A stretch of DNA of 64,000 bases from Rhodanobacter sp. B05 (lineage in GTDB: Bacteria > Pseudomonadota > Gammaproteobacteria > Xanthomonadales > Rhodanobacteraceae). The stretch's first letter is position 1; each line of letters begins with the position of its first letter. Both the position numbers and the translations under genes were made by a program. Under the pieces are notes generated by a model. The model worked only from the letters and a program-made list of their open reading frames with translations. It searched no databases and was not told where the DNA came from. This document shows, one piece after another, positions 1 through 64,000 of the stretch. The DNA lies in the NCBI RefSeq assembly GCF_002001085.1, contig NZ_MUNU01000019.1, positions 1 to 64,000 on the forward strand, given 5' to 3'.

Positions 1-31
1 GTTCTCCGCCCCACCCCCACCGACCGCAATC

Positions 32-373
32 TCACCCGCCACCATGCGCATCGACCGCATCCAGCACCCGCGCCGAATACACCATCGCGGCGCCGGCATT
101 CATCGCCACCGCCACGCCGAGTGCCTCGGCGATTTCCTCGCGGGTGGCGCCATGCTTCAGCGCCTCGCCGGTATGCACGGTGATGCAGCCGTCGCAGCGG
201 GTGGTGACGGCCACCGCCAGCGAGATCAGTTCGCGCGTCTTGGCATCCAGGTGCCCGGTCTTCTCGCCGGCGCCTGACAGGGTCTGGTAACCCTTGAGCG
301 TATCCGGGCTCAGCTTGCCGATCTCGCCGATGCGCCCGATCAGTTCCTTGCGGTAACCCAGCCAGTCCAACAT
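32..373 (-). CDS. Carboxymuconolactone decarboxylase family (AhpD-like) protein
   Basis: This 113-residue protein is a single CMD/AhpD-type helical domain. It carries the redox motif CDGC followed by a histidine (RCDGCITVH) in the middle of the chain, and a conserved EALGVAVAMNAG helix after it. Family members act as small alkylhydroperoxidase or disulfide-reductase proteins in the cytoplasm; the actual substrate cannot be read from the sequence. I start it at 373 because a GAGGTGA ribosome-binding site lies a few bases upstream. A start at 409 would add 12 residues that do not look like the family. It is close to the left edge, so its partner gene, if any, may lie outside the window. Confidence 0.85.
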   Translation of the reverse strand: MLDWLGYRKELIGRIGEIGKLSPDTLKGYQTLSGAGEKTGHLDAKTRELISLAVAVTTRCDGCITVHTGEALKHGATREEIAEALGVAVAMNAGAAMVYSARVLDAVDAHGGG

Positions 374-465
374 GGGAATCACCTCGCTGATGTGACGGCC
401 AGGCACCACGCCGGACCGTGGCTGCCGATTGTGCGCCGACGGCCCGGCAAATGCGCGGCGACGAT

Positions 466-1272
466 TCAGTGCACGCCGTCGGCCGGCGCGGCAGCCGTCG
501 GCAGCTCCTGCAGCATCTGCTGCGTCAGCCGCTGGTAGCCCTCATCGAAGTGATGACCGCCCTTCTCGGCGTACACGGTGACCCACGCCGGCAGGCCGGG
601 CTGGTCGCAGAGGCTGTCGTCGGCGTCGTCGAGACCGTAGTAGCAGACCACCGGCGGCTTGCCCTGCAGTGCCTGCAGCGGCGGCAGCGGATCGTAGTGC
701 CGGATCGGATTGATCCACTGCAGAGTGTCCTTGAGGCGCTCCTTGAGCCAGCCCTGCTTGATCATGTAACCCTCGAGCTCGATCTCGAAGGTGACATCGC
801 GGCTGGGCGACAGCAGCACCATCTGGGTGATCCGCGCCCGGTTGGCGGGACTGAGTTTGTCGACGATGGTGGGCAGCACGTCGGCGCCGAACGAGAACCC
901 GACCAGCCAGATCCGCCGCTTGCCCCACACGCCGAGGTATTTCGTCATCAGGGCGTCGAGTTCGTGCGCGGTCTGCACCGGATTGCGCTCGCGCCAGTAG
1001 TACTTGAACGAGTTGACGCCGAGCACGGGCACGCCGCGGTCGATGAAGGCGATGCCGAGGCGCCGATCCAGATCGGCCCAGCCGCCGTCGCCGGAGACGA
1101 TGACCGCCATCACGTCGTCCTTGCCCGCTGGCGGTGCGATGCTGTGGGCGGCCACTGGCCACACCACCGTCGCCTTCTCCAGGCTGACCCGCGACCATGG
1201 GCTCCACGCCAGCAGCACGGCCAGGACGCCGAGAACCACGACTGTCAGCATGATGGTCTTCCATCGTTTCAT
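466..1272 (-). CDS. virJ: VirJ/AcvB-type serine hydrolase, probable aminoacyl-phosphatidylglycerol hydrolase
   Basis: The 268-residue protein has one N-terminal membrane segment (about residues 8-26, TIMLTVVVLGVLAVLLAW) and then an alpha/beta-hydrolase domain. The nucleophile elbow is GFSFGAD, an Asp is likely in YYGLDDADD, and the catalytic His is in GGHHFDEGY. AcvB/VirJ proteins of Agrobacterium, and a Pseudomonas counterpart, remove the amino acid from aminoacyl-phosphatidylglycerol in the periplasm. Here the gene overlaps the end of mprF by ATGA (1269-1272), so the synthase and hydrolase are translationally coupled, as in lpiA-acvB. The substrate is inferred from this coupling. The start ATG lies within mprF; the long open frame continuing upstream on the same strand is only a shadow of mprF. 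Confidence 0.88.
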   Translation of the reverse strand: MKRWKTIMLTVVVLGVLAVLLAWSPWSRVSLEKATVVWPVAAHSIAPPAGKDDVMAVIVSGDGGWADLDRRLGIAFIDRGVPVLGVNSFKYYWRERNPVQTAHELDALMTKYLGVWGKRRIWLVGFSFGADVLPTIVDKLSPANRARITQMVLLSPSRDVTFEIELEGYMIKQGWLKERLKDTLQWINPIRHYDPLPPLQALQGKPPVVCYYGLDDADDSLCDQPGLPAWVTVYAEKGGHHFDEGYQRLTQQMLQELPTAAAPADGVH

Positions 1273-3878
1273 CGGCGCACCACTCCACTGAGGCCGCCGG
1301 AAATCAGGCTGGCCACGTTGGTCAGGATCATCGGCAGGGCGATGCCGCGCGGCACCGCCATGTAGCGCGGCTCCCACTGCGGATCGAATTTTTCCTTGTA
1401 GCGCTGCAACCCGCGGAAGTTGTAGAAGCGCTCGCCGCGACCGAACACCATCGCGCCGAAACGATTCCACAGCGGGGCCTGCCGTCGGCTCTGCAAACCG
1501 GCGAGCGGCGCCATGCCGAGGTTGAACCAGCGATAGCCCTCGCCGCGCGCCCACAGCATCAGTTCCACGAACAGGTAATCCATGATGCCGGCCGGGCTGT
1601 CCGGCAGGTGCCGCATCAGGTCCACCGAGGCCTCCTCGCGGCTGTCGTTGAGCAGCAGGTTGGCGAATGCCACCGGCCGCTCGCCCTGCCACACCACGGC
1701 CATCGGCGTGCGGGCCAGATAGCGCGGATCGAAGGCACCCAGCGAGAAACGCTTTTCGCGCACATGCTTGTCGTGCAGCCACGCATCGGAGATCGGTTTC
1801 AGCCGCGGCAGCAGGTCCGCCACCGCGTCGGCCGGCACGATCTCCAGCCGCAGCCCTTCTCGGTGCAGCTTGTTCACGGTGTTGCGCAGCACCTTCTTCG
1901 ACTTGCCGTCGAGGTTGAAGTCGGCCAGCCGCACGCGCGCCTCCTCGCCGATCTTCAGCAGGTTCAGGCCCACCTCCAGATACAGGTCGAGGTTGGCCGG
2001 ACTGACCTGATAGAACACCGGCCAGCCGCCGGCGCGCTCGCACTGTTCGAGGAAGGTCCACACCAGTTCGCGCCGGGCGATCTCGTCGCTGCCTACCGGA
2101 TCGCCCATCGCCACCCAGCTGCGTCCCACGGTATCGAACATCACGAAGGCCTTGTGCCCGGCATCGAACAGCAGGGCCTTGTCGCCCATCAGGGCCAGGT
2201 GCGCCTGCGCCGACGGGAACTGCTTGATCAACGGAAGCGCCTGCGCCAGTTCGGCATCGGTGGGTGGCTCGCGATGCAGCTTCTGCGGCCGGATCAGCAT
2301 GGCTGCGGCAAACAGCAGGCCGGCGGCGGCAGCCGCCACCAGCGCGCGCAAGGCACGCGGCGCACCGCCGTGATGCAGGCTGAATTCCCACCACAGGTCG
2401 CCGCTGTAGTCGACGTGCTTGTAACTGAACACCACCAGCCAGGTGGCGCAGGCGAGGATCGCCACGATCGCCACGATCCAGCCGATGCTGAAGGTGGTGC
2501 TGAACAGGGATGCGCGCCGGTAGAACAGGCGGTGCGCCGGGGCCAGCGCCATCGCCAGCAGGATCAGCAAGGTCGCCTCTTCGTAGTCGATGCCCTTGAG
2601 CAACGAGAACACCGCGCCGGCCAGCAGCAGCACCAGGGTCAGCCAGTAGGCCGCGTCCAACCGCCGTTGCAGGCCGCGCGCGAGGATCAGCAGCAGCATG
2701 CCGATCACACTGGCCAGCAGGTGCGAGACCTCCAGCACCGACAGCGGCAGCACCTCGCCCAGGATCGCCATGCGCAGCGGCAACGCGCGGGTCGCGCCGG
2801 AGAACAGCAGCACCGCGCCGCAGACCAGGGTCAGCCCGGCAAAGAACGACGGCAACAGGCCGGTGAACCACGGCGCCAGCAGCGATTGGCGACGCAGCCC
2901 CCGTGCCTCGCGCTGCAGCACCAGCACCGTCGCCGTGCACAGCGGCAGCAGGTAATAGATCACACGGAACGCGGCCAGCGCGCCCAGGATCGGCGCCGTC
3001 AGCTGCGCATTGCCGGTGGCGCCGAAGCCGGCCAGCATCACCGCCTCGAACACGCCCAGGCCGCCCGGCACATGGCTGATCAATCCGATGATCTGGGCAA
3101 TCACGAAGATCGCCAGGAAATGGCCGAAGCCGTTGTTGAGCTCATCCGGCATCAGCACGTACAGCACGGCGGCCGCCAGGCCCCAGTCGAAGGCGCCGAC
3201 CAGAATCTGTTTCAGCGCGGTGGACATCGAGGGCAGCACGACCCGCCAGCGCCAGATCCGCAACGGTCGACGGACCAGCCCGCCGAGCAGCCACGCCAGC
3301 GGCAACGCCAGCAGCGCGGCACCCAGCGGCTGGCTCAGTGCAGCGAATGGCAGCTCCGGCGGCAACGGCACGCACAGCAGGGTGACGCCGGTGAGCGCCA
3401 GCAGCCCCAGCCAGAAACTGGTGGTGCAGAACAACACCACGCGCGCGATCTCGCCGGCACCGAGCCCGTTCTGCACATAGAAGCGATAGCGGATCGAGCC
3501 GGACACCAGCAGCGACATGCCCACCGCGTTGCTGAACGCGTAGCTGATGAACGAGATCAGGGTGATGCGTTGCCAGGACAGCCGGCGGCCGATCGCGGCC
3601 AGCGCGAAGCGGTCGTACAACGTCATCACCGCGTAGCCCAGCAAGGTGAACAGCGCCGCCAGCAGCAGTCGTGCATGCGACAGGCTCTGCACGTACCTGC
3701 GCACCTGGTGGTAGTTCACTTCCCGCGCCAGCAGGTGCAAGGCCCACAAGGCGAGGCACAGCATCGCCACCGACAGCAACGGCCCGGCCAGCCGGCGCAA
3801 CACCATCGCGCGCTGGCTCGGTGCCGCGGCCAGCGCATCCGCGCCTGCCGGCACCTGCTCGATCTCAACCTGCTTCAC
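1269..3878 (-). CDS. mprF: Bifunctional phosphatidylglycerol lysyltransferase/flippase MprF
   Basis: MprF moves an amino acid from aminoacyl-tRNA to phosphatidylglycerol and flips the product to the outer leaflet. This lowers the negative surface charge and protects against cationic peptides. The 869-residue protein has the full layout: many membrane segments over about residues 30-530 (flippase part) and a soluble GNAT-like synthase domain over about 540-869, with DNLL/NLLLNDSREEASVDLMRH and a WFNLGMAPL stretch typical of the family. The start is GTG at 3878. It lies only 17 bases from a MITE-like element that fills most of the upstream space, so the promoter is either inside the element or upstream of the OPT gene. 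virJ follows with a 4-bp overlap. Confidence 0.93.
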   Translation of the reverse strand: MKQVEIEQVPAGADALAAAPSQRAMVLRRLAGPLLSVAMLCLALWALHLLAREVNYHQVRRYVQSLSHARLLLAALFTLLGYAVMTLYDRFALAAIGRRLSWQRITLISFISYAFSNAVGMSLLVSGSIRYRFYVQNGLGAGEIARVVLFCTTSFWLGLLALTGVTLLCVPLPPELPFAALSQPLGAALLALPLAWLLGGLVRRPLRIWRWRVVLPSMSTALKQILVGAFDWGLAAAVLYVLMPDELNNGFGHFLAIFVIAQIIGLISHVPGGLGVFEAVMLAGFGATGNAQLTAPILGALAAFRVIYYLLPLCTATVLVLQREARGLRRQSLLAPWFTGLLPSFFAGLTLVCGAVLLFSGATRALPLRMAILGEVLPLSVLEVSHLLASVIGMLLLILARGLQRRLDAAYWLTLVLLLAGAVFSLLKGIDYEEATLLILLAMALAPAHRLFYRRASLFSTTFSIGWIVAIVAILACATWLVVFSYKHVDYSGDLWWEFSLHHGGAPRALRALVAAAAAGLLFAAAMLIRPQKLHREPPTDAELAQALPLIKQFPSAQAHLALMGDKALLFDAGHKAFVMFDTVGRSWVAMGDPVGSDEIARRELVWTFLEQCERAGGWPVFYQVSPANLDLYLEVGLNLLKIGEEARVRLADFNLDGKSKKVLRNTVNKLHREGLRLEIVPADAVADLLPRLKPISDAWLHDKHVREKRFSLGAFDPRYLARTPMAVVWQGERPVAFANLLLNDSREEASVDLMRHLPDSPAGIMDYLFVELMLWARGEGYRWFNLGMAPLAGLQSRRQAPLWNRFGAMVFGRGERFYNFRGLQRYKEKFDPQWEPRYMAVPRGIALPMILTNVASLISGGLSGVVRR

Positions 3879-3894
3879 GCGACACCAGACTCCC

Positions 3895-4061
3895 TAGGAG
3901 CCTGTCGGGCTTATGAAGAATCGGCTGCAAATCCGCCTGCACGGTCCATATTTCCGCCGATTCTTGGCCGATAGAACCACTATCGGCCGGCAAATCGTCG
4001 AAAATCTGTCCTCGCGCAGACGCATTTTCGCTTTCGATTCCATAAGTCCGACAGGCTCCTA
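3895..4061. repeat. MITE-like element, copy A
   Basis: This 167-bp non-coding element is bounded by 21-bp inverted repeats (AGGAGCCTGTCGGGCTTATG at the left; the right end differs at one position, A for G). In its centre is a perfect 9-bp hairpin, GGCCGATAG / CTATCGGCC, with loop AACCA (3966-3988). A second copy in the opposite internal orientation lies at 58351-58514. It has no coding capacity, so it would need a transposase in trans. No clear target duplication is visible. Its right end supplies the TAG stop codon of the OPT transporter gene, and its left end lies just upstream of mprF. Confidence 0.8.
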
Positions 4062-6065
4062 TGCAACTCGCCCCATGCGCATGATCCAGCGGTACAGCAC
4101 GGCGACCGTCACCGCGAACACCACGCCGCCGATCCAGATCGCGGGTATCTCGAAGCCCTTGCCCACCAGCGCGATCGGGGCATCGTTGCCACTGAACGCC
4201 ACCACGCCCGCGAAAATGACCGCCAGCAGGCTTTCGCCGACGATCAGGCCCGAGGCCAGCAGCACGCCCAGCTGGCGGGTGGCCTCGGGTTTCGGTTCGC
4301 GATCGGCGCGCCGATCGAACCACGCGCCGACCAGGGCGCCGACCACCACCATCAGCGTGGTCGAAGTCGGCAGGTAGATGCCCAGCCCCACCGCCAGCGG
4401 CGGCAGCCGCGGCCCGCCCTTCTTCGCCAGCCCGAGCACTTCGTCGAGGATGATGATCGCCACGCCGATGCCGGCGCCCAGGCCGATCATGCCCCATGGC
4501 ACGTTGCCGGTGATCACGCCCTCCGCCAGCGCCGCGATCAGGCCAGCCTGTGGTGCGGCAAGCGCACGCGCCGGATCCGCGCCCGGCGCCCCGAGGAAGC
4601 CGAACGTGTGCTGCAGCAGATCCATCACCGGCGGGATCACCACCGCACCGACCAGCACGCCGATCACCAGCGCCCATTGCTGCAGCGAGGGCGTGGCATC
4701 GACCAGCTGGCCGGTCTTCAGATCCTGCAGGTTGTTGTTGGCGATCGACGCCACCGCGAACACGATCGAGGTGAGGAACAAGGCAAACCCCACCAGCGCC
4801 TTGTCCGCACCCGGCGGCAGGAACGGCTTGACCCCGACCACCAGCAGCAGGGCTGCGATCACCACCACCAGGATGCCGATGCCCGACAACGGGCTGTTGG
4901 ACGAACCGATCAGGCCGGCCATGTAGCCGGTCACCGCCGATACCACGAAACTCAGCAGCACCACGAACACCACGCCGCCGATCACCAGGGTCGTGGTGGC
5001 ACCGCCCAGTCCGTTGTTGACGGCAAAGTGCCACAGGAGATAAGCAATCGGAATCAGGCACAGCAGCGAGATCAGGCCCACCATGCCGATCGGCATGTCG
5101 TGCTCGGTACGCGGCAGCTCGTGCAGGGTGCCGGTCTTGCGTGCACGCGAAGCGCTCATTGCACCGGCGAGGCCGCTGATCAGCGGTTTCATCAATTTGG
5201 CCAGCGTCCAGACCGCCGCCACGCCGATGGCACCGGCGCCAATGAAGCGCACGTAATGGCTCCAGCCCGCTTGCGCCACCGCGAAGGCGTCCCCTGCCGC
5301 CCAGTGCAGATGGGTGAAATAAGGCACCGCCCAGGCCCAGCCGATCACGGCGCCAAACAGCATCGCGACACCCACCCACAAGCCGACCAGATGCCCGATC
5401 GCGAACAGCGCGAACGAGAGGCCGAAGTCGAAACCGGAGGTGCCGCCCTTGTCGCCGCCGACCCGGAAATAATCCGTAACGCTGCTGGCGAACACACGGG
5501 TCTGCACGATCACGTAGAAGATCGCCGACACCACCGAGCCCCACACCACTGCCTTGAGCCCCGCGCCGCCGGTTTCCACGGCGGCAGCGCCATCAGCGGC
5601 CGCCTCGTCGCCGGCACCCACTTTCAGCACCTCGGCGCAGGCCACGCCTTCCGGGTACGGCAGGTCGGAATCGGTCACCAGCGCCCGCCGCAGCGGGATC
5701 GTGTACATCACGCCGAGGATGCCACCGGTCGCGCAGATGCCGGCCGAAATCCAGAACGGGAAGCCGGTCCAGTAGCCGACGATCACCAGGCCGGGCAGCA
5801 CGAAGATGATCGCCGACAGCGTGCCCGCCGCCGAGGCCACCGTCTGCACGATGTTGTTTTCCTGGATGGTGGCGCCGCGCATCGCCTTCAGGATCGCCAT
5901 CGAGATCACCGCGGCGGGGATCGAGGTCGAGAAGGTCAGGCCGGCCTTCAAGCCGAAATAGACGTTGGCGGCGGTGAACACCACCGTGATCACGATGCCG
6001 ATGATGATGCCGCGGATCGTCAGTTCGCGCCGCGGCAACGAGCTGGACAGGCTGGTCTGGTTCAC
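4059..6065 (-). CDS. OPT-family oligopeptide transporter
   Basis: The 668-residue protein is very hydrophobic, with about 14-16 membrane segments. It has the features of the bacterial OPT family: an N-terminal FTAANVYFGLKAGLTFSTSIPAAVISMAIL segment, a DLPYPEGVACAEVLK motif, and a later LIGSSNSPLSGIGI motif. These proteins are proton-coupled importers of small peptides or metal chelates in the inner membrane; the substrate here is unknown. I choose GTG at 6065 because GGGGGAG precedes it at suitable distance; the in-frame extension to 6200 overlaps the next gene and looks non-coding. The TAG stop lies inside the terminal repeat of the MITE-like element. Confidence 0.9.
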   Translation of the reverse strand: MNQTSLSSSLPRRELTIRGIIIGIVITVVFTAANVYFGLKAGLTFSTSIPAAVISMAILKAMRGATIQENNIVQTVASAAGTLSAIIFVLPGLVIVGYWTGFPFWISAGICATGGILGVMYTIPLRRALVTDSDLPYPEGVACAEVLKVGAGDEAAADGAAAVETGGAGLKAVVWGSVVSAIFYVIVQTRVFASSVTDYFRVGGDKGGTSGFDFGLSFALFAIGHLVGLWVGVAMLFGAVIGWAWAVPYFTHLHWAAGDAFAVAQAGWSHYVRFIGAGAIGVAAVWTLAKLMKPLISGLAGAMSASRARKTGTLHELPRTEHDMPIGMVGLISLLCLIPIAYLLWHFAVNNGLGGATTTLVIGGVVFVVLLSFVVSAVTGYMAGLIGSSNSPLSGIGILVVVIAALLLVVGVKPFLPPGADKALVGFALFLTSIVFAVASIANNNLQDLKTGQLVDATPSLQQWALVIGVLVGAVVIPPVMDLLQHTFGFLGAPGADPARALAAPQAGLIAALAEGVITGNVPWGMIGLGAGIGVAIIILDEVLGLAKKGGPRLPPLAVGLGIYLPTSTTLMVVVGALVGAWFDRRADREPKPEATRQLGVLLASGLIVGESLLAVIFAGVVAFSGNDAPIALVGKGFEIPAIWIGGVVFAVTVAVLYRWIMRMGRVA

Positions 6066-6162
6066 TGCTTGATCTCCCCCGATGGACGCTGCCGCGCACG
6101 ATAGCGTGGAATGGGCGCGCAAGGATATTCGAACGTTGCCCGATGCGGGCCCCGCGATGCCG

Positions 6163-6771
6163 TCACGCCGGCAATTGCGCCCGCTCCAGCGCGGCAACAT
6201 GACGCTCCAGCCGCGGCCCGAGATAACATTGCGAACCGCACGGCAACAACCCCACCTGGCTGAATTCGCGCAGATACCACCCTGGTGCGCGCGCGACGAA
6301 GCCGTGATGGTCGCCGGCCACGTCGTCCCGGCTGGTGAACACCTCCAGGAACGCGATGCCTTCGAGCATCTCGCCGATGCCGTGCAGGCCGGCCCGGATC
6401 TCCGCCGGCTTCAGGTAGTGGAGCACGTCGTTGCACACGATCAGGTCGAAACGGGTGTCGAAGCGCAACTGCTCCAACTGGCCGAAGCGCGCCAGACCCA
6501 CGTTGCGGCTGCGTCCGTAACGTGCCACCGCATATTCGCTGGCATCCAGGCCGCGATAGGCGATGCCCGGGCGCAGCGCCAGCAACGGCGCACGCCAGCT
6601 GGCTTCGCCGCAACCGACGTCGAGCACGTTGCGAACCGGCCGGCCGAGGTAATACTCGGCCTGGGCCACCACCATCGCCACCTTGCGCCGCAATTCGGCG
6701 GCCGAGCCCACCGCATGGCGCGGGTTGCGGTACCACTTGTCGAAATAGGCGCGGTCGTAGGTCTTGGGCAT
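6163..6771 (-). CDS. Class I SAM-dependent methyltransferase
   Basis: The 202-residue protein has the glycine-rich SAM-binding motif NVLDVGCGEASW near residue 50, the motif-II acid in YRGLDASEYA and the strand FDLIVCNDVLHYL typical of Rossmann methyltransferases. The N-terminal TYDRAYFDKWYRNPRHAVGS resembles small stand-alone methyltransferases of unknown substrate. It lies about 100 bp upstream of the OPT gene on the same strand, but the spacing does not prove an operon. The acceptor molecule cannot be inferred. Confidence 0.8.
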   Translation of the reverse strand: MPKTYDRAYFDKWYRNPRHAVGSAAELRRKVAMVVAQAEYYLGRPVRNVLDVGCGEASWRAPLLALRPGIAYRGLDASEYAVARYGRSRNVGLARFGQLEQLRFDTRFDLIVCNDVLHYLKPAEIRAGLHGIGEMLEGIAFLEVFTSRDDVAGDHHGFVARAPGWYLREFSQVGLLPCGSQCYLGPRLERHVAALERAQLPA

Positions 6772-6905
6772 CGGCGTTCATGCGGGATTTAGCGAGACGC
6801 CATGATATCGCGTCAAGGCAACCCATCGGCACGGTCGGCATCACTTCCTGCATGCGCCGCGCTTGCCAACATCGGCGCATCAGTCACCGACGAGGGCGCA
6901 CCCGC

Positions 6906-7193
6906 ATGGCCATGATCCGTTTCCGCCTGATCGGCAGCCGCGCCGACGCCGATACCGTCATCGTGGGTTTGCACGGCATGAGCGGCATCGAGCATATCGA
7001 GGAGATCGACGCCATGATGCCCGACATGCGCGACGATTCCAGTTCCAGCGAATCGGTGAGCGACAGCGAGGCGCACGTGTATTGCATCGAAGTGGAGGCC
7101 GTCAGCGACAGCCTCGCGGATTCCGTGCGCGGCAGCGCCGAGGTGCTCGCCCATGCCTGCGACGCCGGCATCGAGTTCGTCGACGAATTCTGA
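6906..7193 (+). CDS. Small acidic hypothetical protein
   Basis: This 95-residue protein is not a family I recognise. It is acidic, with a Ser/Asp/Glu-rich stretch in the middle (DDSSSSESVSDSEAH) between two segments that look folded: MIRFRLIGSRADADTVIVGLHGM at the start and VYCIEVEAVSDSLADSVRG...FVDEF at the end. The pattern suggests a small alpha/beta domain with predicted strands on either side of the linker. The start at 6906 follows a GAGGG ribosome-binding site; a second ATG two codons later is possible. It is divergent from the methyltransferase gene. No function is proposed. Confidence 0.6.
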   Translation: MAMIRFRLIGSRADADTVIVGLHGMSGIEHIEEIDAMMPDMRDDSSSSESVSDSEAHVYCIEVEAVSDSLADSVRGSAEVLAHACDAGIEFVDEF

Positions 7194-7301
7194 TTGAGGG
7201 TTGCCGGCGCGGTGCAACATGTCATCCGCAAAGCCCTTGCTGCGTTGAACCTGCCTGCGGCATTGCCGTGAGCTCCGTTCCCGCCAGTCAGGATATAGCG
7301 C

Positions 7302-8864
7302 ATGCACCTACCAGTTGTCCGGCGGAAAAACCTGCGGATCATGGCGTGCAGCGGCCTGTTGCTGATGAGCAGTTTCCTGCTGCCTGCCGAAACGACACCC
7401 GCGCCTTCCGCCGGGTTGAGCCACGCCGACATCCGCTGGTTGCAGCGCGCCGGCTTCGGGCTCGATTCGGCCACCCTGGAAAGCTATCGACGGCTCGGTC
7501 GCCAGCGCTGGCTCGACCAGCAGCTCAACGATCGCCACGACACCCTGCCGCCGGCGATCGACGCGTTGATCGCCAGCTACCCTGCGCTTGGCACGCCACC
7601 CGATGAACTGCTGGCGGACGCCATCAAGGCGCGCAACGAACTGAAATCGATGCCGGACGGCGACGCCAGGGTCGCCGCGAAAAAGGCGCTGCAAAAGCAC
7701 GCACGCGAACTGGTGCAGCAGGCCCAGCAGGCCGAACTGCTGCACGCGATCTACGGTAGCAATCCGCTCAAGGAGCAGATGGTCTGGTTCTGGCTCAACC
7801 ATTTCAGCGTCTATGCCGCCAAGGGCCGCGTGCGGCTGGTGGCGGCGGACTACGAGGAGCACGTGATCCGGCCGCACGCGCTGGGCAAGTTCCGCGATCT
7901 GGTGATGGCCACGCTGAAAAGCCCGGCAATGCTGGAGTTCCTCGACAACGCGAAGAACGTCAAGGGCAAGACCAACGAGAACTACGCGCGCGAACTGATG
8001 GAGCTGCACACGCTCGGGGTCGGTTCCGGTTACACCCAGCAGGACGTGCAGCAGCTGGCCCTGATCCTCACCGGCGCCGGCATCGCGCCGCGCGCACCAC
8101 GGCGGATCGGCCGCTTCGGTCGCGGCCAGGCCGGCGTCGTGCGCGATGGCCTGTTCGTGTTCAATCCGCGGAAACACGATTTCAGCGACAAGCAGTTCCT
8201 CGGCCGCAACATCCAGGGCAGCGGCTACGACGAGATCGAGCAGGCCGTGGACCTGATCACCCGCGAGCCGGCCTGCGCGCATTTCGTCTCGCGCCAGCTG
8301 GCCGAATACTTCGTGGCCGACCAGCCGCCGCCGGCCCTGGTCGATGCGATGGCGCAAACTTTCCAGCGCACCGATGGCGACATCGCGGCCGTGCTGCGCA
8401 CGATGTTCGACTCGCCTGCCCTGCTCGCCGGCGGCGCAAAGAAATTCAAGGACCCGACCCAGTTCCTGGTCTCCGCGATGAAGCTGGCCTACGACGGCCA
8501 GCCGATCACCGATGCACGGCCGCTGCTCAACTGGCTGAACCAGATGGGCGAGCCGGTGTACGGACGGATCACCCCCGATGGCTGGCCGCTGGACAGCGCA
8601 AGCTGGTCCGGCTCGGGCCAGATGGCGGCACGTTTCGCGGTGGCGCGTGCGATCGGCAGCGGCAGGAACCGCCTGCTCATGGGCGACACCGACGCACCCG
8701 GAAACGCCAGGCGCTTTCCGGTGCCTGCGATGGATTCGCCGCTCTACCGCACTGCCTTCAAGCCGTATCTGTCCGACGCCACACGCACTGCACTGGGTAA
8801 GGCCGGTTCGGCACAGGAATGGAACACCTACCTGCTGTCCTCGCCCGACTTCAATTACCGCTGA
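7302..8864 (+). CDS. DUF1800 family exported protein
   Basis: The 520-residue protein belongs to the DUF1800 family. Typical parts are the RWLQRAGFG motif near residue 46, KEQMVWFWLNHFSVYAAKG in the first third, NYARELMELHTLGVG in the middle and a PDGWPLDSASW segment near the C-terminus. The N-terminus (MACSGLLLMSSFLLPAETTPA, after a basic stretch) looks like a signal peptide, so it is probably exported. The gene is followed 32 bp later by a DUF1501 gene. The two families are commonly encoded together, but I know of no established biochemical role for the pair. Confidence 0.85.
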   Translation: MHLPVVRRKNLRIMACSGLLLMSSFLLPAETTPAPSAGLSHADIRWLQRAGFGLDSATLESYRRLGRQRWLDQQLNDRHDTLPPAIDALIASYPALGTPPDELLADAIKARNELKSMPDGDARVAAKKALQKHARELVQQAQQAELLHAIYGSNPLKEQMVWFWLNHFSVYAAKGRVRLVAADYEEHVIRPHALGKFRDLVMATLKSPAMLEFLDNAKNVKGKTNENYARELMELHTLGVGSGYTQQDVQQLALILTGAGIAPRAPRRIGRFGRGQAGVVRDGLFVFNPRKHDFSDKQFLGRNIQGSGYDEIEQAVDLITREPACAHFVSRQLAEYFVADQPPPALVDAMAQTFQRTDGDIAAVLRTMFDSPALLAGGAKKFKDPTQFLVSAMKLAYDGQPITDARPLLNWLNQMGEPVYGRITPDGWPLDSASWSGSGQMAARFAVARAIGSGRNRLLMGDTDAPGNARRFPVPAMDSPLYRTAFKPYLSDATRTALGKAGSAQEWNTYLLSSPDFNYR

Positions 8865-8896
8865 GCGGCAGCGAGATCCTGCCCACGAGGTATGCC

Positions 8897-10099
8897 ATGA
8901 ACCGCCGAGAATTCCTGCTTGCTGCCGCCAGCGCCGCCGTGGCGTTGCCGACGCTGTCCTTCACCGGCCGCCTGTTTGCCGCACCGGCGAATTCGCCGCG
9001 CTTCCTGCTGGTATTCCTGCGCGGCGGCTACGACTGCAACAACCTGCTGGTGCCGTATGCCAGCGATTTCTATTACGAATCGCGCCCCACCCTGGCGATC
9101 GCGCGTCCCGACGCATCCAACCCGAACAGCGCGATCGCGCTGGATGCGAACTGGGGCCTCAATCCGGTGCTGCGCGATTCGATCCATCCGCTGTGGCAGA
9201 AGAAGCAGATCGCGTTCGTGCCGTTCGCCGGCACCGACGATCTCTCGCGCAGCCATTTCGAAACGCAGAACAATATCGAGTCCGGCGAGCCCACCGCGCG
9301 GCGAGCCAGTTTCCGCTCCGGCTTTTTGGCGCGCCTGTCCGGCCAGCTCACCGGCGCGCCGGCGATCGCCTTCACCAAGAACCTGCCGCTCAGTTTCCAG
9401 GGCGCCGGCAAGGACATCCCCAACATCTCGCTGAAGGCCGACCCCAAGGCCCAATTCAATGCGCGCCAGGCGGCGATCCTCAGCGGCATGTACAAGAACA
9501 CGCCGCTGGCAGCGGCCACCGCCGACGGGCTGGCGCTGCCCGCCACGATCTCCGATGACTTGCGCAACGAGATGATCAAGGCCAGCCGCGGCGCGCCCAG
9601 CGCACGCAGTTTCGCCACCGAGACGCAGCGCATCGCCACCCTGATGCGCGACCAGTACCGGCTCGGCTTCGTCGATGTCGGCGGCTGGGACACCCATGTC
9701 AACCAGGGCAGCGTCACCGGCGGACTTGCCAACAACCTGCGCAACCTGGGCGAAGGCCTGGCCGCCTACGCCGACGCGCTCGGCGACGAATGGGCCAACA
9801 CCACGGTGGTGGTGCTCAGCGAGTTCGGGCGAACCTTCCGCGAGAACGGCGACAAGGGCACCGACCATGGCCACGGCACCGTGCACTGGGTACTCGGCGG
9901 CAAGGTCAACGGCGGCCGCATCGCCGGCGAACAGGTCGCGGTGGCGCCCTCAAGCCTGCTGCAGAATCGCGACTACCCCGTGCTGACCAATTACCGCGAC
10001 ATGCTCGGCGGCTTGTTCGGGCGCGTCTGGGGTCTTTCGCCAAGCCGCCTGCAGTCGGTGTTTCCGCAGGCAAGCCCGCGGGATCTGCAGCTGGTTTGA
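8897..10099 (+). CDS. DUF1501 family protein with Tat signal
   Basis: The 400-residue protein starts with MNRREFLLAAASAAVALPTLSF, a twin-arginine-type signal, so it is likely exported folded. The body has the DUF1501 features LLVFLRGGYDCNNLLVPY, FVDVGGWDTHVNQG, VVVLSEFGRT and GTDHGHGTVHWVLGG, which resemble the metal site of the alkaline-phosphatase/sulfatase fold. The activity is unknown. The start at 8897 is supported by the CACGAGG ribosome-binding site and by the signal peptide; an upstream in-frame ATG at 8819 lies inside the preceding gene. It forms a pair with the DUF1800 gene. Confidence 0.87.
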   Translation: MNRREFLLAAASAAVALPTLSFTGRLFAAPANSPRFLLVFLRGGYDCNNLLVPYASDFYYESRPTLAIARPDASNPNSAIALDANWGLNPVLRDSIHPLWQKKQIAFVPFAGTDDLSRSHFETQNNIESGEPTARRASFRSGFLARLSGQLTGAPAIAFTKNLPLSFQGAGKDIPNISLKADPKAQFNARQAAILSGMYKNTPLAAATADGLALPATISDDLRNEMIKASRGAPSARSFATETQRIATLMRDQYRLGFVDVGGWDTHVNQGSVTGGLANNLRNLGEGLAAYADALGDEWANTTVVVLSEFGRTFRENGDKGTDHGHGTVHWVLGGKVNGGRIAGEQVAVAPSSLLQNRDYPVLTNYRDMLGGLFGRVWGLSPSRLQSVFPQASPRDLQLV

Positions 10100-10121
10100 G
10101 CACCCGGTCGCCTGGCGCCGC

Positions 10122-11024
10122 TCAGGTCGCGGCGCCGGCCACCAGCAAGTGCTTGGCGAGGTTCCCGTGCAGGCGACCGAGCCCACGCACCATGTGCAGC
10201 GTGGCAAACAGCAGCACGATGCCCAGCACGCAAAACCCGACGGTGCCCGCCCATCCGGGGCCGTAGTAGCTGAAGCTGTCGATGTTGATGTTGATCACGT
10301 CGAAACCGAAGGCCTTGATCAGCGGTGCGGCCATGAAACCAAGGGATACCGCCAGCATGGTTACCGTGACCGTGAAATAGAAGATGCCCAGGGGCAGCAT
10401 GAGCAGCATGTAGAACAGCGTGCTCCAGGTGCGCGCGTCCAGGAACATGGCGCCGATCCGCTTCAGCAGGGACTGGCCCTGCTCCGTCGGATACGGCGGT
10501 CTGCGTGGCATGCGCACGCCCAGCATGGCTTCGACGATGCGCCCTTCCAGCAACGAGAGACCACGCACGCTGCTGAAGAAAAGCACGACGAATGGAATGC
10601 CGATGATCAGTACCGAGAAGCCACCCGACATCGAGATGCCGGCGACGGCCCAAGTGAAGTAGAAAATGCCGGTGACCAGCGACAGCATCATGTAAAACAG
10701 GGCGCCATAGGTGTGCCCATCCGCGGCAACGCCGAAAAAGCGTCCGGCCATCGATCGCCGTGCTGGCGGCGGCGGCGGTCGGATCGCGCGCTGGATCCTG
10801 ATTTCCTGGTCGCGGTAGATCTCGGCAACCTCGTCCGGTGCACCGTAGCTGCCCACGACATGTTCGAGCATCTCCGCCTCGCCGCGCACCGGCTGCTCGG
10901 CGAGCTCGGCCCGCAGGTGTTCCTCGGCGTCGTACAGCGCATCCTGGATCAAGGCCGGATCGGCGCCGCGCAGGGCCGCGCGCAACTGGTCCAGATACTC
11001 GGCAATCGTGCGTGGCGCATTCAT
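10122..11024 (-). CDS. Sensor-domain membrane protein with DUF1700-like N-terminus
   Basis: The 300-residue protein begins with a soluble helical part (about residues 1-70: IAEYLDQLRAAL...DAEEHLRAEL...YGAPDEVAEIY) of the type found in DUF1700 proteins. It is followed by two repeats of a membrane unit: TYGALFYMMLSLVTGIFYF at about 107 and TWSTLFYMLLMLPLGIFYF at about 204. The repeated FY-M-LP-GIFYFT pattern is characteristic of the putative sensor domain found near PadR or histidine kinases. The gene overlaps a PadR regulator by ATGA, so the regulator probably controls it. The ligand is unknown. Confidence 0.8.
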   Translation of the reverse strand: MNAPRTIAEYLDQLRAALRGADPALIQDALYDAEEHLRAELAEQPVRGEAEMLEHVVGSYGAPDEVAEIYRDQEIRIQRAIRPPPPPARRSMAGRFFGVAADGHTYGALFYMMLSLVTGIFYFTWAVAGISMSGGFSVLIIGIPFVVLFFSSVRGLSLLEGRIVEAMLGVRMPRRPPYPTEQGQSLLKRIGAMFLDARTWSTLFYMLLMLPLGIFYFTVTVTMLAVSLGFMAAPLIKAFGFDVININIDSFSYYGPGWAGTVGFCVLGIVLLFATLHMVRGLGRLHGNLAKHLLVAGAAT

Positions 11025-11401
11025 GGGACCCCTCCTTGCAAGACGTTGTCGACGGAATCACGGGTGGCATTCCACGCCGCGGTCCACTCGCGCAATGATT
11101 CGCGCCCGGATCTGGTGATGCGGTAATAGCGACGGGGCGGCCCGCTCACCGAGGGCTCGACCTCACTGGCCAGCAACCCGGCCGCCTCGAGATTGCGCAG
11201 CACCGGATACAGCGCGCTCTGCTTGCCGGCGAGCACCCCTTCGCCGCCATCCTCCAGCCGCTTGGCAATCTGGTAGCCGTACATCGGCTGCCGCGACTGG
11301 CCAAGCACCGCCAGCAGCACCAGCGACACCGTGCCACTGGACAGCTCCTTCTGGAATTTCTTCAGCTGGCTGCCGCTCTCGTCCACCCGACTCACCTGCA
11401 C
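11021..11401 (-). CDS. PadR family transcriptional regulator
   Basis: The 126-residue protein has the PadR winged-helix core: LVLLAVLGQSRQPMYGYQIAKRLED, then GKQSALYPVLRNLEAAGLL, then PPRRYYRITRSGRESLREW. PadR proteins are usually dimeric repressors that respond to small molecules. It is the first gene of a two-gene unit and overlaps the sensor-domain gene by four bases. The start is GTG at 11401; an in-frame GTG two codons later is equally possible. The A/T-rich segment just upstream (about 11417-11450) is where its promoter and operator are expected. Confidence 0.87.
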   Translation of the reverse strand: MQVSRVDESGSQLKKFQKELSSGTVSLVLLAVLGQSRQPMYGYQIAKRLEDGGEGVLAGKQSALYPVLRNLEAAGLLASEVEPSVSGPPRRYYRITRSGRESLREWTAAWNATRDSVDNVLQGGVP

Positions 11402-11731
11402 TGCCCTATGGCGTGATGTGAACCATAGTGTTTACTTATGAATAGTGCGTGTGCCGGTAGTCATGCGCGTGCCCGGGGATGCCAGATGGGCATGACACCA
11501 ATGTATGTACACGTTGTACAAACATTGGTGTCAGCTGGCGCTGCTGACGCTTGCATATGATGTTGCTGAGATAGTTATGCAGGCCCGAGAGGCGTTTGCC
11601 TTCGGCAATCAGCTTGGCTCGTAACACCCGAGGAGGCGGACATCATCGTCACCGACGGCGCTCGCGTTTTGCGAGCTTTGACAGCAAGTAAGCACACACA
11701 CTGCGCAGGACCGCGCCTTTCTGGTCAATTT
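11402..11731. other. Intergenic region between padR and the Lnt-like gene, with a large palindrome
   Basis: I see no convincing gene in these 330 bases. The part next to padR is A/T-rich (around CATAGTGTTTACTTATG, an imperfect inverted repeat) and probably holds the padR promoter. At 11493-11533 there is a 41-nt near-perfect palindrome, listed separately. At 11660-11676 there is a short hairpin, GCTCGC / GCGAGC with a GTTTT loop. A 63-codon open frame on the minus strand (11436-11627) runs straight through the palindrome and has no ribosome-binding site. Confidence 0.5.
11493..11533. repeat. 41-nt near-perfect palindrome
   Basis: The arms TGACACCAATGT and ACATTGGTGTCA (12 bp, perfect) enclose a second pair of arms, TGTACA and TGTACA, separated by a single A-A mismatch and a 3-nt centre (CGT). 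Together this is 18 paired positions out of 19 on each side. No T-tract follows on either strand, so it is not a typical intrinsic terminator. It could be a protein-binding site, a large RNA hairpin or the remains of a mobile element end. Confidence 0.75.
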
Positions 11732-13144
11732 TCAACGTTCGGCAACAGGGCGGCGCTTCGCCGCCGCCCGCCAGGCCGGCAGCCCTGCGCCAAGCACGAG
11801 AGCGAAGATCCCGCAGAGCCACGGGAAGACGTTGCCGATCCGCGTATAGAACGTTGGCCCGGATCCCAGCGGCAGGTCGGCGACGATCATGGTCAGGCCC
11901 GCAGGCGCATCCTTCTTGAGGGCGACCAGACGCCCTTGCGCGTCGCTGGCGAACACCAGTCCGTCATGGGCAGCCCGCACGATCGAAAATCCGCCTTCGA
12001 CGCCGCGCATCACGGACATGATTCCATGCTGCCAGCCATCGATGCCCATGTCGCCCGCGGGCACGCCCATCAGGCGGATGCCCTTGGCGGCATCGGAACG
12101 AATGGTGTCGGGGAAATCCATGTCCTTGCAGATCTCCATGGCACGGCCATCGCCCAACCAGCCCGAGACACGACCCGGCGTGAAATCGTCCTCGAGGCCC
12201 GGCACCGGATGGCGCTTGTCGTAGCGCTGAATCCTGCCATCGGGCGTGATCGCAAGCGCGAAGTCGGCGGCCGGCGTCTGGGAATGGAAGCCGGCAATGA
12301 TCTGCACACCCGTATCCCTGGCGGCGGCAACGAGTGGCGCAACGATCGTGCTCTGTCCGGCAGGGGTCGATGCCATGCCGCCTTCCGGCGTAACCACGAA
12401 TCTGGCGCCTTCCCGGGCGGCTGCACGGATCTCGCGCGCATAGCTTTCGGTCACCGCGAGATCGGCGGACACGGTCTTCGCCCGCCAGGAATCCGCTACG
12501 GCCGTTTCATCGACGATTCCCGCCACCCGCAGCACGTCGGGCTGCGGGCGCGCGAGTCGCACGATACCGAACACCAAATTGGCCGCACAGATCGTCAGCC
12601 CGAGGCCGACTGCGGCCGTGTTTCGTTTGAGCCGCAGCGCCATGGCGAGGGTATTGGCAAAGAGGCAGATCAGGAACGTAACGGCATACATCCCGAAGAG
12701 CGATGCGCTCTGGATCAGTACGGGTGCTGACATCGTGCTATAGGCGAGCGATCCGTAGGTGCCGTTCGGGGACTGCAGTTCAATCAGGAACTCGAAGGCT
12801 GTCCAGCAAGCCGGAAACGCAAACAGCGTGAGGAGCGGTGATGCCCGGTGCTGCACGAAGCGCGCAAACCATACCGCGACGCAAAACAGCCCGATATCGA
12901 CCGCCAGAACCGACGTGATGACGAGCGGTGGTATGAGGTGGAGGTAGGGGGATTGCAAGATATAGCCTGCGCCGCCGAGGAGCGCGATGGCGCTCGCCCC
13001 GATCACCTGCCACGTGCGCGTATTGCCATAGGCGAGCCACAACAGCGGCACGGGCGCGAGCCAGACCAGGGCCCAGACGTGGTCGTATCCCTGTGCGAGA
13101 TAAAACATGATGCCGCTCAACACGGCGGCCAGCAGGGTGATCAT
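11732..13144 (-). CDS. Lnt-like membrane nitrilase (apolipoprotein N-acyltransferase homologue)
   Basis: The 470-residue protein has about six membrane segments (residues 1-205), a carbon-nitrogen hydrolase domain (about 210-430) and a final membrane helix, the layout of apolipoprotein N-acyltransferase. The nitrilase triad is present: Glu in VVTPEGGMA, Lys in RYDKRHPVPGLEDDFTPG and Cys in MEICKDMDFP. The sequence around the Cys and Lys differs from the usual Lnt. It also sits behind a TetR regulator, not with housekeeping genes, so it is probably a second, specialised acyltransferase or amidase and not the essential Lnt. It overlaps the TetR gene by ATGA. Confidence 0.78.
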   Translation of the reverse strand: MITLLAAVLSGIMFYLAQGYDHVWALVWLAPVPLLWLAYGNTRTWQVIGASAIALLGGAGYILQSPYLHLIPPLVITSVLAVDIGLFCVAVWFARFVQHRASPLLTLFAFPACWTAFEFLIELQSPNGTYGSLAYSTMSAPVLIQSASLFGMYAVTFLICLFANTLAMALRLKRNTAAVGLGLTICAANLVFGIVRLARPQPDVLRVAGIVDETAVADSWRAKTVSADLAVTESYAREIRAAAREGARFVVTPEGGMASTPAGQSTIVAPLVAAARDTGVQIIAGFHSQTPAADFALAITPDGRIQRYDKRHPVPGLEDDFTPGRVSGWLGDGRAMEICKDMDFPDTIRSDAAKGIRLMGVPAGDMGIDGWQHGIMSVMRGVEGGFSIVRAAHDGLVFASDAQGRLVALKKDAPAGLTMIVADLPLGSGPTFYTRIGNVFPWLCGIFALVLGAGLPAWRAAAKRRPVAER

Positions 13145-13719
13145 GCGTTTTTCCCGGACGGTTTGAGGGAATCGAGGAACTGGCGCTGCGCCGCGCGGTA
13201 CAGCGCCTTGAACTGTTTGTCGCTCGCGAAACGCCTGGCGCGCTGCATCGACACGAATCCCTGTCCGTAGGCCGCGAGCGCCACGGCGATCCCGAGCGTA
13301 GGCTCGTCGCGGAACCGACCATCGGCCTTCGCCTGATCGATGCGAGCCATCGCGAGCGCAATCGCCGGCGAGCGGCCCGCGGCGAAATCATCGGGAAACT
13401 GGCGCGCCGCGGGCGCAGGCAGGAAGAATGCCGCGTCGAACCGGTGCGGCTGCGTGAGCGCGAAATCGAGATAGGCCTCCATGAGCGCCTCCAGCCACGC
13501 CACTGGGTCTCGGGTGCGGATGCCGCGAACAATCGCCTCCCACGCGGAGATACCGTCCTGCATGAGGGCGTTGAGCAACTCGTCCTTGTTCTTGAAATGG
13601 CGGTAGAGCGCCATCGGCGAGAGGCCCGCTCGCTGGGCGACCCTGCGGATGGTCAGCCCCTCGAAGCCTGCGGATTCGAGCACTGCTTTCGCGGCCGAGA
13701 GTATGCGATCCTTGGTCAT
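13141..13719 (-). CDS. TetR/AcrR family transcriptional regulator
   Basis: The 192-residue protein has an N-terminal TetR helix-turn-helix (TKDRILSAAKAVLESAGFEGLTIRRVAQRAGLSPMALYRHFKNKDELLNAL) and a C-terminal ligand/dimer domain resembling the WHG-type domain. It is translationally coupled to the Lnt-like gene (overlap 13141-13144) and so probably controls that two-gene unit. I start it at MTKDRIL; an in-frame start five codons earlier would begin inside the palindromic operator region. The inducer is unknown. Confidence 0.87.
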   Translation of the reverse strand: MTKDRILSAAKAVLESAGFEGLTIRRVAQRAGLSPMALYRHFKNKDELLNALMQDGISAWEAIVRGIRTRDPVAWLEALMEAYLDFALTQPHRFDAAFFLPAPAARQFPDDFAAGRSPAIALAMARIDQAKADGRFRDEPTLGIAVALAAYGQGFVSMQRARRFASDKQFKALYRAAQRQFLDSLKPSGKNA

Positions 13720-13725
13720 GCGTAC

Positions 13726-13753
13726 ACAGTACACTGACGGGTACTAAGTACAC
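13726..13753. promoter_or_regulatory. Candidate TetR operator
   Basis: Directly upstream of the TetR start lies GTACTAAGTAC (13741-13751), a perfect 11-nt palindrome with a single central base. An overlapping AGTAC...GTACT pair lies 8 bases apart just before it. Two further GTACAC words flank them. Closely packed palindromes next to a TetR start are what autoregulation would require. Binding is inferred only from position and symmetry. Confidence 0.45.
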
Positions 13754-14341
13754 AAGCTAGTCTCGCGGCCATAGTTCCGGGCACCCGAGGTGCTCAGGTT
13801 CATGCCATTGTTCGAAGTAACCGTAAAGGACGCGGCATTCGTCTCGTCGTCGCGGACGGCGAGGCGGTAGGGTTCTTTCGGTTAATCCGTGTCTGGGCCG
13901 AGAACCGACAGCGAGCGGAAACCCGGGCGATAGCACTGGTCAACGCGGATTGGCGCAATGGCGTGCATGCAAACCGCGACAAAAGACATGCTGCCAAGCG
14001 CGCCACGCGGCGCTCGGCGAAAATGTCAGGAGGGCGTGTCCGGGATTTCGTGCAAGTGGGCTCCAGGCCAGACATTGCCGTCAGCCCCGGAGTGGTGCGC
14101 CCCGCTTACGTACACACCTTAGCTTGTCAAAGCGAGGCCAATCGCCCACAGACGCGACAGCTAAGCCGTTGATCCGACTACGGGCACACATGCTTTGCTC
14201 TTTGGCTTCCAGCAAAGTGTGTGCATGACCTGCCCGTGCTGCACAAACTTTGGTTTTCAAAACTACACAGGCTTTATCGTCATGCCCACGGGCTCTGCTA
14301 ACTTGCCGTTCCAGCCATCGAGTCGTTCCAGGGGAATTGCC
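13754..14341. other. 588-bp region without a recognised gene
   Basis: An open frame on the plus strand runs from about 13771 to 14172 and reads ...GIRLVVADGEAVGFFRLIRVWAENRQRAETRAIALV... I recognise no family. It lacks a convincing start or ribosome-binding site, and the second half is Arg-rich and looks random, so I treat it as non-coding or decayed. At 14184-14224 there is a 14-bp stem (GCACACA-CTTTGCT / AGCAAAG-TGTGTGC, with a 2-nt bulge and an 11-nt loop). It is enclosed on one side by a GCCCGTG/CACGGGC pair (14232-14293). The latter part should hold the promoter of the isomerase gene. Confidence 0.4.
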
Positions 14342-15289
14342 ATGCCCGCACGCTGCCGTCTCTTCACTGCTGCCTTGCTGACCGGCTTGCTGATCGGGCC
14401 GATGTCGGCAACGGCCAGCCAGTCGCCGACACCGACCCGCGCTCAACTGCTGGCGAAGTCCAGATCCGCCGAATGGCGTACTCCAAGCCCGGACAACCTG
14501 CTGGTGATGCAGCTGCCGAGCGGGCGCGTGCTGATCGAACTGGCGCCCGACTTCGCCCCGCTGCATGCGGCCAATATCCGCACTCTGGTGCGGCAGCACT
14601 ATTTCGACGGACTGGCGATCGTGCGCGTGCAGGACAACTTCGTCACCCAATGGGGCGATCCGGCCAGCGACGACCATGGCGACAAGAGCAAGCTGCGTTC
14701 GCTGGGCAAGGCCCACGACACCGTGCCTCCGGAATACACGTGGGCGATCGACCCCAAGCTGGAATGGACCGCCCTGCCCGATGGCGATGTCTATGCGCCC
14801 GAGGTGGGTTTCAGCGAAGGGTTCCCGGCGGCGCGCGACCCGGCCATCGGGCAGGAATGGCTGACCCACTGTTACGGCATGGTCGGCGTGGGTCGCGACA
14901 ACGGCCCGGAAACCGGCAATGGCAGCGAACTGTACGTGGTGATCGGTCAGGCCCCGCGCCGGCTCGATCGCAACCTGGCGATCGCCGGGCGCGTGCTGGA
15001 AGGCATGCCACTGCTTGCCGGGCTGCCGCGTGGTGAAGGCGAGATGGGCTTCTACACCAAACCTTCGCAGCGCACGCCGATCGAGTCCGTGCGACTGGCC
15101 TCCGAACTGCCCGCGGCGCAGCGTCCCGCGATCCAGGTGCTGCGCACCGACAGCCCCACCTTCGCCGCACTGCTCGATGCCCAGCGCCATCGGCACGATG
15201 CCTTTTACAAGGTGTCCTCGGGCAAGGTCGGGTTGTGCAGCGTCGATGTGCCGGTGCGCCGGCAAGTACCTCCGCCCGCGACGCGCTGA
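14342..15289 (+). CDS. Exported cyclophilin-type peptidyl-prolyl isomerase
   Basis: The 315-residue protein begins with a signal peptide (MPARCRLFTAALLTGLLIGPMSATAS), followed by a cyclophilin-like domain. Features are GRVLIELAPDFAPLHAANIRTLVRQHYFDGLAIVRVQDNFVTQWGDPA, then GMVGVGRDNGPETGNGSELYVVIGQAPRRLDRNLAIAGRVLEGM. The domain has an insert of about 60 residues (SDDHGDKSKL...FPAARDPAIGQEW) relative to minimal cyclophilins, as in larger periplasmic members. It probably helps fold exported proteins. The start at 14342 is chosen for its signal peptide and the GGGGAA site before it. It converges on cysH. Confidence 0.85.
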   Translation: MPARCRLFTAALLTGLLIGPMSATASQSPTPTRAQLLAKSRSAEWRTPSPDNLLVMQLPSGRVLIELAPDFAPLHAANIRTLVRQHYFDGLAIVRVQDNFVTQWGDPASDDHGDKSKLRSLGKAHDTVPPEYTWAIDPKLEWTALPDGDVYAPEVGFSEGFPAARDPAIGQEWLTHCYGMVGVGRDNGPETGNGSELYVVIGQAPRRLDRNLAIAGRVLEGMPLLAGLPRGEGEMGFYTKPSQRTPIESVRLASELPAAQRPAIQVLRTDSPTFAALLDAQRHRHDAFYKVSSGKVGLCSVDVPVRRQVPPPATR

Positions 15290-15314
15290 TCCTTCCGGAC
15301 TGACAACACGCGGC

Positions 15315-16034
15315 TCAGGGAAGGCCGTGCAACCCGCATTCGCGCTTGAGGCCGAAAAAGCGGGTGTCTTCGGGATCCATCCCCGGTTCCCAGCGACGGC
15401 TGGTGTGGCGGTCGCCGACCGAGACATAGCCCTGGTCCCACAATGGGTGGTACGGCAGGCGATGGCGATTCAGGTAGTGGCCGATGTCGCGATCGCTCCA
15501 GTCGGCCAGCGGATGCAATTTCCAGCGGCCGTGCCGTCGTTCGAGAATATCGATCGCGGCGCGGCTGCGTGACTGCTGCCGGCGCAGCCCGGCGATCCAG
15601 CTGCCCGCATGCAACTCGTCCAGGGCCCGTTGCATCGGCTCGACCTTGCGCAACTGGTTGTAGCGATCGATGCCGGGAACGCCCTGCTCCCACAGGCGCC
15701 CGTCGCGCGCCTCCATGCGTGCCGGGCTGAGCGGCGACTGGTAGACCTTGAGGTTCAGATCCAGCCGCTCGGTGAGTGCCTCGACGAAGCGATAGGTCTC
15801 GGGAAACAGGTAGCCGGTATCGACCAGCACCACCGGGATTTGCGGCCGTTGCCGGGTGACCAGGTGCAACGACACGGCAGCTTGCACGCCGAAACTGGAT
15901 GACAGCACATGCTCGCCCGGCAAATGCTCGAATGCCCAGGCCACACGCTGTTCGGCGCTGAGCGAGGTGAGGGTCGCGTTGATGGCGGCGAGCCGGCGTG
16001 GCTCCACTTCGGTGCGGATGGCGCGCAGCTTCAT
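15315..16034 (-). CDS. cysH: Phosphoadenosine phosphosulfate reductase CysH
   Basis: CysH reduces PAPS to sulfite with thioredoxin. The 239-residue protein has the PP-loop-like [15 protein letters not shown], the [14 protein letters not shown] strand and the C-terminal catalytic ECGLHGLP. It lacks the two extra CC pairs that bind the [4Fe-4S] cluster in APS reductases, so it should use PAPS. Its start overlaps the stop of cysI (ATGA, 16031-16034); it is the last gene of cysJ-cysI-cysH. The genes making PAPS (cysD, cysN, cysC) are not in this window. Confidence 0.93.
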
Positions 16035-17716
16035 GTCAACACCGTGGCGGTGATCCGCCGCGACGGTGGTGGCGCGAGGATGGCCTGGCGCAGCAGGAAA
16101 TCGCCAAAACCCTCGCCGGCATCGCGCTCGGCCGCGTAGCGCGCGAACAGCGGATCCAGCGCTTCGAGTATCGCCGCCTCGTCCACGTTCTCGCGGTAGA
16201 CCTGGTTCAGCCGCTGACCGCGGAGATCGGCCCCCAGGCGCAAGTCGTAGCGTCCGGGGCCGCGACCGACCAGGGCGACCTCGCCCAGGTACGGGCGTGA
16301 GCAGCCGTTCGGGCAACCGGACAGGCGCAGCAGGATCGGCGTATCGATCAATCCATGCCGATCGAGCACGGCCTCCAGCTTCGGCAGCAGCTGTGGCAGG
16401 TAGCGTTCGCTTTCGGCCATCGCCAGGCCGCAGGTCGGCAGCGCCACGCAGGCGATCGCATGCTGGCGGATCGCGCTGTGTTTCCGGTAACCGTCCAGGC
16501 CGTGGCGGGCGACGATCGCATCGATCAAGCCGCGATCGCCGGCCTCGACGTTGGCGATGATCAGGTTCTGGTTGCAGGTGAGGCGGATGTCGCCGGTGTG
16601 CACGCCGGCCAGCTCGCGCATGCCGCTGAGCCAGGTCTGCCCGGGCCGGTCGAGCAGCCGCCCCGATTCGACCTGCAAGGTCAGATGCCAGCGGCCGGCA
16701 TGCCCCTGGATCCAGCCGTAACGGTCGCCGTTGTGCTCGAAGCGGAACTCGCGTGCCGGTTCGAACGTTGCGCCGAGACGCCGCTCCACTTCGGCCTTGA
16801 AGGCATCCAGGCCGCGACGGTCGAGCGTGTATTTCAGTCGCGCATGTTTGCGCTCGTCGCGGTCGCCCCAGTCGCGCTGCACCGAGATCACCGCCTCGGC
16901 CAGCGCCAGCAGGCGTTCCGGTGGCACGAAACCGATCACGTCGGCCAGGCGTGGATACGTGGTCGGATCGCCATGGCTGGCGCCCATGCCGCCGCCGATC
17001 GCGACGTTGAAGCCGGTCAGCTCGCCGCCCCGCACGATCGCAACCAGGCCCAGGTCCTGCGCGAACACATCGACGTCGTTGAGCGGCGGTATCGCCAGCC
17101 CGATCTTGAACTTGCGCGGCAGGTAGGTCGGTCCGTACAGCGGCTCATGCTCGGGTTCGCCCACCAGCTTTTCGCCATCGAGCCAGAGCTCGTGGTACGC
17201 ACGGGTCTTCGGCTTGAGGTGTTCGGACAGTCGCACGGCCCACGCATACGCCAACTCGTGCGCCGCGGATTCGACCGGGTTGGTATTGCACACCACGTTG
17301 CGGTTGACGTCGCCGCAGGCGGCGATGGTACTGGCCATCGCCGCGTCGATCGCGGCGATCGAGGCTTTCAGATTGCGCTTGATGATGCCGTGCCACTGGA
17401 AGGTCTGCCGCGTGGTGATGCGCAGGCCGCTGCTGGCGTAGTCGCTGGCGAGCGCATCGAACGCCAGCCATTGCGCCGGCGTCATCACGCCACCGGGCAG
17501 GCGCGCTCGCAGCATGAAAGCATAGGCCGGTTCCAGTTTCTGCCGGCGCCGCTCGTCGCGGATGTCGCGGTCGTCCTGCTGGTAGCTGCCGTGGAACTTC
17601 AGCAGCTTGGTGTCGTCGTCGCTGATGGCGCCGGTGAGCGGATCGGCCAGACCTTCGGCGATGCCGCCGCGCAGGAAGCGACTGGCGCTCTTGATGTGTT
17701 CGAGATGGGAAGGCAT
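16031..17716 (-). CDS. cysI: Sulfite reductase (NADPH) hemoprotein subunit CysI
   Basis: CysI carries siroheme and a [4Fe-4S] cluster and reduces sulfite to sulfide with electrons from CysJ. The 561-residue protein has the two half-domains of the family. The four cluster cysteines are in CVALPTC (C-x5-C) and SGCPNGC (C-x3-C), and [13 protein letters not shown] near residue 110 is the substrate-side motif. I chose 17716; an in-frame ATG at 17779 would add 21 residues and neither has a strong ribosome-binding site. The gene lies 80 bp downstream of cysJ and overlaps cysH. Confidence 0.93.
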
Positions 17717-17796
17717 GGGGATTCTTGTCTGGAAAGTGCGGCCACGGATGGCTGCTTTTTGGCTCTCGCGTTCACGCATGAACGCAGCAGTGATGG

Positions 17797-19635
17797 TCAA
17801 TACACGTCGCGGGCATAGCGCCCCTGTTGCAGCAGGTCGGCCAGCCAGGTCTTGGCCGCGTCGGCAGACAACCGGCCGTGGCTCGCGATGATTTCCAGCA
17901 AGGCCTCGTGCACGTCGCGCGCCATGTGCGTAGCGTCCCCGCAGACGTAGACATGCGCACCATCGCGCAGCCAGGCGTACAGCTCGCGACCGTGTTCGCG
18001 CAAGCGATGCTGGACGTAGTCCTTGGAGCCGGTGTCCCGCGAGAACGCCACGTCGAGACGATCGAGCGCACCGCTGCGCAGCGCCTCCTGCCACTCGACC
18101 TGGTAGAGGAAGTCGTGCCGGAAGTGGCGGTTGCCGAAGAACAACCAGTTGCGTCCGCCGGCTCCGGTGGCCTGGCGCTCCTGCACGAAGGCGCGGAACG
18201 GCGCGACGCCGGTGCCGGGACCGATCATGATCACGTTGCGGCTGCCATCGGCGGGCAGCCGGAAGCGCTCGTTCGGTTCGATGAACACCGGCACCCGCGC
18301 GTCATCGCTGGCCGCGGCCAGGAAGACCGAGGCCGCACCGAGGTGGGCGCTTCCATGCGCGGTGTACTCCACGACCGAGACCGTCAGGTGCACCTCGTCC
18401 CGACCCACCAGCACCGGGCTGGACGCGATCGAATACAGCCGCGGTGTCAGCGGACGCAGTGCTGCCACCAGCGCTGCCGGTTCCCAGTGCGCCGGGAACC
18501 GGCGCAACAGGTCGATCGGCTGGTGCGTGGCAAGCAAGTCGGAAAACGCCGCCTGTTCGCCTGGCGCCAGGATGCGGCGCAACGTTTCGTGGCCGCCGGC
18601 TTCGGCCTGAGCCAGTACCAGCGGGCGGGTCAGGCGGGTGAGTTCGCGCTCCTGGCCGAGCCAGCGGGCCAGCGGCCGGCACCGACCGTCGTGCTCGACC
18701 TCGCTGGCCCCATCAAGCTTCAGCGCCGACAGCCACTCGTCGACCAACTGCGGCGGGTTCTGCGGCCACACACCGATCGCATCACCCGCTTCGTAGCGCA
18801 GGCCCGAGCCTTCCAGCGACAACTCGAGATGCCGCACCTCACGCACGCTGTCGCGCGAAACGATGCGCTGGTTGTCCAGCACGATGGCGGCAAACGGGCG
18901 TTCGCGTGTATGCAGCGGACGCGTCGGAGCTTCATTCACCGCATGCAGCGCACGGCCCGGTTGCGGCCCGGTCGCCGACGAGCCCAGCGCCTGGCGAGCC
19001 GTATCCAGGGCCCGCGCCGACCATGCCGAAGCGACGGCCTCGAAATCGACGTCCGCCTCGCCGAGCTCGACCAGGCGCCGGCCGCCCAGCTCCGCAAGCC
19101 GCGCATCGAGGGCACGGCTCACTGCGCAATACTTCGGGTAACTCGAATCGCCCAGCCCCAGCACGGCGAACTTCAACTGGGGAAGTTTCGGCGCCCGCCT
19201 GCCGGCAATGAACTCGCAGAAGCCGATCGCGTCGTCGGGCGGCTCGCCGTCGCCCTGGCTGCTGATCACCACCAGCAGATGACGCTCCTGCGCCAGTTCG
19301 CGCAACGGATAGGCACCGGCGCGCAGCAGGCGTACCGGCAGGCCCGCCGCTTCCGCGCTGGCCGACAGCTGCTCGGCCAGCCGGCGCGAGTTGCCGGTCT
19401 GGCTGCCATGGACGATGGTCAGGCGCTCCACCGGCACGTTCGATGCTGCAGTCGGCGCCTCGCCCACCACGCTCAGTTCCGCATGGAGCGGCAGGCGCGC
19501 CGCCGCTGCTGCGCTGTAGGCGGCGATCCAGTACAGGTCGGCCGGAGCCAGTCCCTGGGTCAGCCTGCTCAGCAGGGCGAGCCTGTCCGCATCGAGCGAC
19601 GGGGTTGGCGGCAGCGATTTCAGGGCGGCATTCAC
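17797..19635 (-). CDS. cysJ: Sulfite reductase (NADPH) flavoprotein subunit CysJ
   Basis: CysJ takes electrons from NADPH through FAD and FMN and passes them to CysI. The 612-residue protein has a flavodoxin domain (about residues 70-210: [33 protein letters not shown]). A FAD-binding domain (RLYSIASSP near residue 405) and an NADPH domain ([37 protein letters not shown]) follow. Length and order match the enteric protein. It is first in the cysJIH unit, with a likely sigma-70 promoter and an AAGGAC ribosome-binding site upstream. Confidence 0.95.
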
Positions 19636-19672
19636 GACATGTCCTTTTGGACGTCTTTACTTCTGGCCGTCC

Positions 19673-19700
19673 ATACTATTCGTGCTTTATATCGGCGCAA
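19673..19700 (-). promoter_or_regulatory. Candidate cysJIH promoter
   Basis: On the minus strand TTGCGC (19695-19700) and TAGTAT (19673-19678) are separated by 16 bases, about 40 bases upstream of the cysJ start. Between promoter and start there are related words (GGACGTCT, GGCCGTCC) that may be regulator contacts. The box assignment is by eye. Confidence 0.4.
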
Positions 19701-19796
19701 AAGCACATGTCGGCATGAGCTTATGCCAGCGCTTCATTTATGCGCCCTGCGGCAAGGGCATATACTTCGCGTCCCATACCCGGATTACCGGCCCGC

Positions 19797-20537
19797 TTGA
19801 ACGAATTGCTTGTCTTCATCGCCGTCGGCGCCCTCGCCCAGCTCGTGGACGGCGCGCTGGGCATGGCGTTCGGCGTGACCTCGTCCGGCTTGCTGCTGGC
19901 GCTGGGCATGCCGCCGGTGGCCGCCAGTGCCAGCGTGCACTATGCGGAAACGTTCACCTGCGGCGCCTCCGGCCTCAGCCATCTGTGGGCTGGCAATGTG
20001 CGCCGAGGACTGTTCCTGGCACTGGTGATCCCCGGCGTGCTGGGCGCCTTGCTCGGAGTGCTGGTGGCCATCCATATCCCCCCGACCTGGATGCGCGCGC
20101 TGCTGGCACCGTACCTGCTCGGCATGGGGGCATTCCTGTTGCTCAGGAGCGCGCGCCCGGCCGGCCTGCGCACCGACGTGCCGCGCGGTACCGGCCCGAC
20201 CGGCCTGGTGGCCGGTTTCCTCGATGCGATCGGCGGCGGCGGCTGGAGCGCGATCACCGTCACCACCTTGCTGGCGCGTGGCCTGCCGCCGCGCGCGGTG
20301 ATCGGCAGCGTGCACCTGGCCAAATGCGTGGTGAGCATCGCCGCCAGCGCGAGCTTCCTGCTCACGGTGGGCCTCAGCCATGCTTCGGCGGTGCTGGGCC
20401 TGATCATCGGCGGCGCGGTGGCCGCTCCGTTCGGCGCCCTGTTCGTGCGCTGGGTACCGGCGCGCGTGGCCACCGCCCTGGCGGGTGCCGCCGTGCTGGT
20501 GCTGGGACTCAACAACACGGTCCGCCTGCTCGGCTGA
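19797..20537 (+). CDS. TauE/SafE-type sulfite exporter family permease
   Basis: The protein of about 246 residues has 7-8 membrane segments and the two-fold internal repeat of the TauE/SafE family. Motifs include GALGMAFGVTSSGLLLALGMPPVAASASVHYAE in the first half and GFLDAIGGGGWSAITVTTLLARGLPPRAVIGSVHLAK in the second. It lies divergent from cysJIH, which supports transport of sulfite or another sulfur anion. The start is uncertain. I use TTG at 19797, just before the first membrane segment; ATG at 19740 lies upstream of a TATACT box (19761) that could be the promoter. Confidence 0.8.
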   Translation: MNELLVFIAVGALAQLVDGALGMAFGVTSSGLLLALGMPPVAASASVHYAETFTCGASGLSHLWAGNVRRGLFLALVIPGVLGALLGVLVAIHIPPTWMRALLAPYLLGMGAFLLLRSARPAGLRTDVPRGTGPTGLVAGFLDAIGGGGWSAITVTTLLARGLPPRAVIGSVHLAKCVVSIAASASFLLTVGLSHASAVLGLIIGGAVAAPFGALFVRWVPARVATALAGAAVLVLGLNNTVRLLG

Positions 20538-20558
20538 GGCCACGACTACACTAAGCGG

Positions 20559-21755
20559 ATGAAACCCATCCAGTCTTACCCGATCGAAGTGCGCGGCAGC
20601 GCCAGCCGCCCGCTGGGCATGAGCCCGGCCCGGTTCCTGCGCGACTACTGGCAGAAACGACCGTTGCTGATCCGCAACGCCTTCGCCGATTTCCAGCCGC
20701 CGCTGCAGCCGGACGACCTGGCCGGGCTGGCCTGCGAACCGACTGCACTGGCACGCCTGATCGTGCACGACGAGAAGCGCGAGCGCTGGCACGTCAACTC
20801 CGGCCCGTTGAGCGAGGCCGACTTCGCGCGCACCCCCGACAGGAACTGGACCCTGCTGGTGCAGGACGTGGACAAGTGGGATGCCGACGTGGCCGGTTTG
20901 CTGCAGCACTTCGGCTTCCTGCCGAGCTGGCGCATCGACGACGTGATGGTTTCCTACGCCGAGCCCGGCGGCGGTGTCGGCGCACATGTCGACCAGTACG
21001 ACGTGTTCCTGCTGCAGGGCCTGGGCCAGCGCCACTGGGCGATCAGCGACGATCCGCTGGCGCCGAAGGCGTGCCGCCAGGACGTCGAGCTGAAACAGCT
21101 GGTGCAATTCGAGCCCACCCACGAATGGCTGCTCGACCCGGGCGACATGCTGTACCTGCCGCCCGGCGTGCCGCACGACGGCGTGGCTTTCGGTGGCCCG
21201 TGCATGACGTTCTCGATCGGCATGCGCGCGCCGTCGCAGGCGGAACTGACCGGCGACCTGGCCGACTACATCGCCGAGCAGTTGCCGGAAGAGTTGCGCT
21301 ACGCCGATCCCGACCTCAAGCCAGCGCGGCTCAGCGGCGAGATCGACCACGGCGTGCTCGATCGCCTGAAGCAGGCGCTGCCCTTTGCCGGGGCGCTGCG
21401 GGACGAGCTGCTGCACGACTGGTTCGGTCGCTTCATCACGCGCTACCGCAGCGCCCACGTGCCGGCGCCGCTGGACAAGCCGCTGGCCGCGGACGCGCTG
21501 GCCGCAAAACTGGCCGCAGGCGCCCGGCTGTTGCGCCATCCCTGGTCGCGCCTGGCATGGAGTCGCGGCAAGGCCGGCTGCATGCTGTACGTCAACGGTC
21601 ACGCTCACGCCACCACGCCGGCCCTGGCACAGCAATTGTGCGAACAGCGGGAATTGATGCCGGATCGCAAGCTGCTCGCGGCCGAGCGCACCCTGCTGCT
21701 GACCCTGGTCAATGACGGCCACCTGCTGCTTCGCACGTCGCGCCGGCGTCGATGA
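20559..21755 (+). CDS. roxA: Cupin/JmjC ribosomal protein arginine hydroxylase (RoxA/YcfD type)
   Basis: RoxA enzymes hydroxylate an arginine of ribosomal protein L16 using Fe(II) and 2-oxoglutarate. The 398-residue protein has the JmjC iron site HVDQYDVF (His-x-Asp) and the distal His in PGVPHDGVAFG. It also has the YcfD-like N-terminal part (SPARFLRDYWQKRPLLIRNAF) and a C-terminal winged-helix region. Length is close to the E. coli protein (373 residues). The gene overlaps the next one by ATGA. The L16 target is inferred from family membership. Confidence 0.85.
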   Translation: MKPIQSYPIEVRGSASRPLGMSPARFLRDYWQKRPLLIRNAFADFQPPLQPDDLAGLACEPTALARLIVHDEKRERWHVNSGPLSEADFARTPDRNWTLLVQDVDKWDADVAGLLQHFGFLPSWRIDDVMVSYAEPGGGVGAHVDQYDVFLLQGLGQRHWAISDDPLAPKACRQDVELKQLVQFEPTHEWLLDPGDMLYLPPGVPHDGVAFGGPCMTFSIGMRAPSQAELTGDLADYIAEQLPEELRYADPDLKPARLSGEIDHGVLDRLKQALPFAGALRDELLHDWFGRFITRYRSAHVPAPLDKPLAADALAAKLAAGARLLRHPWSRLAWSRGKAGCMLYVNGHAHATTPALAQQLCEQRELMPDRKLLAAERTLLLTLVNDGHLLLRTSRRRR

Positions 21756-22705
21756 AGCTGCAGAACTTCCACGTCGAGATCGCCGACTGGTCACGCGAGG
21801 ACCAGCGCAACGCGCTGCTGGACCTGCGCGACACGGTCTTCATCCAGGAACAGAGCGTACCCGAGCAGCGCGAACGCGATGGCCTCGATGTCGATTGCTG
21901 GCATGTGCTGGCCCGCGACGATTCCGGCCTGCCGATCGGCTGCGGTCGGCTCACCCCGCTGCACAAGATCGGCCGCATGGCGGTACTGCCGGACTGGCGC
22001 GGCCAGGGCGTGGGCGTGGCCTTGCTGCGCGAACTGGTCGGCCGCGCACGCACGCTGGGCTGGCCCGAGGTGGCGCTGGATGCCCAGGTCAGCGCGATCG
22101 GTTTCTACGAGCGTGCCGGCTTCGTGGCCCATGGCGAGGAATTCGAGGACGCGGGCCTGGCCCATCGGTCCATGCACCTGCCGCTGGCCGCGGTCGACGA
22201 CCAGCCGCAGGTGCCGCTACCGGATACCGGCGCCCTCCCCGCCACCACCGGCGCCGAAGTCGCGGCGGCACGACGGCAACTGCTCGGCGATGCACGCCAT
22301 CGGCTGGCGATCCGGCTGCCCGTGCTGGACAGCGAGAGCTATGCCAGCAACGAGGAACTGGACGAGTTGCGGCGGATCGCCACTTCCGGCCGCAGCGCGC
22401 TGATCCGCATCCTGCTGCATGACCCGGATGGCGCCCTGCGCAACGACCATCGATTGATCGCCCTGGCGCAGCGCCTGCCCAGCGCGATCCAGATCCGCGT
22501 GCCGGTGGACGAGGTCGACCTGGGCTGGGCCTCGGCCTGCCTGCTCAACGACGTGGGCGGCTACCTGTTCCTGCCGGAGGCGGATCGTCCGCAGGGGCGC
22601 GCCGCCCGCAGCAACCGCGCCAACGCCGTGCCGCTGCAGCAACACTTCGACGAAGTGTGGGATCGCTCCGAGCGCGCCAGCACGCTGCAGACGCTGGATA
22701 TCTGA
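21752..22705 (+). CDS. GNAT family N-acetyltransferase with a C-terminal accessory domain
   Basis: The 317-residue protein has an N-terminal GNAT domain (residues 1-150) with the acetyl-CoA loop RGQGVGVALL and GFYERAGFVAHGEEF. A second domain of about 150 residues follows (AAARRQLLGDARHRLAIRLPVLDSESYASNEELDELRRIATSG), which I recognise only as a domain often attached to such acetyltransferases in this order. The start codon overlaps the stop of roxA, so the two are translated together. A target on the ribosome or tRNA is conceivable from this coupling but not shown. Confidence 0.8.
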   Translation: MKLQNFHVEIADWSREDQRNALLDLRDTVFIQEQSVPEQRERDGLDVDCWHVLARDDSGLPIGCGRLTPLHKIGRMAVLPDWRGQGVGVALLRELVGRARTLGWPEVALDAQVSAIGFYERAGFVAHGEEFEDAGLAHRSMHLPLAAVDDQPQVPLPDTGALPATTGAEVAAARRQLLGDARHRLAIRLPVLDSESYASNEELDELRRIATSGRSALIRILLHDPDGALRNDHRLIALAQRLPSAIQIRVPVDEVDLGWASACLLNDVGGYLFLPEADRPQGRAARSNRANAVPLQQHFDEVWDRSERASTLQTLDI

Positions 22706-23005
22706 GCATGCGGCCACGCCGGATGAACCGCAGCTGGCCGACGACTCTCGAGACCGCTCCGGCAGGATCCAACGACAAAACCGGTGAAAGCGCCGCCGCG
22801 ATGCAGCCGAAGCCGGTGAAGCCATGCCGCAACCCGCTTCCGGCCCGGGCCATGGGTTGCCGCACTGCGGCAGGCCAAGGGTATAATTCGTCGGATTATC
22901 CCCAGTCATCCGCTTGAACCGCCAGTCGGACTTGAAAACCGGCCGGAAATCGCGACGTTCTGCTAACACGGATGGCTGCAAGCCTCCTTTCCTGCCGGTG
23001 GTGAC
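22706..23005 (+). promoter_or_regulatory. Upstream region and candidate promoter of sucA-sucB-lpdA
   Basis: This 300-bp gap has no credible gene. A perfect -10 box TATAAT lies at 22882-22887. TTGCCG (22857-22862) is a possible -35, with a long 19-bp spacer. The spacer start contains a GC-rich hairpin (TTGCCGCACTGCGGCA). The resulting leader to the sucA GTG would be about 110 nt. Confidence 0.5.
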
Positions 23006-25846
23006 GTGAGTACAAACCTGATCCGCGAGTTTCTCGAGTCTTCCCAACTCGCTGGCGGCAACGCCGATTACGTCGAAGCCCTGTACGACGCGTGGCTGGC
23101 CGACGCTGCGGCCGTTCCGTCCGAATGGGCGAGCTACTTCGAGACCTTCAAGGGCCGCGCATCGGGCGATGTTCCGCACGGCGCGGCGATCGCGCGCATC
23201 GAGGCCGCACAAAAGCAGCGCCACAACGGCGTTGCCGGCGTGCCGATGAGCGACGAGTACGCGCGCAAGCAGGCCGGCGTGCTGCGCCTGCTCACCGCCT
23301 ACCGTTCGCGCGGCCACCTCGCTGCCGATCTCGACCCGCTCGGCCTCACCGAGAAGATGTCGGCGCCGGACCTGGGCCTGCCGTTCCATGGTCTCGGCGA
23401 CGCCGACCTCGATACCGAATTCGACACCGGCAACTACGCCGGCGGCGGCCAGCGCCTGAAACTGCGCGATCTGCTGGCTCGGCTACAGAAGACCTACGCC
23501 AGCACGATCGGCGCCGAGTTCATGCACATCAGCAACCACGAGCAGCGCAACTGGATCTACACCCGGCTGGAACAGTCCGCCGGCGAAAGCGGCCTGGACA
23601 AGACCGGCAAGCAGCGCGTGCTGGACGGCCTGACCGCCGCCGAAGGCCTGGAGCGCTACCTCCACACCAAGTACGTGGGCCAGAAGCGTTTCTCGCTGGA
23701 AGGCGGCGACAGCCTGATCCCGATGATCGACGACGTGGTGCGCGCCGCGGGCGACAACGGCATCAAGGAACTGGTCATCGGCATGGCCCATCGCGGCCGC
23801 CTCAACGTGCTGGTCAACATCCTGGGCAAGCCGCCGAAGACCCTGTTCGACGAATTCGAGGGCAAGTTCGAGCACATCGACGACCCGGCGCATTCCGGCG
23901 ACGTGAAGTACCACATGGGCTTCTCCGCCGACGTCAAGACGCCCAGGGGCGGCGTGCACGTGGCGCTGGCGTTCAACCCGTCGCACCTGGAGATCGTCAA
24001 CCCGGTGGTCACCGGCTCGGTGCATGCGCGCCAGACCCGTCGTCGCGACACCCTGCACACGCAGTCGTTGGCGGTGCTGATCCATGGCGACGCCGCGTTC
24101 GCCGGTCAGGGCGTCAACATGGAACTGCTGAACATGTCGCAGGCCCGCGGCTTCAAGATCGGCGGCAGCCTGCACATCGTGATCAACAACCAGGTCGGCT
24201 TCACCACCTCCAACCCGCAGGACGCGCGCTCCACCATGTACTGCACCGACCTGGCCAAGATGGTCAACGCGCCGGTGCTGCACGTGAACGGCGACGATCC
24301 CGAGGCGGTGATCCTGGCGACGCGCATCGCCTACGACTTCCGCAAGCAGTTCCGCCGCGACGTGGTGATCGATCTGGTCTGCTACCGCCGTCACGGCCAC
24401 AACGAGGCCGACGAGCCGGCCGCCACGCAGCCGGTGATGTACCAGATCATCCGCAAGCGCCCGACCACGCGCGACCTGTACCAGCAGCAGCTGGTGAAGC
24501 AGGGTGTGCTGGCCGAAGGCGACGCGCAGAAGCAGTTCGAGGCGTACCGCAACCGTCTGGAAGACGGTGCGCCGATGACCGAGCTCGACCCGGCCCCGCC
24601 TCGCGACGGCCATGTCGACTGGGCAAAGTTCGTCGGCGGCAAGTTGTCCATGCCCGCCGACACCACGGTGCCGAAAAAGAAACTGCAGGCACTGGCGAAC
24701 AAGATCCTCGCGGTTCCATCCGACATCACCCTGCAGGCACGCGTGGCCAAGATCTACGACGACCGCCGCAAGATGGCCGCAGGCGAGCAGCCGGCCGACT
24801 GGGGCTTCGCCGAAAACCTCGCCTACGCCACCGTGATCGAGGCCGGCCACGACATGCGCCTGGTCGGCCAGGACTCAGGGCGCGGCACCTTCTTCCATCG
24901 CCATGCCGTGCTGCACGACCAGAAGGACGGCCATACCTGGATGCCGCTGGCTGACGTGCGCGCGGGCGCGGATGTCGAGGTGATCGACTCGCTGCTCAGC
25001 GAGGAAGCGGTGATGGCGTTCGAGTACGGCCATTCGACCACCGATCCGGACACGCTCAACATCTGGGAGGCCCAGTTCGGCGATTTCGCCAACGGTGCCC
25101 AGGTGGTGATCGACCAGTTCATCAGCTCCGGCGAAGCGAAGTGGAACCGCCTCTGCGGCCTGGTGCTGCTGCTGCCGCACGGTTACGAGGGCCAGGGTCC
25201 GGAACACTCCTCCGCGCGCCTCGAGCGCTTCCTGCAGCTGTGCGCAATGGACAACATGCAGGTCTGCGTGCCGACCACGCCGGCACAGGATTTCCACATG
25301 ATCCGTCGGCAGATGCTGCGCCCGGTGCGCAAGCCGCTGATCGTGATGACACCGAAATCGCTGCTGCGCCACAAGCTGGCCGTGTCCTCGCTGGACGAGC
25401 TGGCCAACGGCAGCTTCCAGCTGGTGATCGGCGAGCATCGCGAGCTGCCGGCGAAGAAGGTCAAGCGCGTCGTGCTGTGCTCGGGCAAGGTCTATTACGA
25501 CCTGCTGGAAGACGCCGAGAAACGTGGACAGAACGACGTCGCCATCGTGCGCGTCGAGCAGCTGTATCCGTTCCCGCGCGTCGAAGTCACCGCCGTACTG
25601 GACAAGTACCCTTCCGCCAAGGAAGTGATCTGGTGCCAGGAAGAGCCGATGAACCAGGGCGCCTGGTTCCAGATCCGCCATCACCTGCAGGCCTGCACCG
25701 GCAGCAAGCGCAGTCTCTCGTACGCAGGGCGCGCACGCTCGCCGGCACCGGCCGCCGGCCATCTCAACACCCATGTTGCCGAGCAGGCAGCACTCGTCGA
25801 GCAGGCGCTGGTTGCGCCGGTCGGCACCGACCACTCCGCCGAATAA
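23006..25846 (+). CDS. sucA: 2-oxoglutarate dehydrogenase E1 component
   Basis: SucA decarboxylates 2-oxoglutarate with thiamine diphosphate and transfers succinyl to the lipoyl arm of SucB. The 946-residue protein has the N-terminal peripheral-binding segment (FLESSQLAGGNADYVEALYDAWLADAAAVPSEW). It also has HRGRLNVLVNILGKPP and IHGDAAFAGQGVNME (the ThDP/Mg site), plus the acceptor-loop RRHGHNEADEPAATQP. The start is GTG (GTGAGTACA). sucB follows 18 bp later. Confidence 0.97.
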   Translation: MSTNLIREFLESSQLAGGNADYVEALYDAWLADAAAVPSEWASYFETFKGRASGDVPHGAAIARIEAAQKQRHNGVAGVPMSDEYARKQAGVLRLLTAYRSRGHLAADLDPLGLTEKMSAPDLGLPFHGLGDADLDTEFDTGNYAGGGQRLKLRDLLARLQKTYASTIGAEFMHISNHEQRNWIYTRLEQSAGESGLDKTGKQRVLDGLTAAEGLERYLHTKYVGQKRFSLEGGDSLIPMIDDVVRAAGDNGIKELVIGMAHRGRLNVLVNILGKPPKTLFDEFEGKFEHIDDPAHSGDVKYHMGFSADVKTPRGGVHVALAFNPSHLEIVNPVVTGSVHARQTRRRDTLHTQSLAVLIHGDAAFAGQGVNMELLNMSQARGFKIGGSLHIVINNQVGFTTSNPQDARSTMYCTDLAKMVNAPVLHVNGDDPEAVILATRIAYDFRKQFRRDVVIDLVCYRRHGHNEADEPAATQPVMYQIIRKRPTTRDLYQQQLVKQGVLAEGDAQKQFEAYRNRLEDGAPMTELDPAPPRDGHVDWAKFVGGKLSMPADTTVPKKKLQALANKILAVPSDITLQARVAKIYDDRRKMAAGEQPADWGFAENLAYATVIEAGHDMRLVGQDSGRGTFFHRHAVLHDQKDGHTWMPLADVRAGADVEVIDSLLSEEAVMAFEYGHSTTDPDTLNIWEAQFGDFANGAQVVIDQFISSGEAKWNRLCGLVLLLPHGYEGQGPEHSSARLERFLQLCAMDNMQVCVPTTPAQDFHMIRRQMLRPVRKPLIVMTPKSLLRHKLAVSSLDELANGSFQLVIGEHRELPAKKVKRVVLCSGKVYYDLLEDAEKRGQNDVAIVRVEQLYPFPRVEVTAVLDKYPSAKEVIWCQEEPMNQGAWFQIRHHLQACTGSKRSLSYAGRARSPAPAAGHLNTHVAEQAALVEQALVAPVGTDHSAE

Positions 25847-25864
25847 AGACTCCAGGAAAATCCG

Positions 25865-28627
<2,763 letters not shown>

Positions 28628-28740
28628 GCGCAGGATACGCTCATCCCGGACAGCATATGGATGTGCGTCGATCCGGTATCCAGCGCCTCCGATCCACAAC
28701 GGCCCGCTCGTGGCGACATGGGCGGGCCGTGCGTTTTGCC

Positions 28741-28828
28741 GTAGGAGCCCGCTCGCGGGCGATGCTCTTGCTCTGGATCTCTGCCCGAAGCATCAAAGCA
28801 AATGCATCGCCCGCAAGCGGGCTCCTAC
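28741..28828. repeat. Paired REP-type repeat (BIME-like)
   Basis: Two inverted units, GTAGGAGCCCGCTCGCGGGC (28741-28760, continuing GATGC) and GCATCGCCCGCAAGCGGGCT (28804-28823, continuing CCTAC), face each other about 40 bases apart. Each contains its own GCCCGC/GCGGGC hairpin. This is the form of REP sequences mobilised by RAYT transposases, none of which is in the window. It lies 25 bases upstream of the LOG gene and just after lpdA. Confidence 0.8.
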
Positions 28829-28852
28829 GACACACCTGACCAAGGTCGCACC

Positions 28853-29449
28853 ATGCCCCAACCCTCCGCCATCTGCGTCTACTGCGGCTCCAGCAGCGGC
28901 AGGCATCCCGAGTACGCCGAACAGGCCACCGCGTTCGGCACCGAAATGGCCCGTCGCGGCACCGCTCTGGTCTACGGCGGCGGCAACGTCGGCCTGATGG
29001 GAGTGGTGGCCGATGCGGTGCTTGCCGGCGGCGGCAGGGTCGTCGGCGTGATCCCGCGCCAGCTGGTGGAGCGGGAAGTGGCACATCCAGGCTTGAGCGA
29101 ACTGGTCGTGGTCGAGACCATGCACCAGCGCAAGACGCGCATGTACGAGCTGTCGGACGCGTTCGTCGCCCTGCCCGGCGGCTTCGGCACGATGGACGAG
29201 ATGTTCGAGATGCTGACCTGGGCCCAGTTGGGCCTGCATCGCTACCCGTGCGCCTTCCTCGATGTGCGCGGTTATTACCGTGACTTGCGTACGATGATGG
29301 ACCACATGGTCAGCGAAGGCTTCGTGCACGCTGGCCAGCGCGACAGCGTCTGGTTCGGCGATTCGATGACCGCGCTGTTCGACTGGATGGATGGTTACGA
29401 CGGCGGCAACGCGTCGCGCGTGATCGGGCCGTCCAGCGTCAAGGCCTGA
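28853..29449 (+). CDS. LOG family protein (TIGR00730 type, nucleoside 5'-monophosphate phosphoribohydrolase)
   Basis: The 198-residue protein has the LOG signature PGGFGTMDEMFEMLTWAQLG near residue 110, the nucleotide-binding GGGNVGLMGVVADAVLAGGG and an N-terminal SAICVYCGSSSG strand. LOG proteins cleave the N-glycosidic bond of nucleoside 5'-monophosphates, including cytokinin ribotides. In bacteria the usual role is nucleotide salvage or removal of damaged nucleotides. I start at 28853, because the extension upstream lies in the REP repeat. The downstream acuI gene follows after 15 bp. Confidence 0.88.
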   Translation: MPQPSAICVYCGSSSGRHPEYAEQATAFGTEMARRGTALVYGGGNVGLMGVVADAVLAGGGRVVGVIPRQLVEREVAHPGLSELVVVETMHQRKTRMYELSDAFVALPGGFGTMDEMFEMLTWAQLGLHRYPCAFLDVRGYYRDLRTMMDHMVSEGFVHAGQRDSVWFGDSMTALFDWMDGYDGGNASRVIGPSSVKA

Positions 29450-29464
29450 AACCGGGGATCCGAG

Positions 29465-30463
29465 ATGAGCACATTCCGCGCCTTCCGCATCCACAACGAT
29501 GACGCCGGCCATCGTGCCGGGATCGAAGGCATGACGGCTGAGGCGCTGTCGCCCGGCGAGGTGCTGGTCAAGGTCGCGTATTCGTCGGTCAACTACAAGG
29601 ACGCGCTGGCCGGCACCGGCAAGGGCCGCATCCTGCGCAGTTATCCATTGAACGGCGGCATCGACGTGGCCGGCCACGTGGTGGCTTCCACCGACCCGAC
29701 GTTCAAGGAAGGCGACGCCGTGCTTTGCACGGGGAGCGGCCTGTCCGAGACCCGCGACGGCGGCTACGCGGAATACGCGCGACTGGATACGCGTTGGACG
29801 ATTCCGTTGCCCACGAACCTGGACTTGCGCGAAAGCATGATCCTCGGCACCGCCGGCTTCACTGCCGCGCTGGCGCTGCTGCGCATGCAGGACAACCGGC
29901 AGACGCCGGAATTGGGCCCGATCGCGGTGACCGGCGCCAGCGGCGGCGTGGGTCAGCTGGCGATCGACATCTTCAGCCGCGCCGGATACGAAGTGCACGC
30001 CATCAGTGGCAAGGCGGATCATTTCGATTTCCTGCGCGAGCTGGGCGCCAGCGCATGCATCGATCGCCACCAGCTCGCCTTCAGCAGCAAGCCGTTGGAT
30101 TCCGTCCGTTTCGGCGGTGCGCTGGACAATGTCGGTGGCGCGATGCTGGCCGGCCTGCTGCCGCTGATCGCGCCTTACGGCAATGTAGCCATCTGCGGCA
30201 ATGCCGGAGGCATCGCCTTCGACAGTACGGTCATGCCCTTCATCATCCGCGGCGTGAGCCTGCTCGGCGTGGCCTCGGCCGGTACCGCGCGGGAGATCCG
30301 GGAACGCATCTGGCAACACCTCGCCAGCGACTGGAAACCACGCTGGCTGGATCGCATCGCCACGCAGGAAGTCGGCCTGGGCGAGCTTCCGGATGTATTC
30401 GAGCGCATGCTTGCCGGCGACTCGTTCGGGCGCACCCTGGTGCGCCTCGACCGCACGCTTTGA
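29465..30463 (+). CDS. acuI: Acrylyl-CoA reductase family oxidoreductase (YhdH/AcuI)
   Basis: The 332-residue protein is a zinc-free medium-chain dehydrogenase/reductase with the YhdH/AcuI pattern. It has VKVAYSSVNYKDALAGTGKGRIL at the start, the GIDVAGHVV loop, the nucleotide motif VTGASGGVGQLAIDIFSRAGYEV, and a CIDRHQL segment. Proven members reduce acryloyl-CoA to propionyl-CoA with NADPH. It is adjacent to the LOG gene (15 bp) on the same strand. The assignment to acryloyl-CoA rests on family resemblance. Confidence 0.88.
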   Translation: MSTFRAFRIHNDDAGHRAGIEGMTAEALSPGEVLVKVAYSSVNYKDALAGTGKGRILRSYPLNGGIDVAGHVVASTDPTFKEGDAVLCTGSGLSETRDGGYAEYARLDTRWTIPLPTNLDLRESMILGTAGFTAALALLRMQDNRQTPELGPIAVTGASGGVGQLAIDIFSRAGYEVHAISGKADHFDFLRELGASACIDRHQLAFSSKPLDSVRFGGALDNVGGAMLAGLLPLIAPYGNVAICGNAGGIAFDSTVMPFIIRGVSLLGVASAGTAREIRERIWQHLASDWKPRWLDRIATQEVGLGELPDVFERMLAGDSFGRTLVRLDRTL

Positions 30464-30532
30464 CGCCAGCGTGCTTGGAAGTACCATCGTCACGCCTTAG
30501 AATCACCGAACCTCGCAGGGAACCTTCAACTT

Positions 30533-30898
30533 ATGGCACGCATCCTGATCGTCGACGACTCCCCCTCGCAGCTGCTGGGCATCAAGCGGATCGTCGAGAA
30601 ACTCGGGCACGAGACGCTTTCTGCCGAAGACGGTGCCGCGGGCGTGGAAGTGGCCAAGGCGGAAAAACCCGATCTGATCCTGATGGACGTGGTGATGCCG
30701 AACCTCAACGGTTTCCAGGCCACCCGCACGATCAGCAAGAACGCCGATACCGCGCACATCCCGATCATCCTGGTGACCACCAAGGACCAGGAGACCGACA
30801 AGGTCTGGGGCATGCGCCAGGGCGCCAAGGCCTATGTGACCAAGCCGATCAAGGAAGAGGAACTGGTCAAGGCGCTCGAGGAATTCCTGCCTCACTGA
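30533..30898 (+). CDS. pilH: Twitching-motility response regulator PilH
   Basis: This 121-residue stand-alone receiver domain has the acidic pair in ILIVDDSPSQ, the phosphorylated Asp in LILMDVVMP (residue about 52), the Thr in LVTTKDQETDKVWGMRQGAKAY and the Lys in TKPI. The DQETDKVWG stretch is distinctive of Pseudomonas PilH, which tunes the Pil-Chp system that controls type IV pilus retraction. pilG, pilI and pilJ are not adjacent, so the gene is an orphan here. A strong terminator follows. Confidence 0.85.
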   Translation: MARILIVDDSPSQLLGIKRIVEKLGHETLSAEDGAAGVEVAKAEKPDLILMDVVMPNLNGFQATRTISKNADTAHIPIILVTTKDQETDKVWGMRQGAKAYVTKPIKEEELVKALEEFLPH

Positions 30899-30920
30899 GC
30901 CGGTTTCCCCTGCCTCGACA

Positions 30921-30946
30921 AAACGGCGCCCACGGGCGCCGTTTTT
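30921..30946. terminator. Bidirectional intrinsic terminator
   Basis: AAACGGCGCCC pairs with GGGCGCCGTTT around a very short loop, with T's following on the plus strand and A's before it. It lies between the convergent pilH and DUF6165 genes and can serve both. Confidence 0.85.
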
Positions 30947-30971
30947 CATGCAGCGATCGGCGCGGCGCCGA

Positions 30972-31370
30972 TCACCCTACGCGGTAATCCTGGTACGACT
31001 TTTCCTCGACCAGTTGCGAACCCAGCTTGAGGTTGATCGCGCGCTTGAACGCCGCGCGCTCGTCGTTGCGGAAATAGACCGCGCGCGCGAGCTCGATGAA
31101 CTCGTGATCGAACGCCTGCGCACGCTCCTTCAGGCGGATCCTGTCCTCGATATCCCACAACAGCTCGTTGACGGCCAGCAGGCTGGCACGTTCCTCGCCG
31201 ATGTCGGTGTGCGAGGCCGCAGCGTTGGCCCAGGTGGCATTGAGCAGATCCAGCTCGTTGCGCACATTGGCCAGCTTGGCCTCGTCGGTCATCCGCCTCG
31301 ACTTGATTTCGAGGATGGTGATCTTGTCGATCAATTCGCCGTAGGAGACGGGGGTCTGGATCAGGCTCAT
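30972..31370 (-). CDS. DUF6165 family protein
   Basis: The 132-residue protein (SLIQTPVSYGELIDKITILEIKSRRMTDEAKLANVRNELDLLN...) is mostly helical with charged heptads and belongs to a small family of unknown function. The N-terminal ISYGELIDKITIL-like motif and the LLWDIEDRIRLKE motif are its recognisable parts. The gene follows the HAL-like gene by 22 bp on the same strand and is the last member of hisS-HAL-DUF6165. The function is unknown. Confidence 0.75.
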   Translation of the reverse strand: MSLIQTPVSYGELIDKITILEIKSRRMTDEAKLANVRNELDLLNATWANAAASHTDIGEERASLLAVNELLWDIEDRIRLKERAQAFDHEFIELARAVYFRNDERAAFKRAINLKLGSQLVEEKSYQDYRVG

Positions 31371-31392
31371 GCGTGGCTCCCTTGCAAGTACT

Positions 31393-33303
31393 TCAAACGA
31401 CAGCGCGAAACGCGCCCTGCTGCACCAGCGCGCAGGCCCTGGACACGTCGCCGTCCATCGCCCGGTCGCGATGCATGAATTCGATCTGTCGGCGCAGGAT
31501 CGCATGCGCCTCGCGCACGCGCGCGCCAGCATGAAAATCGTCTGCACCGGCCAGGGCGGCGGCAAGCTGCTTCACTTCACCAACAAACTGTTCGTAATGC
31601 GGCTGGCCCTCGCGTGGCGCGTTGGCCATCTTGGCGGCCAGTGCCTGCCAGCCGCCGCGACTGGCCAGCCGACGGGCGGCATTGAGCATCTCCTGCCGAT
31701 AGTCCAGTGCCTGCGCGGCGGTGTACAGCTCCAGCGCCAGCACGTGACCAAGATCGTCGATCATCTCCAGCACGTGGCGCGCCTCGTTGGCGCCCATCGA
31801 GACGTGATCCTCGGCGTTCGCGCTGGTCGGCACCGAGTACACGCTGGCCGGATGCGCCCGCGTGGCCAGGTCGTTGACCAGCGCGGCGGCGGTGTACTGC
31901 ACGATCATGAAACCGGAATCGGTGCCGTCCTCGTTGCCGGTGAGGAAGGCGGGAAGACCATCGTTCGTGGCCGAATCGACGAGCTTGTTCAGGCGACGCT
32001 CGGAGATCGAGGCCAGCACCGGCAGCGCCGCCTTCACGTAGCTCATCGCCAGCGCCAGCGGCATGCCGTGGAAATGGCCGGCGGAAATGACCTGCTCCTC
32101 GATGAATTGCGCGCCCTCGTTGTCCGGGAAGATCAGCGGATTGTCGGTGACCGAGTTCAGCTCGATGTCGAACACGCGGCAGGCCTGTGCCCATGCGTCG
32201 CGCACCGCGCCATGCACCTGCGGCATGCAGCGCAGGCTGTAGGCATCCTGCGGCTGGTGTTTCTTGCCGCCCTTGAACGGCAGGAAGCGCTTGTAGAACG
32301 CCTCGCGACCATGGCGCTGGCTGGCCGGCACCCAGTCCCAGCTGATGTCGAAGCTGAGCGACTGGTCATCCGGCTCGCTCCACGCTTCGGCGCTCCACGG
32401 CTTGAAGCGCGGCACCAGGTGATACGGGATGTCCAGCAAGGTCGAGCCCGCCAGCAAGTCGCGCACGCGCGCCGCGGTGTCGACCTGGCCCGGATGCGGA
32501 CGCAGGGCGTGTACCTCGGGGCGCAAGGCGCCGCTGCGACCGGCGAACGCATCCAGGGTCATCGCCGCCGCCAGATCGGCGGTGGCCAGCAACTGTTCCA
32601 GCGCATCCAGCGCCAGCGCGCCGGTGGCCAGCATCTGCGCGGTGCCGTTGTTGAGCGCCAGGCCTTCCTTGAACGACAGCCGGATCGGTGCCAGCCCGGC
32701 ACGCTTCAGCGCCTCGGCGCCAGGTATCCGCTCGCCCTGGTAGAACGCCTCGCCGCCGCCCAGCAACACGATCGCCAGATGCGACAGCGGCGCCAGATCA
32801 CCACTGGCGCCTACCGAACCCTTCTCCGGCACCACCGGCACCACGCCGGCATTGAGCATCGCGGTCAGCGCTTCCAGCGTGCTCACGCGAATGCCGGAAT
32901 GACCGCGCATGAGCGTATTGATGCGGATCACCAGCATCGCGCGCACCACGTCCGCACCGAACGGTTTGCCCACGCAGACCGCGTGGGTGATGATCAGGTT
33001 GTGCTGCAACTCCTCCAGCAAGCTGCCTTCGGGCTGGTGACGCCCATCCTTGATCAGAGCCGCGCCCGGCAATTCGTCGCGCAGCCGGTGCGCGCCAAGC
33101 AGCTTGTCCGCGTTGCTGCCGAAACCGGTGGTGACGCCGTAGGTCGGCTCGCCGCAACTCACTTTCCTGGCCAGGAAATCGGCGGCGTGCTGCACGCGCC
33201 GGAGCCCGGCCGGATCCAGCGAAACCTTGTCGCCATGGCGTGCCACCGCCACCAGCTGTGCGCGGGTGAGGCTGTTGCCGTCGAGAACTATGGTTTCGCT
33301 CAC
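31393..33303 (-). CDS. Histidine ammonia-lyase-like aromatic amino acid lyase with an internal insertion
   Basis: The 636-residue protein has the MIO-forming Ala-Ser-Gly in VGASGDLAPLSH, the catalytic Tyr loop YGVTTGFGSNADKL and the later NSVTDNPLIF motif, so it should be an ammonia-lyase or aminomutase. The selectivity position reads TH (NLIITHAVCVG), close to the SH of histidine ammonia-lyase and unlike the HL or FL of Tyr/Phe lyases. It is about 120 residues longer than ordinary HutH. Part of the excess is an insertion at about residues 300-350 (FKPWSAEAWSEPDDQSLSFDISWDWVP...). There are no hutU/I/G genes nearby; it lies 66 bp after hisS. The start is GTG. Confidence 0.8.
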   Translation of the reverse strand: MSETIVLDGNSLTRAQLVAVARHGDKVSLDPAGLRRVQHAADFLARKVSCGEPTYGVTTGFGSNADKLLGAHRLRDELPGAALIKDGRHQPEGSLLEELQHNLIITHAVCVGKPFGADVVRAMLVIRINTLMRGHSGIRVSTLEALTAMLNAGVVPVVPEKGSVGASGDLAPLSHLAIVLLGGGEAFYQGERIPGAEALKRAGLAPIRLSFKEGLALNNGTAQMLATGALALDALEQLLATADLAAAMTLDAFAGRSGALRPEVHALRPHPGQVDTAARVRDLLAGSTLLDIPYHLVPRFKPWSAEAWSEPDDQSLSFDISWDWVPASQRHGREAFYKRFLPFKGGKKHQPQDAYSLRCMPQVHGAVRDAWAQACRVFDIELNSVTDNPLIFPDNEGAQFIEEQVISAGHFHGMPLALAMSYVKAALPVLASISERRLNKLVDSATNDGLPAFLTGNEDGTDSGFMIVQYTAAALVNDLATRAHPASVYSVPTSANAEDHVSMGANEARHVLEMIDDLGHVLALELYTAAQALDYRQEMLNAARRLASRGGWQALAAKMANAPREGQPHYEQFVGEVKQLAAALAGADDFHAGARVREAHAILRRQIEFMHRDRAMDGDVSRACALVQQGAFRAVV

Positions 33304-33369
33304 TGCAGAATGCTCCGTTTGATTGCCGCCGTACCCGCATGCATGGAATGACGATGAACGCGCGCTTGC

Positions 33370-34749
33370 TCAGCCCATCGCCGCGGCCTGCTCCAGTTCC
33401 ACCCGCAACGTCTTGATCAACTCGCCGCGCGCCACCTCGAACTGGTCCGCGCGGCGCAGGTCCTTCACCGTCACCACGTTCCTGGCGATCTCGTCCTCGC
33501 CCAGCACGATCACGAAACGGATGCCGGCGCGGTCGGCGTACTTGAACTGCTTGCCCAGCTTGCCGCCTTCCAGCACCACCTCGGTGGCGATGCCCGCGCC
33601 GCGCAGTTCGCTGGCCAGGGCCAGATAGGCCGGCAGCTGCGCCTCGTCCATCTGGGTCACCAGCACGTCCACCGTGCTGGTTGCCGTATGGATCAGACCG
33701 GCATCGCGCAACTGCCAGTACAGACGGGTCAGGCCGATCGAGATGCCCACGCCGGGCAGATGGGATTTGGTGTACTGGCCGGCCAGGTTCTCGTAGCGGC
33801 CACCGGAACAGATCGAACCGATCTGCGGGTGCTCGTTCAACGTGGTCTCGTAGACGGTGCCGGTGTAGTAGTCGAGGCCGCGGGCGATCGACAGGTTCAA
33901 CGCGTAGTGGGTTTCCGGCACGCCGAACGCGTGGATCAGGCCCAGCACTTCCTTCAGTTCCGCGCGACCCTGCTCCATCGTCTCCGGGCCGGCGCCAAGC
34001 GCATCGAGCTTGTCGTACGCATCCTGCAGCGAAGTCGAGCGCACCTGCACGAAGGCCAGAATTTTCCGCGCCACCTCGGCGCTCAGGCCGAACGTCTCGC
34101 CAGTCAAGCTGTCGCGCACGTGATCGGCGCCGCGCTTGTCCAGCTTGTCCACCTCGCGCAGCACCAGCATCTGCTGCTCGCCGTCGACGATGCCCAGGCT
34201 CTCGAAATAGCCGCGCATCAGCTTGCGGTTGTTGAGCTGGATGGTGAACGGGCCGATCGCCAGTTCGCGGAACACGCTGTAGATCACTGCCGGGATCTCG
34301 GCGTCGTAGCGCACCGACAGAGAGTCCTTGCCGATCACGTCGATGTCGCACTGGTAAAACTCGCGAAAGCGCCCGCGCTGGGCACGCTCGCCCCGGTAGA
34401 CCTTCTGCATCTGGTAGCGGCGAAACGGGAAGCTGAGATCGCGCTCGTGCTCGGCGACGTAGCGCGCCAGCGGCACGGTCAGGTCGAAGCGCAGCGCCAG
34501 TTCCGGTGTCCCCTCGTCCGCCTTGCCGAGCGCCCCGGTCGACTGCACGAAATACACCTGCCGCTCGGTCTCGCCACCGCTCTTGGTCAGCAGCACGTCG
34601 GAATATTCGATCACCGGCGTCTCCACCGGCAGGAAACCGAAGCGCTCGTAGTTGCGGCGGATCACGTCGAGCATGCGCTGGAGCGCGATCTGGTCGAGCG
34701 GCAACAGCTCGAGCACGCCGGGCATGGTACGGGCCGGGGTAAGCGCCAT
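33370..34749 (-). CDS. hisS: Histidine--tRNA ligase
   Basis: HisRS charges tRNA-His. The 459-residue class II synthetase has motif 2 ([32 protein letters not shown]), the histidine-specific signatures [13 protein letters not shown] and [10 protein letters not shown], and a C-terminal anticodon-binding domain ([28 protein letters not shown]). I start at 34749 because AGAGGA precedes it; an in-frame ATG at 34776 is weaker. It leads an operon with the HAL-like and DUF6165 genes. Confidence 0.95.
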
Positions 34750-34896
34750 GGGATCCTCTGCTGACGATGGGGACATTCCGCCGGGCGATCGATCGCGCGA
34801 CGGTAGCCTTCAAGATTAGCAGAACGTCGCAGTCGATCCGCAGCGCACACCCGTCCCGGCGCCGCAACCAACCTGGCCGCTCGCCGGTGGAAATAC

Positions 34897-34926
34897 TTGG
34901 CGAATCACCCTGTGCGCTGCTAATAT
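34897..34926 (+). promoter_or_regulatory. Candidate promoter of tRNA-Ala
   Basis: TTGGCG (34897-34902) and TAATAT (34921-34926) are 18 bases apart. The tRNA begins 13 bases after the -10 box, which fits a short 5' leader removed by RNase P. Confidence 0.55.
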
Positions 34927-34939
34927 CCGCCGCTCACGT

Positions 34940-35015
34940 GGGGCGGTAGCTCAGCTGGGAGAGCGCTACGTTCGCATCGTAGAGGTCGTGGGTTCGATCC
35001 CCATCCGCTCCACCA
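34940..35015 (+). tRNA. tRNA-Ala (anticodon CGC)
   Basis: The 76-nt gene folds as a full cloverleaf with CCA encoded. The acceptor stem GGGGCGG / CCGCTCC has the G3:U70 pair that identifies alanine tRNAs. The anticodon stem CTACG/CGTAG holds loop TTCGCAT, anticodon CGC at 34973-34975, reading GCG codons. D-loop (AGCTCAGCTGGGA) and T-loop (GGTTCGATCC) are standard. Confidence 0.97.
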
Positions 35016-35036
35016 CGCATTGGCAACACCTTCATC

Positions 35037-35075
35037 AGGCCGGTCAGCCCGCTCCCGCGGACGCCGGCCTTTTTT
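35037..35075 (+). terminator. Terminator downstream of tRNA-Ala
   Basis: AGGCCGG (35037-35043) and CCGGCCT (35064-35070) form the base of a hairpin with a GC-rich 20-nt top, followed by six T's. It ends the tRNA-Ala transcript. Confidence 0.75.
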
Positions 35076-35150
35076 CTGTCCCCGCCCGGCCCGTGCAGGC
35101 GTACCATTCTGCCGACGAGGCGTGCATCGCCAGCGACGCGTTCGAGGCAT

Positions 35151-35681
35151 ATGCCCGGGACCGGACCATCCTTCGCCGACGGCTCGACGGACGCATTGTT
35201 CGTCACGGTCTACGCGCGCCTGAAGGCGATGGCCGCGCGGCAACTGGCGAGCCGCCGCAGCGCCACGCTGGATACCACCGAACTGGTGCACGAACTGTAT
35301 CTGCGGATGGGTCAGCGCGAAGCTCTGCATTTCGAGCATCCGGCACAATTCTTCAGCTACGCCGCCCGGGCCATGCGCCATCTGCTGGTCAACCGCGCGC
35401 GCGACCGCTTGCGCCTGCGCGCCGGCGGCCAGTGGCTGAAGGTCACGCTCGACGATGATGATCTGCGACTGGCCCTCGACACGGCCAGCCAGGCGCTCGC
35501 GCTCGACGCGGCGCTCGACGCGCTCGAACAGACCGACGCACGGGCGGCCCGGGTGGTGGAACTGCACTACTTTGCCGGGTTGAGCCTGCAACAGGTCGGC
35601 GAAACCCTGGGGCTGGTCCGGCGCACGATCGACCGCGACTGGCGTTTTGCCCGTGCCTTCATCAAGGCGCGCATGGACTGA
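35151..35681 (+). CDS. ECF-like sigma factor (TIGR02999/Sigma70_ECF type)
   Basis: The 176-residue protein has region 2 ([53 protein letters not shown]) and region 4 (QTDARAARVVELHYFAGLSLQQVGETLGLVRRTIDRDWRFARAFIKARM). The TTELVHELYLR opening and the RHLLVNRARDR segment are typical of the ECF-like group found beside Ser/Thr kinase genes. No anti-sigma gene is present. A kinase-TPR gene follows after 71 bp, which suggests control by phosphorylation. The target promoters are unknown. Confidence 0.87.
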   Translation: MPGTGPSFADGSTDALFVTVYARLKAMAARQLASRRSATLDTTELVHELYLRMGQREALHFEHPAQFFSYAARAMRHLLVNRARDRLRLRAGGQWLKVTLDDDDLRLALDTASQALALDAALDALEQTDARAARVVELHYFAGLSLQQVGETLGLVRRTIDRDWRFARAFIKARMD

Positions 35682-35752
35682 GGAAGCGACGTCGCAGTCA
35701 GCCGGCCAATGGGGTTTATCGCAGGCAGGGTATTTCGAAGAGGCGGTCCAGC

Positions 35753-38515
35753 GTGGATTCCACACCGACACTGCGCGAGTTGTTCGAGACGGCAGTACAA
35801 CTGCCTGGAGTGACGCGCGAGCAATGGCTTGCCAGGCACTGCGCCGACCCGCTGCTCCGCGCCGAGATCGAAAAGTTGCTCACGGCCGACACTGCCGGCG
35901 GCGAGTTGCTGTCGTCCGGCGATGCCGCCAACGCCGCGCTCGCCATCGGCGATGCCAGCGTTGCCGCAACCTTCTCGGCAGGCAGCCGGATCGGCTCGTT
36001 CGAATTGATCGAGGTGCTGGGTGAAGGCGGTTCGGCCACCGTGTTCCGGGCCTTTCGTCAGCTCGAGGGGGTGCGTCAGGAAGTCGCCATCAAGCTGCTG
36101 GCGCGCGGCCTGTATACCCCCGAGGCGCAGAAACAGTTCCGACGGGAGCGCGAGGCGCTGACGCGCCTGCGCCATCCGGGCATCGCCCGCTTGATCGAAG
36201 GTGGCGTCACCGACAGCGGCCTCGCCTATATCGTGCTGGAACTGGTCGATGGCCAGCCCATCACGCATTACGTGCACGAACACGAGATGGGCTTGCGCCA
36301 GCGTCTGGAGTTGTTCCTGACCGTCTGCCACCCGGTCGAGGCGGCGCATCGCGCGCTCATCGTCCATCGCGACCTGAAACCATCCAACGTGCTGGTGACG
36401 GCCGAAGGCGACGTCAAGCTGCTCGATTTCGGAATCGCCAGGCTGCTCGACGAAGACGCAGGTGATGCCGCCACAGGCGCCCTGCGGGCACTCACACCGG
36501 CCTATGCCGCGCCCGAACAGTTCGCACAGACGCCGATCAGCACCGCCACCGATGTGTATGCACTTGGCGTCCTGCTCGGCGAACTGGTCACCGGCAAGCG
36601 CGCCGCGCCGCACCACGCATACGCATCATCGCCATCCGACGACACCAGCGGGGAAACATCGACAGCCGCAGCGACGCATGGGGCCCGCCCCAGGCTGCGC
36701 GGCGACCTCGATCACATCGTGCTCAAGGCGACCGCTGCCGACCCGGAACATCGCTACCCCTCGGCGGGTGCACTGGCCGATGACATCAAGCGTCATCTCG
36801 CGCGCCGGCCGGTGCTGGCGCACCCGAGTTCGCGCTGGTACCGCACCGGCAAATTCATCACCCGCTACCGCGCGGGCGTCGTCACCACGGCGGGGTTTCT
36901 GCTCGCTGTCTTCGTCGCGCTCGGCATCGCCATATGGCAGGCTGGCGTGGCGCGCGAGCAGGCCGCCCGCGCCAATGCGGTGCGTGATTTCCTGGTATCG
37001 GTTTTCCAGTCGGCCGGAGCTGGCCTGCCCAGGGACCAGCGGCCCACACCGGAGGATCTGGTCCGGCAGGCCTCGGCGCGGCTGATGAAGAAAGGCGACC
37101 TGCCCGAGACCGTGCGGGCAGATCTGCTGCTGGCGCTGGCGAAGGTTGCCCGCAGTGTCGGCGCTTACGACCAGGCGCTGGTCCTGCTCGATCACGGCGA
37201 CCCGATCATCAGCCGTCTGTATGGTCCCGGCGATGCGCCATGGTGGGATGCCCGCGTATTGCGCGCGGCCGTGCTTGAGGATGAGGCCGATGACGCCCGC
37301 GTCATCAGCCTGCTGCAGCCCGCCTACGCCGGGCTGGTGGCACGTCATGACGCCATCGGCATCGAGGGCTTGCGTGTGCTGGGCGATGCCCTGCTGCACA
37401 GCGGTCAGATCGACCGGGGTTTGTCTTTGCTGGCGCAGGCGCGCCGGACTGCCGCGCAGGCGCAACTGGTCGACGCGCAGCTGTCGGCGTCGATCGACGA
37501 GGCGACGGCGCTGCTGGACGCGGAGCACTTTCGCGCGGGCCTCGCGCGCGCCGATGCCACGCTTGCGCTATGGCAATCCAGCGGCGCGCAGGCCAACGCG
37601 CGGGTCCTCGATCTCTACGAAAGCATCGCACTCGGCGCCGAGGCCAGTGGCGACATGCAACGGGCGGAGCGCGCCTATCGCACAGCGATCACGCTGGGCG
37701 ACCGGTTCTTCGACAAGCCCAACCCGGCACAGGCATGGAATGTGGGCATGTACGGCTCGTTCCTGATCGCCCAGGGCCGTTTTGCCGAGGCCGAGCCGTA
37801 TGCGACGCGAGGACTCGAGTTGCGCCGAAGCGTATTCGGCCCGGACGATTCGCGCACGATCTACGCACTGGCCGGCATGGGCAAGTTGCGTTACGGGCAG
37901 GCGCGCTATCCGGAAGCTGTCGACTGGTACACGCAGGGCATCGACACCTGCACGCGGCTGGCCATGAAGAAGCTGGTCTGTCCGCGGCTGCTGGGCCTGC
38001 GCAGCCTTGCCTACGGCGCGGCCGGACAATTCGACAAGGCCGGCGTGGACATCGAGGCCGCACTCGAGGCGCAGCGCGCCTTCGACGGCGACCACAATCC
38101 CAACTACGCGTATGTGCTCGAACAGCTTGCCAACCTGCAGCTGCGCGAACATCGCTACAACGAGGCGATCGCGACCGCCGACCGCGTGCTGACCATCTAC
38201 CGCGCGGCCAGGGGCGGCATGATCCAGCGCGAGCTCGGCACGCGGATGGTACGCGCGCAGGCGCTGTTCGCCCTGCAGCGCAACGACGAGGCACTGACCG
38301 AACTGCTCGATATCGCGCCGAAGTACGCCAGCATGTTTCCGAGCGGAATCGCCCGCTTCGACATCACGGCTCTCGAGGCCCGTGCGCTGGCGCAGGCCCA
38401 CCGCAACGACGAGGCCGCGGTGGCCGCCCGCGACGCACTGGCGATCAAGTCGAGACCGGCAAGCGCGGATCGTGGGCTCGTCGACGAACTCACCCGGCTG
38501 GCGTCAGGCAGGTAG
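35753..38515 (+). CDS. Transmembrane serine/threonine protein kinase with TPR repeats
   Basis: The 920-residue protein has a short helical N-terminus, then a Hanks-type kinase (about residues 80-350) with P-loop LGEGGSATVFRA, VAIK lysine near 111, catalytic IVHRDLKPSNVLV near 200 and DFG near 223. A single membrane helix follows (about 375-397, VVTTAGFLLAVFVALGIAIW). The C-terminal half of about 500 residues has TPR-like repeats and would be periplasmic. The start is GTG at 35753 with AGAGGCGG upstream. All catalytic residues are present, so it should be active. The likely partner is the upstream sigma factor. Confidence 0.9.
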   Translation: MDSTPTLRELFETAVQLPGVTREQWLARHCADPLLRAEIEKLLTADTAGGELLSSGDAANAALAIGDASVAATFSAGSRIGSFELIEVLGEGGSATVFRAFRQLEGVRQEVAIKLLARGLYTPEAQKQFRREREALTRLRHPGIARLIEGGVTDSGLAYIVLELVDGQPITHYVHEHEMGLRQRLELFLTVCHPVEAAHRALIVHRDLKPSNVLVTAEGDVKLLDFGIARLLDEDAGDAATGALRALTPAYAAPEQFAQTPISTATDVYALGVLLGELVTGKRAAPHHAYASSPSDDTSGETSTAAATHGARPRLRGDLDHIVLKATAADPEHRYPSAGALADDIKRHLARRPVLAHPSSRWYRTGKFITRYRAGVVTTAGFLLAVFVALGIAIWQAGVAREQAARANAVRDFLVSVFQSAGAGLPRDQRPTPEDLVRQASARLMKKGDLPETVRADLLLALAKVARSVGAYDQALVLLDHGDPIISRLYGPGDAPWWDARVLRAAVLEDEADDARVISLLQPAYAGLVARHDAIGIEGLRVLGDALLHSGQIDRGLSLLAQARRTAAQAQLVDAQLSASIDEATALLDAEHFRAGLARADATLALWQSSGAQANARVLDLYESIALGAEASGDMQRAERAYRTAITLGDRFFDKPNPAQAWNVGMYGSFLIAQGRFAEAEPYATRGLELRRSVFGPDDSRTIYALAGMGKLRYGQARYPEAVDWYTQGIDTCTRLAMKKLVCPRLLGLRSLAYGAAGQFDKAGVDIEAALEAQRAFDGDHNPNYAYVLEQLANLQLREHRYNEAIATADRVLTIYRAARGGMIQRELGTRMVRAQALFALQRNDEALTELLDIAPKYASMFPSGIARFDITALEARALAQAHRNDEAAVAARDALAIKSRPASADRGLVDELTRLASGR

Positions 38516-38704
38516 CGACTCCAGCGATACCTCGCCAGGCAGGGTACCCAGCGGACCCCGCCCCCTGCTCCGTCGCCCGAGCGGCGCCACGCTCCCCACA
38601 TGTCGCACTTTGCCGGCAGGCGGTGTTTTCCGTGATGCCACGCCCGCCAATGGGTCGAGGCAGGGGAACGCCGCGCAACGACCATCCGAAGGGGAGACCT
38701 CGCC

Positions 38705-40144
38705 ATGGAGCTTCATCGCATTATCCGATCCACCGCCAGCCGAGGCCTGCTGGTCCCGGCCATCGTCCTGCTGATGGCGTGGGCCGCCATGCCGGCCCAG
38801 GCCGCCAACGAACAGTCACGACGCGCCGATCCGCTGATCAGCGTCGATCCCTCCGGCTCGCTGCAAACCAGCACGCCGAGCGGCAGCATCGACAGCAGCA
38901 ATCCGTTCTTCCAGAGCCTCGGCAGCAACGGGCGCTCGTGCAATTCCTGCCACCGCCAGGCCGAGGGCTGGACGATCTCCGCCGCGGAGATACGCCAGCG
39001 CTTCAACCAGACCAGCGGCACCGATCCGATCTTTGCCCTGGTCGATGGTGCGGTATCGCCGCTGGCGGATGTATCCAGCGTCTATGCGCGACGCATCGCC
39101 TACGCCATGCTGGTCAATCGCGGCGTGCTGCGCATCGGCCTGCCGCTGCCGGCCCATGCCGAATTCAGGCTGACCGCGGTGGACGACCCCTACGGCTACG
39201 CCAGTGCACGCGAGCTGTCGCTGTTCCGTCGCCCGCTGCCGGCCACCAATCTGATCTGGGATACCGCGATGATGTGGGACGGCCGCGAGACCTTCGCGCC
39301 GTTCAAACCGCCGATGGACGCGGGCATCGACATCGCCGACATCCATGCCAGTCTGACCTCGCAAGCGCGCGACGCGACGCTTGGTCATGCGCAGGCTGTC
39401 ACCGCGCCCAGCGATGCCGTCCTCAAGCAGATCGTCGACTTCGAATCGCATCTGTTCACGGCACAACTGGTCGACAATCGCGCCGGGCGACTCAACGGCG
39501 GCGGCGGCATGGGTGGCGCCGGCATTCTTGCCCAGCAGCGCTTCTGGGTGGGCATCAATGATGTGCTCGGCGGCGACCCCACCGAAGATCCGTTCGATGC
39601 GAAAGCGATGCGCCTGTTCGACGACTGGAATGACCAGAACGCGAACCTGAGTCTCGATCCACGCGACCATGCGCGTGCCGCCATAGCGCGCGGCGAGCAG
39701 CTTTTCAACAGCATGCCCATCGCGATCAGCGGCGTGACCGGCCTGAACGATGTCACCGGCGTACCGGTCATCCAGGGCAGTTGCACGAGCTGCCACGACG
39801 CACCCAACATCGGCAACCACTCGGTCGCGTTGCCGATCAACATCGGCATTGCCGACGCCAGCCGGCGCACCCCGGACCTGCCGCTGTACACGCTGACCCG
39901 CTACAGCACCGGCGAAGTGGTGCAGACCACCGATCCCGGGCTGGCGATGATCACCGGCAAATGGGCCGACATCGGCAAGTTCAAGGGGCCGATCCTGCGC
40001 GGCCTGGCAGCGCGCGCGCCCTACTTCCACAACGGTTCGGCGGCGACGTTGCTGGACGCGGTGAATTTCTACGACACCCGCTTCAACATCGGCATGAGCG
40101 CGCAGCAGAAAAGCGACCTGGTGGCGTTCCTGTCGGCGCTCTAG
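38705..40144 (+). CDS. Exported di-heme c-type protein, cytochrome c peroxidase-like
   Basis: The 479-residue protein has a signal peptide (ending near AMPAQAAN) and two heme c sites, CNSCH near residue 80 and CTSCH near residue 360. The wide spacing and the motifs WDTAMMWDGRETFAPF and FKGPILRGLAARAPYFHNGSAATLLDAVNFYDTRF fit the MauG/bacterial cytochrome c peroxidase superfamily. Such proteins use peroxide or oxidise substrates in the periplasm; the substrate here is unknown. It lies about 190 bp after the kinase gene on the same strand. The ribosome-binding site is AAGGGGAG. Confidence 0.85.
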   Translation: MELHRIIRSTASRGLLVPAIVLLMAWAAMPAQAANEQSRRADPLISVDPSGSLQTSTPSGSIDSSNPFFQSLGSNGRSCNSCHRQAEGWTISAAEIRQRFNQTSGTDPIFALVDGAVSPLADVSSVYARRIAYAMLVNRGVLRIGLPLPAHAEFRLTAVDDPYGYASARELSLFRRPLPATNLIWDTAMMWDGRETFAPFKPPMDAGIDIADIHASLTSQARDATLGHAQAVTAPSDAVLKQIVDFESHLFTAQLVDNRAGRLNGGGGMGGAGILAQQRFWVGINDVLGGDPTEDPFDAKAMRLFDDWNDQNANLSLDPRDHARAAIARGEQLFNSMPIAISGVTGLNDVTGVPVIQGSCTSCHDAPNIGNHSVALPINIGIADASRRTPDLPLYTLTRYSTGEVVQTTDPGLAMITGKWADIGKFKGPILRGLAARAPYFHNGSAATLLDAVNFYDTRFNIGMSAQQKSDLVAFLSAL

Positions 40145-40154
40145 ACATGACTGT

Positions 40155-40754
40155 TCAATGCACGTCCTGTCGCATCGCGCGAATCTTGCGCTGCACCTGT
40201 TTGATCGTGTCGAAGCCCATCGTGGCTTCGCTCAAATCGCCGTCGAAGCGGAAACCGCCGGGCTGGCTTGAAAATATCAGCGGCTGGGGCAGATCATCAC
40301 GCCCTGCGGTCATGCAACTGCCCAGCACGATGATGTCGGTCTGCTCGCCGTGATGCGAAAACGCCACGGCGAGGATCTTGTGGCAAAGCTCATTCCACAG
40401 ATAGCCCGGCGGCATCGGCAAGGTGTAGGCCAGAGCACCATCGCGCCAGAGTTCGAAACCGATCAGGTCGGTCTCGTGTTCGGCCGGGTTGGCAAGGTGA
40501 CGGCGGGCCAGAAAGCAGACCTTGCCGAAGGGCGGCAGGCTGACGTTGAAGCGGGTGCCGGCAACCGCGTCGGCACCGGACGTGCCCGACTGGTCGCACT
40601 GCGCGACGGTGGCCTGCGCGACCGTCGACGCGGCGTCCGTCGGGGCCAGCGCGCAGGCCGGCAGGCACCCGATCAACGCCGCCGCCAGGACAGGAATCTG
40701 CGCCCCGCGACGGATGCCGGCGAGTGCGCGCCCAACGGTTGCCCAATGGCCCAT
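40155..40754 (-). CDS. Predicted lipoprotein, candidate immunity protein to the GH19 neighbour
   Basis: The 199-residue protein has a hydrophobic signal ending in the lipobox LIGC (Cys about residue 30); LPAC is a second possibility at 34. The residue after the Cys is not Asp, so sorting to the outer membrane is expected. The mature part belongs to no family I recognise and contains several further cysteines. Its start is separated by one base from the stop of the GH19 gene, so the two are translated together. That arrangement, and its likely periplasmic position, are what an immunity protein to a cell-wall hydrolase would have; this is inference. Confidence 0.6.
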   Translation of the reverse strand: MGHWATVGRALAGIRRGAQIPVLAAALIGCLPACALAPTDAASTVAQATVAQCDQSGTSGADAVAGTRFNVSLPPFGKVCFLARRHLANPAEHETDLIGFELWRDGALAYTLPMPPGYLWNELCHKILAVAFSHHGEQTDIIVLGSCMTAGRDDLPQPLIFSSQPGGFRFDGDLSEATMGFDTIKQVQRKIRAMRQDVH

Positions 40755-40755
40755 G

Positions 40756-41625
40756 TCAACAGAGTCCCGGCCAGTTGTCCCACGGGTAGCGCGTCAGCAG
40801 CGCCGTGGCGCGCTTCCGGTAGTGTTCGCGCTCGTTGTAGCCCAGCGCCTTGGCATTGATCCTCAAGGTCAGGTTCTTGTAGTTCCCATGATCGGCGTAC
40901 GGATTGAGATGCGCCTTGTCCCAGAACCAGGCCGCGGAATACACGGCGATTTTCGGTTGCTCCAGCAGCTCCGGATGATTCAGCGCATCGACGCCGGTGT
41001 CCTTCGCAAACGCCGCATAGTTGTCGCGGAAGGTCAGCTGCATCAGTCCGCGACCACGGTATTTCCAGCCGTCGCCGCTCTTTTCGTCGCCGTTGCCATT
41101 CGTGCCGGCATAGACGAAGTTGGCCAGCTTTTCCGGATGTCCGACGTAGTCGGCCGCATTGGCGGTCTTGAAGGCGGTGGGAAATGTCTCTTTCAGATGC
41201 TTCGCATCACGGTACCAGGTCGATTCCACCAGCTTGCGAAACTGACTCGATTCCACCGCGACCTGGCCCAGGAACGCCGCCATGCGCCGAACGGTGTTGA
41301 TCTGGTACTTCATCAGGTAGGCGTTCAGCGGTGCGACAAACTGCTCGGCCCTGGGCAGGCTCAAGTGCGGCAGCAAGGCGCACAGGAATTTCGCGGTGAG
41401 CCGGGCGAGATCGTTGGACACCAGCAGGAAACGGGGCTCGGCACGAAACAGATCGGCGCCGATGGCGCTGCTGTGCGGGAACAGGCTGGCGCCGGCCGCC
41501 GAACCAGGCAGCCCGGCCGCGCTAAAGACACCCAGGCCCCTGCTGTAGACGCCGACACCGGCAAGCGCCGATCCGCTCGCCCCGGAAAACAGGGCATTCC
41601 AGGAATCATGATCGTGACAATGCAT
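40756..41625 (-). CDS. Glycoside hydrolase family 19 (endolysin/chitinase-like) protein with N-terminal extension
   Basis: The 289-residue protein has a C-terminal GH19 domain (about residues 95-289). Family features are NTVRRMAAFLGQVAVESSQFRKLVES (catalytic Glu region), GDGWKYRGRGLMQLTFRDNYAAFAKDTG and EQPKIAVYSAAWFW. The domain is of the type that cuts peptidoglycan or chitin. The first 90 residues are Gly/Ala/Ser-rich, with no clear signal peptide (MHCHDHDSWNALFSGASG...). Export through a contact-dependent system or by lysis is therefore more likely than by Sec. A lipoprotein gene follows one base later. No phage genes are nearby. Confidence 0.82.
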   Translation of the reverse strand: MHCHDHDSWNALFSGASGSALAGVGVYSRGLGVFSAAGLPGSAAGASLFPHSSAIGADLFRAEPRFLLVSNDLARLTAKFLCALLPHLSLPRAEQFVAPLNAYLMKYQINTVRRMAAFLGQVAVESSQFRKLVESTWYRDAKHLKETFPTAFKTANAADYVGHPEKLANFVYAGTNGNGDEKSGDGWKYRGRGLMQLTFRDNYAAFAKDTGVDALNHPELLEQPKIAVYSAAWFWDKAHLNPYADHGNYKNLTLRINAKALGYNEREHYRKRATALLTRYPWDNWPGLC

Positions 41626-41680
41626 GGATCGAATGCCCCGGCGGGAGCATCCCGCCTGTGTGGAATGGATCGGAATGTCG

Positions 41681-41884
41681 CTAGATTCTCACAAAATACG
41701 GTATCGCCATCAGCGCCACGCCGATAACCAGCAACCACGCGGTGCCGCTCACGACGTAGGGAAACACCATCAGCGCGACCCCGCACACCAGCGGCACGAT
41801 CGCGCGCTGTTTCCGCCCGTAGACGAAGAAGCCCAGCCCGATCGAGCCGAACAGCAAACCCCACCACAGCGTCGATGCGTTCAT
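41681..41884 (-). CDS. Small two-helix membrane protein
   Basis: The 67-residue protein (MNASTLWWGLLFGSIGLGFFVYGRKQRAIVPLVCGVALMVFPYVVSGTAWLLVIGVALMAIPYFVRI) has two or three membrane segments. It resembles small proteins annotated in related genomes as amino acid transport proteins, a label with little experimental basis. I start it at 41884; an upstream in-frame extension looks non-coding. It sits between the GH19 gene and the divergent peptidase gene. Confidence 0.65.
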   Translation of the reverse strand: MNASTLWWGLLFGSIGLGFFVYGRKQRAIVPLVCGVALMVFPYVVSGTAWLLVIGVALMAIPYFVRI

Positions 41885-42078
41885 GGCAGCCTCGCCGGTC
41901 CAGCGCCCGGACGAACGCATCGTACTGCAGCGGCAGATCCAGATGCAGCATGCACTTCTCCCGCGGCGTGCGAACGTGCCACTCTTGCCTCCCGCCATCG
42001 GCGTGCGGTCAGCAGGTCCAGCCCGACTCTCCGCGCAATTCCGGTGTCCCGTCCATCGTGCGCATCCAGGGGGTTGTG

Positions 42079-44070
42079 ATGAAGTCCATCGGTTTTGCCG
42101 CGTTCGCGGCGTGCGGCCTGCTTGCTCTCCCGCTTTCCTCGACTGCCGCCAGCACGACGCCGGCCTTCCAGTTGAGCGACCTGCAGAAGATCGTGCGCCT
42201 CAGCGAACCGCGGATTTCGCCGGACGGCAAACGCATCGCGATGATCGTCACCACCCCGGATTTCAAGACCGACAAGAACCAGCAGGAGATCGACCTGGTG
42301 GATGTCGCCAGCGGCTCGCGGCGAGCGCTGACGTGGAAGCGCGAGGGACTCGGCTCGCCGCGCTGGTCGCCCGACGGCAGCCGGCTGGCCTTCATCGCCA
42401 AGGACGACAAGAGCAAGGAGGGCCAGCTCTACGTCATGCCGATGGATGGCGGCGACGCCGTGCGCATCACCGAAATCAAGCACGGCGTGGACTCCTTCAG
42501 CTGGAGTCCGGACGGCACGCAGCTCGCCTTCGTCAGTGCGGACGAGGCGGCCAATGCCAAGGCGATCAAGGCGCATGACGACGCGTTCCAGGTCACCGAC
42601 AACCATTTCCTCACCCGCGCCGCATTGACGCCGTCGCATCTGTGGCTGGTCCCGAGCGCAGGTGGCGCCGCCAAGCGGCTGACCGAGGGCAAGTTCAGTC
42701 TGCAGACCGACCAGCAGGACGGCGCGCCCGAGCCGGCGTGGAGCCACGACGGCCACAGCATCGCATTCACACGCTTTCCCGGCCCGTACTGGGGGCCATC
42801 CTTCCACTCGGTGATCGACACAGTCGATGTCGCCGGCGGTGCGCCGCGCTCGCTGGTGACGGCGCAGGCGGTGATGGATCCACGCTACGCGCCGACCGGC
42901 GACACCCTCGCCTGGATGCGTCCACGCGGTGGCGACCAGAACAACGGCAACGCGGTATACGTGGCCATCGACGGCCATGATCGCGACGTCACCCAGGCGC
43001 TCGCGCGCAATATCGAAAACTACGCGTGGCTGCCGAACGGCAAGGCGCTGCTGTTGGCAGGCGGCGACGGCACGCATTCCGTGCTGTGGCAGCAGCCACT
43101 GTCGGGCAAGGCCAGCAAGCTCGACCTGGGCGATGTCGAGGCCGGCGCGGACGTCAGTGTTACGAGGACCGGCGCACTGGCCTTCATCGGCAGCACCACC
43201 GGCCATCCCGGCGAGCTCTACGTGATGAACTCGACGAATGCCAGACCGCGTCGCCTGACCAATCTCAACGCCTTCGTCGACAAGCTCGCGCTGGGCCGCA
43301 CCGAATCGATCGACTGGCAAGGGCCGGACGGGTTCCACGAGGATGGCGTGCTGACCTACCCGGTCGGTTATCAACAGGGGCAGAAATATCCGCTAGTGCT
43401 GGTAATCCATGGTGGCCCCGAGGCCGGCTCCACCGTGCAGTTCTCGCCGTTGCCGCAATTGCTGGCGGCAGCCGGTTTCGTGGTGTTCCAGCCGAACTAT
43501 CGCGGCAGCACCAATCTCGGCGATGCCTACCAGCACGCGATCTACCGCGACACCGGCGAAGGCCCGAGCAAGGACGTGATGGCCGGCCTGGCGGCGGTGC
43601 AGAAGCTGGGCATCGTCGACAGCAGCCGGATCGGCGTCAGCGGCTGGTCATACGGCGGCTACATGACCACCTGGCTGAGCGGACACTACCCGTCCACCTG
43701 GAAGGCCGCGGTGGCCGGTGCCGCGCTGACCGACTGGGTCATGGACTACACCATCTCGTATTACCAGACCGGCGACCTGTACTTCTTCGGCGGCTCGCCG
43801 TGGACCGCCAAGGACCACGACATCTGGCGCCAGCAGTCACCGATCGCCGCCGCCCACAACGTCACCGCGCCGACCCTGATCATGGGCGACGTCGGTGATC
43901 CCAATGTGCCGCTGGTGAACAGCTACGAGTGGTACCACGCGCTGCGCGACGCTGGCGTGCCGGTGGAGTTCTACGCCTATCCGGTGGACACCCACTTCCC
44001 GCATGACATCGTGCGCACCACCGACGTGTACCGGCGCTGGGTCGGCTGGATGACAAAGCACCTCAAATAG
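42079..44070 (+). CDS. Exported S9 family prolyl oligopeptidase-type peptidase
   Basis: The 663-residue protein has a signal peptide (MKSIGFAAFAACGLLALPLSSTAAS), a beta-propeller over about residues 30-400 with repeated WSPDGSRLAF-type blades, and an alpha/beta-hydrolase domain at the C-terminus. The catalytic triad is in GWSYGG (Ser), GDVGDPNVP (Asp) and DTHFPH (His). Such enzymes cut di- or tripeptides or acyl-aminoacyl peptides in the periplasm. AGGGGG precedes the ATG at 42079. Confidence 0.92.
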   Translation: MKSIGFAAFAACGLLALPLSSTAASTTPAFQLSDLQKIVRLSEPRISPDGKRIAMIVTTPDFKTDKNQQEIDLVDVASGSRRALTWKREGLGSPRWSPDGSRLAFIAKDDKSKEGQLYVMPMDGGDAVRITEIKHGVDSFSWSPDGTQLAFVSADEAANAKAIKAHDDAFQVTDNHFLTRAALTPSHLWLVPSAGGAAKRLTEGKFSLQTDQQDGAPEPAWSHDGHSIAFTRFPGPYWGPSFHSVIDTVDVAGGAPRSLVTAQAVMDPRYAPTGDTLAWMRPRGGDQNNGNAVYVAIDGHDRDVTQALARNIENYAWLPNGKALLLAGGDGTHSVLWQQPLSGKASKLDLGDVEAGADVSVTRTGALAFIGSTTGHPGELYVMNSTNARPRRLTNLNAFVDKLALGRTESIDWQGPDGFHEDGVLTYPVGYQQGQKYPLVLVIHGGPEAGSTVQFSPLPQLLAAAGFVVFQPNYRGSTNLGDAYQHAIYRDTGEGPSKDVMAGLAAVQKLGIVDSSRIGVSGWSYGGYMTTWLSGHYPSTWKAAVAGAALTDWVMDYTISYYQTGDLYFFGGSPWTAKDHDIWRQQSPIAAAHNVTAPTLIMGDVGDPNVPLVNSYEWYHALRDAGVPVEFYAYPVDTHFPHDIVRTTDVYRRWVGWMTKHLK

Positions 44071-44074
44071 CAGT

Positions 44075-44320
44075 TCAGCGGCTGATCACCACAGGCAGTG
44101 CCGCGACCTGCGCTGCCATCGAGTCAAGCCGCTGCGCGACGGTCGGACCCAGCGAGCGCATGCACTCTTCGACTACCTCGGTATAGGCCGAGTGCAGGCC
44201 AAGCCGTGCATCGATCTCGCCGTGGGTCATGTCTTCCTCCAGCACGCTGACGCGTGAACCGAACGACTTGGCCTTGCGCACAAACGCATGACTCGTCAAC
44301 CCGGTGCGCCACAGTGCGGC
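44075..44320 (-). pseudogene. Probable C-terminal remnant of an alpha/beta-hydrolase
   Basis: The reading frame ...LWRTGLTSHAFVRKAKSFGSRVSVLEEDMTHGEIDARLGLHSAYTEVVEECMRSLGP... resembles the end of an esterase, with the catalytic-His region in THGEID. The rest of such an enzyme (oxyanion hole, nucleophile) is absent upstream. It therefore looks like a decayed fragment converging on the peptidase gene. Alternatively, translation could begin at the ATG at 44230, which has a strong GGAGGAA site five bases before it, giving a 51-residue protein. I cannot decide between the two. Confidence 0.35.
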
Positions 44321-44436
44321 CCGCCCGTCGGATGACTGACTCCCGGCACATGCGAACGGAAGGCTATTTGCTCTATGGTCGACGTACCCACCGGCGCCAT
44401 CGTGCCGTGCCATTCCTCCGCTTGACACCGTCATTC

Positions 44437-45696
44437 ATGCAGACCCGCGTCGAAAGCACCCCGCTGTCACCCGCCGCCATCCCCGCATCGACCGCCACCC
44501 CAGCCGACACGCCATCCAGCGAAGGCACCCAGTTCTCGGTGCTCGGCGGCATCAGCGTGGCGCACATGCTCAACGACATGATCCAGTCGTTGATCCTGGC
44601 GATCTATCCGATCCTGAAACACGACTTCCAGCTCAATTTCGCCCAGGTCGGGCTGATCACCCTGACCTACCAGCTCACTGCCTCGATGCTGCAGCCGCTG
44701 GTGGGCATGGTCACCGACAAGCGACCGATGCCCTACTCCCTGCCGGTCGGCATGGGTTTCACCCTGTGCGGACTGTTGTTGCTGGCGGTGGCACCGGATT
44801 TCACGATACTGCTGCTGGCGGCCGGCCTGGTCGGCATCGGCTCGTCGGTGTTCCATCCCGAATCCTCGCGGGTGGCGCGAATGGCCTCGGGCGGGCGGCA
44901 CGGCCTGGCGCAATCGCTGTTCCAGGTCGGCGGCAACGTCGGCTCCGCGCTGGGCCCCTTGCTCGCCGCATGGATCATCGTGCGCAACGGGCGCGGCAGC
45001 GTGGCGTGGTTCTCGCTGGTGGCGCTGCTCGCCATCGTGGTGCTGCTGCAGGTGGGCCGCTGGTACAGCCGCCATCATGTGGCGCACAGCCATTCGGCGT
45101 CGAAACATCTCGGCGTCATGGCGCTCTCGCGCAACCAGATCATCGGCGCGCTGACGATTCTCGGCCTGCTGATCTTCTCCAAGTATTTCTACCTGGCCAG
45201 CCTCAGCAGCTATTACACGTTCTACCTGATCCACAAGTTCGGTGTTTCGGTACAAGGCGCACAGGTACACCTGTTCGTGTTCCTGTTCGCCGTGGCCGCC
45301 GGCTCGCTGATCGGCGGCCCGGTCGGCGACCGCATCGGGCGCAAGTGGGTGATCTGGGTGTCGATCCTGGGCGTTGCGCCGTTCACCCTGCTGCTGCCGC
45401 ACGCGAACCTGATGTGGACCGGCGTGCTGACGGTGATCATCGGCCTGGTGCTGTCCTCTGCATTCTCGGCGATCCTGGTCTACGCACAGGAGCTGATCCC
45501 CGGCCGCGTCGGCATGATCTCTGGCATGTTCTTCGGTCTGGCCTTCGGCATGGGCGGCATCGGCGCCGCCGTGCTCGGCGGCCTGGCCGACGTCCACGGT
45601 ATCGAATACGTCTATCGGCTATGCGCCTACCTGCCGTTGATGGGGTTGATCACGGTGTTCCTGCCGAACCTGGAGCGACCAGTGCGAGGGCATTAG
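44437..45696 (+). CDS. fsr: MFS transporter, fosmidomycin-resistance (Fsr) type
   Basis: The 419-residue protein has 12 membrane segments and the Fsr pattern: SVAHMLNDMIQSLILAIYPILKHDFQLNFAQVGLITLTYQLTASMLQPLVGMVTDKRP at the start, GIGSSVFHPESSRVARMASGGRHGLAQSLFQVGGNVGSALGPLL in the middle, and GGPVGDRIGRKWVIWVS before the second half. Fsr exports fosmidomycin and perhaps other small organic compounds. I start at 44437 (MQTRVEST); the earlier ATG overlaps the convergent remnant. Confidence 0.88.
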   Translation: MQTRVESTPLSPAAIPASTATPADTPSSEGTQFSVLGGISVAHMLNDMIQSLILAIYPILKHDFQLNFAQVGLITLTYQLTASMLQPLVGMVTDKRPMPYSLPVGMGFTLCGLLLLAVAPDFTILLLAAGLVGIGSSVFHPESSRVARMASGGRHGLAQSLFQVGGNVGSALGPLLAAWIIVRNGRGSVAWFSLVALLAIVVLLQVGRWYSRHHVAHSHSASKHLGVMALSRNQIIGALTILGLLIFSKYFYLASLSSYYTFYLIHKFGVSVQGAQVHLFVFLFAVAAGSLIGGPVGDRIGRKWVIWVSILGVAPFTLLLPHANLMWTGVLTVIIGLVLSSAFSAILVYAQELIPGRVGMISGMFFGLAFGMGGIGAAVLGGLADVHGIEYVYRLCAYLPLMGLITVFLPNLERPVRGH

Positions 45697-45705
45697 CCTC
45701 AAGTC

Positions 45706-46335
45706 TCAATCGACGACGAGGGCCTTGCGCTCGCCCACCCCCGCCAGTTCGTGCATCCAGCTCACTGTGGCATCGAGCACCTTGGCAACCTTGATTCTGC
45801 GCGCGGAAAAAATCTCGGCCAGCGCCTGGTAGTAGCCCAGCGTCCCGTCGCGCCTACCAGTGAAGCGGTCGAAAACGCGGACGCCCACTTCTGGATCTTC
45901 CAGATCCTGCACGATGGCGCGGGCGTTGTGCAGCTTGTCGCAGGCGCTGACAAGAAGGGTCTGCTCACTGGCCGTTTTCAGATGGCCAAGGTAAGCCAGC
46001 TTGCGCGCCACCCAGTCGCGTCGCCTGGCTTCGGCATCGGTGTGGATGGCCTTGCCCTCGGCCGTGCCGTCCGTGCAGTCCATGACGATGCGGACAACGA
46101 CATCGCCAAACTGCTCGCGGATCGCTGTCTCGTGCTCGACACCGCAATCCTCGATGGCGTCATGCAACAGGCCGGCAATGGCCTGGTCCTCGTTGCCGCC
46201 GAACTCGATGACCAGGCTCGCCACGCCGAGCAGATGGTAGATATACGGAATGTCCGAGCCCTTGCGCACCTGCGTGGCATGGGCGCTGCGCGCGTAGTCG
46301 ACGGCGCGGCTGAAGCGATCGGTGAGTACGGTCAT
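45706..46335 (-). CDS. HD domain protein of the (p)ppGpp hydrolase type
   Basis: The 209-residue protein has an N-terminal HD domain. The histidine of motif 1 is in PYIYHLLGVASLV, the HD pair in IAGLLHDAIEDCG, and a later Asp in LLVSACDKLHNARAIVQDL. It lacks the synthetase and regulatory domains of SpoT, so it resembles short Mesh1-like stand-alone hydrolases. It may degrade (p)ppGpp or another nucleotide; this is not proven. I start at 46335 after AAGGGAG. It lies just downstream of the convergent fsr gene. Confidence 0.8.
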   Translation of the reverse strand: MTVLTDRFSRAVDYARSAHATQVRKGSDIPYIYHLLGVASLVIEFGGNEDQAIAGLLHDAIEDCGVEHETAIREQFGDVVVRIVMDCTDGTAEGKAIHTDAEARRRDWVARKLAYLGHLKTASEQTLLVSACDKLHNARAIVQDLEDPEVGVRVFDRFTGRRDGTLGYYQALAEIFSARRIKVAKVLDATVSWMHELAGVGERKALVVD

Positions 46336-46446
46336 GGTGTTGTGCTCCCTTGCTGGTTTCCCCGCGCCGATGATGGCAACGACGAGTCGCAGCAAGCGAG
46401 ATTGTCCGGGGGCGAAAGTGGCATTCCCGCAGATACTGTCGACCAC

Positions 46447-46475
46447 AAAAAAGGCCGGTTTTGCTGGCCGGCCTT
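46447..46475 (-). terminator. Intrinsic terminator of ssrA
   Basis: On the minus strand AAGGCCGG and CCGGCCTT form an 8-bp stem around a 9-nt loop, followed by a run of T's. It lies 25 bases past the 3' end of the tmRNA. Confidence 0.85.
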
Positions 46476-46497
46476 CGTTGCTGTTGCGTGTCGATTA

Positions 46498-46854
<357 letters not shown>

Positions 46855-46877
46855 GGGGAAAACGATTTGACCCATGC

Positions 46878-46907
46878 AGTATATGGGGGCGGCGAGCGCG
46901 ACGCCAA
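46878..46907 (-). promoter_or_regulatory. Candidate ssrA promoter
   Basis: On the minus strand TTGGCG (46902-46907) and TATACT (46878-46883) are 18 bases apart. Transcription would begin about 15 bases upstream of the mature 5' end, leaving a short leader for RNase P. Confidence 0.5.
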
Positions 46908-47008
46908 TCGCGAGGCAGCGATCGTCGGAACTGCCGTTCATCTGTCACGTCATGACATGGTACCGACAAGGCCAGCTGCTCAATCCTTGACCACATGATG
47001 GCCCAGTG

Positions 47009-47038
47009 TTGTTCAGGCATGGAGCCAACGTCTATACT
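47009..47038 (+). promoter_or_regulatory. Candidate promoter of the tandem cytochrome c genes
   Basis: TTGTTC (47009-47014) and TATACT (47033-47038) are separated by 18 bases and lie about 50 bases before the first cytochrome gene. Confidence 0.45.
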
Positions 47039-47087
47039 TGGCCGGTTGCATTACCTAAGTCGCGGCGTATTCGTGGGAATGATCTCG

Positions 47088-47411
47088 ATGACTCGATTGC
47101 ACATGCTTGGCCTGGTGGTGGCCACGGCCCTTTTCGCAACTGCCAGCGCGCATGCCGAGGGCGACAAGGCCGCGGGGCGCAAGTTGGTCTACACCTGCGC
47201 CGGCTGCCATGGCGTGCCCGGATACACCAACGCGTACCCGCAGTATCCGGTGCCGAAGATTGCCGGCCAGAACGAGCAGTACATCATCAATGCGCTGCAC
47301 GGCTACCAGAGCGGCGATCGCAAGCATCCGACCATGGATGCCCAGGCGGAAAGCCTTTCCGACGCGGACATCCAGAACGTCGCCGCCTATCTTTCCAGCC
47401 TCGCCAAGTAG
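47088..47411 (+). CDS. Mono-heme class I cytochrome c (first of tandem pair)
   Basis: The 107-residue protein has a signal peptide (MTRLHMLGLVVATALFATASAHA) and one heme c site CAGCH, with a likely Met ligand in HPTMDAQAESLSDADIQNVAAYLSSL. The fold is that of a cytochrome c4/c5-like domain. The start may be three codons earlier (47079). It is 18 bp upstream of a second mono-heme gene with the same layout. Together they look like the two halves of a di-heme cytochrome c4, the periplasmic electron donor to terminal oxidases. Confidence 0.88.
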   Translation: MTRLHMLGLVVATALFATASAHAEGDKAAGRKLVYTCAGCHGVPGYTNAYPQYPVPKIAGQNEQYIINALHGYQSGDRKHPTMDAQAESLSDADIQNVAAYLSSLAK

Positions 47412-47429
47412 TTGCCAAGGAATTTCCGC

Positions 47430-47783
47430 ATGAATCGTGCGCTTACCCTGATTTCGTTCGGCGCCGTGCTGGCGTTCGCCTCCGCACCGCTGCTGGCCAG
47501 TGGCAATGCCGCTGCCGGCAAGACCAAGGCTGCCACCTGTTTCGCCTGTCATGGCACGGACGGCAACGCGGTGGATCCGCAATACCCACGTCTGGCCGGC
47601 CAGTACAACCTGTACCTGCAACATGTGCTGCACGAGTACAAGGACGGCCAGCGCGACAACCCGATCATGAAAGGCATGGTGGCCACCCTGTCCGACCAGG
47701 ACATCGAGGACGTGGCGGCGTACTTCTCCAGCCTGCCGAGCAAGCTGGATACCCTCAAGGGTCATATCAGCGGCGACAAGTAA
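47430..47783 (+). CDS. Mono-heme class I cytochrome c (second of tandem pair)
   Basis: The 117-residue protein has a signal peptide ending near APLLASG, heme site CFACH followed by GTDGNAVDPQYPRLAGQYNLYLQ, and a Met ligand region NPIMKGMVATLSDQDIEDVAAYFSSL. These are the features of one cytochrome c4 domain. AAGGAA precedes the ATG at 47430. It is co-transcribed with the gene before it and ends at a bidirectional terminator. Confidence 0.9.
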   Translation: MNRALTLISFGAVLAFASAPLLASGNAAAGKTKAATCFACHGTDGNAVDPQYPRLAGQYNLYLQHVLHEYKDGQRDNPIMKGMVATLSDQDIEDVAAYFSSLPSKLDTLKGHISGDK

Positions 47784-47808
47784 GCCACCTAGCGGCGGTT
47801 GCTGCGAA

Positions 47809-47834
47809 AAAAGGCCCGCGAAAGCGGGCCTTTT
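47809..47834. terminator. Bidirectional intrinsic terminator with GNRA loop
   Basis: AAAAGGCCCGC pairs with GCGGGCCTTTT around the tetraloop GAAA. It lies between the convergent cytochrome and nfuA genes and has T's on both strands. Confidence 0.9.
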
Positions 47835-47850
47835 CGTTGGCGACGGACGC

Positions 47851-48459
47851 TCAGGCAATCGCCGACTTGCCCTCGGCCTTGCTGTAGTAGGGCTTCTTGC
47901 CGCCCCCATGATCGGTGGCGTCGCGCACCGCGGTGATTTCCGGCACGCGCTCGCGCAGGGTCTTTTCGACGCCCTGTTTCAGGGTCACGTCGACCATGCC
48001 GCAACCGTGGCAGCCGCCGCCGAACTGCAGCACCACGGCACCTGCGGCATCGACCTCCAGCAGGGTGACCCGGCCGCCATGCGAGGCAAGCTTCGGATTG
48101 ATCTCGGCCTCGAGCACATAGCGCACGCGCTCGATCACGCCCGCCTCCGCGCCGGGCACATCGCCCTTGATCTTCGGCGCACGAATATTGAGCTGACCGC
48201 CGGTGGCGTTCGGCTCGAAGTCGATGCTGGCCTGATCCAGCCAGCTGGCGCTGTCGCCGTCGACATGGAACTCGAAACCGGCGCACTCGATCGTCCATTC
48301 GCCGCCCGCCAGGTCGACCGGCTCGCAGAACTCCAGCTCGCAATTGGCCGCTGGCGTACCGGGCGAGGTCACGCGCAGGCGGATGCCCAGCCCGTCGATG
48401 CCCTGCTGGGAAAGAAGCCGCAGAAAATGCTGCTGCGCGCGTTCGGAAATGTCGATCAT
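47851..48459 (-). CDS. nfuA: Fe-S biogenesis protein NfuA
   Basis: NfuA carries a [4Fe-4S] cluster and passes it to client enzymes. The 202-residue protein has a degenerate A-type N-terminal domain (MIDISERAQQHFLRLLSQQG...LGIRLRVTSPGTPAANCELEFCEP) and a C-terminal Nfu domain with the cluster motif GGGCHGCGMVDVTLKQGVEKTLRERVPEI. Length and order match E. coli NfuA (191 residues). I start at 48459, where the sequence matches the family. Confidence 0.94.
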   Translation of the reverse strand: MIDISERAQQHFLRLLSQQGIDGLGIRLRVTSPGTPAANCELEFCEPVDLAGGEWTIECAGFEFHVDGDSASWLDQASIDFEPNATGGQLNIRAPKIKGDVPGAEAGVIERVRYVLEAEINPKLASHGGRVTLLEVDAAGAVVLQFGGGCHGCGMVDVTLKQGVEKTLRERVPEITAVRDATDHGGGKKPYYSKAEGKSAIA

Positions 48460-48625
48460 GCCTGGCTCCGCTGTCACCAACCCGGGACCGGCGTGTGCGG
48501 CCGGCGAATCAGCACCATTTTAGTCCTGTTTCACGCAAAATGCCCACGCGCCGTGCAAGCTTTGACATTCGCGGGCGTAACTTCGACGCTTCGCCTCTGG
48601 AATTCCCACCTGCACGGAGACCCTC

Positions 48626-48967
48626 ATGAACCTCAACGATCTGTCGACCAGGCATTGCCAGCCACGCAAGGGCAAGGAGCACGCGCTCGGTGCCGCGGAA
48701 GTGACGGACCTGTTGCAACGAATGCCGGGCTGGCAGTTGCACGACGACGGCAAGGCGATCGTCAAGGATTTCCGGTTCAAGGATTTCCACCACACGCTGG
48801 GCTTCATCAACGCGGTGGGGTTCATGGCCAATCAGGAGGATCACCACCCGGATCTGCAAGCCGGCTACGGCCACTGCCAGGTGCTGTGGTCGACCCACGA
48901 CGTGGGCGGCCTGTCGTTGAACGACTTTATCTGCGCGGCGCGGGTCGAAGCCCTGCTGGCACGCTGA
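48626..48967 (+). CDS. phhB: 4a-hydroxytetrahydrobiopterin dehydratase
   Basis: The 113-residue protein recycles the pterin cofactor of aromatic amino acid hydroxylases. It shows FRFKDFHHTLGFINAVGFMANQEDHHPDLQAGYGHCQVLWSTHDVGGLSLNDF, containing the catalytic histidines of the pterin-4a-carbinolamine dehydratase family. Length is typical. No phenylalanine hydroxylase gene is adjacent. It converges on rluC, whose stop follows directly. Confidence 0.93.
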   Translation: MNLNDLSTRHCQPRKGKEHALGAAEVTDLLQRMPGWQLHDDGKAIVKDFRFKDFHHTLGFINAVGFMANQEDHHPDLQAGYGHCQVLWSTHDVGGLSLNDFICAARVEALLAR

Positions 48968-49966
48968 TCAGAAATCGGTACGCGACTTTTCGCGCGTGTA
49001 GACCAGGCGCTTGCCTTTGACCGAGAGCGTGTCGAGGAACTCCTTCAGGTCTTCCGGCAATGGGGCGGAAAAGCTGTAGGCGCGACCGTCAAGGTCGAAG
49101 CTCATGTGCGACGCGTGCAGGAACATCCGGTTCAGACCCATCTCGCGGTAGCGCTTGTTCATTTCGCGATCGCCGTATTTCGGATCGCCGGCCAGCGGAT
49201 GGCCGATATGCGCTGCATGTACGCGGATCTGGTGGGTGCGACCCGTGCCCAGGGTGGCCTGCATCAGGCGCGCGCTGGGGTATTGCTCCATTTCGCGGAA
49301 AAAGGTCAGCGAGGGCTTGCCGTTGTCGGCCACCCGCACCATCCGTTCCCCGCCTTGCATCACCGATTTCAACAGCGGCGCATTGACATCGAATTTCGCC
49401 TTGGAAGGGTGACCCAGCATCAGGCACAGATATTGTTTGCTGACTTCGCCCGCCCGGATCGCCGCCTGCAGACCGGTGAGGCCGGCGCGGCTGCGGGCGA
49501 AGACCAGCACGCCGCTGGTGTCGCGGTCCAGCCTGTGCACCAGTTCCAGGTGTTCCTGCGGCCGCGCCGCGCGCAGCAGCTCGATCGCGCCGTGACTCAC
49601 CCCGCTACCACCATGACTGGCCACGCCTGCGGGCTTGTCGATGACCAGGAAGTGCTTGTCCTCGAAAATGACCGCTTCGGCCACCTCGGCAACCTGACCC
49701 TCGGCCGGGCCACGTCCCTCGGGCCGTTCGGCCACCCGGACCGGCGGGATGCGCAGCGTATCACCGTCAACGAGACGCGTATCCGGCTTGGCCCGCTTGC
49801 CGTTCACACGCACCTGGCCGGTGCGCAACAGCCGGTAGATCATGCTCTTGGGCACGCCCTTGAGCAGGGTCACCAGGGCGTTGTCGATGCGCTGGCCGTC
49901 GCGCTCCGGACCGATCGCGACTTGACGTACACCGTGAGGTGCGTCCGGGGAAGTTGCCGTCTGCAT
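48968..49966 (-). CDS. rluC: 23S rRNA pseudouridine synthase RluC
   Basis: RluC makes pseudouridines at three sites in 23S rRNA. The 332-residue protein has an N-terminal S4 domain (RIDNALVTLLKGVPKSMIYRLLRTGQVRVNGKRAKPDTRLVDGDTLRIP) and the RluA-family catalytic domain with HRLDRDTSGVLVFA (catalytic Asp) and GRTHQIRVHAAHIGHPLAGDPKYGD. Its place divergent from rne matches the rne-rluC arrangement of gammaproteobacteria. I start it at 49966 (MQTATSP). Confidence 0.93.
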   Translation of the reverse strand: MQTATSPDAPHGVRQVAIGPERDGQRIDNALVTLLKGVPKSMIYRLLRTGQVRVNGKRAKPDTRLVDGDTLRIPPVRVAERPEGRGPAEGQVAEVAEAVIFEDKHFLVIDKPAGVASHGGSGVSHGAIELLRAARPQEHLELVHRLDRDTSGVLVFARSRAGLTGLQAAIRAGEVSKQYLCLMLGHPSKAKFDVNAPLLKSVMQGGERMVRVADNGKPSLTFFREMEQYPSARLMQATLGTGRTHQIRVHAAHIGHPLAGDPKYGDREMNKRYREMGLNRMFLHASHMSFDLDGRAYSFSAPLPEDLKEFLDTLSVKGKRLVYTREKSRTDF

Positions 49967-50303
49967 TGAAAAAAACCTGCTTAGATAGGATACTCGCCAA
50001 GCGCTGGTTTCCACCCATCTGCTGTCTGGATCGGGTGGAGGGCCCGCCCGTGACGTCGGCGAGGATTGCGCCGGTTGCCTTTGGTGGCCGGTCGCGGCTC
50101 CCTTTCATCGTAACGGTTTGGGCTGGTGTTTGTCCGATGTCATCCGGCATCGCGGCAGCAGGCGCAGCTGACCGAATCATCCCCGACACCGGCAACGGTG
50201 CCGTTTTTTTGCCGCTTAACCGCAGCGGCGCGATCCCCGGCAGGCCGCCATAGAGAGGCGCCACCGAGGCCCGCGACGCGCGGCCAAGCCGAGGATTACC
50301 ACC
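49966..50303 (+). promoter_or_regulatory. rne promoter and long leader with terminator-like hairpin
   Basis: TTGAAA (49966-49971) and GATACT (49989-49994) are 17 bases apart, a strong sigma-70 promoter, giving a leader of about 300 nt before the rne ATG at 50304. Within it CGGCA (50190-50194) pairs with TGCCG (50199-50203) and is followed directly by seven T's (50204-50210), the form of an intrinsic terminator. Long structured leaders are used for RNase E autoregulation in enteric bacteria. The attenuator role is inferred. Confidence 0.6.
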
Positions 50304-53300
50304 ATGAAACGTATGTTGATCAACGCGACTCAGCGTGAAGAGTTGCGCGTGGCCATTGTCGATGGCCAGAACCTGTACGACCTGGACATCGAAATCCCTT
50401 CGCGGGAACAGAAAAAGTCCAATATCTACAAGGGTCGCATCACCCGGGTCGAGGCTTCGCTTGAAGCCTGCTTCGTCGAATACGGCGCCGAACGCCACGG
50501 CTTCCTGCCGCTGAAGGAAATCTCCCGCGAGTACTTCACGCCCGGCCTCGATCACCACAAGTCGAGCATCCGCGAGCTGGTCAAGGAAGGCCAGGAAGTG
50601 GTGGTGCAGGTGGAGAAGGAAGAGCGCGGCAACAAGGGCGCCGCCCTGACCACCTTCATCAGCCTGGCCGGCCGCTACATGGTGCTGATGCCGAACAACC
50701 CGAAGGCCGGCGGCGTGTCGCGCCGGATCGAAGGCGAGGATCGGCAGGCCCTGAAGGAGGCACTGGACCACGTCACCGTACCTGACGATGTCGGCCTGAT
50801 CGTGCGCACCGCCGGCCTCGGCCGCGACGCCGAAGAGTTGCAGTGGGACCTGGATTACCTGCTGACCCTGTGGAGGTCGATCTCCGAGGCGGCCAGCAAG
50901 CAGAAGGCGCCATTCCTGATCTACCAGGAATCGAAGCTGTTCATCCGCGCCCTGCGCGACTATCTGCGCAGCGACATCGGCGAGATCCTGATCGACGACG
51001 AACCGCTGTTCAACGATGCCCGCGAGTTCATGCAGCAGGTAATGCCGAACGCGCTGCGCAAGCTGAAGCTGTACAAGGACGACACCCCGCTGTTCACGCG
51101 CTACCAGATCGAGACACAGATCGAGAGCGCGTTCGACCGCCAGGTGCGCCTGCCCTCGGGCGGCTCGATCGTGATCGACCAGACCGAGGCGCTGACCGCG
51201 ATCGACGTCAACTCGTCGAAGGCGACCAAGGGCAGCGACATCGAGGAAACCGCGTTCAACACCAATTGCGAGGCGGCGGTGGAAGTCGCACGCCAGGCGC
51301 GCATCCGCGATGCCGGCGGCCTGATCGTGATCGACTTCATCGACATGGACAGCCCGCGTCATCAGCGCGAGGTGGAAGATCGCCTGAAAGACGCGCTGAA
51401 ACTCGACCGCGCCCGCGTGCAGATCGGTCGCATCTCGCGTTTCGGCCTGCTCGAGATGTCGCGCCAGCGACTGCGCCCGAGTCTGGGCGAAGCGACCCAG
51501 ATCGTCTGCCCGCGCTGCGAGGGTCATGGTCATATCCGCAGCGTCGAATCGCTGTCGCTGTCGACGCTGCGCCTGATCGAAGAGCACGCCATGAAGGACA
51601 ACACCGGCCAGGTGCTGGTGCAGGCGCCAGCCAGCGTGGTCAACTTCCTGCTCAACGAAAAACGTGCCAGCGTGGTCGAGATCGAACTGCGCCACAAGGT
51701 GCACGTGATGATCGTCGCCGACGAAAAACTGCAGACACCGCACATCGAAATCCAGCGGATCCGCGAAGCGGATATGGGCGAACACAGCAAGCCCAGCTAC
51801 GAAATGCTGACGGCGGTGGAAACCACCGAGCTACCGAAGATGGGCCAGGCCCTGGGCAGCGGCGAACAGCCTGCAGTCAGCGGCATCGTGCCGGGCAGCC
51901 CGGCACCGGTGCGCGAGGAAGTCGCCGAGTCGGTTGCCGTCGCGCAGCCGGTACGTCGCCCGTCGCCAGCCCCGCGCGCCGCCGCGCCGGCCCCGGCCAC
52001 CGGGCTGTTCGCACGCCTGTTCGGCTGGTTCCGCGCTGCTGAAGCCGCCGCGCCCGCGCCCGTCCAGGGTTCCGGCAACGACAGGGATGGCAGCCCTCGC
52101 AGCCGTCGCGACGAACGTGGTGCGCGCAACGCCAGCAGCAGCGCGAATGGCAGTCCGTCGCGCCAGCCGCGACGCGACGCGACATCGCAGCAGGCGCAAC
52201 GATCCAGCGCACAGCAACAGGCGCGCAGCAATCGTCAGCGCAGCAACGAAAGCTCATCGCGCCAGGCTGGGCAGCCCCAGGCGCAAACCGCGCGGTCGGA
52301 GCGTCAGCCGCGACCGGCGCCCGGCGGCGAGAACGCCACGCCACGCCCCGAGCGCAAGCCGCAGCCGCCAAAGAGCGAGCGTCCGCCGCGCAGCGAGCGC
52401 ACCGAACGTGCGACCACCGAACCGCAGGACGATGCGGCCAGGGAAGCCGCCCTGCTGGCGATACCGGTGACCGAGTTGTCGAACGCGCCCGACCCTGCGG
52501 ATGACGCCAGCGATGCCGATGGCGGCCAGTCGCGCCGTCGCCGCGGTCGTCGCGGCGGTCGTCGCCGGCGTCGCCATGACGAAGGCGCACCGGGCACCGG
52601 CACGCCCGACACCGCGCAGGCACAGGCGCTGGACGACGAAGACCGCGATGACATCGCGAACGCACCGACCGCCACCAGGCTTGAGACGACCTCCCCGGCC
52701 GACGAGGCAAGGCTGCCTGCGGCGCCGACTCCGCGTGCCGTGACGGCGCCATCCGCACCGAAACCGGATGCCGACAGCAGTGCACCGGTATCAGGTGCGG
52801 ACGGACAGCCCGCGATTGCCTCCATGCCGGTTGAAAGGTCGGCTCCAGCCGGCGTGCAGACCAGCGCAGGCGGCAACGCAGGCAAGCCGTCCGAAGCCGC
52901 ATCCACGGTCGCTCCGGCCAGTGTGGCGTTCAATCTGCCGACGCTGCCGCCGATTCCCGATCAGGCCCAGCCAACGACGGTGACCGCCAGCGTTGCGCCG
53001 AAGGCCTCGCCGGCAGTTGCAACAGTCACGCCGATACCGGCCAGCCCGGCAGCGCCCACCAACGCCGAAGCGGGGCGCGCGGAGGGTACAGCCCCTGTCG
53101 TCCGACCCGAGGCCCCACGCGTGGCCACGTTCGCTGCGGCAAGCGCACCAGCGGCCACGCCGGCCGCGCGCGATCCGTTGCATGCGCAGCCAGGTCCGCA
53201 GGCGGCCCCGACAACGCCAGCCGCGATGCAAGCGTCCAGCCTGATCCAGGCGACACCCGCCGTGGCAGCAACGGTCAAGCCGGCGATCGCGTCCAGCGAC

Positions 53301-53591
53301 GTCACGCCGAAACCCGCGCCTGCCATGGTCCCGGCGGCAACCGATCGACCCGTTGCCAGTACATCTGCGGCCCCTCCGGCTCCGGCAACGACGCCAGCCG
53401 TGGTCCCGGCCGGCACCACCGTCTCCGCCAGCGTCCCTGGCGTGGCCGCACTGCCGCTGCCGAAACAAGGCGACCTGCTGGCGCAATCCGGTTTTCCCAC
53501 GAGGCCGGCACATGCCGGGGAACCCGCGAGCAAGCCCGCAGCCGATGCGACGACGCTGGACGAACGGCCCGACCGTGATTCCCACGACTGA
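50304..53591 (+). CDS. rne: Ribonuclease E
   Basis: RNase E starts mRNA decay and matures rRNA, and scaffolds the degradosome. The 1095-residue protein has the S1 domain ([39 protein letters not shown]) and the catalytic Asp residues in [13 protein letters not shown] and [10 protein letters not shown]. The zinc-link CPRCEGHGH joins subunits. The region from about residue 550 is low-complexity: an Arg-rich RNA-binding stretch ([18 protein letters not shown] near 750) and then about 300 residues rich in Ala, Pro, Val and Thr. The tail should be disordered. The catalytic half is typical. Confidence 0.96.
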
Positions 53592-53611
53592 GCCCGCGGG
53601 TCATTGATGAC

Positions 53612-53642
53612 AAAAAAACCGGACGCTCGTCCGGTTTTTTTT
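53612..53642. terminator. Bidirectional intrinsic terminator
   Basis: CCGGAC and GTCCGG form a stem with loop GCTC, flanked by seven A's and eight T's. It lies between the convergent rne and response regulator genes. Confidence 0.92.
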
Positions 53643-53673
53643 GCCCGTCGCCCTGCAAGTCGCAGCGCGGAGG

Positions 53674-54327
53674 TCAGTTGCCGACGTGGTGACTCGGCGT
53701 GTCGATCAGCCCATGCACGGTCATCAGGTGGGCCAGGCTCAGCACGTGATCCACCTGCAGTTTTTCCATCAGGCGCTGCTTGTAGGTGGAGACGGTCTTC
53801 GGGCTCAGGTTGAGTTGCTCGCCGATGATCGTCAGCGGCTTGCCGCGCACCAGCATCATCGCCACCTCCAGTTCGCGGCTGGAGAGCGTATCGAACGGCG
53901 ACACGCTGCCATCGAGAGTGGCAAGCGCGAGCTGCTGTGCTACCGCGGGTGCGAGGTAACGCCGCCCGCAGGCGACCTGGCGCACCGCCGAGACCAGTTC
54001 ATCGGCACTGCAGCCCTTGGTCAGATAACCGAGCGCGCCGGCATCGAGCAGGCGCTTGGGAAAGCGCGCGTCGTCGACGACGGTGACGATGACGATGTGG
54101 GTGGACAGTTTCGAGCGGCATACGCGCTCGGTGAGCTCGATCCCGCTCATGCCGGGCATGTGCACGTCGACCAGCGCGATGTCCGGGGCCAGCGTGCGGA
54201 TCAGGCGCAGGCCTTCCTCGGCGCTGCCTGCCTCGCCACTGACGTTGATGTCCGATTGTTGCTGCAAGATCATCCGGAAGCCGGTGCGAACCAGCTCGTG
54301 ATCGTCCACCAGGACAACATTGATCAT
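53674..54327 (-). CDS. GacA/UvrY-like response regulator
   Basis: The 217-residue protein has a receiver domain (VVLVDDHELVRTGF, phosphorylated Asp in IALVDVHMPGM, Lys in YLTKGCSADELV) and a C-terminal LuxR-type helix-turn-helix (LSSRELEVAMMLVRGKPLTIIGEQLNLSPKTVSTYKQRLMEKLQV). Length and sequence are close to GacA/UvrY, which activate small RNAs that titrate CsrA/RsmA. The cognate BarA/GacS kinase is not in this window, and uvrC, often next to uvrY, is not adjacent. NarL-type function remains possible. Confidence 0.85.
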   Translation of the reverse strand: MINVVLVDDHELVRTGFRMILQQQSDINVSGEAGSAEEGLRLIRTLAPDIALVDVHMPGMSGIELTERVCRSKLSTHIVIVTVVDDARFPKRLLDAGALGYLTKGCSADELVSAVRQVACGRRYLAPAVAQQLALATLDGSVSPFDTLSSRELEVAMMLVRGKPLTIIGEQLNLSPKTVSTYKQRLMEKLQVDHVLSLAHLMTVHGLIDTPSHHVGN

Positions 54328-54472
54328 GTAACTCCCCCTTGGTCGGACTGCTTGAAATTAGGCTGCAAGGCGTACCAATGCAAGCGATTTGAGGCAGGTA
54401 TCCCCATCAGGTCGTTCGATGCCGCGGCCAACGTCCCGTGGCGATGAACCGCACACTCGCCCGGAGCCGAGG

Positions 54473-54718
54473 TCAGGCTGCCAGGGCGTGGCTTGCGCGG
54501 CCGGCATCCAGTTGCGTGTAACGAACCAGCACGATCTGGCCCCGCGTACCGGGCATGTCCACACAGGTCGGACCGTGCCGCCGCTGCTGCTCGTCGCTCG
54601 CCAGCACCCTGGCCAGCCCGATCGCCTGCTTCAGCGGCAGATCGCTGAACAGCGCCACCCCATCCTGGCAGACGCTCCAATCACCGGACGCCGATGGCCT
54701 GAGCGAGATCGTCAGCAT
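54473..54718 (-). CDS. Small hypothetical protein
   Basis: The 81-residue protein begins MLTISLRPSASGDWSVCQDGVALFSDLPLKQAIGLARVLASDEQQRR and has no family I recognise. The opening looks like a small beta-hairpin followed by a helix, as in DUF2188-like proteins. The start at 54718 is supported by a GAGGGGA site. It lies about 150 bp upstream of the GacA-like gene on the same strand. Confidence 0.55.
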   Translation of the reverse strand: MLTISLRPSASGDWSVCQDGVALFSDLPLKQAIGLARVLASDEQQRRHGPTCVDMPGTRGQIVLVRYTQLDAGRASHALAA

Positions 54719-54898
54719 GAAATTCGTCCCCTCTGCGCGTTCTTGGCGATGGCGCGGCGAAAGGACCGCAGCCGTCGCCCTACCCCCGAGCACAGACAGG
54801 GTGTCACGCAGGGAAGCCCCGATATGTCGGCCAAATCCTACGGTCGGCGTACGGGATTTCGCCGGGCGCCGATCCACGGCGTGGCGCGACGAGGATCC

Positions 54899-54922
54899 GG
54901 TTCGAGTCCCCTCTTGGGCACC
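54899..54922 (+). repeat. Inverted 24-nt copy of the tRNA-Leu 3' end
   Basis: The bases from GGTTCGAG to GGGCACC are identical to the T-arm and acceptor 3' strand of tRNA-Leu (55039-55062) but lie on the opposite strand, 116 bases away. Sequences 5' of it do not form the rest of a tRNA. It may be the scar of an integrative element or of a local inversion. Confidence 0.8.
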
Positions 54923-54969
54923 GAATGCAGGAGGAAAATCACGGAACTGCCGGTTGGACAGGCGGAAAC

Positions 54970-54997
54970 GGAAAGGCCGCCAGTTGGCGGCCTTTCC
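54970..54997 (-). terminator. Probable terminator of tpiA-secG-tRNA-Leu
   Basis: A perfect 12-bp stem (GGAAAGGCCGCC / GGCGGCCTTTCC) with loop AGTT lies 40 bases past the tRNA-Leu 3' end. The T-run after it on the minus strand is short and interrupted. Confidence 0.6.
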
Positions 54998-55037
54998 GTC
55001 CCGGGATTCCGACAGATACCCGTCAGAACCACTTGTT

Positions 55038-55122
55038 TGGTGCCCAAGAGGGGACTCGAACCCCTACGACTTGCGTCGCTACCACCTCAAGGTAGTGCGT
55101 CTACCAGTTCCGCCACCTGGGC
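55038..55122 (-). tRNA. tRNA-Leu (anticodon GAG)
   Basis: The 85-nt gene has acceptor GCCCAGG pairing with CTTGGGC, an encoded CCA and the long variable arm of a leucine tRNA. The anticodon stem CTACC/GGTAG holds loop TTGAGGT, anticodon GAG. It begins 12 bases after the secG stop, so it is transcribed with tpiA and secG. Confidence 0.97.
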
Positions 55123-55134
55123 AGGTGTGTTGCT

Positions 55135-55602
55135 TCAGTGCTTCTTCGTTGCCGGCGGCGTCGCTGCCGGCACATCGCCCTGGCTCTGGGCCGGAGCGCC
55201 GTTGCCGGTTGCCGCCGGTGTCGATGCCGGGACGGCCTTGCCGGCGCTTGCCGGCGTGGCCGAGGGCACTTCCGAGCCCCCCGCGGCAGCGGGTGTTGCC
55301 TTCACCGGTGCCGGCTTTTCCGCCGCCCCGGCCATCACGCCAAGGCCACTACCGCTGGTCTGCGGCGCACCGTGGCCGTGCAGGTAGATGCCCATGCCCA
55401 GGCTGAGCAGGAAGAACAGCCCGGCCAGCACGCCGGTGGCACGGGTCAGAAAGGTCGAGGAACCGCGCGCACCGAACACGGTGGCCGAGGCGCCGCCACC
55501 AAAACCGGAGCCGGCGTCGGCGCCTGCTCCGTTCTGCAGCAGGATCAGCACGATCATCGCCGCAGCGATCAGGATGTAAAACACGCTGAAAATGACGAAC
55601 AT
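55135..55602 (-). CDS. secG: Protein translocase subunit SecG
   Basis: SecG assists SecYE in moving proteins across the inner membrane. The 155-residue protein has two membrane segments (about residues 2-22 and 53-75) with the conserved NGAGADAGSGFGGGASATVFGARGSSTFLTRATGVLAGLFF between them. The last 70 residues are Ala/Pro/Thr-rich and longer than in E. coli SecG (110 residues). The order tpiA-secG-tRNA-Leu is conserved in many gammaproteobacteria. Confidence 0.95.
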   Translation of the reverse strand: MFVIFSVFYILIAAAMIVLILLQNGAGADAGSGFGGGASATVFGARGSSTFLTRATGVLAGLFFLLSLGMGIYLHGHGAPQTSGSGLGVMAGAAEKPAPVKATPAAAGGSEVPSATPASAGKAVPASTPAATGNGAPAQSQGDVPAATPPATKKH

Positions 55603-55625
55603 AAGTTTCTAGTCGAGCCCGTTTG

Positions 55626-56393
55626 CTAGCTGGCTTGAGGCGCCTGGTGTGCCGCGGTGCAGATGGCCAGGAAGTCGGCAGCCGTCAACGCGGCGCCACC
55701 GATCAACCCACCGTCCACGTCCGCCTGCGCGAACAACTCGGCGGCGTTCGCCGCCTTGACGCTACCGCCATAAAGCAGTCGAGTCAGACGGGAAAGTGTA
55801 GCATCTTCGCGTTCCAGTTGGCTACGAATGAAACCATGTACCTGCTGCACCTGCTCCGGCGTGGCGGTATGGCCGGTACCGATGGCCCAGACCGGTTCGT
55901 AGGCGATCACCGCGATGTCGAAACTGGCGATCCCGGACCCCCGCAACACGGCCTGCAGTTGGCGCGCGACCACCGCTTCGGTCGCACCGTCCTGGCGTTC
56001 CTGCAGGGTCTCGCCCACGCACAGGATCGGCGTGAGTCCGGCGGCGCATGCCGCCGCGAACTTGCGCGCCACCAGCTCGTCGTCCTCGCGGTGGTACTGC
56101 CGGCGCTCCGAGTGGCCCACCAGCACCCAGCGTGCGCCCACATCGGCCAGCATCGCACCGGATACTTCGCCCGTATACGCGCCCTGCCCCGCATGCTCGC
56201 TGAGGTCTTGCGCGCCGATGCCCAGTCCACTGTCGCCATACCGCGTCGCCAGTTCCGCCAGGTAAGGGAAAGGCGGGAACACGGCGACATCGATCGACGC
56301 CGGCTTGGCGGCCGCGATCTCATCCACCAGGGCAGCGGCCATCGTGCGACTGCCGTGCATTTTCCAGTTGCCGGCGACCAGTTTCTTGCGCAT
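55626..56393 (-). CDS. tpiA: Triosephosphate isomerase
   Basis: TpiA interconverts dihydroxyacetone phosphate and glyceraldehyde 3-phosphate. The 255-residue protein has the N-terminal substrate Lys (LVAGNWKMHGS), the catalytic His in WVLVGHSERRQY and the catalytic Glu in VIAYEPVWAIGTG, followed by the YGGSVKAANAAELF phosphate loop. Length is standard. secG follows after 23 bp. Confidence 0.97.
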   Translation of the reverse strand: MRKKLVAGNWKMHGSRTMAAALVDEIAAAKPASIDVAVFPPFPYLAELATRYGDSGLGIGAQDLSEHAGQGAYTGEVSGAMLADVGARWVLVGHSERRQYHREDDELVARKFAAACAAGLTPILCVGETLQERQDGATEAVVARQLQAVLRGSGIASFDIAVIAYEPVWAIGTGHTATPEQVQQVHGFIRSQLEREDATLSRLTRLLYGGSVKAANAAELFAQADVDGGLIGGAALTAADFLAICTAAHQAPQAS

Positions 56394-56518
56394 GGTGTGC
56401 TTCCGCAGCGATCAAACGCCAAGCTTAGCGAGCCCCTGCGGTCGCGGCAAACACGACCGCTCGCTGGCGTGAACCGGCGAGCACGGTCAAGAATGTGGTC
56501 CGACCCGAGGAAAACCCG

Positions 56519-57328
56519 ATGACATCTGCACGCCCCCTCAGCCTGATCACGGGCGCCTCCTCCGGCATCGGCGCGGAGTTCGCCCGGCAACTGGCCGCGC
56601 TGGGCCACGACCTGGTGATGACGGCGCGCCGCGTCGAGCGCCTTGAAAGCCTGGCCGACGAACTGCGCGCGCAGCACGGTGCGCAGGTCACCGTGCTGCC
56701 CCACGATCTCGCCGACCTGGCGGCGGTTCAGTGGCTGTGCGATGCGCTGGATCAGCGCGGCCTGCAGGTGGACTGGTTGATCAACAATGCCGGCTACGGC
56801 GTGCCCGGCACCTTCGACGCCAGCGACTGGCCCACCCATGCCGCCTTCCTGCGCGTTCTGCTGACCGCACCGACCGAACTGGCATGGCGCCTGCTGCCTG
56901 GCATGCAGCAACGGGGTCGCGGCCGCATCATCAATGTCGCCTCGCTGGCCGGGCATGTGCCTGCTCCTGCAGGACATACCTTGTACGCGGCAAGCAAGGC
57001 CTACCTGATCAAGTTCTCGCAGGCGCTGGCCCTGGAGAACCAGTCACGCGGAATCCATGTGTGTGCGCTGTGCCCGGGTTTCACCTGGTCGGAGTTCCAC
57101 GACGTCACCGGTACCCGCGGGAAGATGGACCAGCTGCCCGGCTACATGTGGCTGAGTGCCGCGGAAGTGGTGCGCCAAGGTATCGCCGCGGTCGAACGTG
57201 GCGACGCGGTGTACATCCCGGGCAAGCTCAACCGTTTCATCAAGACCGTGATGCAGTTGATGCCGGACCGGCTGGCCTTGCGCCTGTCGGCACGGCAAGG
57301 CACGCGCTACCGGAGTACGCAACCCTAG
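56519..57328 (+). CDS. Short-chain dehydrogenase/reductase
   Basis: The 269-residue protein has the SDR nucleotide motif ITGASSGIGAEFARQLA, the NNAGYG motif and the active site Ser/Tyr/Lys (VASLAG; LYAASKAYL). It looks like a YqjQ/DltE-type classical SDR acting with NADP(H). The substrate is unknown. GAGGAAAA precedes the start at 56519. Its stop overlaps the convergent dioxygenase stop by 4 bp. Confidence 0.87.
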   Translation: MTSARPLSLITGASSGIGAEFARQLAALGHDLVMTARRVERLESLADELRAQHGAQVTVLPHDLADLAAVQWLCDALDQRGLQVDWLINNAGYGVPGTFDASDWPTHAAFLRVLLTAPTELAWRLLPGMQQRGRGRIINVASLAGHVPAPAGHTLYAASKAYLIKFSQALALENQSRGIHVCALCPGFTWSEFHDVTGTRGKMDQLPGYMWLSAAEVVRQGIAAVERGDAVYIPGKLNRFIKTVMQLMPDRLALRLSARQGTRYRSTQP

Positions 57329-58257
57329 ATCAGCTTGATCTCGCGCAAGCGCTGCAGCAGGTATTGGTGCGAGCTGATCGAGCTGTCGTAGCGACGCGGG
57401 TTGTCCGGCGTGATGCACGAATCGAGCGGATCGAGCATCACGTCAGGGTTCGGATGCAGGAAGTACGGCACCGAGTAGCGCGGCTTGCGTGCATTCTCGT
57501 TTTGCGGATTGACCACCCGGTGCGAGGTGGACGGATACACGTGGTTGCTGAGTCGCTGCAGCATGTCGCCGATGTTCACCACGATCGCATCGCCCTCGGT
57601 GGTGATCGGCAGCCACTCGCCATGGCTGAGCACTTCCAGCCCCTCGGCGCTGGCGCCCACCAGCAAGGTGATGAAGTTGATGTCCTCGTGGGCGCCAGCG
57701 CGCACGTTGGGGATGTTGTCCTGGGTGATCGGCGGATAATGGATCGGCCGCAGGATCGAGTTGCCGACGTCGGTCTTGTCCTCGAAGTAGTCTTCGGCCT
57801 GGTCGATATGCAGGGCCAGCGCACGCAGCACGCGGGTGCCGAGCTGGTCCAGCGCCTCGTACAGGCCGTAGCCGTAGCGCCTGAAATCCGCCACTTCGGC
57901 CGGCCAGATATTCGGCGGCATCACATCGGCAAACTTCGAGTCGCGCGGAATCTCGCGGCCGATGTGCCAGAACTCCTTCAGGTCGGCGTACTGGCTGTCC
58001 TTGGCGGTTTCCACCTTGAACGGTGTGTAGCCGCGCGCGCCGCCGCTGCCGGGCACGTGGTACCGCATCTTGGTTTCGGTGGGCAGCGCGAAGAAGCGCT
58101 GGAACACGTCGTAGGAGCCGTCGATCAGCTCGCGCGGAATGCCGTGGCCGCTGATGCAGCAGAAACCGAATTCGCGGTAAGCCGCGCCGATCTCGGCGAC
58201 GAACGCATCGCGATCGCTGTCGTAACGGCGGATATCCAGGGTGGGAACGTGCTTCAT
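57325..58257 (-). CDS. Isopenicillin N synthase-like 2-oxoglutarate/Fe(II) dioxygenase
   Basis: The 310-residue protein has the DIOX_N segment (GFCCISGHGIPRELIDGSYDVFQRFFALP) and the iron site His-x-Asp in GAHEDINFITLLV, with the distal His in YPSTSHRVVNP. The RYSVPYFLHP segment holds the Arg-x-Ser that binds 2-oxoglutarate. The family hydroxylates small metabolites; the target is unknown and the antibiotic name is only homology. The MITE-like element copy B begins 94 bp upstream. Confidence 0.85.
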   Translation of the reverse strand: MKHVPTLDIRRYDSDRDAFVAEIGAAYREFGFCCISGHGIPRELIDGSYDVFQRFFALPTETKMRYHVPGSGGARGYTPFKVETAKDSQYADLKEFWHIGREIPRDSKFADVMPPNIWPAEVADFRRYGYGLYEALDQLGTRVLRALALHIDQAEDYFEDKTDVGNSILRPIHYPPITQDNIPNVRAGAHEDINFITLLVGASAEGLEVLSHGEWLPITTEGDAIVVNIGDMLQRLSNHVYPSTSHRVVNPQNENARKPRYSVPYFLHPNPDVMLDPLDSCITPDNPRRYDSSISSHQYLLQRLREIKLI

Positions 58258-58350
58258 GGCTGTAATCCATTCAAGGGGCGTGCGGTCGATTCATCCGCCA
58301 CCGCAAGGGCGGGGCACGTCGGGCCAATCCATGGCGACCTTGATGCTGCC

Positions 58351-58514
58351 AGGAGCCTGTCGGGCTTTGGCGGTCGAGACGAAAAGCCGGCTGTGCGAGG
58401 GCAGATTTTCGACGGTTCGCCAGCCCATAGTGGTTCTATGGGCCAAGAATCGGCGGAAATATGAACCGCATAGCCGGCTTTGCAGTCCGGCCGGCCAAAG
58501 TCCGACAGGCTCCT
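58351..58514. repeat. MITE-like element, copy B
   Basis: The 164-bp element has terminal repeats AGGAGCCTGTCGGGCTTTGG (left) and its near-complement (right, one mismatch), as in copy A at 3895-4061. Its interior matches copy A in reverse orientation. The central hairpin GCCCATAG / CTATGGGC with loop TGGTT (58423-58443) has one base pair changed on both sides relative to copy A. It lies six bases past the glmM stop codon. Confidence 0.8.
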
Positions 58515-58520
58515 AGAGGT

Positions 58521-59873
58521 TCACGAGCGTTCGGCTGCGGATTTTACAATCCCGGCGAGCCTCTCCGCCAACTGCCGCACTTCCGCCGCGTCCGCGCCTT
58601 CGACGGTGACCCGCACCAGCGGCTCGGTACCGGAGGCACGCAACACCACCCGGCCGCGCCCATGCAGGGTCTGTTCGACCTCGGCCAGCGCCTGGCGCAC
58701 TTCGTCGCCGTGCAAGGCCTCGCGCGCGCCGGCAGCGCGCACGTTGAGCATGACCTGCGGGAATTTCTTCAGCCCCTGGCGCGCGGCAACCAGATCCTGA
58801 CCGCCATGCGCAAGCGCCTCCAGTACGGCCAGCGCGGCAATGATGCCGTCGCCGGTGCTGGCACGATCCAGGCACAGGATATGGCCCGATGTCTCGCCGC
58901 CCAGCATGCCCTGGTGCTCGCGCAACTGCTGCATCACGTAGCGGTCGCCCACGTTGGCGCGGATCAGGGGTACATCGAATTCGGCCAGCGCCTGCTGCAG
59001 TCCGTAATTGCTCATCAGGGTGCCCACCACCGGGCCGGCCAGCAATTCCCGCGCGTGCAGGTACTTCGCCAGGATGTAGAGAATGTCGTCGCCGTCGGCC
59101 AGCTTGCCGTGGCGATCCACCATGAGCACCCGATCGCCGTCGCCATCGAAGGCAATGCCAAGATCGGCCGCATGGGACAGCACCGCTTGCTGCAGTGCCT
59201 CCGGATGGGTCGACCCGACGCCGTCATTGATATTGAAACCATCGGGTTTGTCGCCGATCGCGACCACCTCCGCACCGAGTTCGGCGAACACCTTCGGCGC
59301 CACCTGGTAGGTGGCGCCATGCGCGCAATCGAGCACCAGCTTGAGCCCGCGCAGGCTGAAGTCCTCGGCCACGGTGGCCTTGCAGAACTCCGCGTAGCGC
59401 GCCACGGCATCGGCCACGCGCACCGCCCTGCCGAGCTGCTCGGAAGGCACGGTGACGAAGGCGGCATCGAGCTCCTGCTCGATCGCCGATTCGACGGCAT
59501 CGGAGAGTTTCTCGCCGACCGCGGAAAAGAACTTGATGCCGTTGTCGTGATGCGGATTGTGCGACGCGCTGATCACGATGCCGGCCTCCGCGCGCATCGA
59601 GCGGGTGAGGAACGCCACCGCCGGTGTCGGCATCGGGCCGAGCAGGCCGACATCGGCGCCGGCGGCGACCAGCCCGGCCTCGAGTGCGGACTCGAACATG
59701 TAGCCCGAGATGCGGGTGTCCTTGCCGATCAGCACGCTGGGGCGCTCGCCGCCCTCGCGCCGTAGCACCGCGCCGACGGCACGGCCCAGCCGCAACATGA
59801 AGTCCGCGCTGATCGGCCATTCGCCCACCAACCCGCGAATGCCGTCCGTGCCGAAATACTTGCGCTCAGTCAT
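58521..59873 (-). CDS. glmM: Phosphoglucosamine mutase
   Basis: GlmM converts glucosamine 6-phosphate to glucosamine 1-phosphate on the way to UDP-GlcNAc for peptidoglycan and lipopolysaccharide. The 450-residue protein has the phosphoserine loop [15 protein letters not shown] near residue 102, the metal loop [11 protein letters not shown] and the sugar loop GETSGHILC. It has a C-terminal phosphate-binding [11 protein letters not shown]. folP lies upstream on the same strand, as in many proteobacteria. Confidence 0.97.
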
Positions 59874-59923
59874 CGTGTTTTCCTGGAAGTAAGAGTCCCC
59901 GGCATGGGCGAATTGCTGGCGCT

Positions 59924-60832
59924 TCAGTCGTCATCGGGCCAGCGCGGCATCGTCGGCTGATGGTCGCGGCGTGGCACCACGTCGGCCGCATGCACCGCCT
60001 GCCATACCGCCAGCGCGTCCACCGTGGGCAGCACGTCGTGCACGCGCACCATCCGCGCGCCGCGCTGCACCGCGATCAGCGCCGCGGCCGCGGAACCCGC
60101 CGCCCGATCGGCCGGCGTGGCACGACCGGTCAGCGTACCGATCATGCGCTTGCGCGACAGGCCGGCATAGACCCCGCTGCCGAGATTGGCGAAGCGCTCC
60201 AGCGCGCACAGCAGGGCGAGATTGTGCTCCAGCGTCTTGCCGAAACCGAAGCCGGGGTCGACCAGCACCTTGCGCCGATCCATGCCAGCCAGCTCGCAGG
60301 CGAACAGACGGTCGGTCAGAAAGCGGTGCACCTCGCCGACGACATCGTCGTAATGCGGATCGTCCTGCATGCTGCGCGGTTCGCCCAGCATGTGCATCAG
60401 GCATACCGGCACGCCCAGTTCGGCCGCCGCATCCATCGCGCCGTCGCGACGCAGGGCATACACGTCGTTGATCATGCCTGCGCCGGCGGCGACCGCCGCG
60501 CGCATCACCTCCGGCCGGGAGGTGTCGATGGAGATCGGCAAGCTGGTGCGCGCAGCGAGTTGCTCGATCACCGGCAGCACGCGGCGCAGCTCTTCCTCCG
60601 TGGGGACTTCGTCGGCGCCGGGACGGGTGGATGCTCCACCGACGTCGAGCATGTCGGCCCCCTCTTCCGCCATGCGCAATCCGTGCGCCACCGCCTCGTC
60701 CACACTGGCATGGATGCCGCCATCGGAGAACGAGTCGGGGGTGAGGTTGAGAATGCCGACCACGCGCGGACGGTCGAGCCGCAAAGGACGACCGGCGCAG
60801 TCGAGTACCGGCGCAAACAGATCGTTCGACAT
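59924..60832 (-). CDS. folP: Dihydropteroate synthase
   Basis: FolP joins 4-aminobenzoate to a pterin in folate synthesis and is the target of sulfonamides. The 302-residue protein has the flexible loops [14 protein letters not shown] and [13 protein letters not shown], the substrate strand [19 protein letters not shown] and SRKRMIG. I start at 60832, which has GAGG eight bases upstream; an ATG at 60838 is too close to it. It sits between orn and glmM on the same strand. Confidence 0.96.
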
Positions 60833-60869
60833 GCTCATGTCCTCATTGGCTGCCGTGGCGTGCGCAGCA

Positions 60870-61436
60870 TCAAGCCTCGACCTCGCCGCCCAGTTCGCCC
60901 ATGTAGCGCCGGTAATGGCGCAATTCCGCGATGGAGTCGCGGATATCGGACAACGCCGTGTGCGCCGATTCCTTGCCCACCGCCTTGGCAATCTCCGGCG
61001 CCCAGCGCCGCGCCAGTTCCTTCAGCGTGGACACGTCGAGGTTGCGGTAATGGAAGTAACGCTCCAGCCGCGGCATCTGGCGATGCATGAAGCGGCGATC
61101 CTGGCAGATCGAATTGCCGCACATCGGCGACTTGCCCGGTGGCACCCAGGCACGCAGGAAATCCACCGTGGCCTGTTCGGCCATCGCGTGGTCGGTCTGC
61201 GAGATCAGTACCTGTCGCCACAAGCCGGACTTGTGATGCTGGTTGGTATTCCAGCTGTCCATCGATTCCAGCCGGTCGATCTCGTGACGTATCGCGAATA
61301 CCGGCCCGTCGGCCAGCACGTTGAGGTTCTTGTCGGTAACCACCGTGGCGATCTCCAGGATCGAGTCGCCGTCGGTGTCGAGGCCGGTCATCTCCAGATC
61401 GATCCAGATCAGGTTGTCTTCGTGGGCTTGGCTCAT
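60870..61436 (-). CDS. orn: Oligoribonuclease
   Basis: Orn degrades 2- to 5-nt RNAs, including pGpG from c-di-GMP turnover. The 188-residue protein has the DEDDh exonuclease motifs: [10 protein letters not shown] (motif I), [11 protein letters not shown] (motif II) and [11 protein letters not shown] (motif III). A strong AAGGAGA site precedes the start at 61436. It is divergent from sbcB across a 69-bp gap. Confidence 0.97.
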
Positions 61437-61505
61437 GGAATCTCCTTGTGGCCGGGAGTTTATCAGTCTTGTCCGCATGCGATGGCCGCGTGCGATCATC
61501 CGCGC

Positions 61506-62948
61506 ATGCAGACCTTCTTCTGGCACGACTACGAGACTTCCGGCGCCGATCCGCGCCGCGACCGCCCGCTGCAGTTCGCCGGCATCCGCACCAGCATGGA
61601 ACTGGAAATCATCGGCGAGCCGGTGATGTTCTACGGCAGGCCATCGCGGGAGATGCCGCCGCACCCGGATGCCTGCATGATCACCGGCATCACGCCACAG
61701 CAGGCCGAACGCGAGGGCGTCAACGAAGCCGAGTTCGCCGCCCGGGTCCACGAGCAACTGGCGACCCCCGGCACCTGCGGCGTCGGCTACAACTCGTTGC
61801 GCTTCGACGACGAGTTCACCCGGCAGATGCTGTACCGAAACTTCTACGAACCCTACGGTCGCGAGTGGGAAAACGGCAACTCGCGCTGGGACCTGATCGA
61901 CCTGGTGCGCATGTGCCAGGCGTTGCGTCCCGAAGGCATCGTGTGGCCGCTGCGCGAGGATGGCTCGCCCAGCTTCAGGCTGGAGCACCTGGCCAGCGCC
62001 AATGGGCTGAACCAGGAACGTGCCCACGACGCGCTGTCCGACGTCTACGCGCTGATCGACCTGGCCCGCCTGATCCGTGTGCGCCAGCCGCGGCTGTGGG
62101 ACTGGTATTACGCGCTGCGGCGCAAGCAGAAAGTGTTCGAGCTGCTCGACGTGGTGAACATGACGCCACTGGTGCACGTGTCCTCGCGCTACCCGGCCAG
62201 CCGGCAATGCCTGGCACTGATCGCGCCGCTGGCACCGCATCCCGCTCGCAGTGGCGAGGTGATCGTCTATGACCTGGCCACCGACCCGGCCGAATGGCTG
62301 GCGCTGGACGAGGACGAGATCGCCGATCGCATCTTCACCCCGCGCGCCGACCTGCCTGAAGGCATCGAACGCATTCCGTTGCGTACCGTGCGCGCGAACC
62401 ATGCCCCGGCGCTGGCGCCGTTGTCGGTGCTGCAGGGCGTGGATCTGGATCGGCTGCAACTGGACGTGGAACGCTGCACGGCGCATCGCGACACCTTGCG
62501 TGCCGTCGACGGGCTGGCTGAAAAACTGCGCCGGGTGTTCCAGCGCGCTGCCGAGTTCCCGCCACCGGAAGATCCCGAGCTGGCGCTTTACGGGGGTGGC
62601 TTCCTGCCCGATTCCGACAAGCGCCTGCTCGGCCAGGTGCGCGCCACGCCGCCGCAGGAACTCGGCACGCGGGCGTTCCCGTTCCGCGACCCGCGCTATC
62701 CCGAACTGCTGTTCCGCTATCGTGCGCGCAACTGGCCCGAGACCCTGACCACGGAAGAACACGCTCGCTGGGAATCTTTCCGCCAGGCGCGACTGACCCG
62801 GCACGACGCGCTGACGTCACTCACCCTCGACGATTATTTCGCGCGGCTGGAAGCATTGCGCCACGATCCCGCAGCGCAGGACAGACTGCCTTTGCTCGAC
62901 CAGTTGCAGGCATGGGGCGAGGATCTCGCCGCCAGCATCCCTGCCTGA
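61506..62948 (+). CDS. sbcB: Exodeoxyribonuclease I
   Basis: Exo I degrades single-stranded DNA 3' to 5' in repair and recombination. The 480-residue protein has DEDDh motifs at the N-terminus ([64 protein letters not shown]), an SH3-like domain and a C-terminal helical domain ([14 protein letters not shown]). Length matches E. coli (475 residues). Confidence 0.96.
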
Positions 62949-62973
62949 CCGCCTCCACTCCCGATCGATCACC

Positions 62974-63660
62974 ATGCCAAAAAGCTACTTCACTCCCGCC
63001 ACCTTCCGCTTCCTGCGCGCACTGGATCGCAACAACACGCGCGAATGGTTCCAGGCGCACAAGGACGACTACGAGCGCCACGTGCGCGAGCCGTTCCTGC
63101 AACTGATCACCGACATGCAGGCGCCGCTGGCGAAGATCAGCCCGCACTACCGCGCCGACCCGCGCAAGAATGGCGGCTCGCTCTATCGCATCTATCGGGA
63201 TACCCGATATTCGAACAACAAGCTTCCCTACAAGCCATGGCAGGGTTCGCGCTTCACCCACGAGCGTCGCCATGAAATCCAGGCGCCGGGTTTCTATCTG
63301 CACATCGAGCCCGGCGACTGCTTTGCCGGCGGGGGCATGTGGCACCCGGAGCCGGATGCGCTTAAGCACATCCGCGAATTCCTGGCCGACAATCCGGCCG
63401 CGTGGAAGCGCGCCACCCAGGGCAAGGCATTCAGCCAGCACCTGCAGTTCGGCGGCGAATCGCTGGTGCGCCCGCCTCGCGGCTACGACCCTGCGCACGA
63501 ACTGATCGAGGATCTGAAGCGCAAGGATTTCGTCGCCACTGCCCGCTTCGACGAGGCGCTGGCCTGCTCGAACGAACTGCTGCCCTGGACCGTGGCCACC
63601 TTCAAGCGCGTCGCCCCGCTGATCGACTACCTGTGCGCGGCGCAGGAGCTGGAGTTCTAG
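62974..63660 (+). CDS. DUF2461 family protein
   Basis: The 228-residue protein opens with SYFTPATFRFLRALDRNNTREWFQAHKDDYERHVREPFLQLITDMQ and continues KNGGSLYRIYRDTRYSNNKLPYKPWQGSRF...PGFYLHIEPGDCFAGGGMWHPEP, the DUF2461 signature. No biochemical role is established. It follows sbcB by 25 bp. Its stop overlaps the convergent MFS stop. Confidence 0.88.
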   Translation: MPKSYFTPATFRFLRALDRNNTREWFQAHKDDYERHVREPFLQLITDMQAPLAKISPHYRADPRKNGGSLYRIYRDTRYSNNKLPYKPWQGSRFTHERRHEIQAPGFYLHIEPGDCFAGGGMWHPEPDALKHIREFLADNPAAWKRATQGKAFSQHLQFGGESLVRPPRGYDPAHELIEDLKRKDFVATARFDEALACSNELLPWTVATFKRVAPLIDYLCAAQELEF

Positions 63661-64000
63661 GCGGCGTTCAAGGCCAACTGGCGGCGCTGCGAGGCCATGA
63701 CGGATAACGCAACACCGATGCCGACGCACGCCGTCAATGCCACATAATGCACGGGCGCGAGCACGCCGATGCGCTGCACCAGCAAGCCGATCAGCGGCGG
63801 CGTCAGCCCGCCGAACAGCGCGTAGGCCACGTTGTAGGAAAACGACAGGCCGGAAAAGCGCACCGCCGGCGGAAACGCGACCACCATCAAGGCCGGCACC
63901 ACGCCGGTCACGCCGACACTGAAGCCAGCCAGCCCATACAAGGCGACGAAATGCGCGCCGCCCGCCTGCAGATCCAGATACAGGGCATAGCTCGCCAGGA
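63657..64000 (-). CDS. MFS transporter, C-terminal part (gene continues beyond the window)
   Basis: The visible 114 codons encode the last membrane segments of a major facilitator: LYGLAGFSVGVTGVVPALMVVAFPPAVRFSGLSFSYNVAYALFGGLTPPLIGLLVQRIG and the tail to LALNAA. The RFSGLSFSYNVAYALFGG stretch is typical of the metabolite:H+ symporter (ProP/ShiA) family. The frame is open to the window edge, so the start lies beyond 64000. The stop overlaps the DUF2461 stop by 4 bp. Confidence 0.82.
   Translation of the reverse strand, partial: LASYALYLDLQAGGAHFVALYGLAGFSVGVTGVVPALMVVAFPPAVRFSGLSFSYNVAYALFGGLTPPLIGLLVQRIGVLAPVHYVALTACVGIGVALSVMASQRRQLALNAA

Follow-up and report, generated by a model that had tools for sequence, protein, structure and literature searches.

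The N-terminal extension had been described as Gly/Ala-rich in the note on the sequence.

The 64,000-nucleotide stretch analysed here, the window, is the segment 1-64000 of contig C11 in genome G000 and carries two closely spaced genes on its minus strand. The first (40756..41625, minus strand) encodes a GH19 protein of 289 amino acids, a proposed effector of a type VI secretion system (T6SS); its open reading frame and stop codon were read directly, and its assignment is supported by a match to PF00182 and by relatives in the PDB. It is followed by the gene for a 199-residue lipoprotein (40155..40754, minus strand), the proposed periplasmic immunity protein, and the intergenic region consists of the single base at 40755 (minus strand). 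Direct reading of the DNA (TGA-C-ATG) bears out both reading frames, their strand and the one-base gap given in the original prediction. This spacing is beyond chance, since one base also separates the genes in G032, G036:C95 and L070 and none in G036:C226, which together with G000 are all five loci with a GH19 gene or its broken copy directly upstream of the lipoprotein gene. Beside the pair and outside it lies TM67 (41681..41884, minus strand), a gene for a 67-residue membrane protein that flanks the insertion described below, and a tRNA-Ala(cgc) gene is found at 34940..35015 on the plus strand. Two more proteins, one of kinase-TPR type and one resembling a di-haem cytochrome c peroxidase, are encoded in the stretch from this tRNA gene to TM67 (34940-41690), which may be a variable region.

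The GH19 protein consists of a Gly/Ala-rich N-terminal extension of about 72 residues (residues 1-72; 41410..41625, minus strand) and a catalytic part (residues 73-289; 40759..41409, minus strand). PF00182 matches residues 185-238 with an E-value of 9.4e-8 (32.6 bits against a curated cut-off of 25.5), PHROG endolysin profiles (PHROG 181) match residues 73-280 with a best E-value of 7.1e-72, and solved GH19-type enzymes in the PDB match with a best E-value of 1.6e-33. PDB entry 8xcl, named only as an EF-hand protein, also matches (E 5e-17); we take it to be TseP of Aeromonas dhakensis. E125 and E134 are invariant in all 24 rows of alignment A2, from which the broken or short sequences P0024-P0027 and P0030 were omitted, as well as in the 14 rows of alignment A3, and by reference to the SPN1S endolysin we assume that they form the catalytic pair. 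Judged from its sequence, we propose that the protein is a peptidoglycan hydrolase.

The extension had been described as Gly/Ala-rich and devoid of a clear signal peptide, and a Sec signal on the GH19 protein had been named as a finding that would refute the toxin reading. The description holds and no such signal was seen by a hydropathy script, which was used for both proteins in place of a signal-peptide program: the strongest 11-residue window within the first 60 residues scores 1.35 and is preceded by two acidic residues and no lysine or arginine. Between G000 and L070, dN/dS amounts to 0.67 in the extension and 0.14 in the catalytic part, marking the extension as weakly constrained. We detected none of the known T6SS sorting domains on the protein, and its N-terminus is poorly conserved; both points count against a T6SS effector. 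At the other end, the profile match extends to residue 280 of 289 and therefore leaves, judged by length and not by an XVIPCD model, no room for a C-terminal XVIPCD. Several GH19 relatives (P0031, P0033, P0035, P0038) open with a short PGP[IL]G-like motif, which was considered as a new sorting signal and dropped, as the window protein has no clear copy of it and its extension is weakly constrained.

The signal sequence and lipobox of the lipoprotein occupy residues 1-34 (40653..40754, minus strand). By the same script, its strongest 11-residue window reaches 2.43, with three lysine or arginine residues before it. The lipoprotein signal and the absence of Asp at position +2, both part of the original prediction, are retained, while the predicted lipobox cysteine is probably a different one: every one of the 18 sequences in the lipoprotein clade of alignment A1 has Cys34 (LPAC-A), mostly as L-[PS]-[ATV]-C followed by Ala, whereas Cys30 (LIGC-L) is absent from seven of the 18. 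The protein is probably anchored through Cys34, and the LIGC of the window sequence fits the lipobox consensus too. Alignment A5 contains a second, more distant clade with a cleavable-looking signal instead of a lipobox. Four further cysteines (C53, C80, C124 and C147) are invariant in the lipoprotein alignments and look like two stabilising disulfides. Fused, frameshifted or partial sequences (P0007, P0017 and P0018) were omitted from A1, and these together with further rows from A4 and A5. Several of the omitted database proteins look as though a broken GH19 gene lies next to the lipoprotein gene or has been fused with it; they were left uncounted.

As had been stated from the sequence, the lipoprotein matches no known family: none in Pfam, NCBIfam, PHROG, PADLOC or the PDB sequences scored above its cut-off. 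Pfam, including LprI (PF07007), gave no match up to an E-value of 1, the sole NCBIfam match lies far below its cut-off, and a profile of 29 lipoprotein sequences matched nothing among PDB sequences at E-values up to 10, so that no kinship with XAC2610 (PDB 4QTQ) or another solved inhibitor was detected by sequence. The structure model has a mean pLDDT of 72, with residues 1-48 under 50, and its fold matches are weak. PliI (PDB 4pj2) matches the model with a Z-score below 8, tied with unrelated propeller fragments and at 11% identity, and the modelled likeness to the PliI fold is suggestive only; the best Foldseek match is a protein other than PliI (E 0.08). XAC2610 (4QTQ) is not among the 50 matches listed in either fold search, which excludes nothing. 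A keyword search of the open-access literature returned no paper describing the family, a weak result since an unnamed family has no keyword, and this immunity family appears to be undescribed.

A single-sequence search found the lipoprotein in three of 100 genomes, own included, and profile searches in four of 233 family genomes and in one of 369 genomes of a class sample, which is its own. Protein searches yielded 18 relatives by sequence and at least 33 with a profile (8000 candidates scored). No match was obtained in 50,697 phage records at an E-value of 1e-5, nor in 72,556 plasmid records, and the predicted lack of a phage lysis context holds as far as tested. Seven lipoprotein loci were read as DNA: G000, G032, G036:C95, G036:C226, G036:C318, G245 and L070, the last being a 3.8-kb contig of a public metagenome-assembled genome (MAG) in which both genes are open. 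A GH19 gene or a broken copy of one lies directly upstream of the lipoprotein gene in five of the seven (G000, G032, G036:C95, G036:C226 and L070), so that a lipoprotein found mostly without GH19 neighbours, the other refuting case named beforehand, did not appear. The contig of G036:C318 ends 225 bases upstream of the lipoprotein homologue, and these bases contain a 25-residue resemblance to the GH19 C-terminus (52%, E 0.015), by its sequence a possible GH19 remnant that was excluded from the GH19 counts. In G245, there is no close GH19 gene upstream of the homologue and the locus lies within a T6SS cluster.

Starting from GH19, the best 80 of 477 related loci were taken from a genome-contig collection, and a motif script found the GH19 reading frame in 73 of the 80. 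Searched by tblastn, these 80 best loci and 27 family loci contain the lipoprotein near GH19 only in L070 and L071, and L071 appears to be G036:C226. An exact-peptide-pattern scan of the contig collection with the single lipoprotein found no relative, yet L070 and L071 in that collection carry one. Two lipoprotein paralogues (P0009 and P0011, contig 87185) perhaps represent a duplicated immunity gene; their listed longest contig matches that of the GH19 relative P0022. Across the family loci L026-L049, most other GH19 reading frames are about 420-460 residues long, often with a Gln-rich C-terminal tail, and these tails presumably resemble those of effectors of type IV secretion systems (T4SS), which carry an XVIPCD.

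In ten genomes of the genus, the S9 peptidase gene and TM67 are adjacent and the pair is missing. Altogether 22 S9 peptidase loci were compared, own included: TM67 is present in the own locus and the ten others, the remaining 11 gave no TM67 hit (one of them, L153, has only 54 bases of flank), and GH19 and the lipoprotein occur at the own locus alone. Compared with G036:C95 and L070, the window is homologous at the DNA level up to a point only a few bases from where the lipoprotein gene stops. Because ten genomes keep the site without the pair and the homology ends close to this stop codon, we regard the pair as an inserted cassette. A tRNA-Ala(cgc) gene lies beside TM67 in three of the ten pair-less loci and, within the available flank, not in the other seven nor in L070; in G036:C95, TM67 and tRNA-Ala(cgc) enclose the pair together with an integrase fragment, and in the window this tRNA gene is 5 kb away from the pair. 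The insertion site looks like a tRNA-Ala-associated hot spot, a reading that draws on three loci out of ten. In the vicinity of the window pair, the end of the tRNA gene was not found repeated.

In G032 and G036:C95, the GH19 gene is frameshifted and the lipoprotein gene is open, and L070 is an intact relative of the G036:C95 copy. A broken lipoprotein gene beside an intact GH19 gene was found in none of the seven loci. The lipoprotein shows a dN/dS of 0.20-0.28 in five comparisons. The effector would appear to decay while the immunity gene stays, with just two, and hence few, cases of toxin loss. Over eight pairs the GH19 protein and the lipoprotein co-diverge (r 0.93, Mantel p 0.0006; four of the eight pairs were matched only by both proteins sharing the listed longest-contig value), which speaks for co-inheritance and not for interaction.

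This history bears on the possibility that the GH19 protein is a housekeeping enzyme remodelling its owner's wall, with the lipoprotein as a dedicated restraining regulator. Tight coupling and a periplasmic partner would fit such a role, and G051 encodes another GH19 protein, distinct from that of the window, which bears a Sec-like signal and has a secreted neighbour; presence in only four of 233 family genomes, insertion as a cassette, a broken GH19 gene in two carriers and the missing Sec-like signal of the window protein all argue against it, and we consider it quite unlikely. The G051 locus itself (L059:2655-4075) shows the Sec-like-signal GH19 gene, two bases, then the gene for the secreted protein, with pilus-like genes around (Tad/Flp-like as judged by eye), and the arrangement possibly serves pilus assembly.

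A link to type VI secretion emerges from the gene neighbourhood of the homologues. G036:C226 carries an FHA fragment and VgrG (PF05954, E 1.4e-83), followed by a divergent GH19 gene 0.5 kb from VgrG and a lipoprotein homologue that is 38% identical over the full alignment and 48-54% locally and runs off the contig. Over 2.8 kb, this region is 90.6% identical to G245, a member of another genus, and 72-74% identical to Rhodanobacter T6SS regions, so that it may be mis-binned in its MAG or perhaps transferred. It still ties the lipoprotein family to the T6SS, but perhaps not in Rhodanobacter. In G245:C172, a lipoprotein homologue is found among VgrG, a GH19-like reading frame (PF00182 E 1.5e-4, under the cut-off), two LprI-domain reading frames and PAAR. 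The corresponding L050:4286-8455 (G245) holds the GH19-like frame, the two LprI-domain frames, the lipoprotein homologue and an unclassified frame within about 4 kb, and this VgrG region resembles an immunity island. GH19-like reading frames also lie near VgrG in the T6SS regions of G006, where the frame passes PF00182 (E 5.7e-6), and G017, and VgrG regions of the family therefore carry GH19-type frames repeatedly.

The own genome encodes VipA, VipB, Hcp, a gp25-like protein, TssF, a ClpV-like AAA protein, TssK (VasE), DotU, IcmF, VgrG and PAAR, at two places (C13 near 125-134 kb and C11 near 506-518 kb). VipB was found in all three of G000, G032 and G036 and VgrG in all four of G000, G032, G036 and G245; T6SS genes are thus present in all four searched lipoprotein-bearing genomes. 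With 13 of 28 genomes of the genus carrying a T6SS, the system is too common to prove a link, and the argument therefore rests on gene neighbourhood. The window pair lies away from VgrG, the one match in the genome being about 474 kb off on the same contig. Among the best 80 GH19 loci of 477 relatives, T6SS markers occur near one, L071 and hence G036:C226 again, and at the 27 family GH19 loci, each with only about 1.5 kb of flank, near none.

The pair could also be a toxin and its immunity protein released by another route, either by cell lysis or through a T4SS. XAC2609 of Xanthomonas citri, a GH19 effector of a T4SS (X-Tfe), and its lipobox inhibitor XAC2610 (X-Tfi) offer a precedent (PMC10933484). 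The VirB4 family (PF03135) was found in none of G000, G032 and G036, and the GH19 match to residue 280 of 289 leaves no space for a C-terminal XVIPCD, so we hold such a route to be rather unlikely. Type VI secretion is favoured over a VirB-type T4SS, because homologues adjoin VgrG, the own genome has T6SS genes and VirB4 is missing from those three genomes. A domesticated phage endolysin with a leftover spanin-like lysis partner is very unlikely. In its favour, the nearest counterparts of the GH19 core are phage-type endolysins, with matches in 1171 phage records (each below 60% identity), and G036:C95 has an integrase fragment behind the pair; but the lipoprotein is unmatched in the 50,697 phage records, its 199 residues with four conserved cysteines are unlike the small, proline-rich spanin Rz1, a homologous pair adjoins VgrG, and among the best 80 of 477 GH19 loci and the 27 family loci the lipoprotein accompanies only L070 and L071.

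We therefore favour, with a probability of roughly two in three, the reading of the pair as an antibacterial T6SS effector and its immunity protein, the GH19 protein travelling as cargo of Hcp, VgrG or PAAR and the lipoprotein acting as periplasmic inhibitor. The toxin-immunity relationship proposed from the sequence is supported by the coupling and the VgrG-linked homologues, and from these we infer toxicity, inhibition and the loading of the VgrG-unlinked window copy. The GH19 hydrolase, devoid of an export signal of its own, would most likely be loaded onto Hcp, VgrG or PAAR of the own T6SS, passed on to a Gram-negative neighbour, and in the periplasm of that cell cut the glycan chains of peptidoglycan. 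The lipoprotein would be exported by Sec, be anchored probably via Cys34 in the owner's periplasm, and probably block the active site of GH19 protein arriving from sister cells.

Lysozyme-type hydrolases are known T6SS weapons, as the reports on WHIX effectors and TseP indicate (PMC12135965, PMC11893102). The closest tested analogue of the window pair is XAC2609/XAC2610, which likewise combines a cytoplasmic GH19 peptidoglycan hydrolase with a lipobox periplasmic inhibitor; XAC2609 differs in its T4SS delivery via a C-terminal XVIPCD (PMC10933484), whereas the window protein has no such tail and VirB4 is found in none of three genomes. WHIX effectors are similarly T6SS-linked, with GH19 domains and LprI/DUF1311 neighbours as probable periplasmic immunity proteins (PMC12135965). 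Unlike the window protein, whose 72-residue extension, going by its length, leaves little room for one, they possess their own WHIX export domain, and their neighbours are LprI, which the window immunity candidate is not (PMC12135965). TseP/TsiP of Aeromonas dhakensis is a T6SS pair of lysozyme-type effector and immunity protein; TseP is a two-domain amidase-lysozyme (PMC11893102), while the window protein contains a GH19 domain only.

A more far-reaching view, which we regard as doubtful, is that the two genes form a mobile cassette moving between a T6SS VgrG slot and the tRNA-Ala hot spot, with the GH19 protein as orphan cargo without a known sorting domain and the lipoprotein as a member of a new family of periplasmic GH19 inhibitors, often kept after toxin loss and guarding against rivals. 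From the intact pair, through a broken toxin whose immunity gene is retained and a lone immunity gene in a T6SS cluster, to the site lacking both, the loci would form a natural series for testing how immunity genes outlast toxins. If the effector-immunity reading is true, the known immunity proteins would gain a family of lysozyme-type inhibitors that appears not to have been described before. The pair would then be the T6SS counterpart, in the Rhodanobacter family, of XAC2609 and TfcB, the two Xanthomonadales GH19 weapons found in the literature search, both of which are T4SS effectors (PMC10933484, PMC11253643).
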